Assembly: GCA_905233855.1 (NCBI GenBank) | Contig: CAJOGA010000008.1 | Coordinates: 1-35,622, forward strand | Origin: an uncultured Clostridia bacterium | Lineage (GTDB): Bacteria; Bacillota; Clostridia; UBA1381; CAJOGA01 | DNA length: 35,622 nt | Direction: 5' to 3' | Shown here: piece by piece, positions 1 through 35,622 of the stretch | Position numbering within the stretch: position 1 is the stretch's first letter | Layout: every line of letters begins with the position of its first letter | The notes under the pieces: generated by a model | Databases searched by the model: none | What the model was told of the DNA's origin: nothing | What the model saw: the letters and a program-made list of their open reading frames with translations, nothing else | Translations under genes and position numbers: made by a program

Positions 1-23
1 AGAATTAACGTGCCGCTTTTTTT
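1..23 (+). terminator. Probable 3' half of an upstream gene's intrinsic terminator (cut by window edge)
   Basis: The window opens with CGTGCCGC (9-16) followed by seven T (17-23). This is what the descending arm and U-tract of a rho-independent terminator look like. The ascending arm would lie outside the window, so the hairpin cannot be proved. The same arm (CGTGCCG) ends the two complete terminators at 14922-14953 and 17760-17796, which makes the reading more likely. Confidence 0.45.
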
Positions 24-32
24 GTTTTGTTA

Positions 33-61
33 TTGATATTTAGTAAAAAAAGGTGTAAAAT
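33..61 (+). promoter_or_regulatory. Sigma-A type promoter of the nifS-nifU-mnmA operon
   Basis: TTGATA (33-38) and TAAAAT (56-61) are separated by exactly 17 nt. Each matches the sigma-A consensus at five of six positions. The start site would be near 68, giving a leader of about 70 nt before the GTG start at 140. No iscR-like gene lies between this promoter and nifS. Confidence 0.65.
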
Positions 62-139
62 ATATAGTGCCTGCTGTAGATGCAGACAGCTGTCGCCACT
101 TGACGGCAAGTTAGAATTAATACAAAGGAGGATGATATT

Positions 140-1321
140 GTGTCAAAGTTTGTATATATGGACAATAGTGCCACAACCAGAATTACCGATGAAGTTTTCG
201 AGTCCATGAAACCGTATCTGACACAACATTACGGAAACCCGTCATCTATATATTCTATAGGCAGAGATGCCAGAGCAGCTGTTGACGCCGCACGTGAGAA
301 GGTTGCAAAAGCATTGAACGCACCAAAGGTTAATAATATATATTTCACAGCGTCGGGCACAGAAGCCGATAACTGGGCAATAAAGGGGTATGCTTTTGCT
401 CATAAAAATAAAGGAAATCACATAATTTCAAGTGCCATAGAACACCATGCCGTGCTTCACACGTTGCAGTATCTTGAAAAACAAGGCTTTGAAGTAACTT
501 ATCTGCCTGTCGACGCCAACGGTCTTATCAGTCTTGACGATCTTGAAAAAGCCATAAAGCCGACAACCATAATGATCACGATTATGACGGCAAATAACGA
601 GATAGGAACAATAGAGCCTATAGCTGAAATAGGTAAAATCGCCCATGACCACAAAATCGTGTTCCACACCGATGCGGTTCAGGCGATAGGTAATATGAAA
701 ATAGATGTACAGGAAATGAATATAGACATGCTGTCTATGTCTGCCCACAAAATCCATGGGCCTAAAGGCGTGGGGGCTTTGTATGTTAAAAGCGGTATAC
801 GTCTTGATAATCTTCATCACGGCGGTGCACAGGAGAGCAACAAGCGTGCCGGCACAGAAAACGTTGCAGGTATCGTGGGATTGGGAACGGCTATAGAATC
901 GGCAATGGAACACATGGACGAAAACATTGCCAAAATGACAGCGTTAAGAGACAGACTTATTAAAGAAATAGAGGAAAAAATACCGTATTGCCGTTTGAAC
1001 GGCGACCGTGTAAAACGTTTACCGACAAACGTTAACTTCTCATTCAAATATATAGAGGGTGAGTCAATATTGCTTATGCTTGATATAAACGGCATAGCGG
1101 CATCAAGCGGTTCCGCCTGCACGTCGGGTTCGCTGGATCCGTCGCACGTGCTTCTGGCAATCGGCTTGCCGCATGAAATTGCCCACGGCTCCACACGATT
1201 GAGCCTCAGCAACGAGACAACAAGCGAAGACGTGGATTATGTAATGAGTGTGCTTCCGGGCATTGTGGAAAGATTGAGAAAGATGTCGCCTTTATACGAG
1301 GAAATATCAAAAGAAAAATAA
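140..1321 (+). CDS. nifS: Cysteine desulfurase, NifS/IscS family
   Basis: A PLP enzyme that removes sulfur from L-cysteine and passes the persulfide to Fe-S scaffolds and tRNA thiolases in the cytoplasm. The 393-aa length is normal for the family. Visible hallmarks are the N-terminal YMDNSATT, the PLP-lysine motif SAHKIHGPKG (Lys204), and the catalytic loop SSGSACTSGS with Cys327 on the long flexible loop typical of group I (IscS/NifS) enzymes. GTG at 140 is chosen because AAAGGAGG sits about 8 nt upstream. The next in-frame ATG (158) would cut into the conserved beta-strand. It is followed by nifU (46 nt later) and mnmA, so one operon likely supplies sulfur both to clusters and to tRNA 2-thiouridine. 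Naming as nifS rather than iscS is by operon type; biochemical role inferred from family. Confidence 0.95.
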   Translation: MSKFVYMDNSATTRITDEVFESMKPYLTQHYGNPSSIYSIGRDARAAVDAAREKVAKALNAPKVNNIYFTASGTEADNWAIKGYAFAHKNKGNHIISSAIEHHAVLHTLQYLEKQGFEVTYLPVDANGLISLDDLEKAIKPTTIMITIMTANNEIGTIEPIAEIGKIAHDHKIVFHTDAVQAIGNMKIDVQEMNIDMLSMSAHKIHGPKGVGALYVKSGIRLDNLHHGGAQESNKRAGTENVAGIVGLGTAIESAMEHMDENIAKMTALRDRLIKEIEEKIPYCRLNGDRVKRLPTNVNFSFKYIEGESILLMLDINGIAASSGSACTSGSLDPSHVLLAIGLPHEIAHGSTRLSLSNETTSEDVDYVMSVLPGIVERLRKMSPLYEEISKEK

Positions 1322-1328
1322 TAATTCT

Positions 1329-1344
1329 ACCTAACGTTTTAGGT
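1329..1344 (+). other. Small intercistronic hairpin between nifS and nifU
   Basis: ACCTAA (1329-1334) and TTAGGT (1339-1344) form a perfect 6-bp stem with a CGTT loop, just after the nifS stop and 24 nt before the nifU start. There is no strong T-tract, so it is more likely an mRNA stability or translation element than a terminator. It could be chance. Confidence 0.3.
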
Positions 1345-1367
1345 CAGTTTTGAAAGGAGAAATTTGT

Positions 1368-1799
1368 ATGTACAGCGAAAAAGTTATGGACCATTTTTCA
1401 AATCCGAGAAATGTGGGTGAGCTGGAAAACGCCAACGCAGTAGGACAAGTCGGAAACGCAAGATGCGGCGATATAATGAAGATATATCTGCAAATAGAAG
1501 ACGATATAATAAAAGACGTTAAATTTAAAACCTTTGGCTGCGGTGCTGCTGTTGCAACCAGCTCTATGGCAACCGAAATGGTTAAAGGGAAATCTGTTGC
1601 AGAAGCATTGGAGCTTACAAATAAAGCCGTTATGGAAGCGTTGGACGGACTTCCTCCGGCAAAGGTGCATTGCTCGGTGCTTGCAGAGGAAGCTATAAAA
1701 GCCGCAATAGAAGACTATTATGCACGTCAGGGCAAGGAAAGCCCTGTAAAAACCGAATGCAGCGGTTGTTGCAAGGATTGCGACGTGCATCACGAATAA
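1368..1799 (+). CDS. nifU: Fe-S cluster assembly scaffold, NifU N-terminal (IscU-like) family, with Cys-rich tail
   Basis: Scaffold on which [2Fe-2S]/[4Fe-4S] clusters are built from sulfur given by the upstream desulfurase. The three cluster-ligand cysteines are in place: Cys33 in ARCGD (with Asp35), Cys58 in FGCGAA, and Cys102 in VHCSVLAEEAI. I start at ATG 1368 because AAAGGAG lies directly upstream. A longer frame back to 1350 would place its start inside that ribosome binding site. The protein is 143 aa. About 15 residues after the fold end in CSGCCKDCDVHHE (Cys131, 134, 135, 138, His141, 142), a metal-binding-looking tail absent from E. coli IscU. There is no C-terminal Nfu domain. Confidence 0.93.
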   Translation: MYSEKVMDHFSNPRNVGELENANAVGQVGNARCGDIMKIYLQIEDDIIKDVKFKTFGCGAAVATSSMATEMVKGKSVAEALELTNKAVMEALDGLPPAKVHCSVLAEEAIKAAIEDYYARQGKESPVKTECSGCCKDCDVHHE

Positions 1800-1822
1800 A
1801 CATCCTTTAAAGGGGCATAATT

Positions 1823-2875
1823 ATGAAAGAAAAGGTTGTGCTTGGTATAAGCGGCGGCGTGGACAGTTCTGTTGCCGCCGCTTTGTTGCAGAAACAAGGT
1901 TATGAAGTAATAGGTCTTACCATAAAAACTGTTTCAGCGCCGGACGAAGAGTTTGCTCCTGCGGCAGACGGCAGAGAGGTTTGTAATGCGTTGGGCATAA
2001 AGCATATTGTGCTTGACGTAAGCGAAAAATTTAAAAAGAGCGTAATAGACTATTTTGCACAGTCGTATATGAACGGCGAAACGCCGAATCCGTGCGTTAT
2101 GTGCAACAGAGAGGTCAAGTTTGATTCGCTGCTTATGTGTGCCGATCAGATAGGGGCACAACACATAGCCACAGGTCATTATGCAAAAACTCACTTTAAC
2201 GAATTGACAGGCAGATACAGCTTGATGCGTTCAAAGGCGGGCAAAAAGGATCAGACATATATGCTCTATAATCTTAAACAGGAGCAGCTGTCAAGATTTA
2301 TAACGCCGCTGTCGGAATACGATAAGCCGACTGTGCGTGCAATGGCGGCAGATATGGGGCTTATGACGTCGGACAAGCCGGACAGTCAGGAAAATTGTTT
2401 TATTCCGCCCGATATAAATTATGTTGACTATATAAAGAAAAACTACAATTATACGCCCGTTCCCGGTAATTTTATCGACACAAAAAATAATGTTATAGGA
2501 ACGCATAAGGGCATCATATACTATACAATAGGTCAACGCAAGGGATTGGGGCAGAGCTTTGGCGAGCCTGTTTTCGTTTTGAATATCAATCCCGCCGACA
2601 ACACCGTAACGCTCGGTAAAAAGGGCGAAGAGTTTATGCAAAGTGCTATTATAGGCAAGACAAACTTTACAGCAATAACAGAGCCGGACTCTGCCATAGA
2701 GGTATATGCCAAGGTAAGATATGCCGCACCTCCGTCAAAGGCGGTGCTTGAGCCGCTTGGCGGCGGCTTGTACCGCGTAACGTTTGACGAACCGCAGCGT
2801 GCGGTAACAAAAGGTCAGTCAATAGTGTTTTATGACGAGGAGCTTTTGTTGGGCGGCGGAATTATACAAGATTAA
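1823..2875 (+). CDS. mnmA: tRNA-specific 2-thiouridylase MnmA
   Basis: Makes 2-thiouridine at wobble position 34 of tRNA(Lys/Glu/Gln), using ATP and a persulfide ultimately from a cysteine desulfurase. The PP-loop motif GISGGVDSSVAA is at residues 8-19. The two catalytic cysteines are Cys91 (TPNPCVMC) and Cys192 (SQENCF). The tRNA/adenylate motifs ATGHYA and GQRKGLG and the C-terminal beta-barrel are present. Length is 350 aa, slightly short because the segment after GLTIKT is compact. The ATG start is preceded by AAAGGGG. It is 23 nt after nifU, so sulfur supply and use are co-expressed. Confidence 0.95.
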   Translation: MKEKVVLGISGGVDSSVAAALLQKQGYEVIGLTIKTVSAPDEEFAPAADGREVCNALGIKHIVLDVSEKFKKSVIDYFAQSYMNGETPNPCVMCNREVKFDSLLMCADQIGAQHIATGHYAKTHFNELTGRYSLMRSKAGKKDQTYMLYNLKQEQLSRFITPLSEYDKPTVRAMAADMGLMTSDKPDSQENCFIPPDINYVDYIKKNYNYTPVPGNFIDTKNNVIGTHKGIIYYTIGQRKGLGQSFGEPVFVLNINPADNTVTLGKKGEEFMQSAIIGKTNFTAITEPDSAIEVYAKVRYAAPPSKAVLEPLGGGLYRVTFDEPQRAVTKGQSIVFYDEELLLGGGIIQD

Positions 2876-2882
2876 ATTATGT

Positions 2883-2904
2883 ATCCGGCTGCACGCAACC
2901 GGAT
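2883..2904 (+). other. Hairpin after mnmA (possible weak terminator)
   Basis: ATCCGG (2883-2888) pairs with CCGGAT (2899-2904), and TGC/GCA extends the stem past one mismatch. No T-run follows immediately (the nearest is about 30 nt on), so it is not a classical intrinsic terminator. It may be an mRNA 3'-end structure. Confidence 0.35.
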
Positions 2905-2945
2905 TCAGAACGTTTGAAAAAATATTTTTCTCGGTTTGACGTTAA

Positions 2946-3125
2946 TTAATAGTTTTTCACAATCGGCACAAATGTTTTGCAGCAGGTGTTATCGCTTGTG
3001 GAAACAGGCCCGTGCATATCGTTTATTTCAACATTCGGTGCTGTGCAGCAGTCGTTGCTGCCATGATATGCACATTCTTTAACGCTGCAGCTGATATAAT
3101 TGCTTGATACGTTTTGTATATTCAT
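2946..3125 (-). CDS. DUF1540 small cysteine-rich protein
   Basis: A 59-aa protein with six cysteines (13, 18, 26, 27, 48, 49) in the DUF1540 pattern: ISCSVKECAYH, then DCCTAPNVEI, then TCCKTFVP. This family is common in spore-forming Firmicutes and has no assigned function. The spacing suggests a small metal-binding or disulfide-stabilised fold. I choose ATG at 3125 with GGAG about 12 nt upstream. An in-frame GTG four codons earlier (3137) would sit inside the ribosome binding site. It is alone on the minus strand between plus-strand operons, about 70 nt from the mnmA stop. Function not inferable. Confidence 0.8.
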   Translation of the reverse strand: MNIQNVSSNYISCSVKECAYHGSNDCCTAPNVEINDMHGPVSTSDNTCCKTFVPIVKNY

Positions 3126-3238
3126 AATAAAAAGCACTCTCCGTTAAAAGGTTATTAAGTGATTTGATCACGCTTTTATTTTACGCATTTAACGTCTGAA
3201 CATTCATGGCAAAATTTTTAAAATCAAGGAGTGCAGTG

Positions 3239-3940
3239 ATGTCTGTCTACACCATATCAGACCTGCATCTGCCGTTGGGCATAGATAAACCTATGGACGT
3301 TTTCGGCACGGTGTGGGAAAATTACACAGAAAAATTACGTGAAAACTGGCAAACTGCCGTATCGGAGGATGACACCGTTGTTATAGGCGGCGATTTTTGC
3401 TGGGCAACCTATATAGAGCAGGCATATAAAGACTTTGAGTTTTTGTCGGTGCTGCCGGGCAAAAAGGTGATTTTAAAGGGCAACCATGACTATTGGTGGA
3501 CTACCAAAAAAAAGATGGACGAATTTGTGCAAGCCAACAAATTTAACAATATTGATTTTTTGCAAAACAATTCCTACATAGTCAAAGCCGGCGGCAGAGA
3601 TATCGGTATATGCGGCACGCGAGGCTGGTCGATGCCAAATGCCAAGGATTATGATGCCGCCATATTTTCACGTGAGGTGCAGCGGCTGGAACTTTCAATA
3701 CAGTCCGCCGCAGATAAGGCTGATGAAATAATTGTGTTTATGCACTATCCGCCCGTATCGTCGGACTATTTGACAACGGGCTTTACAGAGGTAATGAACA
3801 GGTACGGCATCAAAAAATGTATATACGGTCATCTGCACGCAAAAGCTCACAGTTTTGCGTTGCAAGGCGATGTAAACGGTATAGAGTATACGTTGGTATC
3901 AGCCGATTATATGAATTTTATGCCTTTAAAGATTATCTGA
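3239..3940 (+). CDS. Calcineurin-like metallophosphoesterase (COG1768-type predicted phosphohydrolase)
   Basis: A 233-aa cytoplasmic binuclear-metal phosphoesterase. The metal ligands read in order: SDLH (Asp8, His10), GGDFCW, GNHDYWW, MHYPP and GHLHAKAH, the full metallophosphoesterase signature. The GNHDYWW variant and overall layout resemble the COG1768 subgroup. The start is ATG 3239 with AAGGAG about 8 nt upstream, so the frame's upstream ATG at 3206 is not used. The substrate is unknown; the family includes nucleotide and phosphodiester hydrolases. It is 21 nt from the following HAD phosphatase, so the pair is probably co-transcribed. Confidence 0.88.
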   Translation: MSVYTISDLHLPLGIDKPMDVFGTVWENYTEKLRENWQTAVSEDDTVVIGGDFCWATYIEQAYKDFEFLSVLPGKKVILKGNHDYWWTTKKKMDEFVQANKFNNIDFLQNNSYIVKAGGRDIGICGTRGWSMPNAKDYDAAIFSREVQRLELSIQSAADKADEIIVFMHYPPVSSDYLTTGFTEVMNRYGIKKCIYGHLHAKAHSFALQGDVNGIEYTLVSADYMNFMPLKII

Positions 3941-3961
3941 TATGACGCCGGAGGTTTTTAT

Positions 3962-4612
3962 ATGAAAAAATATGCCATATTTGATCTGGACGGAACGGTT
4001 TTGGATTCTATGCCTATCTGGCAGGACGTCGGCCCCGATTTTTTGGAAAAATACTCTGTGCCTGTGCCTGAGGGATTGAACGATAAAGTTAAAAAGATGG
4101 ATTTTAAAGAGGCTATGAAATATTTTATAGACACCTTTGCTCTTGACTTGGATTTGGACGAAGTTTTTGAAGCAACCAAGGAGGCTGTGCAAAAGAAGTA
4201 TGCTCAGCAGGTGCAGTTAAAACCCTACACCGCAGAGTTTTTGCAAAAGCTAAAAGACAATAACGTAAGGATGTGCGTTGCAACCGCTTCCGAAAGGTCG
4301 CTGTGTGAGTTTGCGTTAAAGAGACTGGGCGTGTACGACTATTTTGAATTTATATTAACCTGTTCCGATGTTAAAAAAGGTAAGGACGATCCGTACATTT
4401 TTTTAAAATGTGTCGAGCTGTTCGGCTGTCAGCCGGAAGATGCATTTGTTGTTGAAGATGCATTATACGGCATGGAGACTGCAAAAAAAGCAGGCTTTTT
4501 TGTTGTGGGCGTGTATGACAAAAGTGCCGAGCAGGACGCCGAAGCGATAAAAAACACAGCGGATGTGTATCTGAACTCTTTTAAAGACGCCGACGTGTTG
4601 TTTGAAAACTGA
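3962..4612 (+). CDS. HAD-superfamily hydrolase (beta-phosphoglucomutase/phosphatase-like)
   Basis: A 216-aa HAD phosphatase. Motif I is FDLDGTVLDS (nucleophile Asp8, acid/base Asp10), motif II is the ATASE segment, motif III is the Lys in KKGKDDPYIF, and motif IV is VVEDALYGMETAKKAG. An alpha-helical cap sits between motif I and II (about residues 15-85), as in the beta-phosphoglucomutase-like subfamily I. The substrate cannot be predicted; phosphosugars and nucleotides are usual. The ribosome binding site GGAGG is at 3949-3953. It is the last gene before the pckG promoter region. Confidence 0.88.
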   Translation: MKKYAIFDLDGTVLDSMPIWQDVGPDFLEKYSVPVPEGLNDKVKKMDFKEAMKYFIDTFALDLDLDEVFEATKEAVQKKYAQQVQLKPYTAEFLQKLKDNNVRMCVATASERSLCEFALKRLGVYDYFEFILTCSDVKKGKDDPYIFLKCVELFGCQPEDAFVVEDALYGMETAKKAGFFVVGVYDKSAEQDAEAIKNTADVYLNSFKDADVLFEN

Positions 4613-4720
4613 TGCTTTTAATATGTTATTTGACATTCTTGCTATTTGTGTGCATGAAAATTAACAAAAAATCGGCAAAAAGTTTATAAAAAAAGTCTTT
4701 TATTTTTAAGATGAGTATAG

Positions 4721-4726
4721 TATAAT
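4721..4726 (+). promoter_or_regulatory. Candidate -10 element of pckG
   Basis: A perfect TATAAT lies at 4721-4726, about 97 nt before the pckG start, in a very AT-rich stretch. No good -35 is found 16-18 nt upstream (TTTTAT-like only), so the promoter may need an activator. The TTGACA at 4630-4635 has no matching -10 at proper spacing. Confidence 0.4.
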
Positions 4727-4739
4727 TAATTCATAAATT

Positions 4740-4800
4740 AAAATGGGGGAGATTGGTGAAAATGTCAATTTTCCCATTTTACACGGGCATACAGTGCCTG
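4740..4800 (+). promoter_or_regulatory. Structured 5' leader of pckG: two consecutive hairpins
   Basis: Hairpin 1 runs from AAAATGGG (4740-4747) to CCCATTTT (4773-4780). With two G-U pairs and a small bulge the stem extends inward to GATTG/CAATT around a 10-nt loop (4756-4765). Hairpin 2 is CGGGCA (4784-4789) with TGCCTG (4795-4800) around TACAG. They end just before the ribosome binding site (GGGAGGAG, 4807-4814). No T-tract follows, so control of RNA stability or translation, or a protein operator in the DNA, is more likely than termination. Confidence 0.45.
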
Positions 4801-4822
4801 AAAATAGGGAGGAGATTTAATC

Positions 4823-6586
4823 ATGACTAATAATAAAGCAGTATTAAACTGGCTTGATGAAATGGCTCAAATGACAACCCCTGATAAAATTGTCTGGATC
4901 GACGGTTCTGAAGAACAGCTTGAAGCTCTTCGTGCAGAAGCTGTTGCTTCCGGCGAAATGATCAAACTCAACCAGGAAAAGTTGCCGGGTTGTTACTATC
5001 ACAGAACAGCTGAAAATGACGTTGCACGTGTTGAGGACAGAACATTTATCTGTACTCCTACAAAAGAAGAAGCAGGGCCTATCAATAACTGGATGGATCC
5101 TGCCGAAATGTATGCAAAGCTCAGAAAGCTTTACACCGGCTCAATGAAAGGCAGAACAATGTATGTTATTCCTTATTCAATGGGTCCTGTAGGCTCTCCG
5201 TTCTCAAAAATCGGTATAGAGCTTACCGACAGCATATATGTTGTTCTTAACATGGCCATTATGACAAGAATAGGCAAGCCTGTTATGGATCAGCTTGGTG
5301 ATGACGCTGATTTTGTTAAATGCCTTCACGCTAAAAAAGACGTTGATCCTGAAGAAAGATATATTGTTCAGTTCCCGCAGGATTCAACAATATGGTCAAT
5401 CAACTCAGCATACGGCGGTAACGTTTTGCTTGGTAAAAAGTGCTTTGCACTCAGAATTGCTTCTTATCTCGGCATGAAAGAAGGCTGGATGGCTGAACAC
5501 ATGCTCATCTTGGGATTGGAAAATCCGAAGGGTGAAGTTAAGTATATCTGTGCCGCTTTCCCGTCGGCTTGCGGTAAAACCAACCTTGCTATGCTTATTC
5601 CGCCGGAATATCTTAAGAAAAAAGGCTATAAGGTTTGGACAGTCGGCGACGATATCGCATGGCTCAGAATCGGTCCTGACGGCAGACTGTATGCCATAAA
5701 CCCTGAAGCAGGTTTCTTCGGCGTTGCACCGGGAACAAGCGAAAAAACCAATTTCAACGCTTTGGCTGCTACAAAGAAGAATACTATATTCACAAACGTT
5801 GCAATAAACAACGACGACAATACTGTATGGTGGGAAGGTTTGGACAAGAATCCGCCTGAAAACTGTACAGAATGGACAGGTAAACACGTTAACGGCAAGA
5901 CTTACGAAGGCAAACTTGCTCATCCTAACTCAAGATTTACTGCTCCGGCTGTTAACTGCCCTTGCATATCGCCTGAATTTGAAAATCCGCAGGGCGTGCC
6001 GATTTCTGCAATCGTATTCGGCGGACGACGTGCTAAAACCGCTCCGCTTGTATATCAGGCATATGATTGGCAACACGGCGTATTTGTCGGCGCAACAATG
6101 GCTTCCGAAACAACAGCAGCCGCAACAGGTGCTGTAGGCGTTGTAAGACGTGATCCTATGGCTATGAAGCCTTTTGTCGGTTACAATATGGCTGACTACT
6201 TTGGTCATTGGCTTGAAATGGGCAACAAAATCGATCCTGCAAAAGCTCCTAAAATCTTCCACGTTAACTGGTTCAGACAGGATGACGAAGGCAACTTTAT
6301 GTGGCCTGGCTTTGGCGATAACATGCGTGTTCTTCTTTGGATATTGGACAGATGTGAAGGTAAAGCAGACGCAGTTGAATCAGCTATCGGTTATTTGCCT
6401 GAATCCATCGACACAACCGATCTTGATATCAATGAAGCAACACTTAAAGAGTTGTTGAGCGTTGATAAAGATGTTTGGAAGGAAGAAATAAAAGGTCAGA
6501 AAGAGTATTTTGCTCAATTCGGCGACAGACTTCCTAAAGGCATTAAAGACGAGCTTGATAAGCTTGAAGCAAGATTAAATAAATAA
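4823..6586 (+). CDS. pckG: Phosphoenolpyruvate carboxykinase (GTP)
   Basis: Interconverts oxaloacetate + GTP and PEP + CO2 + GDP. In anaerobes it may run either way (gluconeogenesis or CO2-fixing PEP carboxylation). The 587-aa length and the kinase-1a loop FPSACGKTNLAM (from Phe246, with the reactive Cys250 and Lys252) identify the GTP type, not the ATP type. Other family marks are YGGNVLLGKKCFALRIAS, VGDDIAWL with metal ligand Asp, NPEAGFFGVAPGTS and FGGRR. The start is set by GGGAGGAG 8 nt upstream. It is a single-gene unit with its own leader and a strong terminator. It lies close to eda and kdgK, whose product pyruvate/G3P enters the same part of metabolism. Confidence 0.97.
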   Translation: MTNNKAVLNWLDEMAQMTTPDKIVWIDGSEEQLEALRAEAVASGEMIKLNQEKLPGCYYHRTAENDVARVEDRTFICTPTKEEAGPINNWMDPAEMYAKLRKLYTGSMKGRTMYVIPYSMGPVGSPFSKIGIELTDSIYVVLNMAIMTRIGKPVMDQLGDDADFVKCLHAKKDVDPEERYIVQFPQDSTIWSINSAYGGNVLLGKKCFALRIASYLGMKEGWMAEHMLILGLENPKGEVKYICAAFPSACGKTNLAMLIPPEYLKKKGYKVWTVGDDIAWLRIGPDGRLYAINPEAGFFGVAPGTSEKTNFNALAATKKNTIFTNVAINNDDNTVWWEGLDKNPPENCTEWTGKHVNGKTYEGKLAHPNSRFTAPAVNCPCISPEFENPQGVPISAIVFGGRRAKTAPLVYQAYDWQHGVFVGATMASETTAAATGAVGVVRRDPMAMKPFVGYNMADYFGHWLEMGNKIDPAKAPKIFHVNWFRQDDEGNFMWPGFGDNMRVLLWILDRCEGKADAVESAIGYLPESIDTTDLDINEATLKELLSVDKDVWKEEIKGQKEYFAQFGDRLPKGIKDELDKLEARLNK

Positions 6587-6608
6587 TTTTAAACTGATAC
6601 ATACAAAT

Positions 6609-6641
6609 AAAACAGCAGCCAAAGTGGCTGCTGTTTTAGTA
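6609..6641 (+). terminator. Intrinsic terminator after pckG, likely bidirectional with spoIIE
   Basis: A perfect 13-bp stem: AAAACAGCAGCCA (6609-6621) and TGGCTGCTGTTTT (6625-6637) with an AAG loop. The stem has T at one end and A at the other, so it gives a U-tract in both directions, fitting the convergent pckG and spoIIE. The 80 nt from 6639 to the spoIIE stop hold nothing else clear. Confidence 0.9.
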
Positions 6642-6718
6642 TATCTGTAAACTTATATACAACCTGTTGGTCGAAAAGGATAATGAGTTATTGTCAATCT
6701 CGTTTTTTCTGTCTGATT

Positions 6719-9100
6719 TTATCTAAGTTCCACTCTTGCAAATATCACAGTCATATCATCGGAAGGTTCTCTGCCGGTCTCGGCAGACACCATATCCAAA
6801 AACTGCTCCGACGCATACTGCATATCATCATAGTCGCACAATGTGTGCAGCCTGCTTATAAACCATCTGTCCTTTTCGGCATCGTCGCCCGGAACCGCCT
6901 CATAAACCCCGTCGCTCACTACTGCAATAACGTCGCCTGCATTTAGCTGCCGCGACACAACATCCATATCCACATCGGAAAATATGCCTGCAGGCAGACT
7001 GTTGCTCCTTATTATTTCAATTCCGTCATCTGTCTTAACAAAGCTTACGCTCGAACCTATCTTAACAAATTCGCATTTTGCACTTGCAAGGTCTATCACC
7101 GTCAGATCAACCGTTGCCACCGCTTCGTCATCACTTCGCGAACACATAACCGAATTGATAAATCCTATAGCTGTGGATTTATTGAATCCCGCACGCAAAA
7201 ACCGCTCCAAAAGCGATATAACCTGACTGCTTTGACGTGATGCGTCTCTTCCCGACCCCATTCCGTCGCTGAGAATAATTATGTGCTGTCCGTCGTTGGT
7301 GTCAACACAGCTGTAGTTGTCGCCGCATTCGTCTTCGTGTGCCTTTTTCAGCCTTGATGCACCCGTCTGAAGCGTGAATCCTGTTTGAGTAAACAAACGT
7401 ATCATATTTTCCGAAAAACCGTTGTCGACCGATATGGTTTCGTCAAGATAATCCGCCGTTATCTGGGCAATTTTTGCGGCGTCAAGCTCTTTTGTTTTGC
7501 CTGTACCTTCAACATATATCTCCATCTTGCCGGCATATGTTTCCACAACACATACCTGTGCGGTGCGTATGCCGTGCTTGTCAAACTCCGCAGCCAAAGC
7601 CTTTTCCTTCTCCGGCACAAACCTGAATCCTTGCTGCATTTCAGACGCAACAGTGCTTAATATGCCTGCAATGCTGTTGTATTGCTGATACACCATCTCC
7701 CTGTCCTTGGCACGCTGCTTAACGTGCAACGCATTCATCCTGAAATTTTCATAGCAATGGTTCAGCGTGCATACCAGCCTGTCCATACGCAGGCAGCGTT
7801 TTGCAAAGTGCGTCGGTGCATCAAGCACGTCGGCATATCCTTTTTCCTCTATTTTGTCCAGCATTTTGTTCATAGCGTCCACACTGCTGCCATACTCCTT
7901 CTGCCAGCAATGCTCACGCATGGAACAATCGTTACACACCCTGTCGGTGGTTTCGTCAAACACAGTTGCCGGATTTTCAATATTGTACTTTTTCTGATGC
8001 ACAGCCAGGTCGCAAAACGCACCCGACAGTGCCGAAAATGCGTCGGCTATCCCCGTAAGACGCATAGTTATAAAATCTTTAACGTTTATTCCCGGACGGT
8101 TTGTGAGCGTCTTTGCAAAAAATTCACGCATGGCGGCATGCGTCTTTTTGGGTATTGCCAGAAACAACGCCACTGCCGCCAATAACGTGTACACATTCAC
8201 AATATTGCCTATGCCGGGAGAATATATTACCGCTAAAAAATATGCACCGGCAAGCCCGAATGCCGTACCGAATTTACCAAGATTTTTAAGCGACCCGCCG
8301 CATACCGACATAAAGCCGAACAATCCTGCCAAACGCAACAAATCCGGTTTGTCAAGCCCCAGAATTATGCCAAGCGTTATTGCCACGCCGCTCGATGAGC
8401 CGACTTCAATGTTGTACGCGGTTATCAGCATACCCAAAATACATATTACGTTGGCAACCTGTCCGCCGAAAAGGGGTAAATTATCAACGCCCAGAACACA
8501 TATCGCCGCCGTGAGGCATATTGCCGTCAGCTCCGTCTGCGACACACGTGTGCGTTTTTTCAGCGATGCCGTTAAGTTGTCCGATGTCAAAAATATAATA
8601 TAGCTAACACCGCACAGCACGCTTTCCACCACCAGTGCCAGAACGTCATACATCAAAAGCCCGTTCGCCACCGCACTCAAAACCCCGGATACAAACAAGC
8701 CCAAAAAACAAACCAATGCTCCAAGATACGGTTTATCGTGTATGTCATGCGTTTCGTCTCTGCTGTATTTGTTGTATATCACCGTAACTACGCCTATTAT
8801 TATGCAGGCAATAAGGTATTTAATCAAATCCGGAAGCAAAACTCCGCCCGTCAATATGCCTGCCGTTACAGCCAACAGTCCTATGTACATCTTATTCAGC
8901 GGACAGAGTGCGAACAATGCCGGTGCAAACGGAAATGCCGACCACAAAACATTGACACGGCTTATAAGCATAAATACAAGCACACGCGCAATATCACTAA
9001 GGCCCGGCATGGAAAACAACATGCCCAAGCTTTTCAACGAAAACCCGGGCTTTTCATCCTCCTGCGACGCCGTCCTTTTAAAAACATTCACTTCACTCAT
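6719..9100 (-). CDS. spoIIE: Stage II sporulation protein E, PP2C-type phosphatase
   Basis: Septum-bound serine phosphatase that dephosphorylates the anti-anti-sigma SpoIIAA and so activates sigma-F in the forespore. It is also linked to FtsZ in asymmetric division. The 793 aa are arranged as expected: a short cytoplasmic start, about ten hydrophobic membrane segments (roughly residues 38-318), a central regulatory region, and a PP2C domain (about 585-790). Metal ligands are Asp612 (SDGMGSG), Asp730 (VVSDGVYE) and Asp781-782 (SDDMTVIF). A CNDCSMREHCW motif (389-399) resembles clostridial SpoIIE. The start ATG has GAGGGG upstream and the promoter region has Spo0A-like features. It indicates an endospore-forming lineage. 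Confidence 0.95.
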   Translation of the reverse strand: MSEVNVFKRTASQEDEKPGFSLKSLGMLFSMPGLSDIARVLVFMLISRVNVLWSAFPFAPALFALCPLNKMYIGLLAVTAGILTGGVLLPDLIKYLIACIIIGVVTVIYNKYSRDETHDIHDKPYLGALVCFLGLFVSGVLSAVANGLLMYDVLALVVESVLCGVSYIIFLTSDNLTASLKKRTRVSQTELTAICLTAAICVLGVDNLPLFGGQVANVICILGMLITAYNIEVGSSSGVAITLGIILGLDKPDLLRLAGLFGFMSVCGGSLKNLGKFGTAFGLAGAYFLAVIYSPGIGNIVNVYTLLAAVALFLAIPKKTHAAMREFFAKTLTNRPGINVKDFITMRLTGIADAFSALSGAFCDLAVHQKKYNIENPATVFDETTDRVCNDCSMREHCWQKEYGSSVDAMNKMLDKIEEKGYADVLDAPTHFAKRCLRMDRLVCTLNHCYENFRMNALHVKQRAKDREMVYQQYNSIAGILSTVASEMQQGFRFVPEKEKALAAEFDKHGIRTAQVCVVETYAGKMEIYVEGTGKTKELDAAKIAQITADYLDETISVDNGFSENMIRLFTQTGFTLQTGASRLKKAHEDECGDNYSCVDTNDGQHIIILSDGMGSGRDASRQSSQVISLLERFLRAGFNKSTAIGFINSVMCSRSDDEAVATVDLTVIDLASAKCEFVKIGSSVSFVKTDDGIEIIRSNSLPAGIFSDVDMDVVSRQLNAGDVIAVVSDGVYEAVPGDDAEKDRWFISRLHTLCDYDDMQYASEQFLDMVSAETGREPSDDMTVIFARVELR

Positions 9101-9142
9101 GATTTTTTCAACCCCTCTGACAAAAAATAATTAGCAAATACT

Positions 9143-9208
9143 ATTATATTCACCGAGGCGAAAAAATAATGTCAAAACGTGATGTCGTAATTCAAAAACA
9201 ATCCGACA
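9143..9208 (-). promoter_or_regulatory. spoIIE promoter: sigma-A elements with 21-bp spacer and Spo0A-box-like sites
   Basis: On the minus strand, perfect TTGACA (9175-9170) and perfect TATAAT (9148-9143) are 21 nt apart, too far for ordinary sigma-A use. In B. subtilis, spoIIE and spoIIG promoters have this same 21-22 bp spacing and need phosphorylated Spo0A. Three 6-of-7 matches to the 0A box TGTCGAA lie here: TGTCAAA (9170-9176, plus strand, over the -35), TGTCGTA (9183-9189, plus strand), and TGTCGGA (9208-9202, minus strand). The promoter is seen in the sequence; Spo0A control is inference from the family. Confidence 0.75.
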
Positions 9209-9337
9209 CGCTTTTTTAAAATATTCCGTTTTCTGCTGTTTATATTCATTATTTCTGCTTTTTAAAATTGTTTTACGGCATATACTGTCGTTTGCAGATG
9301 TATAAAACAAATAAAAATTTGGATATATTAAAAATAA

Positions 9338-9380
9338 TTGGACAATCCCTCTTGCGGATTATACCAATTTATGATACAAT
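9338..9380 (+). promoter_or_regulatory. eda-kdgK promoter overlapped by an imperfect palindrome (candidate operator)
   Basis: -35 TTGCGG (9352-9357), 17-nt spacer, -10 TACAAT (9375-9380) with an extended TG. Over the -35 lies a dyad: TTGGACAATCC (9338-9348), a 7-nt centre, and GGATTATACCAA (9356-9367), symmetric apart from one inserted base and one mismatch. The position suits a repressor responding to KDG or uronates (GntR, LacI or IclR type), but no regulator gene is adjacent, so the binding protein is unknown. Confidence 0.6.
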
Positions 9381-9425
9381 GATTTGAAAGTTTGATATAT
9401 GATTATTGTATGGGAGGAATATATA

Positions 9426-10073
9426 ATGGATAAAGAACAAGTAATTTCAAAAATAACCGATGTCGGTATTGTTGCCGTTGTAAGAGCGGAAAATGCCGAT
9501 CAGGCTAAAAAAATAACGGAAGCATGCATAAAAGGCGGAGTTGCGGCAATAGAAATGACCTTCACCGTTCCTGCTGCTCACAGAGTTATAGAGGAAGTTG
9601 CAAAGGCATACTCTCCTGAAGAAATCATATTGGGTGCCGGTACGGTTATGGACAGCGAAACCGCAAGAACAGCTATCCTCAGCGGTGCACAGTATATTGT
9701 AAGCCCGTATTTCAACGCAGACGTTGTAAAACTCTGTAACAGATACAGAGTGCCTTCAATGCCCGGTGCAATGACTATCAAAGAGGTTGTTGAAGCAATG
9801 GAAGCAGGCGCTGACATTATTAAAATATTCCCGGGCGAAGCATTCGGCCCTAAAATACTCAAAGCTATAAAAGGCCCTATTCCGTACGCTAAAATGATGC
9901 CTACCGGCGGCGTGGACATAAACAATGTGGGCGACTGGATAAAAGCCGGTGCTGTTGCTGTGGGTGCAGGCGGTGCGTTGACAGCAGGCGCAAAAAAAGG
10001 CGACTACGAAAGCATCACAACTATCGGCAGACAGTTTATTGAAAAAATAAAAGAGGCAAGAGCGGCTAAATAA
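9426..10073 (+). CDS. eda: 2-keto-3-deoxy-6-phosphogluconate aldolase (KDPG/KHG aldolase)
   Basis: Splits KDPG into pyruvate and glyceraldehyde 3-phosphate, the last step of the Entner-Doudoroff and uronate routes. The 215-aa class I aldolase barrel has the catalytic Glu43 in IEMTF and the Schiff-base Lys133 in IIKIFPGEAFGP, plus the phosphate-binding MPTGGV. ATG 9426 is chosen for the GGGAGGA ribosome binding site 8 nt upstream. An in-frame ATG at 9399 lies before that site and is not used. The KDG kinase follows 46 nt later, so the two genes make KDPG and split it. Confidence 0.95.
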   Translation: MDKEQVISKITDVGIVAVVRAENADQAKKITEACIKGGVAAIEMTFTVPAAHRVIEEVAKAYSPEEIILGAGTVMDSETARTAILSGAQYIVSPYFNADVVKLCNRYRVPSMPGAMTIKEVVEAMEAGADIIKIFPGEAFGPKILKAIKGPIPYAKMMPTGGVDINNVGDWIKAGAVAVGAGGALTAGAKKGDYESITTIGRQFIEKIKEARAAK

Positions 10074-10119
10074 TCCGCCCTGCAGCTAATCTTAATAATT
10101 TGTGAAGGAGTTTTTTATC

Positions 10120-11151
10120 ATGGCACAAAAAGTTGTTACATTCGGCGAAATAATGTTAAGACTTAAATCACCGGGCTTGGAAAGATTTTTCCAATCTCCG
10201 TCATTAGAGGCGACATTCGGCGGCGGCGAAGCCAACGTTGCTGTATCGCTCGCAAACTACGGTATGGACGCAGCGTTCGTAACCGTTTTGCCGGACAACG
10301 ATATTTCCAAAGCCTGCATAGGTCAGTTAAGAGGCTTTGGCGTTGACACATCAAACATCGCAACGGGTAAAGGCAGAGTTGGTATATACTATTTGGAAAG
10401 CGGTGCTAACCAACGTCCGTCAAAGGTTATATATGACAGAGAGTATTCCGCCATATCTTTGGCGACACCTGATGACGTGGATTTCAAAAAGGCTTTCAAA
10501 GATGCAACATGGTTCCATATTACAGGCATCACTCCGGCTATAAGCAAATCCGCTGCCGATTTATCCATGATAGCCGTTAAAACCGCAAAGGAGATGGGGC
10601 TTACCGTTTCCTGCGACCTCAACTTCAGAAAGAACCTTTGGAAATACGGCGTTGAAGCTAAAGAGGTTATGAGCGAAATTGTTAAATATGTTGACGTTGT
10701 TATCGCAAACGAAGAAGACTGCCAGAAATCTTTGGGCATAGAAAACAACCAAAAGGTTGAAAGCGGCGTTCTGGACACAACAAAATACGAAGAGCTTGCA
10801 AAAGAGGTTATGAAACGTTATCCAAACGTTTCCACTATTGCCATCACACTTCGTGAAAGCAAGAGTGCAACACACAACGACTGGTCGGCTTGTATATACA
10901 ACGGCAAAGACTTCTATGTAAGCCGTAAATACGAAATAACCGATATCGTTGACCGTGTAGGCGGCGGCGACAGCTTTGGCGGCGGCCTGATATACGGTTT
11001 GAACAATTATGACAATCAGGAAGATGCTTTGGAATTTGCTGTTGCGGCAAGCTGCCTGAAACATTCTATCCTCGGCGACTTCAACAGAGTCAGCGTAAAC
11101 GAAGTTAAAACCCTTATGAAGGGCGACGGCTCCGGCAGAGTTCAAAGATAA
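10120..11151 (+). CDS. kdgK: 2-keto-3-deoxygluconate kinase, PfkB/ribokinase family
   Basis: Phosphorylates KDG, the common product of galacturonate/glucuronate (pectin, alginate-type) breakdown, to KDPG for Eda. The 343 aa carry the N-terminal [11 protein letters not shown], the substrate-side [13 protein letters not shown], the ADP/anion-hole segment [13 protein letters not shown] (catalytic Asp in GGGD) and the [10 protein letters not shown] segment typical of KdgK. The ATG at 10120 has AAGGAG 10 nt upstream. A GTG 18 nt earlier would place the start inside that site. No dehydratase or isomerase genes are here; upstream uronate enzymes must be elsewhere. Confidence 0.92.
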
Positions 11152-11162
11152 TATTTAAATTA

Positions 11163-11196
11163 AGGACCATGTCATCGTAATTGTTGGCATGGTCCT
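11163..11196 (+). other. Strong hairpin between kdgK and carB
   Basis: AGGACCATGTCA (11163-11174) pairs with TGGCATGGTCCT (11185-11196) with one G-U pair and a 10-nt loop. It is followed by ATAAAAAGG, not a T-run, so it is not itself a terminator. It could protect the eda-kdgK mRNA end or be part of the carB leader. Confidence 0.6.
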
Positions 11197-11213
11197 ATAA
11201 AAAGGTTTGCCGT

Positions 11214-11240
11214 AGGCAACAAAAATTTTTTGCCTTTTTT
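11214..11240 (+). terminator. Intrinsic terminator kdgK/carB (possible carB attenuator)
   Basis: AGGCAA (11214-11219) pairs with TTGCCT (11230-11235), with A/T pairing further in, then a T-run to 11240. The ascending arm can instead pair with TTGCC (11207-11211) just before it as TTGCC-GTA-GGCAA, a mutually exclusive fold. No sigma-A promoter is evident between here and carB at 11278. It may therefore simply end eda-kdgK or act as an attenuator. Confidence 0.65.
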
Positions 11241-11277
11241 ACCTACATAAAAACATTAAAACAAAGGAGATTGCGTT

Positions 11278-14200
11278 ATGCCAAAAAGAAATGACATAAA
11301 CAAAGTGCTTATCATAGGCTCCGGACCTATCATCATAGGTCAGGCGTGTGAATTTGACTATTCCGGCACACAGGCTTGTAAAGCATTGAGAAAACTGGGT
11401 TATAAAATAGTATTGGTAAATTCAAACCCCGCAACCATCATGACAGACCCTGAAATTGCCGATGTAACATATATTGAACCGTTAAACGTTAAACGTCTTG
11501 CGGAAATTATAGAGGTTGAACGTCCCGACGCTCTGTTGCCTAACTTGGGCGGACAGTCCGGACTTAACCTGAGTCTGGAGCTTGAAAAAGCCGGCGTGTT
11601 AAAAAAATTCGGCGTTCAGGTTATAGGCGTTCAGCTTGACACAATAGAACGCGGCGAAGACAGAATAGCGTTCAAAGAAACAATGACAAAGCTCGGCATA
11701 GAAATGCCTAAAAGCACCGAGGCTTATTCCGTTGAAGAAGCCGAAAAAATCGCCGACGAATTGGGGTATCCTGTCGTTATACGTCCGGCATACACGATGG
11801 GCGGCACAGGCGGCGGCATAGTGTATAATGTTGAGGAATTGAGAACGGTCGTTTCCAGAGGAATATCCGCCAGTCTGATAGGTCAGGTATTGGTTGAAGA
11901 ATCGGTTATCGGTTGGGATGAACTTGAGCTTGAGGTTGTACGTGATGCAAAAAATCAGATGATAACCATATGCTTTATAGAAAACATAGACCCTATGGGC
12001 GTGCACACCGGCGATTCCTTCTGCTCCGCTCCTATGCTCACGGTTTCTGAGGAGTTGCAACAGCGTTTGCAAAAGTACGCATACTCAATCGTTGAGGCTA
12101 TAGGCGTTATCGGCGGCACAAATGTGCAGTTTGCACATGACCCGAAAACCGACAGAGTTGTTATAATCGAAATAAATCCGCGTACTTCACGTTCATCCGC
12201 ATTGGCATCAAAGGCGACCGGTTTTCCTATCGCTCTGGTTTCCGCTATGCTTGCATGCGGTCTTACGCTCGACGAGATACCGTACTGGAAAGAGGGTACG
12301 TTGGAAAAATACAAGCCAAGCGGCGACTATGTTGTTATAAAATTTGCAAGATGGGCATTTGACAAATTCAAAGGTGCTCAGGACAAATTGGGCACACAGA
12401 TGAAAGCTGTCGGCGAGGTAATGTCCATAGGCAAGAATTATAAAGAAGCGTTGCAAAAAGCCATACGCTCTTTGGAAATCGGACGAAGCGGTCTCGGCTT
12501 TGCAAAAAATTTCAATCAGAAAACCAAAGACGAGCTTTTGCTTATGCTTGCGGAGCCGTCCAGCGAAAGACAGTTTATAATGTATGAGGCACTCAAAAAA
12601 GGTGCAACGGTTGACGAACTGCACAAGCTGACATTCATAAAAAAATGGTTTATACAGCAAATGAAAGAGCTTGTTGACACAGAGCTTGAAATACTTAAAT
12701 ATGCAGGCAAAACACTTCCCGACGCACTTTTAAAACAAGCCAAGCAGGAAGGCTTTGCCGACAAATACATAGCAAAACTCACAGGTGCAAAAGAAACCGA
12801 CATACGCAACCAAAGAATTGCATCAGGTGTTGTTGAGGAATGGGAGAAAGTGCCTGTAAGTGCGGTTGAAACAGACGAAGGCTACTACTATTCCACCTAT
12901 AACGCAACGCACAAAATCACAACCGATAAGTCGGACAAAAAGGTTATGATTTTAGGCGGCGGCCCTAACCGAATAGGTCAGGGTATCGAATTTGACTACT
13001 GTTGTGTTCATGCGGCATTTGAGCTGCGTAATTTAGGCTACAAAACCATAATGGTAAACTGTAACCCCGAAACGGTATCAACCGACTATGACACCTCGGA
13101 CAAGCTGTACTTTGAACCGCTTACCGTTGAGGACGTGCTCAGTATATACAACGAGGAAAAACCTATCGGTGTTATAGCACAGTTCGGCGGACAAACTCCT
13201 CTTAACATTGCCGCCGAATTGGAAAAGGCAGGGGTTCGTATATTAGGCACAACTACCGACAGTATCGACCTTGCAGAAGACAGAGACAGATTTAATGCCA
13301 TAATGGCAAAACTCAATATTCCTATGCCGGAATCGGGCATGGCAACAAATGCCGAAGAAGCAATACAAATTGCAAATAAAATAGGCTATCCGCTTATGGT
13401 TCGTCCGTCGTATGTTTTAGGCGGACGCGGTATGGAAGTGGTTTATGACGAATCGGATTTGGTTACATACATGAACGCCGCTATCGGCGTAACACCGGAC
13501 AGACCTATCCTTATAGACCGTTTCTTAACCAACGCTCTTGAAGCTGAAGCTGATGCCATAGCCGACGGCACAAATGCATTTGTGCCTGCAGTTATGGAAC
13601 ATATCGAGCTTGCCGGCATACACTCCGGCGACTCCGCGTGCATTGTTCCGTCAATGAATATAGCTAAGGAATACGTCGACACCATAACGGATTACACATT
13701 AAAAATAGCAAAAGAGCTCAATGTTAAAGGCTTAATGAATATGCAATACGCCATCGCAGACGGCAAAGTATATGTGCTTGAGGCTAACCCAAGAGCGTCA
13801 AGAACCGTGCCGTTGGTGTCTAAAATATGCAACATACCAATGGCAAAAATAGCAACACGCGTTATAATGAGCGAATTTAACGGCTCTCCGTCGCCTGTTA
13901 CCTCTCTTGAAAGAAAGACAATCAAGCATCACGGTGTTAAAGAGGCTGTGTTCCCGTTCAATATGTTCCCTGAAGTTGACCCTGTTTTGGGACCTGAAAT
14001 GCGTTCGACAGGTGAAGTGCTGGGTATATCGGAATCGTTCGGAATTGCTTTTTATAAATCACAGGAGGCTGCTCAAAGCACCTTGCCTACAGAGGGTAAA
14101 GTATTTGTCAGCCTGAATAACAGAGACAAAAAACAAGCTGTTGATTTGGCAAAAGACCTTAATAAATTAGGCTTCACTATTGTGTCTACCGAAGGTACAT

Positions 14201-14502
14201 ATAAATTCTTTAACGAACAGGGCATAAAGTGTGAATATGTTAAAAAATTGCACGAGGGCCGTCCTAACATATTCGACGCAATGACCAACAACGAAATCGC
14301 CATGGTTATCAACACACCGGATGACAAGCAAAGCCAATATGATGATTCCTATATAAGAAAAACCACAGTAAGAAAGAAAATACCGTATATGACCACCATA
14401 GCAGCCGCAAAAGCAGCGGTTAAAGGTATTGAAGAATTCAAGAAAAACAGTCCTAAACAGAACGTTAAATCGCTTCAGCAATACCATAAGGAAATAATTT
14501 AA
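11278..14502 (+). CDS. carB: Carbamoyl-phosphate synthase large subunit
   Basis: Makes carbamoyl phosphate from bicarbonate, ammonia (channelled from CarA) and two ATP, for pyrimidines and arginine. The 1074 aa is the standard length. The N-half begins with LIIGSGPIIIGQACEFDYSG, with an ATP-grasp site around TMGGTGGGI. The C-half repeats this with ILGGGPNRIGQGIEFDYC and VLGGRGMEVVYD. The last about 135 residues form the MGS-like allosteric domain (FVSLNNRDKKQAVDLAKDL). AAAGGAG precedes the ATG. No carA (small glutaminase subunit) lies on either side; it must be elsewhere. No PyrR-binding consensus was recognised in the leader. Confidence 0.97.
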   Translation: MPKRNDINKVLIIGSGPIIIGQACEFDYSGTQACKALRKLGYKIVLVNSNPATIMTDPEIADVTYIEPLNVKRLAEIIEVERPDALLPNLGGQSGLNLSLELEKAGVLKKFGVQVIGVQLDTIERGEDRIAFKETMTKLGIEMPKSTEAYSVEEAEKIADELGYPVVIRPAYTMGGTGGGIVYNVEELRTVVSRGISASLIGQVLVEESVIGWDELELEVVRDAKNQMITICFIENIDPMGVHTGDSFCSAPMLTVSEELQQRLQKYAYSIVEAIGVIGGTNVQFAHDPKTDRVVIIEINPRTSRSSALASKATGFPIALVSAMLACGLTLDEIPYWKEGTLEKYKPSGDYVVIKFARWAFDKFKGAQDKLGTQMKAVGEVMSIGKNYKEALQKAIRSLEIGRSGLGFAKNFNQKTKDELLLMLAEPSSERQFIMYEALKKGATVDELHKLTFIKKWFIQQMKELVDTELEILKYAGKTLPDALLKQAKQEGFADKYIAKLTGAKETDIRNQRIASGVVEEWEKVPVSAVETDEGYYYSTYNATHKITTDKSDKKVMILGGGPNRIGQGIEFDYCCVHAAFELRNLGYKTIMVNCNPETVSTDYDTSDKLYFEPLTVEDVLSIYNEEKPIGVIAQFGGQTPLNIAAELEKAGVRILGTTTDSIDLAEDRDRFNAIMAKLNIPMPESGMATNAEEAIQIANKIGYPLMVRPSYVLGGRGMEVVYDESDLVTYMNAAIGVTPDRPILIDRFLTNALEAEADAIADGTNAFVPAVMEHIELAGIHSGDSACIVPSMNIAKEYVDTITDYTLKIAKELNVKGLMNMQYAIADGKVYVLEANPRASRTVPLVSKICNIPMAKIATRVIMSEFNGSPSPVTSLERKTIKHHGVKEAVFPFNMFPEVDPVLGPEMRSTGEVLGISESFGIAFYKSQEAAQSTLPTEGKVFVSLNNRDKKQAVDLAKDLNKLGFTIVSTEGTYKFFNEQGIKCEYVKKLHEGRPNIFDAMTNNEIAMVINTPDDKQSQYDDSYIRKTTVRKKIPYMTTIAAAKAAVKGIEEFKKNSPKQNVKSLQQYHKEII

Positions 14503-14534
14503 CATAAAAATTTTCCATAAAATAAAAAAAACTG

Positions 14535-14562
14535 TTGTAATATTGAAATGTTATGGTATAAT
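14535..14562 (+). promoter_or_regulatory. secG promoter
   Basis: TTGTAA (14535-14540), 16-nt spacer, perfect TATAAT (14557-14562) with an extended -10 TG two bases before it. The start site would be near 14569, about 40 nt before the secG ATG. Confidence 0.7.
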
Positions 14563-14609
14563 ATTTAGGTAAAAGTCAGATTATTATTATTGAACGGAGG
14601 AAATAAGGC

Positions 14610-14849
14610 ATGTTGCAAAACATTCTTATAGCTATACACTTGGTTTTGTGTGTATTTTTAATTGTTACCATATTGTTGCAGGAAAGCAAACAGCAAGGCA
14701 TGTCGGCAGCTATATCCGGCGGCAGCTCCGATTCTTTCTTCAGCAAAAACAAAGGCAAAACAAAAGAAGCTATGCTTTCAAGACTCACAACTGCTATGGC
14801 AATATTGTTTATAGTTAATTCTGTATTGTTGGCATTCTTCGTTAAATAA
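14610..14849 (+). CDS. secG: Preprotein translocase subunit SecG
   Basis: A small membrane subunit of the SecYEG channel that aids SecA-driven export. The 79 aa have two transmembrane helices (about 3-22 and 59-77) joined by a polar loop with the family-typical LLQESKQQGMSAAISGGSSDSFF. Length and topology match SecG. GGAGG is upstream of the ATG, and the gene has its own promoter and terminator. In many clostridia secG is followed by rnr/smpB, but here a convergent gene follows instead. Confidence 0.93.
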   Translation: MLQNILIAIHLVLCVFLIVTILLQESKQQGMSAAISGGSSDSFFSKNKGKTKEAMLSRLTTAMAILFIVNSVLLAFFVK

Positions 14850-14921
14850 AAATTGTTGATTAAAAAATCCAAAGGATATTCGATTAAGGAAAACAGCAAT
14901 TATTATTTTCAAAAAAAATTG

Positions 14922-14953
14922 ACGGCACGGATTTTAAAGTCCGTGCCGTTTTT
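14922..14953 (+). terminator. Intrinsic terminator after secG, likely bidirectional
   Basis: A perfect 10-bp stem: ACGGCACGGA (14922-14931) and TCCGTGCCGT (14940-14949), loop TTTTAAAG, then five T. On the minus strand the stem is followed by TCAA and an eight-T run, so it can also serve the convergent gene at 14985-15827. The stem sequence matches the terminator at 17760. Confidence 0.9.
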
Positions 14954-14984
14954 ATGCATTGATATTAAGCTTAAAAATCAGCCG

Positions 14985-15827
14985 TCAGCAACCGCAATTA
15001 CAGCCACAGCCTCGGTTGTTGCTGTCATTCGGTCTTTCAGGCGGGAAAAATTCATCCATAGGGAATTGGAATTTGTCGAACAAATCGCATGGATCGTCTT
15101 CTGCCGCCGATACACATTCCTTCTCAGGAACGCAGAAATCACACGCAGGAATCAACAACTGAACCTTTCTCTCCAGCTTAACTATAGAAAATACTCCCAA
15201 TGATACATACACACGTCTGCAGTCGTTGCAAATAACAAGATCTCCGTCAAAAATATTGCTTACACATTGCGGAATTGATGCTATATCCTGCTCATATCCG
15301 TTCACGCAGCAGCATCCGTCCTTAACGTCAACCAGCTTTGCGGCAAGTGCGACAGGGTCAACAACCTCCACCACAGAGACAGGCATGTTTGTCTTCTGCC
15401 ACATTTGCGAGTCAAACGCATCTTCGGCATATTTGGAACGGAATATTTTTGCGTTGCCCTCAGAGCCGTACAAAATAACTCTTTTGTCAAAGCTTGAAAG
15501 GCCCTCAACAGTTGTCGGTTTGCCAACGCTGGTGAACACATCAAGTGTGATTCTGAAGAAATATTTCAGGTCTACCGTATAGTATCCGCGGTTGAACTGT
15601 ACAGGTTCTATATCAGAGAACACCCATATTATCTCAGCATTACGCACTTTAACGTTTAACGCTCTTTCTACCAGATCCTGACCGCTTTGTGTTAAGTACA
15701 CCCTTACGTCTTCAACGCAGTCTTTATCTCTGCAGGAATCATACACTTTGTTGGTGTGTATGCAAACAGTATCTCCCAAGCCTGAGCTTTCGCCGGAGAT
15801 ACCGGCATTTCTTTGTCTATCGCTCAT
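14985..15827 (-). CDS. Uncharacterised Cys-rich protein, conserved in Clostridia
   Basis: A 280-aa protein with no signal peptide or membrane segment and no domain I can assign. It begins MSDRQRNAGISGE and contains 17 cysteines in clusters: VCIHTNKVYDSCRDKDC (residues 21-37), a GCCC run, VICNDC, ACDFCVPEKEC, and a terminal GCGCNCGC. Central parts (VERKVQLLIP-like strands, FFRITLDVF) look beta-rich. From memory, related proteins occur as hypothetical proteins in many Clostridia; this was not searched. I take ATG 15827 because GGGGG lies 8 nt upstream; the frame opens further upstream (15929) without support. A metal-binding or spore-coat role is possible but unproven. Confidence 0.8.
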   Translation of the reverse strand: MSDRQRNAGISGESSGLGDTVCIHTNKVYDSCRDKDCVEDVRVYLTQSGQDLVERALNVKVRNAEIIWVFSDIEPVQFNRGYYTVDLKYFFRITLDVFTSVGKPTTVEGLSSFDKRVILYGSEGNAKIFRSKYAEDAFDSQMWQKTNMPVSVVEVVDPVALAAKLVDVKDGCCCVNGYEQDIASIPQCVSNIFDGDLVICNDCRRVYVSLGVFSIVKLERKVQLLIPACDFCVPEKECVSAAEDDPCDLFDKFQFPMDEFFPPERPNDSNNRGCGCNCGC

Positions 15828-15941
15828 ACTAAAAACCCCCATTATTTTTTTAATAGGTAGACACGTTTTGATTTGCCTAACCCTCATTTTCATAATATGA
15901 TAACAAAGGGGATTGTGTGAGTACAACACAAAAAATATTAT

Positions 15942-16832
15942 TTATTCTTCGCCTTCCGTATACGGATTCACATGTACCATGCAATGCTTAACGCCCGGCG
16001 TCGAGGCTTCAACGGCATCGTGTACGTTTTGCGCTATATCGTGAGCCGCGTTTAATGTCATACTGCCGTCAACCTCTATTTCAACATCGACATAGATTTT
16101 ATCGCCGAACAAACGCGTTTTCACCTGATCTATAGTTAACACACCGTCTTGCGAGGCGATAGCATAACGTATTTTTTTAACTGTTTCATCATTGCATGAT
16201 TTGTCTGTCATTTTGCTTATTGCATCCAAAAAAATATCCACAGCCACTTTTACTATGAACACACAAATTATAACGCTTGCCACAGAGTCCAACACAGGGA
16301 ACCCCAAACGTGCACCCAATATGCCGGCAAAACTGCCTATAGACGAGAGTGCGTCGGTTCGATGATGCCACGCATTTGCAAGCATTGCACTTGAATTTAT
16401 CTTTTTTGCCGCCCAACGGGTGTACCAATACATCCCCTCTTTCACAACTATAGACACAACCGCCGCAACAAGAGCAAGCATGCCCGGAATCTGCAAAGCG
16501 GAATAATTACCCGCAAATATTTTGGTAACTCCGGCATAACCGATGCCGACACCCGTTGCACAAAGCATAATCGCCAGCAGCAACGCCGCCACGCTTTCCA
16601 TACGTTCATGTCCGTACTGATGGTCGGCGTCTGATTCTTTATTGGCAAATTTTATGCCTATCATCACTATAACGGTGCTTAACACGTCGGACAGAGAATG
16701 TACCGCGTCAGACACCATCGCACCCGAATGGGAAATTATACCGGCAAGCATCTTGCCTGCCGTAAGCAGTGTGTTAACGGCAATAGTAACCCAAAGCACA
16801 CGTGATGCAATTTGTTCGTTTGTCTTTTTCAT
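15942..16832 (-). CDS. Cation diffusion facilitator (CDF) family transporter
   Basis: A proton-coupled divalent-metal exporter (Zn, Fe, Mn or Co class) of the inner membrane. The 296 aa have about six membrane helices. Transport-site residues are visible in helix II (Asp42, His45 and Asp49 in SDAVHSLSD) and in helix V (AWHHRTDALSS, an HxxxD pair). The cytosolic ATG-side His-rich DADHQYGHERMES follows. The C-terminal cytoplasmic domain (about 210-296) ends in HVNPY. The start at 16832 has GGGAGG upstream. Metal specificity cannot be read with confidence. It is preceded by a strong promoter and a terminator-like leader hairpin, suggesting regulated expression. Confidence 0.93.
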   Translation of the reverse strand: MKKTNEQIASRVLWVTIAVNTLLTAGKMLAGIISHSGAMVSDAVHSLSDVLSTVIVMIGIKFANKESDADHQYGHERMESVAALLLAIMLCATGVGIGYAGVTKIFAGNYSALQIPGMLALVAAVVSIVVKEGMYWYTRWAAKKINSSAMLANAWHHRTDALSSIGSFAGILGARLGFPVLDSVASVIICVFIVKVAVDIFLDAISKMTDKSCNDETVKKIRYAIASQDGVLTIDQVKTRLFGDKIYVDVEIEVDGSMTLNAAHDIAQNVHDAVEASTPGVKHCMVHVNPYTEGEE

Positions 16833-16873
16833 AATATGCAAAGCCTCCCAAAAACAGCTGTAAAAATCAATGA

Positions 16874-16908
16874 TAAAAAAACACACCTCTGTGATGAACA
16901 GATGTGTT
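16874..16908 (-). terminator. Terminator-like hairpin in the leader of the CDF gene
   Basis: On the minus strand AACACATCTGT (16908-16898) pairs with ACAGAGGTGTGTT (16892-16880) with a 2-nt bulge and a 5-nt loop, then a seven-T run. It lies between the CDF promoter and the CDF start (42 nt away), with no gene in between. It therefore looks like an attenuator, or the end of a roughly 60-nt RNA. I could not assign it to a known riboswitch class. Confidence 0.6.
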
Positions 16909-16944
16909 TTATATGCGTTGCTGCAGAAAAGTAGAACTATCTAT

Positions 16945-16973
16945 AGTATATAATATGCGCTCTGATTTGTCAA
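16945..16973 (-). promoter_or_regulatory. Strong sigma-A promoter of the CDF transporter
   Basis: On the minus strand perfect TTGACA (16973-16968), 17-nt spacer, TATACT (16950-16945). The start site would be near 16937, so the leader is about 105 nt and contains the hairpin at 16874-16908. Confidence 0.75.
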
Positions 16974-16981
16974 AGTGTTAT

Positions 16982-17037
16982 TTTTTGCAAAAAGACGTGC
17001 AAATATTTTTTTGCAAAAAAAGTGCAAAACATCGCAA
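16982..17037. repeat. Phased TGCAAA repeats with A/T tracts
   Basis: TGCAAA-like units begin at 16986, 16998, 17012 and 17023, with a related CGCAATA at 17033. They are 10-14 nt apart and flanked by A or T tracts. They lie between the CDF promoter and the amidase gene. They could bend DNA, act as an UP-like element for the CDF promoter, or be operator half-sites. Confidence 0.4.
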
Positions 17038-17047
17038 TAACACAGGT

Positions 17048-17055
17048 GCTACAAT
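17048..17055 (+). promoter_or_regulatory. Possible extended -10 of the amidase gene
   Basis: GC-TACAAT (17050-17055) with a TG two bases upstream makes an extended -10. A convincing -35 at 16-18 nt is missing. It is 23 nt before the TTG start, so the leader would be very short. Sporulation-sigma use cannot be excluded. Confidence 0.3.
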
Positions 17056-17077
17056 TCAGATAAAGGAGGTTGTTTTA

Positions 17078-17695
17078 TTGATTATTGAAAAAAAGCTTAT
17101 AAACAAAAATTATTCGAAAGGAGTTGTGATACAGCCGCAGTACATTGTCATTCATGAAACCGACAACACCGCCAAAGGTGCAAATGCCGATGCACACTAC
17201 AAATACTGGAACAGCAACGACAACGCAAAGGCATCCGCACATTTTGTAGTGGACGATACAAAGGCATTACAGCTTGGCGAACTTAACCAAAGAATGTGGC
17301 ACGTGGGCGACAACAAAGGCTATTCCCCTATAACAAACTCAAATTCAATAGGAGTGGAGATTTGTGTAAACAGCGACGGCGATTATACGCTGGCTCGCCG
17401 CAATGCAATTGAGCTTGTGCGTGATTTGATGAAGAAAACGGGGATAGAAGCAGATCACGTGGTGCGTCATAACGATGCCAGCGGAAAGCATTGTCCGAGA
17501 CGCATGATGGATAACCCGAAATTGTGGGAAGATTTTAAAAAGGAGGTGTCTTGTGTGGGAGTAAAAACAGGGAAAGAAGCAATAGATGTTTTAGTGCAAA
17601 AAGGGATAATAAACAGCCCCGAATATTGGCATAAAGCCGTTGACGTTGTTAAGTGGCTGGACGAACTGCTGATTAATTTTGCCAATAGAGTTTAA
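17078..17695 (+). CDS. N-acetylmuramoyl-L-alanine amidase (Amidase_2 family)
   Basis: A Zn-dependent cell-wall hydrolase that cuts the bond between MurNAc and the stem peptide. In the 205-aa product the Zn ligands are His26 (YIVIHETDN), His131 (VVRHNDASG) and Cys139 (KHCPRR). WHVGD and NSIGVEICVN are family motifs. The start is TTG 17078, 8 nt after a near-perfect AAAGGAGG; no ATG fits. There is no signal peptide, as in phage endolysins. The last about 40 residues (KEAIDVLVQKGIINSPEYW...) are a small helical tail seen on clostridial and phage amidases, perhaps a wall-binding or oligomerising part. It stands alone with its own terminator; no phage genes are around. It could be a domesticated endolysin or a sporulation/germination lysin. 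Confidence 0.9.
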   Translation: MIIEKKLINKNYSKGVVIQPQYIVIHETDNTAKGANADAHYKYWNSNDNAKASAHFVVDDTKALQLGELNQRMWHVGDNKGYSPITNSNSIGVEICVNSDGDYTLARRNAIELVRDLMKKTGIEADHVVRHNDASGKHCPRRMMDNPKLWEDFKKEVSCVGVKTGKEAIDVLVQKGIINSPEYWHKAVDVVKWLDELLINFANRV

Positions 17696-17759
17696 TTTAT
17701 TGCATAAAATAATTATTTTCTGACCGCTCAAGCGTGCAAAAGGGTTACGGATACACAAG

Positions 17760-17796
17760 CGGCACGGATCAAACTGTAATCCGTGCCGGTTTTTTT
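17760..17796 (+). terminator. Intrinsic terminator after the amidase gene
   Basis: A perfect 10-bp stem: CGGCACGGAT (17760-17769) and ATCCGTGCCG (17779-17788), a 9-nt loop, then G and seven T. It has no T-run on the minus strand, so it serves only the plus strand; dusB has no obvious terminator of its own here. The stem is nearly the same as at 14922. Confidence 0.88.
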
Positions 17797-17797
17797 A

Positions 17798-18769
17798 CTA
17801 TTTATTTTCCAGACATTGCATCAACGCACTTATCATGCCGTCAAGAGTGGTGGCTTTGTTGATGTCCTGCCTTGCCTTAACACAATTGTGTATGCCTTTT
17901 ATATACCAAGATGCGTGCTTGCGTGCCTCGGACACACCTATTCGCTCACCTTTTAACTCTACCAAAAGCCGTATGTGTTCGATAGCCTGATGTATTCTTT
18001 CGTCAACCGACGGAACAGTTACGGCTTTGCCGTCCAAAGCGTTTATGCACTGCTCAAACAAAAAAGGATTGCCCTGAGCTCCGCGTGCCAGCATAATTGC
18101 GTCGCACCCGGTGTATTCTGTCATATTTACCGCATCGGCGGCGGTGTATATGTCGCCGTTGCCTATGACGGGTATATCAACTGCTTGCTTGATTTGCTTT
18201 ATAATGTCCCAGTCGGCTTTGCCGGAATACATCTGCGAACGTGTGCGTCCGTGAACAGCTATTGCGGCGGCACCGTTTTTCTCTGCCATGCGTGCAAACT
18301 CCACCGCATTTATACTGCCTGAGTCCCAGCCTTTCCGGAATTTTACCGTTACAGGCACTTTTGCGGCGGACGATACCTCGCGTATTATATCTGCGGCAAG
18401 CGGCAAATTTGTCATAAGACGGCTGCCTTCGCCGTTATTCACTATTTTCGGTGCGGGACAGCCCATGTTGATGTCCAGCATACAGCCGCCGGTGCTGAGT
18501 GCTTTTTCTGCCATCTGTGCCATTATATCCGGCTCGCTGCCGAAAATCTGAACAGCGGTAGGACATGGTGCATCGGGGGCTATTTTAAGCAGGCTGAAGG
18601 TTTTTTTGTCGTTGAAATACAAAGCCTTTGCACTTATCATCTCGGTATATACCAAACCGCAGCCGTATTTTTGACATACAGTTCTGAATGCAAGATCGGT
18701 TATGCCTGCCATCGGAGCCAGAAACACGTTGTTTTTGAACTCTGTATTTCCTATCTTTATCTTTGCCAT
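17798..18769 (-). CDS. dusB: tRNA-dihydrouridine synthase (DusB-like)
   Basis: An FMN enzyme that reduces uridine to dihydrouridine in the tRNA D-loop. The 323 aa form an N-terminal TIM barrel beginning NVFLAPMAGITDLAFR. The catalytic Cys104 is in DINMGCPAPKIVNNGEGSRLM. The FMN/tRNA-contact motifs VHGRTRSQMYSG, IGNGDIYT and MLARGAQGNPFLF are present, followed by a helical tRNA-recognition tail. It sits 6 nt after glmM and is the last gene of the long minus-strand unit. The Dus subgroup (B versus the Gram-positive type) is by general likeness only. Confidence 0.93.
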   Translation of the reverse strand: MAKIKIGNTEFKNNVFLAPMAGITDLAFRTVCQKYGCGLVYTEMISAKALYFNDKKTFSLLKIAPDAPCPTAVQIFGSEPDIMAQMAEKALSTGGCMLDINMGCPAPKIVNNGEGSRLMTNLPLAADIIREVSSAAKVPVTVKFRKGWDSGSINAVEFARMAEKNGAAAIAVHGRTRSQMYSGKADWDIIKQIKQAVDIPVIGNGDIYTAADAVNMTEYTGCDAIMLARGAQGNPFLFEQCINALDGKAVTVPSVDERIHQAIEHIRLLVELKGERIGVSEARKHASWYIKGIHNCVKARQDINKATTLDGMISALMQCLENK

Positions 18770-18775
18770 AAATTA

Positions 18776-20128
18776 TCAGCCCAACAAATTTTCTATCAGT
18801 TCAGCCAAGGCGGACGCTTTTGCCGTTATGTAGTCGATGTCTTCGCCTTCTATCATAACACGGACAAGAGGCTCGGTGCCTGAAGGACGTATCAACACTC
18901 TGCCGGCGTCGGCAAATTCGGCTTCAAGTTCTTTAACAGCGGCTTTGACCGTTTCGTTTTCCATATAGCGTTCTTTGTTTTCGTTTTTAACCTTTGCATT
19001 GCACAGCACCTGAGGAAGGATGTTGACGATACAGGCAAGCTCTGAAAGTGTTTTGCCCGTTCTTTTAACTATGGACAATAACTGCAAAGCACTTATAAGA
19101 CCGTCGCCTGTGGTGTTGAAATCGAGGAATATAACATGTCCCGACTGTTCGCCGCCCAGACAATAGCCCTCCTCAAGCATCTTTTCAAGCACGTATCTGT
19201 CGCCGACTTTGGTTTGGGGGATGTTTATGCCTAAACTTTTACCGGCAATAAACAAGCCGAGATTGCTCATTATTGTTGCAACCAAGGTATTCTTTTTAAG
19301 CTTGCCCTCTTTCATGAACTCATTTGCACATATAGCCATTATCTGGTCGCCGTCTACTGTTTTACCGTTTTCGTCGATGGCCAGCATGCGGTCTGCATCG
19401 CCGTCAAAAGCTATGCCTATGTCGGCTTTTTGTGCTGTGGTAAATTCAGAAAGCTGCTCTAAATGTGTGGAGCCGCAGTTTTTGTTTATGTTTGTGCCGT
19501 CGGGCGTGTTGTTTATTACCATAACGTCCGCACCAAGCTTTTCCAATGCGTCTTTTGCTGTTACGCTTGACGCACCGTTCGCACAGTCGACGCATATTCT
19601 CATACCGTCAAGACGTGTGTTTATTGTTGAAACGGCAAAATTGATATAGTCAGCAACCGCTGTGTTTGCCACGCTGCGTTTGCCGACATCGCCGCCTGTA
19701 GGCAGAGCGTCTATTTTTGTTTCGCCTAAGATATAACCCTCTATTTCGTTTTCTATCTCATCGCTTAATTTGTAGCCGTTTGAGTTGAATATTTTTATAC
19801 CGTTATATTCCATTGGGTTGTGCGATGCACTTATCACAATACCGGCATCGGCATTGTATAAACGTGTCAGGTAGGCAACGGCAGGGGTTGGAACAACACC
19901 GAGCGACACAACGTCCGCACCTACCGAGCATATGCCGGCTGTTAAACCTGCCTCAAGCATATCGCCGGATGCACGGGTGTCCTTGCCTATCAGTATTTTT
20001 GGCCTGTGCGATGCGTGTTTTGCAAGCACGTATGCCGCTGCCTGACCGGTTTTAAAAGCTAAACCGGAGTCTAATTCTTTGGTGTTTGCCACACCGCGTA
20101 TACCGTCTGTACCGAACAATCTTCCCAT
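18776..20128 (-). CDS. glmM: Phosphoglucosamine mutase
   Basis: Converts glucosamine 6-phosphate to glucosamine 1-phosphate for UDP-GlcNAc, the precursor of peptidoglycan. The 450 aa start MGRLFGTDGIRGVANT. The phosphorylated active-site Ser102 is in VISASHNPMEYNG. The Mg loop is FDGDADRML, the sugar loop GEQSGH, and the C-terminal phosphate loop RPSGTEPLVRVM. ATG 20128 is chosen for AGGAGG 9 nt upstream. dusB follows after 6 nt and the rSAM gene precedes it by 37 nt, so co-transcription is likely. Its wall-precursor role links it to the murE/murF genes of the window. Confidence 0.97.
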   Translation of the reverse strand: MGRLFGTDGIRGVANTKELDSGLAFKTGQAAAYVLAKHASHRPKILIGKDTRASGDMLEAGLTAGICSVGADVVSLGVVPTPAVAYLTRLYNADAGIVISASHNPMEYNGIKIFNSNGYKLSDEIENEIEGYILGETKIDALPTGGDVGKRSVANTAVADYINFAVSTINTRLDGMRICVDCANGASSVTAKDALEKLGADVMVINNTPDGTNINKNCGSTHLEQLSEFTTAQKADIGIAFDGDADRMLAIDENGKTVDGDQIMAICANEFMKEGKLKKNTLVATIMSNLGLFIAGKSLGINIPQTKVGDRYVLEKMLEEGYCLGGEQSGHVIFLDFNTTGDGLISALQLLSIVKRTGKTLSELACIVNILPQVLCNAKVKNENKERYMENETVKAAVKELEAEFADAGRVLIRPSGTEPLVRVMIEGEDIDYITAKASALAELIENLLG

Positions 20129-20165
20129 GTTCAAAGTCCTCCTCAATATAAAAAATACTTTTTAA

Positions 20166-20774
20166 TTATTCGCTGTACTCTCTGACCCTGAAGGTTACGC
20201 CAATATTTTGAGCAATTTTCCTGCATTCTTCAATATCCTCAGGGGGGATAATATCTACAACGCTCAGAATAACGTTTTTAACATGGTCTTTGGCTTTTTT
20301 TGCAAAGTCGAGCATATAGTAAAACCCGTCTTCTTTATAGTCGCTCTGACAGACCTTTTCGTATTCCTGTGCGTTTTTTCCGTTTAAGCTTATTGATATT
20401 GTGTCCACCAGTCCTTCCATTAACGGTGTAACGTCTTTATCGAATATTTTGTTTGCATGACCGTTTGTATTGATGCGTACAGGGATGTCGGCGTTTTGCT
20501 TGATCGCCTTGCAAACCTCCATAACATCGTAGAAACGCATAAGCGGTTCGCCATAGCCGCAGAAGACGATTTCGTCAAACGTTTCTTCGCCCAAACGTTT
20601 CAGAATTTCAGCCGTTATTTCCTGCTGAGTAGGTTCGCTGTCCAACCAGAGATCTATTCCTTCGCCGACGCCTGAAGGTGTGTAGCGTATACAGAAGGTG
20701 CATCGGTTTGTGCAGCGGTTTGTAACATTTATATACAGTGAGTTTCCTATTTTATATGTAATTGTGTTTGCCAA
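20166..20774 (-). CDS. TatD-associated radical SAM protein
   Basis: A 202-aa radical SAM enzyme. The [4Fe-4S] ligands are Cys21, Cys25 and Cys28 in NRCTNRCTFC. The GYGEP motif binds SAM, and RINTNGHANKI follows the usual beta-strand order. Small single-domain proteins of this type next to tatD form a recognised family (TatD-linked rSAM); the reaction is not known. It lies directly downstream of tatD (23 nt), keeping that pairing. It lacks a SPASM or B12 domain, so the auxiliary chemistry is limited to the radical SAM core. Confidence 0.88.
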   Translation of the reverse strand: MANTITYKIGNSLYINVTNRCTNRCTFCIRYTPSGVGEGIDLWLDSEPTQQEITAEILKRLGEETFDEIVFCGYGEPLMRFYDVMEVCKAIKQNADIPVRINTNGHANKIFDKDVTPLMEGLVDTISISLNGKNAQEYEKVCQSDYKEDGFYYMLDFAKKAKDHVKNVILSVVDIIPPEDIEECRKIAQNIGVTFRVREYSE

Positions 20775-20797
20775 AATACTAAAGCTCCTTTCGGTAG

Positions 20798-21565
20798 TTA
20801 TTTTATTTTAAATATATCTTTTGCGTTTTTGACGGTCGCTTCGGCAACATCTTCAAAGGATATACCTTTTAACTGTGCAATTTTTTCGGCGACATACCGT
20901 ACATTCAGCGGACTGTTTCGCTTTCCGCGGTTAGGCTCGGGCGAAAGATACGGACTGTCGGTTTCTATTAAAAGTCTGTCCAGCGGGACAAATTTGGCAA
21001 CATCTACCAGCTTTGCGGCGTTTTTAAAGGTTACCGGTCCGGCAAACGACACATACATTCCCATGTCCAGCACACGCTTTGCCATCTCCACACTGCCTGA
21101 AAAACAATGGAGTATTCCGCCGATTTTGTTCACCTTTTTGTCTTTCAATATTTTCAGACAATCCTCGTGTGCGTCGCGGTCGTGTATGATAACGGGCAGA
21201 GACAAATCGTGTGCCAGATCCATCTGCTTTTCAAACCAGAATTTTTGATCATCTTTTGATATATTGTCGTAGTGATAGTCAAGTCCTATTTCACCAACTG
21301 CCCTCACTTTCGGATGCTTTGCAAGAGATGCAAAACGCACAAGCGTGTTATCGTCTATACACGACGCATATTCCGGGTGAGCACCGACAGAAGCGTACAC
21401 AAACGGGTATTTATCCGCTATTTTAATTATTCTTTCCAAATCGTCGGGGTTTGCCGATGCGTTCATCACATAAGAAATGCCGTTTTCCGGCATGGATGCG
21501 ATAAGGGCGTCCCTGTCTTCGTTAAAACGTTCATCGTCCAGATGAGCATGAGAGTCAAAAAGCAT
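20798..21565 (-). CDS. tatD: TatD-family metal-dependent DNase
   Basis: A 255-aa TIM-barrel hydrolase. Metal ligands are visible in order: DSHAHLD (His6, His8), GEIGLDYH (Glu), IIHDRDAHED (His), GILHCFSG (His) and ETDSPYLSP (Asp). Members are reported as 3'-5' exonucleases or deoxyribonucleases in repair and RNA/DNA turnover. It is coupled in the operon to the TatD-linked radical SAM protein. The ribosome binding site AAAGGA is upstream of the ATG. The 66-nt gap to the preceding gene (21566-21631) shows no clear promoter. Confidence 0.94.
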   Translation of the reverse strand: MLFDSHAHLDDERFNEDRDALIASMPENGISYVMNASANPDDLERIIKIADKYPFVYASVGAHPEYASCIDDNTLVRFASLAKHPKVRAVGEIGLDYHYDNISKDDQKFWFEKQMDLAHDLSLPVIIHDRDAHEDCLKILKDKKVNKIGGILHCFSGSVEMAKRVLDMGMYVSFAGPVTFKNAAKLVDVAKFVPLDRLLIETDSPYLSPEPNRGKRNSPLNVRYVAEKIAQLKGISFEDVAEATVKNAKDIFKIK

Positions 21566-21631
21566 ATCTGTTATTTGTTCCTTTCAGATTTATTGTGAAA
21601 CAACAAGGTTCCGGAGCACCCGCCCGCAATC

Positions 21632-22210
21632 TTAGACTGCGTCAGTGGGTATTATTATTTCGTTTTCGGTTATTATATAATCCATTCTGACATCGTGCGG
21701 CGATGCCTCAATTTTGTCAACTATGGCAAAGGAATAATTTATGCCTGCCTTAACACAGTCGGGACGGACTGACGGCAAAAATCTGTCGTAACACCCTTTT
21801 CCGTACCCTACGCGAAAGCCGCATCTGTCAAATGCCAACGCAGGCACTATAACCAGGTCTATCTCTGACGGCAATATCGGCTTTGCTTTGGCTGCATCCG
21901 GCTCTTTGGTGTTGAACACACCGTCTGTCAGATCGTCGGATGACGTTATGCAGGCACAGCTTAAAGAAAAATCCGCATGGTTTGTTATCGGCAGAGCTAC
22001 GGTTTTACCGTTTTGCAAAGCGTGATCAATTATATATGAAGCGTCCGCCTCGCCATTTATGGGCGAATACAACATTACCGTCTTTGCCTCTGCATACCAT
22101 GACGCCGTTATGACATATTCTGCTATGCGTTTGCTTGCGGCGGCAATCTCCTGAGGAGAAAGGGAGAGTCTTAACTGTTTAATGTCTTTGCGAATCTGAG
22201 ATTTTATCAT
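21632..22210 (-). CDS. 5-formyltetrahydrofolate cyclo-ligase
   Basis: Converts 5-formyl-THF to 5,10-methenyl-THF using ATP, returning the storage folate (abundant in spores of some bacteria) to one-carbon metabolism. The 192-aa product starts MIKSQIRKDIKQLRLSLS. The basic N-terminal helix and the GFRVGYGKGCYDRFL motif (Mg-ATP and substrate site) are typical. I choose ATG 22210, 10 nt past the preceding stop and just after AAGGTG. Upstream ATGs in the frame overlap the neighbouring gene. It ends with IITENEIIIPTDAV. Confidence 0.92.
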   Translation of the reverse strand: MIKSQIRKDIKQLRLSLSPQEIAAASKRIAEYVITASWYAEAKTVMLYSPINGEADASYIIDHALQNGKTVALPITNHADFSLSCACITSSDDLTDGVFNTKEPDAAKAKPILPSEIDLVIVPALAFDRCGFRVGYGKGCYDRFLPSVRPDCVKAGINYSFAIVDKIEASPHDVRMDYIITENEIIIPTDAV

Positions 22211-22220
22211 GTCATGCACC

Positions 22221-22763
22221 TTATTTAAACAGCATTTGTTCTTTAACATATGCCGCGGTTTCATGGTCTTTTAACATTGAAAGTATTTCAAAAGCAAATT
22301 CCGCAGACGCACCCGCACCGACGGCTGTTAAGATGTTTGAGTCATGCTCAACCCGTAAGCGTTTTTGAATTTTTGCACCGCTTAAGTACGATTCAAAGCC
22401 CGGATAGCAAACAGCTCTTTTGTTTTTCAAAATGCCCATATTGCCCAGCACCGACGGAGCGGCACATATAGCCGCAATAGGAATGTCTGCCTGGTTTACG
22501 GCATTTAAAAGAGCGGTAACCTTTTTGTTCAAATTCAAGTTGCGTGTTCCTGGCATGCCGCCGGGAAGATATATAAGCGATATATCGCCTGTGTCTATTT
22601 CGTCAAATGAGATGTCGGCATTTACGCTTATGCCGTGAGAGCCTTTAACTGTCATGGCGTCTACTCCGACAAGCTTTACGCCAACGTCGCCGCGGCGAAG
22701 AACGTCCACTACCGTGAGAGCTTCCAACTCTTCAAATCCTTCACATAAAAGTACATATACCAA
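22221..22763 (-). CDS. DJ-1/PfpI family protein (YajL/ThiJ-like)
   Basis: A 180-aa flavodoxin-like fold of the DJ-1 superfamily. The reactive cysteine is Cys100 in AAICAAPSVLG on the nucleophile elbow, with the interacting acid in EGFEELEAL (Glu11/Glu12). LPGGMPG is the typical loop. Relatives are reported as chaperones, glyoxalases or protein deglycases, and these activities are debated, so no reaction is assigned. It lies between the Eis-like gene (28 nt) and the folate cyclo-ligase gene (10 nt). Confidence 0.92.
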   Translation of the reverse strand: MVYVLLCEGFEELEALTVVDVLRRGDVGVKLVGVDAMTVKGSHGISVNADISFDEIDTGDISLIYLPGGMPGTRNLNLNKKVTALLNAVNQADIPIAAICAAPSVLGNMGILKNKRAVCYPGFESYLSGAKIQKRLRVEHDSNILTAVGAGASAEFAFEILSMLKDHETAAYVKEQMLFK

Positions 22764-22791
22764 TTCAAAAAACCTCCTGTGATAAAAAATG

Positions 22792-23952
22792 TTAATTAAA
22801 CAGCATGTTTATATAATTTTCGTTTGATAAAAATATATTTTCAAGCGGAGAAAAATCACCGCACAGTGTTCCGTCAAGCCACGCTTGTTTTGGAGTAATA
22901 TATCCCATTGCCAGTTGGGTGAGAGTTTGTATATCCGTTTGTGCGGTGCTTTCTGCCGCAAAGCCGTCCTTTTTACGTATGATGCCGTCTTTGATGATAT
23001 AAGTGCCGTTGTTTTGCAAAATGTAATTATCCTCTACGCCTATGCTTACCGATTCACCGCTTGGCACACGGCGTGCAAAGAGCGACAGAATGTATGAAAC
23101 ATCCGTTATTCTTGCCATGGCAAACGGTATGACGGATATTTCGGCACGATTAGAGCAAAGAGAGTCAAACGACATATCGTTTTGTGTTGCATTTATGCTA
23201 ACGCAGTCAGCCTCTGAATACATTGTCTTAACAAAAGCCGACAACGCACGCTGGCTTTCGGAATCGGTATATGCCAATTCGCTCACTTTTATGTGTCTGT
23301 CATCTTTTATATACATCATATATCCTGTGCGGTTGCCGTTGGCGTCGACACAAAAACACACGTCTCCGCCGTCGTTGAATATCAGATCCTCCAAAATAAG
23401 ATGCCAGTTATGTGCATCACGCAGGACGAAGGCGTTTTTGCCGGTTGTAAATTGTTTGTATATGCTGTCCATAGCCTGTATATCGTCGGGCGTGATGTTG
23501 CCCCTGCGATACCTGTAACCCGACGCATCGGGCAAAATATCGCTGATGTTTAAATTGTAATTTCTGAAATTATAACACAGCTTAAAGCCGTATTTTTCGT
23601 AAAATTCATAGCTGAAGGGTATCAGCATCGAAATCTTTTGACCGCGTCTTAACATCTGCTCAAAGGCATACGGTATCAGGGCGTTCATGCAGCCTTTATA
23701 CCTGTGCTCGGGCAGAGTTGCCGCACCGCTTATATATCCCATCGACACCGGCGTTTTGTTAATATACACGGTGTAGGGTATGATTTGCAGGTTGGAAATG
23801 ATTTTGCCGTTTTCCTCTGCCACTACGGTGTTGAGATGAGAGTAATTTTTTGAAAAGTTCCAGGATAAAAAGCTGTCGCTGTCATCAAAACAACATTTCC
23901 ATATATTTTTTATTTGGTCGGTGTCCTCACGAACGGCGGTTCGTAATATCAT
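22792..23952 (-). CDS. GNAT acetyltransferase, Eis-like with SCP2-type C-terminal domain
   Basis: A 386-aa protein of Eis type: an N-terminal GNAT domain (about 1-145; acetyl-CoA loop region ATLPEHRYKGCMNALI), a second GNAT-like domain (about 150-285), and a C-terminal sterol-carrier-like domain (about 290-386). In mycobacteria Eis acetylates aminoglycosides and proteins, but distant homologues in Firmicutes have unknown substrates. The start ATG agrees with the usual N-terminus (MILRTAVREDTDQIKNIW). It is 15 nt downstream of the DUF2156 gene, which also has a GNAT-related fold. Confidence 0.85.
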   Translation of the reverse strand: MILRTAVREDTDQIKNIWKCCFDDSDSFLSWNFSKNYSHLNTVVAEENGKIISNLQIIPYTVYINKTPVSMGYISGAATLPEHRYKGCMNALIPYAFEQMLRRGQKISMLIPFSYEFYEKYGFKLCYNFRNYNLNISDILPDASGYRYRRGNITPDDIQAMDSIYKQFTTGKNAFVLRDAHNWHLILEDLIFNDGGDVCFCVDANGNRTGYMMYIKDDRHIKVSELAYTDSESQRALSAFVKTMYSEADCVSINATQNDMSFDSLCSNRAEISVIPFAMARITDVSYILSLFARRVPSGESVSIGVEDNYILQNNGTYIIKDGIIRKKDGFAAESTAQTDIQTLTQLAMGYITPKQAWLDGTLCGDFSPLENIFLSNENYINMLFN

Positions 23953-23967
23953 GGATAAGCCTCCGTA

Positions 23968-24870
23968 TCATTCATCGGTAACGGTTGCCAAAAATTTACG
24001 CGAAAATTTTACCGGCTTGTACGACATTTTTGCTTTATGCAGCCCTTCAATGCCCATGTCCTCTTCTCGATTTACAAATTCCGTATCGGCAAATTCGTGT
24101 TCAATAAATTGTTGGTTTATCATAGTGAATGAGCCTTCGTAGGCGGTGTCGGCGAATTCCAGATGAATTATAGCCATTTTCGGGTTTAAATATTCGCCCA
24201 CGGAAAATGCAACAGCCACACCGTCAACACGCAATATTCCGCCCTTTAAAAGCAAAGCGTCAAAGTTAGTCAGCATTTTATACACCGCATTGTCGGAATC
24301 GGTGAGAGTGTCGACGTAATCGTCGTCCTTGCGTGATTGCCAGCGGTTGTAAAGCTCCAGACATTCAAGTGCGGTTTTGGCTGTCATGACTTCATAGGTG
24401 TAGTTATACAGCTGTTTGAATTTGTTTATATGATTCCGCTTTGCGTGATATTTTTTGCCCGAAAGATTGATAAGGTCTTGCGTGTTATACACATAGTCGT
24501 TTAAAAACACATTTTCTGTAATGGTATATTTTTTGCCGTAAGATTTCATTAATTCTTCAAATTTGTCTATATCGTCCTGACCATACAGGCGTATGAGGGG
24601 TTGAGCATTGCTTTCTTTGAAGTATTCCATCAGCAGGTCAAAACACTGTTGCGGATTTCTGCCGATAGGGAAAGTTGCAACAGCAGGATTGTCGCCGTAC
24701 TGCACAAGCATGCACAATGTTTCGTCATGGATAAAATACCGGAGCTTGTAGCCGTCCTGCCACGAAAAAGTATTTGCAAAGGAGTATTCCGAATTTTCAT
24801 AAGGGAAGAGCCTGAAATACTTGTCAAAAACAGGCTTGTCGTCAAGCGATATAGATTTTAAATTTATCAT
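23968..24870 (-). CDS. DUF2156 family protein (MprF C-terminal-like)
   Basis: A 300-aa soluble protein related to the aminoacyl-transferase domain of MprF/LysX. The KKYHAKRNHINKF segment and the second half (about 180-300, ending with HKAKMSYKPVKF) are typical. No membrane flippase part is present, so this is the stand-alone form. Stand-alone DUF2156 proteins have no proven role; aminoacyl-tRNA-dependent transfer is a family hypothesis. Adjacent to an Eis-like acetyltransferase, suggesting the two modify related substrates or wall components. Confidence 0.8.
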   Translation of the reverse strand: MINLKSISLDDKPVFDKYFRLFPYENSEYSFANTFSWQDGYKLRYFIHDETLCMLVQYGDNPAVATFPIGRNPQQCFDLLMEYFKESNAQPLIRLYGQDDIDKFEELMKSYGKKYTITENVFLNDYVYNTQDLINLSGKKYHAKRNHINKFKQLYNYTYEVMTAKTALECLELYNRWQSRKDDDYVDTLTDSDNAVYKMLTNFDALLLKGGILRVDGVAVAFSVGEYLNPKMAIIHLEFADTAYEGSFTMINQQFIEHEFADTEFVNREEDMGIEGLHKAKMSYKPVKFSRKFLATVTDE

Positions 24871-24897
24871 ATATGTAAAACCTCTCCATTATTGGTG

Positions 24898-26067
24898 TTA
24901 TTTACGGTATTTAATTTCTCCGTTTATTATTGTCGCAATAACTTCGTAGTCGAATTCCACAGGTGGTTTTGTTACTATTATTATGTCGGCGTCTTTGCCT
25001 TTTTCCAAAGTGCCTATTCTGTCATCAAGATAACAGTTTTTTGCACTGTTTACCGTTAAAGCCTCAAGTGCTTTTTTTCTGTCCATACCGCTTTTAACCG
25101 CTAAAGATGCACACAGAGGAAGGTATTCTACCGGTATAACGGGATGGTCGGTTATTATTGCAATGTCCAGCCCTGCGTCGGACAGGATTTTGCAGGTATC
25201 AAAGCTGAGGTTTTTAAGCTCTATCTTGCTTCTTTCGCACAAGCTCGGTCCCACCATAAGCCTTGCATTTGCACTTTTTAACGTTTCTGCAATGCAAACG
25301 CCGTCGGTTGCGTGTTCTATGGTAACGTTTATGTCAAATTCCTTTGCAAGCCTTAACGCTGTTGCGATGTCATCACTGCGATGGGCGTGTATTTTTGCCG
25401 GGATTTTCTTTTCTATCAGCGGAAGCAGAGCGTCGGCACGTATATCAAAATCGGGACGGTCGTTATCCGCAGGATTTGCGTTATATCTGTCCCACTTTGC
25501 TTTATACTCCTTCGCCGCATACAGCTGCTCGCGTATCACAGCGGCTGTGCCCATACGTGTGGTCGGCAGTTGGTTTTTTTCTTTATACACCGTTTTCGGA
25601 TTTTCGCCCAGCGACATTTTTATTGATTGCGGTGCTTTTAAGATCATGTCGTCAATGACAGTGCCGGCCGTTTTTACGGCGGCGAACTGACCGCTTATCG
25701 GGTTGGCACTGCCGGGACCTGTTACAACGGTGGTTATGCCGGCTTTACATGCATCTTTAAAGCAGCGGTCGTTCGGATTTATTCCGTCTATGGCACGCAG
25801 GTGCGGAGTGGCAGGGTCGGTGGCTTCGTTGGCGTCGTCGCCTTCAAAGCCCATCGAGTCCTCAAACATTCCGCAATGACAGTGTGCGTCTATCATGCCG
25901 GGCATTACAATGTTGCCGCCGGCGTCGATTTCGTCTGTTATATCAAAATTTTTAATGCCGCCGGAATCGCCTACATACTCAATTTTGCCGTTGCTGCACA
26001 CAACGGAGCCATTTTCGAATACGTCGCCCGACATGGTTATTATCTTTCCGTTTTTAATCAAAAGCAT
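24898..26067 (-). CDS. Amidohydrolase (imidazolonepropionase-like family)
   Basis: A 389-aa metal-dependent hydrolase. Metal ligands are seen in DAHCH (His62, His64), IHAHRSDDI (His), TIEHATDG (His) and ITDHPV (Asp). The N-terminal composite beta-sandwich starts MLLIKNGKIITM and the C-terminal part ends with the usual GTLEKGKDADIIIV. The substrate is unknown; the family acts on cyclic amides, peptides or nucleobase derivatives. It is the first gene after a strong promoter at 26115-26143 and heads the nine-gene minus-strand unit. Confidence 0.88.
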   Translation of the reverse strand: MLLIKNGKIITMSGDVFENGSVVCSNGKIEYVGDSGGIKNFDITDEIDAGGNIVMPGMIDAHCHCGMFEDSMGFEGDDANEATDPATPHLRAIDGINPNDRCFKDACKAGITTVVTGPGSANPISGQFAAVKTAGTVIDDMILKAPQSIKMSLGENPKTVYKEKNQLPTTRMGTAAVIREQLYAAKEYKAKWDRYNANPADNDRPDFDIRADALLPLIEKKIPAKIHAHRSDDIATALRLAKEFDINVTIEHATDGVCIAETLKSANARLMVGPSLCERSKIELKNLSFDTCKILSDAGLDIAIITDHPVIPVEYLPLCASLAVKSGMDRKKALEALTVNSAKNCYLDDRIGTLEKGKDADIIIVTKPPVEFDYEVIATIINGEIKYRK

Positions 26068-26114
26068 ACGATTTGCTCCTTTTTCCCTGCCGATTATATA
26101 TCCGTATTTTACTT

Positions 26115-26143
26115 ATTATACCAGTGTTTTTTGTAAAATGCAA
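26115..26143 (-). promoter_or_regulatory. Promoter of the amidohydrolase-to-dusB operon
   Basis: On the minus strand TTGCAT (26143-26138), 17-nt spacer, perfect TATAAT (26120-26115), with an extended -10 TG. It lies in the short gap after the desulfurase gene (stop at 26151). It separates the desulfurase/DUF3343 unit from the nine genes downstream, whose gaps are 6-66 nt. Confidence 0.75.
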
Positions 26144-26150
26144 TTATTTT

Positions 26151-27287
26151 TCATGCATGCTTTGCGATTTGGCTGACAGCGTGTAAAAGCTTGTCAATAT
26201 CGGCTTGATTGTTATAAAATCCGACGCTTGCACGCACAGTGCCGCCATCATGCGTACCCATGCATTTGTGTGCCGAGTATGCACAATGATACCCCGCACG
26301 CACGGCTATGCCGTATTTTTCGTCCAGCTCCTGCGACACCGATACCGCATCGATGCCGTATATATTAAAGCTTACCGTACCGTTGCGTTTTGTAAAGTCG
26401 TCTGTTGCATACACCGTAACGGACGGTATGTTTTTCAGACCGTCAAACAGCAATTTGGCTAAAGAAGTTTCATGGGAATAAATATAGTCGATACCGACGC
26501 TGTTTATAAAATTCACGGCACCGGAAAGGCTTGCGACCGCAGGTGTGTTCAAAGTTCCGCTTTGCAACATATCCGGCATAAAATCAGGCTGCTCAAGGCT
26601 TTCCGAAAAGCTGCCCGTGCCGCCCGTTATAACAGGCACAAGACGCACGTTTTCCGATACATACAAGCCTCCGGTGCCCATCGGTCCCATAAGACCTTTA
26701 TGTCCGGAAAAGGCGAGCATATCTATATTCATGTCTTTAACGTCTATATCGACGCTGCCGGCGGTTTGTGCGGCGTCTGCCAAAAAAACAATACCGTGAT
26801 TTTTGCATATTTTTCCTATTTGCTTTATCGGCTGTATCGTGCCGAATACGTTTGAGGCATGCGTGCATATTATCAGGCAGGTGTCCGGCTGTATGGCGTC
26901 TTCAATGCGTTTGGGATCGACAATGCCGCTTTTATCCGGCTCTACAACGGTGCAGGTTACGTTTTCCGTGCGGTGCAGCGGACGCATAACGCTGTTATGC
27001 TCCAGTGCCGTACAAATAACGTGTCCGCCGTTTTGCAAAAACCCGTTTATTGCAAAGTTCAGAGCGGTGGTTGCATTGTTTGTGAAGGCTATTTGTTCCG
27101 GCGAGGAGATGTTGAAAAAGGACGCAAGAGCTTGCGATGCGTCCAATATACGCATAGAAGCCTCCCGGCTGTAGTAATGTCCGCCTCTGCCCGAATTTGC
27201 ACTTAACTGTTTTGTCAGCTTTGTCATGCTTTTTATAACGCATGGCGGTTTTTTCAGGGTGGTTGATGCATTATCAAGGTATATCAT
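26151..27287 (-). CDS. Cysteine desulfurase family protein (DUF3343-associated type)
   Basis: A 378-aa PLP enzyme distinct from the nifS at 140. PLP lysine Lys197 is in FSGHKGLMGP. The candidate catalytic Cys335 is in AGYHCAYSAHK, on a short loop as in SufS/CsdA (group II), not the long SSGSAC loop. Group-II-like enzymes often act with a partner or on selenocysteine/cysteine, and this subfamily (TIGR01977 type) is known to sit beside DUF3343. Its ATG overlaps the DUF3343 stop (ATGA), so the two are translationally coupled. It may serve a dedicated sulfur or selenium transfer pathway; the acceptor is unknown. Confidence 0.88.
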   Translation of the reverse strand: MIYLDNASTTLKKPPCVIKSMTKLTKQLSANSGRGGHYYSREASMRILDASQALASFFNISSPEQIAFTNNATTALNFAINGFLQNGGHVICTALEHNSVMRPLHRTENVTCTVVEPDKSGIVDPKRIEDAIQPDTCLIICTHASNVFGTIQPIKQIGKICKNHGIVFLADAAQTAGSVDIDVKDMNIDMLAFSGHKGLMGPMGTGGLYVSENVRLVPVITGGTGSFSESLEQPDFMPDMLQSGTLNTPAVASLSGAVNFINSVGIDYIYSHETSLAKLLFDGLKNIPSVTVYATDDFTKRNGTVSFNIYGIDAVSVSQELDEKYGIAVRAGYHCAYSAHKCMGTHDGGTVRASVGFYNNQADIDKLLHAVSQIAKHA

Positions 27288-27544
27288 ATGGGTATATACT
27301 CCTTTTGACCGAGGCTGTTATAGCTTTCTGCATAGATGTTTATTTTCTTCAGCCCCTCCGAACGTGCCAGATCTGCAATTTGTCCGGCAAATTCGCGGCG
27401 GAAGCGTATGCTGTAAGAACAGCCGCCCGATTTTATACTTGTAGGTGTCTGCACAACGCTTATGTGCGGGATTTTGTTTTCTATACTCTTTTTGAACAGA
27501 TTCGTCTTTGTTACAGAACCTGTGATAAGCAATGCATATTCCAT
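27284..27544 (-). CDS. DUF3343 protein, putative sulfur/selenium carrier
   Basis: An 86-aa protein with the DUF3343 signature KSGGCSYSIRF around Cys42, a single conserved cysteine suited to hold a persulfide or selenide. The fold is probably ferredoxin-like. Its role is inferred only from its frequent place beside desulfurases and selenium genes. Here it comes first and overlaps the desulfurase by 4 nt. GAAAGGA precedes the start. The upstream region holds a 26-bp palindrome. No selD or yedF is in this window. Confidence 0.85.
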   Translation of the reverse strand: MEYALLITGSVTKTNLFKKSIENKIPHISVVQTPTSIKSGGCSYSIRFRREFAGQIADLARSEGLKKINIYAESYNSLGQKEYIPI

Positions 27545-27651
27545 AAAATGTTCGTCCTTTCGGTTATTTTGATTTGTGAGACTTTTGCGTTCCGGTATTC
27601 AGTATATGCATGTCGAATGATTATTGCACATGACGGTTGCGGAAAAATCAA

Positions 27652-27693
27652 CATACCCACCATATATAGTAGGTATGAAAAAATGTAACACAA
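27652..27693 (-). promoter_or_regulatory. 26-bp palindrome over the likely DUF3343/desulfurase promoter
   Basis: The dyad spans 27652-27677: half CATACCCACCATA and its near-complement TATAGTAGGTATG, matching at 11 of 13 positions. A candidate minus-strand promoter is TTGTGT (27693-27688), 16-nt spacer, TACTAT (27671-27666), whose -10 lies inside the dyad. This is the layout of a repressor site. The plus-strand mraZ promoter is about 50 nt away, so it could also affect mraZ. The regulator is unknown. Confidence 0.55.
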
Positions 27694-27728
27694 TTGCAAA
27701 AAAAATTTCATATAATTGATAAAAACTA

Positions 27729-27757
27729 TTGATTTTTTCAATTTTGTGGAGTAAAAT
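27729..27757 (+). promoter_or_regulatory. mraZ (dcw cluster) promoter
   Basis: TTGATT (27729-27734), 17-nt spacer, TAAAAT (27752-27757). The start site would be near 27764, just before the probable MraZ operator repeats. A second TATAAT at 27711 lacks a -35. Confidence 0.6.
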
Positions 27758-27775
27758 GTATACCAAAGGGATGAA

Positions 27776-27805
27776 TGTGGTTCAAAATGGTTTAAAATGA
27801 AAGGC
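27776..27805 (+). promoter_or_regulatory. Probable MraZ autoregulatory operator: three 10-bp direct repeats
   Basis: TGTGGTTCAA, AATGGTTTAA and AATGAAAGGC follow each other at exactly 10-nt steps, with the pattern (t/a)TG(G/A). MraZ from other bacteria binds short direct repeats spaced one helical turn apart in its own promoter. The position here, right after the promoter and before the gene, fits autorepression. The third unit is degenerate and overlaps the ribosome binding site. Confidence 0.5.
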
Positions 27806-27816
27806 GGGTGAGAGAT

Positions 27817-28260
27817 ATGAATTTGTTCGTTAATAATTATGAAAGAACTCTTGACGAAAAGGGCAGAATTATACTTCCTTCAAAAGTAAGAGAGAATTTG
27901 AACGGTGTTGTTTACGTAACGCCTTCGCCTTTGGATAAATGTTTGTATCTTTACCCGGAGGAAGAATGGCGTCTTTTAAGCGAAAAGCTCAGGAAACTGC
28001 CTACAACAACCAATAAAGAAGCCGCAATGTTCGTGAGAAAATTTTTTGGACGTGCCGCTGTTTGCGATATAGACAAGCAAGGCAGAGTCAATATAGATAA
28101 AAAGCATATAGAACACGCACAGATAAAAAAGGATGTTGTGCTTGTCGGGGCAAACACACGTCTGGAGTTGTGGGACAGCAGCGTTTGGAACAGCCTGGAT
28201 AACGAAATGTCCGATGAAGAGCTTATTGCCGGAATCAAGCACTATGAACTTGAGTTTTAG
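27817..28260 (+). CDS. mraZ: Transcriptional regulator MraZ
   Basis: A 147-aa DNA-binding protein with two SpoVT/AbrB-like halves. It represses the division/cell-wall cluster from its own operator. Both halves show the DxxxR core: LDEKGRIILPSKVR near residue 15 and DIDKQGRVNI near 87. ATG 27817 is preferred; an in-frame GTG at 27808 lies too close to the ribosome binding site (AAAGGCGGG). It is 10 nt from rsmH and is the first gene of the dcw cluster. Confidence 0.95.
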   Translation: MNLFVNNYERTLDEKGRIILPSKVRENLNGVVYVTPSPLDKCLYLYPEEEWRLLSEKLRKLPTTTNKEAAMFVRKFFGRAAVCDIDKQGRVNIDKKHIEHAQIKKDVVLVGANTRLELWDSSVWNSLDNEMSDEELIAGIKHYELEF

Positions 28261-28270
28261 GCGGTGAAAC

Positions 28271-29203
28271 ATGGAGTTTAAGCATGTATCGGTTTTGTAT
28301 GACAAAACAATATCGCTTTTGAATCTGCACGCGGGCGGAGTGTATGTCGACGGAACGCTCGGCGGCGGAGGACACAGCTACGGCATACTGTCGAATGCGG
28401 AAAACTCAAGACTTATCGGTATAGACAGAGACATTGAAGCCATCAATGCCGCAAAGGAAAGACTACGCTGTTTTGACGGCAGGACGGAATTTGTAAACAG
28501 AAATTTTGCGGATATAAAAGATATATTAGAGTCGTTAAACATATCGCAGATAGACGGAGCTGTGCTTGATTTGGGAGTATCGTCATATCAGCTTGACTGT
28601 GCGGACAGAGGGTTCAGCTATATGCACGATGCACCGCTTGATATGCGTATGAACAGAAACGACGCAAAAAGTGCGTTTGACGTTGTGAACACATATACTG
28701 CGGATCAGCTTGCAAAGGTGTTTTATGAATACGGCGAGGAGAAATGGTCCAAACGCATTGCACAGTTTATAGCGGAGGAAAGACAAAAATCGCCGGTAAA
28801 CACAACTTTGGAGCTGGTGGAAATAATAAAAAAGGCAATTCCGAAATCTGCAAGAGCAGACGGAGGACATCCGGCAAAAAGGGTGTTTCAGGCAATACGT
28901 ATAGAGGTAAACGGCGAGCTTAAAATTCTGGAGCAAGCGCTCAGTGATTTTGTGGACGTGTTAAAACCGGGTGGAAGACTGGCTGTTATCACATTTCATT
29001 CGTTGGAGGACAGAATAACAAAAACGGTGTTTTCAAAGCTGATAAAGCCGTGTACGTGTCCGCCGGATTTTCCGGTTTGTGTATGCGGCAAAAAGAGTGT
29101 GATAAAGGCTGTAACACGCAAGCCGGTGATTGCCGATGCAAACGAGTTGGAGCAAAATTCAAGGGCAAAGAGTGCAAAGCTGAGAGTGGTTGAAAAAATA
29201 TAG
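28271..29203 (+). CDS. rsmH: 16S rRNA (cytosine-1402-N4)-methyltransferase RsmH
   Basis: Methylates C1402 in the ribosomal P-site decoding region using SAM. The 310-aa product has the SAM-binding [11 protein letters not shown] (about residues 27-37), [20 protein letters not shown], and the [18 protein letters not shown] and [10 protein letters not shown] motifs of the MraW family. A cysteine cluster near the end ([13 protein letters not shown]) is usual in Firmicutes. It is second in the dcw cluster, 30 nt before ftsL. Confidence 0.96.
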
Positions 29204-29233
29204 GTATTTAAAGGTTTGAGGGGGACGAGCGAA

Positions 29234-29743
29234 ATGGCTCAGTACAATTACAGTGTTGCATATGATTTTGATATGCAAAATACAGACCGGATAAGAGAAA
29301 AAGAGCTGGAGCAGAAAAAGCTTATAAAGCAAAAGAAACAGGAAAAGCTGGCAAGAAAGCTGCAGGTTAAAAATGCTGTTAAGATAATAGCGGTGGTGGC
29401 TTTTGCGGCGGTTGTGGCAATGGGGCTTTTATACAGAGAAGTTCAGGTGTTTGAAGGCGAAAAGAAGATAGCCCAGCTTGAGAAGGAATTAAAATTGATA
29501 GAAACCCAAACATATCAGAAAATGTATGACATGGAAAAGAATACCGACCTCAAACAAATCGAAGATTATGCAATGAACACGCTCGGAATGATTAAACTGG
29601 ATAAGAGCCAGGTTGTTAATATGACCATAGAGCAGGACGATTACGTGGAAAAAAACCTTGACGATACCAAAGTGTTAAAAAAGGCGAGTGATTTTATAGA
29701 AACAGCTTTTGAAAATCTTGTAGGAATATTTGCCTCAAAATAA
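29234..29743 (+). CDS. ftsL: FtsL-like division protein (bitopic)
   Basis: A 169-aa protein at the expected dcw position for FtsL, which with FtsB/DivIC activates septal wall synthesis by FtsW/FtsI. A highly charged Lys/Glu-rich cytoplasmic part (about 20-48) is followed by one membrane helix (49-67) and an extracytoplasmic coiled coil (about 72-100). The start is ATG 29234 after GAGGGGG; a TTG at 29216 also opens the frame but lies before that site. Sequence likeness of FtsL proteins is low, so the call rests on topology and position. The C-terminal 50 residues are longer than usual. Confidence 0.8.
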   Translation: MAQYNYSVAYDFDMQNTDRIREKELEQKKLIKQKKQEKLARKLQVKNAVKIIAVVAFAAVVAMGLLYREVQVFEGEKKIAQLEKELKLIETQTYQKMYDMEKNTDLKQIEDYAMNTLGMIKLDKSQVVNMTIEQDDYVEKNLDDTKVLKKASDFIETAFENLVGIFASK

Positions 29744-29812
29744 AACTATAATAAATTGATGTTAGAAAGATAAAAATTCAGAACATTACATACGGAAAGG
29801 GAATGGTTTATA

Positions 29813-32029
29813 GTGGCTTTGCCGTCTGTAAGAATGAAAAAGAGAATATTGATTTTTTTAGGCATAGTATCAGTTTTGGTGCTGTGCCTTGTGTTGCGTG
29901 TGGGGTGGTTACAGGTTGTAGACGGGGCACAGCTTAAAACCGAAGCTATTCAGCAGCAAACCCGCGACGAGCTTGTGAGTGCAAAACGCGGCACTATATA
30001 CGACAGAAACGGCGAAACACTTGCCAGAAGTGCATCGGTAGAGAGTGTGAGTGTTACACCGAATGAAATATCAAAGGCGGGAGCATGCGAAGAAGTGGCA
30101 AGAACGCTTTCGCAGCTTTTAGAGCTTGACTATGACGAGGTTTACAAAAAAGTAAGCAAAGACAGTAAATACGAGGTTATCAAAAGAAAGATACTTCCGG
30201 AGCAGGCAACCGAAATACGCAGATTAAAAACCGCCGACGAGACAAAAAAAGCATTTGCCGGCGTAACGCTTTACGAAGACTCAAAACGCTATTATCCGTT
30301 CGGCAATTTTGCCTCACAGCTTTTGGGCACCACAGGTGCCGACAATCAAGGCCTGGACGGAATCGAAGCGGCATACGACAAACAGCTGATGGGTCAGGCG
30401 GGCAGAGTAATATCGGCAAAGAACGCACGCGGAACGTCGATGTTTTTTCAATATGAGGAACAGCAAATCGCAACCGACGGAGAAAACATTGTTTTAACGA
30501 TAGACCAAAATATCCAGCATTTTGTTGAAAAGCATCTGGAGACGGCTGTTATTGAATCGGGGCTGCAAAACGGTGCGGCGGCCATTGTCATGGATCCGAG
30601 AACAGGTGAAATACTGGCTATGGCAACAAAAGAGGACTTTGACCCTAACGACCCGTTTGCATTGAGTCCGGAGGCTGAAGCCAAAATTATGGAAATAGAA
30701 GACGACGCCGAAAGAGCGGAGGCGCGTCAGGCAGCGATAGCCAAAATGTGGAGAAATAAGGCGTTGTCCGATACGTACGAGCCGGGATCGACTTTTAAAA
30801 TAATAACCTCTGCAATCGGACTTGAGGAGGGTGTTGTAGGTCTGAACGATTCCTTCTATTGCAGCGGTTCTGTAAAAATACCGGGTTATCCGCGTCCTAT
30901 AAGCTGTCATAATGCGGCGGGCCACGGAGCACAAAACTTTGTTCAGGGCGTTGAAAATTCGTGCAACCCCGTGTTTATAGAGGTAGGCTCAAGAATAGGA
31001 ACAGAAAAGTTTTTTCAATATTTTAAAAATTTCGGATTTACCCAGAAAACGGGCATAGACCTTAACGGCGAAGCCATAGGCGTGTATCATCCGGAAAACA
31101 AATTTACAACGGTGGACCTTGCCGTATCGTCGTTCGGACAGTCGTTCCAGGTTACGCCGCTGCAAATGGTAACGGCAGTGAGTGCCGTTGTAAACGGCGG
31201 ATATCTTATGAAACCGTATCTTGTAAAAGAATTAAGAGACAGCGAAGACAGAATATTGCACACCACACAGCCTGAGGTTGTGCGTCAGGTAATATCAAAA
31301 GAAACCTCGGCAACTATGCGTTCCATACTGGAAAGCGTGGTTGCAAACGGAACCGGTAAAAATGCATACGTTCCGGGCTACAGAATAGGCGGAAAAACGG
31401 GAACGTCGGAAAAAGCACCGCGTGGCTCCGATAAACGTATAGCGTCGTTTGTCGGCTTCGCTCCGGCGGACGATCCGCAGGTGGTATGTCTTGTGATGCT
31501 TGATGAACCGAGCATCGGCTCAAGATTCGGCGGAACAATTGCCGCACCGGTGGTTGGTAAAATAATGCAGGATATACTGGAGTATCTGGGTATAGAAAAG
31601 CAGTATACCGCAGAAGAAATAAAGGCGTTGGGCAAATCTGTTCCGGAGTTGAGGTCTTTGACTTTGTCGGAGGCTCAGGCAAAAGCAAAAGAAGCGAAAT
31701 TCAATTATAAAGTATCCGGCAGCGGCGAAATGGTTATAGATCAGCTTCCTAAACCGGGAGTAACCCTTGCCGAAGGCTCCACAATTATATTGTATACACA
31801 GGAAAAGAATGAAAATTCACTTGTAACCGTACCGGATGTTACAGGCAAGACAGCAGGCGAGGCAAAGGCTGTTTTGCAGTCGCTTGGACTGAACTACGAG
31901 GTGGTAGGTACGGGTGCAACCGATATAAACAGCGGTGCAATAATCGAAAAACAGTCTCCTGCTCCGGGCGAAAAGGCAGAACCGGCGTCTGTTGTGGGAC
32001 TGGAGTTCAGACATCTAAGCGAAGATTAA
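29813..32029 (+). CDS. Class B penicillin-binding protein (FtsI/PBP2B or SpoVD type) with two PASTA domains
   Basis: A 738-aa transpeptidase that crosslinks septal peptidoglycan. It has an N-terminal membrane anchor (about 10-32), a dimerisation region (RGTIYDRNGETLA), and the transpeptidase domain with SxxK at Ser326-Lys329 (PGSTFK), SxN at Ser383-Asn385 and KTGT at Lys528. Two PASTA repeats follow (about 610-665 and 670-735). Two PASTA domains resemble B. subtilis PBP2B more than SpoVD (one). No second class B PBP is next to it. GTG 29813 is used with GGAAAGGG upstream; the next ATG lacks a site. Septal function is inferred from the cluster. Confidence 0.93.
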   Translation: MALPSVRMKKRILIFLGIVSVLVLCLVLRVGWLQVVDGAQLKTEAIQQQTRDELVSAKRGTIYDRNGETLARSASVESVSVTPNEISKAGACEEVARTLSQLLELDYDEVYKKVSKDSKYEVIKRKILPEQATEIRRLKTADETKKAFAGVTLYEDSKRYYPFGNFASQLLGTTGADNQGLDGIEAAYDKQLMGQAGRVISAKNARGTSMFFQYEEQQIATDGENIVLTIDQNIQHFVEKHLETAVIESGLQNGAAAIVMDPRTGEILAMATKEDFDPNDPFALSPEAEAKIMEIEDDAERAEARQAAIAKMWRNKALSDTYEPGSTFKIITSAIGLEEGVVGLNDSFYCSGSVKIPGYPRPISCHNAAGHGAQNFVQGVENSCNPVFIEVGSRIGTEKFFQYFKNFGFTQKTGIDLNGEAIGVYHPENKFTTVDLAVSSFGQSFQVTPLQMVTAVSAVVNGGYLMKPYLVKELRDSEDRILHTTQPEVVRQVISKETSATMRSILESVVANGTGKNAYVPGYRIGGKTGTSEKAPRGSDKRIASFVGFAPADDPQVVCLVMLDEPSIGSRFGGTIAAPVVGKIMQDILEYLGIEKQYTAEEIKALGKSVPELRSLTLSEAQAKAKEAKFNYKVSGSGEMVIDQLPKPGVTLAEGSTIILYTQEKNENSLVTVPDVTGKTAGEAKAVLQSLGLNYEVVGTGATDINSGAIIEKQSPAPGEKAEPASVVGLEFRHLSED

Positions 32030-32061
32030 TTAATTGCACGTTTTGACACGGAGGTATCACA

Positions 32062-33501
32062 ATGAAATTATCAGAACTGATGAAGGGCATTACGGCGGAC
32101 ATACAAAACGATAAAGACATAACATCTGTTGCATACGATTCGCGTAAAGTAAAAAGCGGCAGCGCGTTTGTCTGTATAAAAGGCTTTAAAACCGACGGAC
32201 ATGAATATGCAAGTCAGGCATCTCAAAACGGTGCGGCGGTAATTGTTGCACAGGATAAAATAAACGTGCCGGGCGTTGATGTTGTGTATGTGGAAGACAC
32301 AAGAAAAGCATTGGCGGTTATGAGCGGCAATTTTTACGGTAATCCGTCAAAACGCTTTAAGCTTATCGGTATAACGGGCACAAACGGTAAAACAACAACC
32401 ACGTATCTTATTAAAAGCATACTTGAGATGGCAGGACAAAAGGTCGGCTTGATAGGCACAAACCAAAATATGATAGGCGACAGCGTGTTGCCTTCCGAAC
32501 ATACCACTCCGGAATCGCTGGAATTGCAGGAGCTGTTTTACAAAATGGCGGATTGCGGTGCAGACACTGTGGTTATGGAGGTTTCCAGCCATTCGTTGGT
32601 TTTAAACCGTGTGTACGGCTGTGATTTTGACGTGGGCGTGTTCACAAATATCACACAAGACCATTTGGATTTTCACGAAACTATGGAAAATTATCTTGAG
32701 GCAAAGAAAAAGCTTTTTGCCATGTCGGAAACAGCCGTTGTAAACATAGACGACCCACGCGGAACAAGCGTTGTGAAGGCATCTTCCGGCAGGGTTATAA
32801 CCTACGGTATCGACAAATCGTGCGACTTGCGGGCTTGCGATGTACGTCTTTCGGCACGCGGCGTTATATTTGACATTGTGAAAAAGAATATAGCTTCCGA
32901 CATCAGAGTTCAGCTTGCCATACCGGGTAAATTCAGCGTGTATAATGCTTTGGCAGCCATTGGCGGTGCCAGAGCGTTGGGAATAGATTTTGACACTATA
33001 GTAAAGGGGCTGCGTGTGGCTAAAGGTGTTAAAGGCAGAGCGGAGGTTGTGCCGACAAATACCGATTACACTATCCTTATAGACTATGCCCACACGCCGG
33101 ACGGCTTGTATAACATAATTACAACCGTGCGTGAGATTGCCAAGGGCAGAGTTGTAACTCTGTTCGGATGCGGCGGCGACAGGGACAGAACCAAGCGTCC
33201 GCTGATGGGTGAGATGGCGGGCAAGCTGTCAGACTTTTGCATAGTAACATCGGATAACCCGAGATCCGAAAATCCTATGAGTATAATAGAAGATATATTG
33301 CCGGGCATAAACAGCACAGGCTGTGAATATAAGGTTATAGAGAACAGAAAAGAAGCCATAGAATTTGCGATAGAAAATGCACAGCCTGACGATATGATAA
33401 TACTTGCGGGCAAAGGTCATGAAACGTATCAGATATTGGCGGATAAAACAATAGAATTTGATGAGAGAAAGATAATACACGGTCTTTTGGATAAAAGATA
33501 A
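32062..33501 (+). CDS. murE: UDP-MurNAc-tripeptide synthetase MurE (meso-DAP type)
   Basis: Adds the third stem-peptide residue to UDP-MurNAc-L-Ala-D-Glu with ATP. The 479 aa have the Mur-ligase ATP loop GITGTNGKTTT (about residues 103-113) and the HTTPESLELQ region. The substrate motif DNPR is at 398-401 in TSDNPRSENP, which marks meso-diaminopimelate enzymes rather than L-lysine ones. GGAGG precedes the ATG. It lies 32 nt after the PBP gene and 21 nt before murF. Confidence 0.96.
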   Translation: MKLSELMKGITADIQNDKDITSVAYDSRKVKSGSAFVCIKGFKTDGHEYASQASQNGAAVIVAQDKINVPGVDVVYVEDTRKALAVMSGNFYGNPSKRFKLIGITGTNGKTTTTYLIKSILEMAGQKVGLIGTNQNMIGDSVLPSEHTTPESLELQELFYKMADCGADTVVMEVSSHSLVLNRVYGCDFDVGVFTNITQDHLDFHETMENYLEAKKKLFAMSETAVVNIDDPRGTSVVKASSGRVITYGIDKSCDLRACDVRLSARGVIFDIVKKNIASDIRVQLAIPGKFSVYNALAAIGGARALGIDFDTIVKGLRVAKGVKGRAEVVPTNTDYTILIDYAHTPDGLYNIITTVREIAKGRVVTLFGCGGDRDRTKRPLMGEMAGKLSDFCIVTSDNPRSENPMSIIEDILPGINSTGCEYKVIENRKEAIEFAIENAQPDDMIILAGKGHETYQILADKTIEFDERKIIHGLLDKR

Positions 33502-33522
33502 TAAAACAAGAGGTTATGTTCA

Positions 33523-34902
33523 ATGTATGATATGAAAGTAAAAGACATTGTTGCGGCAACGGGCGGAACGCTTATGTGGGGCGATGGCGAAACTCCTGTA
33601 ACACATATAGACACCGACAGCAGAAAGATAACGCCGGGAGCGTTGTTTGTGCCGATAGACGGTGAAACCTTTGACGGACACAGCTTTATAGCAGCCGCAT
33701 TTGAAGGCGGAGCGGTGGCGTCGCTGACACATAAAGACACAGACACTATTGTGGGCAAGGCTGTTATTAAGGTAGACGATACCTTCAAAGCGCTTGCCGA
33801 TATTGCAAGATATTACCGCAAAAAATTCAGCATACCTTCGGTTGCCATAACGGGAAGTGTGGGAAAAACCACAACGAAGGACATGATCGCGGCGGTGCTT
33901 TCGGTTAAAAAAGAGGTTTTGAAAACGCAGGGCAATTTCAATAACGAAATCGGATTACCGCTTACGGTGTTCAATCTTGAGCCAAAGCATGAAATGATGG
34001 TTTTGGAAATGGGCATGAGCGGATTCGGAGAGATAGAAAAATTGTCGTCGATAGGCATGCCGGACGTTGCTGTGATTACCAATATCGGAATGTCGCACAT
34101 AGAAAAATTAGGCTCGCAGGAGGGTATCTTAAAGGCAAAGCTTGAGATATTGACTCATTTGAGTGAAGACGGCATTGCCGTATTAAACGGCGATGATAAA
34201 CTGCTTTGGGGCATGAAGGGCAAAATAAAAAACGCACTGTATTATGCATGCGACAATAAAGAGGCGGACATAACCGCATACGATGTTGAAAATTTCGGTC
34301 AGGACGGTATATCCTTCAAAACCGAAATAGACGCTGCCGAGTACACCGTTAAGGTGAACACGCCGGGTATACATAATGTGTATAATGCTCTGGCGGCGAT
34401 ATGTGTTGCACGGCATTATAATTATGATATGTGCGACATTATAAAAGGTATTGACGCTTTTGTGCCTTCGGCAATGCGTATGAATATAGAAAAGTTCGGC
34501 ACCATAACGGTTATAAACGACTGTTACAACGCATCGCCTGCGTCTATGAGTGCGGGACTTGATGTGCTTAAGGATATTAAAGCCGGCAAAAGGGCCGCAA
34601 TATTGGGCGATATGCTTGAAATGGGCGATTTTGCGAAGGAAGCACATTATAATGTGGGTAAAAAGGTGTTTGAAAACGGCATAGACCTTCTTCTTACAGC
34701 CGGCGAAAACGCAAAATATATAGCACAGGGTGCGTTGGATGCAGGTATGGATAAAGCGAACGTTAAATCGTACGCAAAAACCAGACAGCTCGCTGAAGAG
34801 GTTCAGAATCTGATAGACTGTGATTTTGCTGTGCTTGTCAAAGCGTCGCGTGGGATGAATTTTGAACAGATAACCAAAAAGATAGGCGAAAAAGCCGTTT
34901 AA
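33523..34902 (+). CDS. murF: UDP-MurNAc-tripeptide--D-Ala-D-Ala ligase MurF
   Basis: Adds D-Ala-D-Ala to finish the cytoplasmic muropeptide precursor. The 459 aa carry the Mur-ligase P-loop ITGSVGKTTTKD (Gly111-Thr116), the family EMGMSGFGEIEKL and VITNIGMSHIEKLGS motifs, and NDCYNASPASM in the C-terminal domain. It shares the Mur architecture with the preceding murE. The ribosome binding site AAGAGG is 8-10 nt from the ATG. mraY starts 27 nt downstream. Confidence 0.96.
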   Translation: MYDMKVKDIVAATGGTLMWGDGETPVTHIDTDSRKITPGALFVPIDGETFDGHSFIAAAFEGGAVASLTHKDTDTIVGKAVIKVDDTFKALADIARYYRKKFSIPSVAITGSVGKTTTKDMIAAVLSVKKEVLKTQGNFNNEIGLPLTVFNLEPKHEMMVLEMGMSGFGEIEKLSSIGMPDVAVITNIGMSHIEKLGSQEGILKAKLEILTHLSEDGIAVLNGDDKLLWGMKGKIKNALYYACDNKEADITAYDVENFGQDGISFKTEIDAAEYTVKVNTPGIHNVYNALAAICVARHYNYDMCDIIKGIDAFVPSAMRMNIEKFGTITVINDCYNASPASMSAGLDVLKDIKAGKRAAILGDMLEMGDFAKEAHYNVGKKVFENGIDLLLTAGENAKYIAQGALDAGMDKANVKSYAKTRQLAEEVQNLIDCDFAVLVKASRGMNFEQITKKIGEKAV

Positions 34903-34929
34903 TATTATTTGCATAAGAGGAGTTAAAAA

Positions 34930-35622
34930 ATGGATCGTGCATTTTCTCTGCCGTATATGTCGTTGACGTTTTTGTTGGCATTTTCGATTGTTGTTCTTGT
35001 TTGCCCCGTTATGATACCTGTTTTGCACAAACTCAAATTCGGACAGGAAATACGTGAGGAAGGGCCTAAATGGCATCAAAAGAAATCCGGCACGCCTACA
35101 ATGGGCGGCATTGTGTTTATCGGTGCTGTTATTATTGCCACGGTAATGTACTGGAATAACCTTAAGGTGCTGATTATGCTGTTTACGGCTGTGGGTTTTG
35201 GTGTTATAGGCTTTATAGACGATTATATCAAGGTTATAAAAAAGAGGAATCTGGGGCTTAAGGCAGGCGAAAAATTCTTTTTGCAGGCGGCATTGGCAAT
35301 AGTGTATGTAGTGCTCAGCGATATGCTCGGACTGATGGATTGTTCCGTTATCATACCGTTTACACATACTGCGTTCGCTGTGCCGGGATATATCTATATT
35401 CCGTTTACCGTGTTCGTGATACTGGCTGTAGTGAACAGCGTAAATCTGACCGACGGTATAGACGGTTTGGCAACCAGCGTTACAATAATGGTTACGGTGT
35501 TTTTTGCGTGCGTGGCATGGCTTATGAAAAATGCCGAGGTATTCCCGTTTGCACTTGCCGTAATAGGCGGATGCATGGGATTTCTGCTGTTTAACAAACA
35601 CCCTGCAAAGGTGTTTATGGGC
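34930..35622 (+). CDS. mraY: Phospho-MurNAc-pentapeptide transferase MraY (3' end cut by window)
   Basis: Membrane enzyme that makes lipid I from UDP-MurNAc-pentapeptide and undecaprenyl phosphate. The frame starts at ATG 34930 after AGAGGAG and runs open to the window end (231 codons of about 320). Family marks are EGPKWHQKKSGTPTMGG, the first catalytic Asp pair in FIDDYIK, and NLTDGIDGLA. At least five hydrophobic helices are visible. It follows murF in the standard dcw order; murD, ftsW and murG would be expected past the edge. Confidence 0.96.
   Translation, partial: MDRAFSLPYMSLTFLLAFSIVVLVCPVMIPVLHKLKFGQEIREEGPKWHQKKSGTPTMGGIVFIGAVIIATVMYWNNLKVLIMLFTAVGFGVIGFIDDYIKVIKKRNLGLKAGEKFFLQAALAIVYVVLSDMLGLMDCSVIIPFTHTAFAVPGYIYIPFTVFVILAVVNSVNLTDGIDGLATSVTIMVTVFFACVAWLMKNAEVFPFALAVIGGCMGFLLFNKHPAKVFMG

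Follow-up and report, generated by a model that had tools for sequence, protein, structure and literature searches.

Pairs of a DUF3343 protein and a cysteine desulfurase encoded side by side are the closest described systems. Lin et al. 2015 (PMC5322559) proposed DUF3343 as a selenium or sulfur carrier and reported it in SelD-positive and SelD-negative organisms alike, without a clear selenium branch. The pair studied here is like theirs in that both families are adjacent, the cysteine of DUF3343 is conserved, SelD-negative organisms are included and selenium or sulfur trafficking is proposed. Class II cysteine desulfurases, which have the consensus RXGHHCA and a short, rigid loop, need specific acceptor or partner proteins (PMC8300815). 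SufS and CsdA, with SufE, SufU or CsdE, offer a likeness in mode of action, since they also combine a short-loop class II desulfurase with a dedicated small acceptor. In Bacillus subtilis, the NifZ-ThiI and YrvO-MnmA pairs have one desulfurase for each partner gene. SclA of Enterococcus faecalis (NF040779), a selenocysteine lyase, belongs to the same TIGR01977-level family as our desulfurase. A biochemical test of the subfamily treated here was not found in the literature.

The window analyzed is a whole stretch of 35,622 nucleotides, contig CAJOGA010000008.1 from an uncultured Clostridia bacterium. On its minus strand, a gene for a putative sulfur carrier of the DUF3343 family (PF11823; 27284–27544; 86 amino acids, with Cys42 in GGCSYS) is followed by a desulfurase gene (26151–27287; 378 amino acids; class II-like, TIGR01977). 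The two overlap by an ATGA stop/start at 27284–27287 (minus strand), which would couple their translation, and the Shine-Dalgarno-like sequence AAAAGGAG of the desulfurase is within the terminal part of the DUF3343 gene, around 27306–27299 on the same strand. The first-pass annotation had reported these two genes with a 4-nt overlap as a pair already known from genomes but of unsettled function, and each point agrees with the sequence and with the literature found; both genes lie where it had placed them. DUF3343-desulfurase is thus a known, uncharacterized and well conserved pair. Just 3′ of the desulfurase gene and ahead of an amidohydrolase gene (24898–26067), a TTGCAT-17-TATAAT site with a TG before its -10 was seen by eye at 26115–26143 (minus strand), below the threshold of the promoter scan. 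This site suggests an operon of just the two genes, with a separate promoter for the amidohydrolase. Elsewhere in the window, a TatD nuclease gene followed by a radical SAM protein gene (TIGR04038, with TIGR04100 just below cut-off) occupies 20166–21565 on the minus strand; this is a recurrent pair.

The desulfurase is a full-length member of TIGR01977, scoring 458.9 bits over residues 2–374 against a cut-off of 377. With the SclA selenocysteine lyase model NF040779, its score of 362.3 bits was below the cut-off of 525. The class II signature is present as RAGYHCAY at the catalytic Cys335, together with the PLP lysine Lys197, and both residues are invariant in 168/168 aligned relatives. The best matches in the PDB were SufS-type cysteine desulfurases, and alignment to the top one, 5b7s, showed that the extended loop is absent, which bears out the short-loop catalytic cysteine that had been proposed. 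The NifS encoded in the same window is unlike it, having the class I motif SSGSACTS.

To see the pair in context, we surveyed 168 desulfurase loci from the class and from outside it, and compared an order sample of 61 genomes, our own included; the relatives in this sample belong to other families of that order and none to the family of our genome. DUF3343 was adjacent at 74 of the 168 loci, lying upstream of the desulfurase at 65 (43 of them overlapping its start) and downstream at 9. The other 94 loci had no adjacent DUF3343 and, thus, it is not an obligate neighbor across the class. Within the order, the overlap is 4 nt in most of family f3, as here, and 14 or 17 nt in f4, while family f2 has both genes but apart. 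At four loci of f2 (L091–L094), a DUF3343 gene whose product has a [NG]GC[ST]YS-like motif stands without a neighboring desulfurase; the genes around it are conserved and include pyrE-like, radC-like and YebC-like ones, identified by eye from their sequences. In the 61 genomes, the two genes tended to be present or lost together, with a raw table of 47/5/4/5 (Fisher p = 0.004), or 50/5/1/5 (p = 2e-4) once three DUF3343 genes missed by BLAST were added, both uncorrected for phylogeny. Clustering of the neighbors across the order revealed no conserved third gene by the pair. A link with mraZ was rejected, as mraZ is not beside the pair in relatives.

The DUF3343 protein is barely a member of PF11823 ("Putative Se/S carrier protein-like"), at 25.6 bits against a cut-off of 25. 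Cys42 is its sole cysteine and is invariant in 74/74 adjacent homologues, as expected from the earlier claim of a single conserved cysteine; together with the overlap, these residues support the view of the pair as a conserved unit whose genes overlap translationally and whose cysteines do not vary. An AlphaFold2 model (pLDDT 91.9) has the order b-a-b-b-a-b-b and places Cys42 in the loop joining strands 2 and 3, a plausible position for persulfide uptake. By sequence, DUF3343 had zero matches to solved proteins, acceptors of the SufE, SufU and CsdE type included. A fold search gave PII/GlnK-like proteins at the top, with a best E of 5e-3, none below 0.001 and TM up to about 0.57. We take these matches to reflect a shared, generic PII/ferredoxin-like fold only, and no solved structure was accepted as identifying the protein. 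They do raise the idea that DUF3343, instead of being a carrier, regulates the desulfurase as an allosteric or docking subunit, an idea that also agrees with the separated genes of f2. Matches this weak are expected for any ferredoxin-like fold, however, and an invariant cysteine located in a loop suits a role in transfer, so we regard the regulatory role as improbable.

The first-pass annotation had also pointed to a near-perfect palindrome covering the likely -10 as a handle on the signal that controls the pair. An imperfect 26-bp dyad, CATACCTACTATATATGGTGGGTATG, does exist at 27652–27677 (minus strand, read 27677–27652), with 11/13 pairs complementary, in the 275-bp divergent intergenic region common to the pair and mraZ. 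Against 1000 dinucleotide shuffles of this region it is barely beyond chance (p = 0.057); stronger dyads occur in three further intergenic regions of the window. The position of the -10 did not stand: the sequence that best matches a sigma-70-like promoter for the pair, TTGAAA-18-AATTAT (27712–27741, minus strand; 9/12 positions; 4 matches of such quality in the region vs 1.7 expected), is upstream of the dyad and, therefore, the dyad would fall in the 5′ leader. On the other strand of this region, ten-base-period repeats, TGGTTCAAAA-TGGTTTAAAA-TG, lie at 27778–27799 (plus strand) between the mraZ promoter match (27729–27757) and mraZ; they resemble TGG-N7 repeats and may be a MraZ autoregulatory operator.

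One explanation is that the dyad serves as an operator at which a repressor or activator controls the pair. Its complementarity, its GC-containing arms amid an AT-rich region and its place in a divergent intergenic region common to mraZ would suit this, but the shuffle result does not favor it, nor do the searches for further copies. A genome scan for CATACC-N14-GGTATG found one other exact site and, with up to one mismatch, three near matches vs three for a reversed-pattern control. A genome-wide regulon motif was rejected on these few sites. A scan for the best palindrome upstream of 36 related genes, all from other families of the order, gave no dyad of this kind recurring at one position, so the proposed comparison of upstream regions, made at the level of the order, did not find the motif conserved. 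A half-site scan with 12–16 nt spacing upstream of the relatives gave 5 two-mismatch cases vs 1.8 expected, at scattered positions. In one locus (L030 of G018), CATACTATAATAGTATG spans a -10-like sequence; this was treated as coincidence because the same-genus genome G060 (L029) does not have it. Overall, an operator seems doubtful.

The other explanation is a hairpin in the minus-strand RNA, either an intrinsic terminator or a leader attenuator, which perhaps only insulates the pair from antisense transcription of the cell-division cluster. Both mismatches of the dyad are T-G, which can pair as G-U in RNA from the strand of the pair; this RNA has an 11-bp stem and a 4-nt loop followed by TTGATTTTT (-13.6 kcal/mol); the plus strand folds worse. 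There was one terminator-like match at the dyad vs 0.2 expected, the fold had a z of -3.2 for a chosen 51 nt, and the best promoter match being upstream is also consistent with a leader element. For these pairing properties, the dyad leans to an RNA hairpin over a protein-binding site. On the other hand, the wobble-aware dyad score is near chance and unremarkable for the region (p = 0.08), the U tract is short, and a terminator-like hairpin within 250 nt was found at just 7/62 upstream-type loci (0.9 expected from shuffles), at varied positions; those 7 are probably the ends of upstream genes. There was no Rfam match at gathering score, and isrN was dismissed as a weak match (17.5 bits, threshold 44) on the opposite strand. 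We hold the hairpin as a tentative explanation, somewhat short of an even chance. These data did not support the palindrome as a handle on regulation, and it is of no ready use as one before closer relatives have been compared.

Next, the pair was compared with the other sulfur routes of the genome. The nifS-nifU pair claimed for the window is present, followed by mnmA (140–2875). Four strong PF00266 matches were found in the genome: the window desulfurase, NifS, a NifS/IscS-like enzyme and SerC. NifS adjoins NifU and MnmA, and the NifS/IscS-like desulfurase is directly 5′ of ThiI (G000:C48:6525-8809), an arrangement that recalls NifZ-ThiI of B. subtilis (PMC5372739). Since these two desulfurases are already partnered, the s2U, s4U and Fe-S routes have other candidate donors. 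Supply of ThiI or MnmA by the window desulfurase was rejected, as each has its own adjacent desulfurase. The genome thus shares ThiI-linked and MnmA-linked desulfurases with B. subtilis, whose partners are tRNA thiolases, whereas the partner in our pair is a small cysteine protein. TusA is absent from the genome, PF11823 occurs in it once, and no suf genes are in the window.

Taken together, the two-gene operon is probably a dedicated sulfur relay, with transfer from the persulfide on Cys335 of the desulfurase to Cys42 of DUF3343 and on to an acceptor. The desulfurase would take sulfur off L-cysteine to form the persulfide on Cys335, and DUF3343, by accepting it on Cys42, would complete the turnover of this short-loop enzyme and carry the sulfur onward. 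The model also supposes that the two proteins form a complex and that it is specific for sulfur; sulfur is taken as the cargo since the genome lacks selenophosphate synthetase. By analogy, the pair's mode of action is most likely that of SufS-SufE or CsdA-CsdE, although it belongs to neither system; the transfer step is predicted, and DUF3343 has no detected sequence relationship to their acceptors.

The earlier suggestion that the pair feeds a different sulfur or selenium acceptor held as far as the distinction from NifS/NifU goes, and could be sharpened toward sulfur. SelD is absent from the genome, which is 97.65% complete and has only a partial match of 28.9 bits against a cut-off of 125; a selenium utilization trait was rejected for this organism for that reason. 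SelD occurs in 2 of the 61 genomes of the order sample (G014 and G042) and is absent from 59, our own included. The adjacent pairs fall into two types. Those with DUF3343 upstream have a GC[SG]Y-type motif and are accompanied by SelD in 6/65 cases, the other 59 being in SelD-negative genomes. The downstream type has an xCG[LVY][AC] motif and is in SelD-positive genomes in 8/9 cases (L042, L049, L085, L086, L190, L204, L209 and L218). Gene order and SelD were associated by Fisher's test at p = 1.6e-6, which overstates the case because the two types are grouped on the tree of the desulfurases, with 4 changes, and so represent few evolutionary events; a phylogeny-aware independent-pairs test had too few independent pairs to decide. 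More telling than the Fisher test is the coexistence of both types in four SelD-positive genomes (G014, G042, G109 and G189). The downstream-type desulfurase is about 2 kb or less from selD in G109, G189 and G136, and in G014 and G042 the GGCSYS pair and selD are on different contigs. An exception is G188, where an overlapping upstream pair with an AGCGLC motif adjoins selD. In view of the missing SelD in our genome, its rarity in the order and the mostly SelD-negative upstream type, these sequence comparisons indicate that the window pair likely carries sulfur rather than selenium.

Selenium handling, in which the desulfurase would be a selenocysteine lyase and DUF3343 a selenium carrier, has points in its favor. 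In organisms that use selenium, SelD and YedF are clustered with both DUF3343 and this desulfurase family (PMC5322559), the desulfurase reaches 362 bits on the SclA model, and E. faecalis SclA prefers selenocysteine (PMC13188914). The SclA cut-off of 525 is well above that score, though, the genome is without SelD, and the form that is linked to SelD differs from ours in both gene order and motif. Selenium handling by this pair is, therefore, very unlikely. Unlike the earlier survey, which saw no selenium-specific DUF3343 branch (PMC5322559), gene order and cysteine motif together separate two types here. A possible, still tentative interpretation is that two functional systems exist, which one cell can have side by side. 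In the first, which would be dedicated to sulfur, DUF3343 is upstream, often overlaps the desulfurase and has the GC[SG]Y motif; in the second, which would be dedicated to selenium, it is downstream with xCG[LV][AC], often by selD. The window pair would be of the sulfur type and would feed an acceptor apart from the established Fe-S, s2U and s4U routes.

The pair itself is mostly known already, and the two-type pattern is a useful addition. The split in gene order and motif offers an easy way of guessing whether a pair serves sulfur or selenium, and it picks G014, G042, G109 and G189 for testing the types against each other. The usual description of DUF3343 is as a candidate selenium chaperone, but the majority of the adjacent pairs found here are in SelD-negative genomes.
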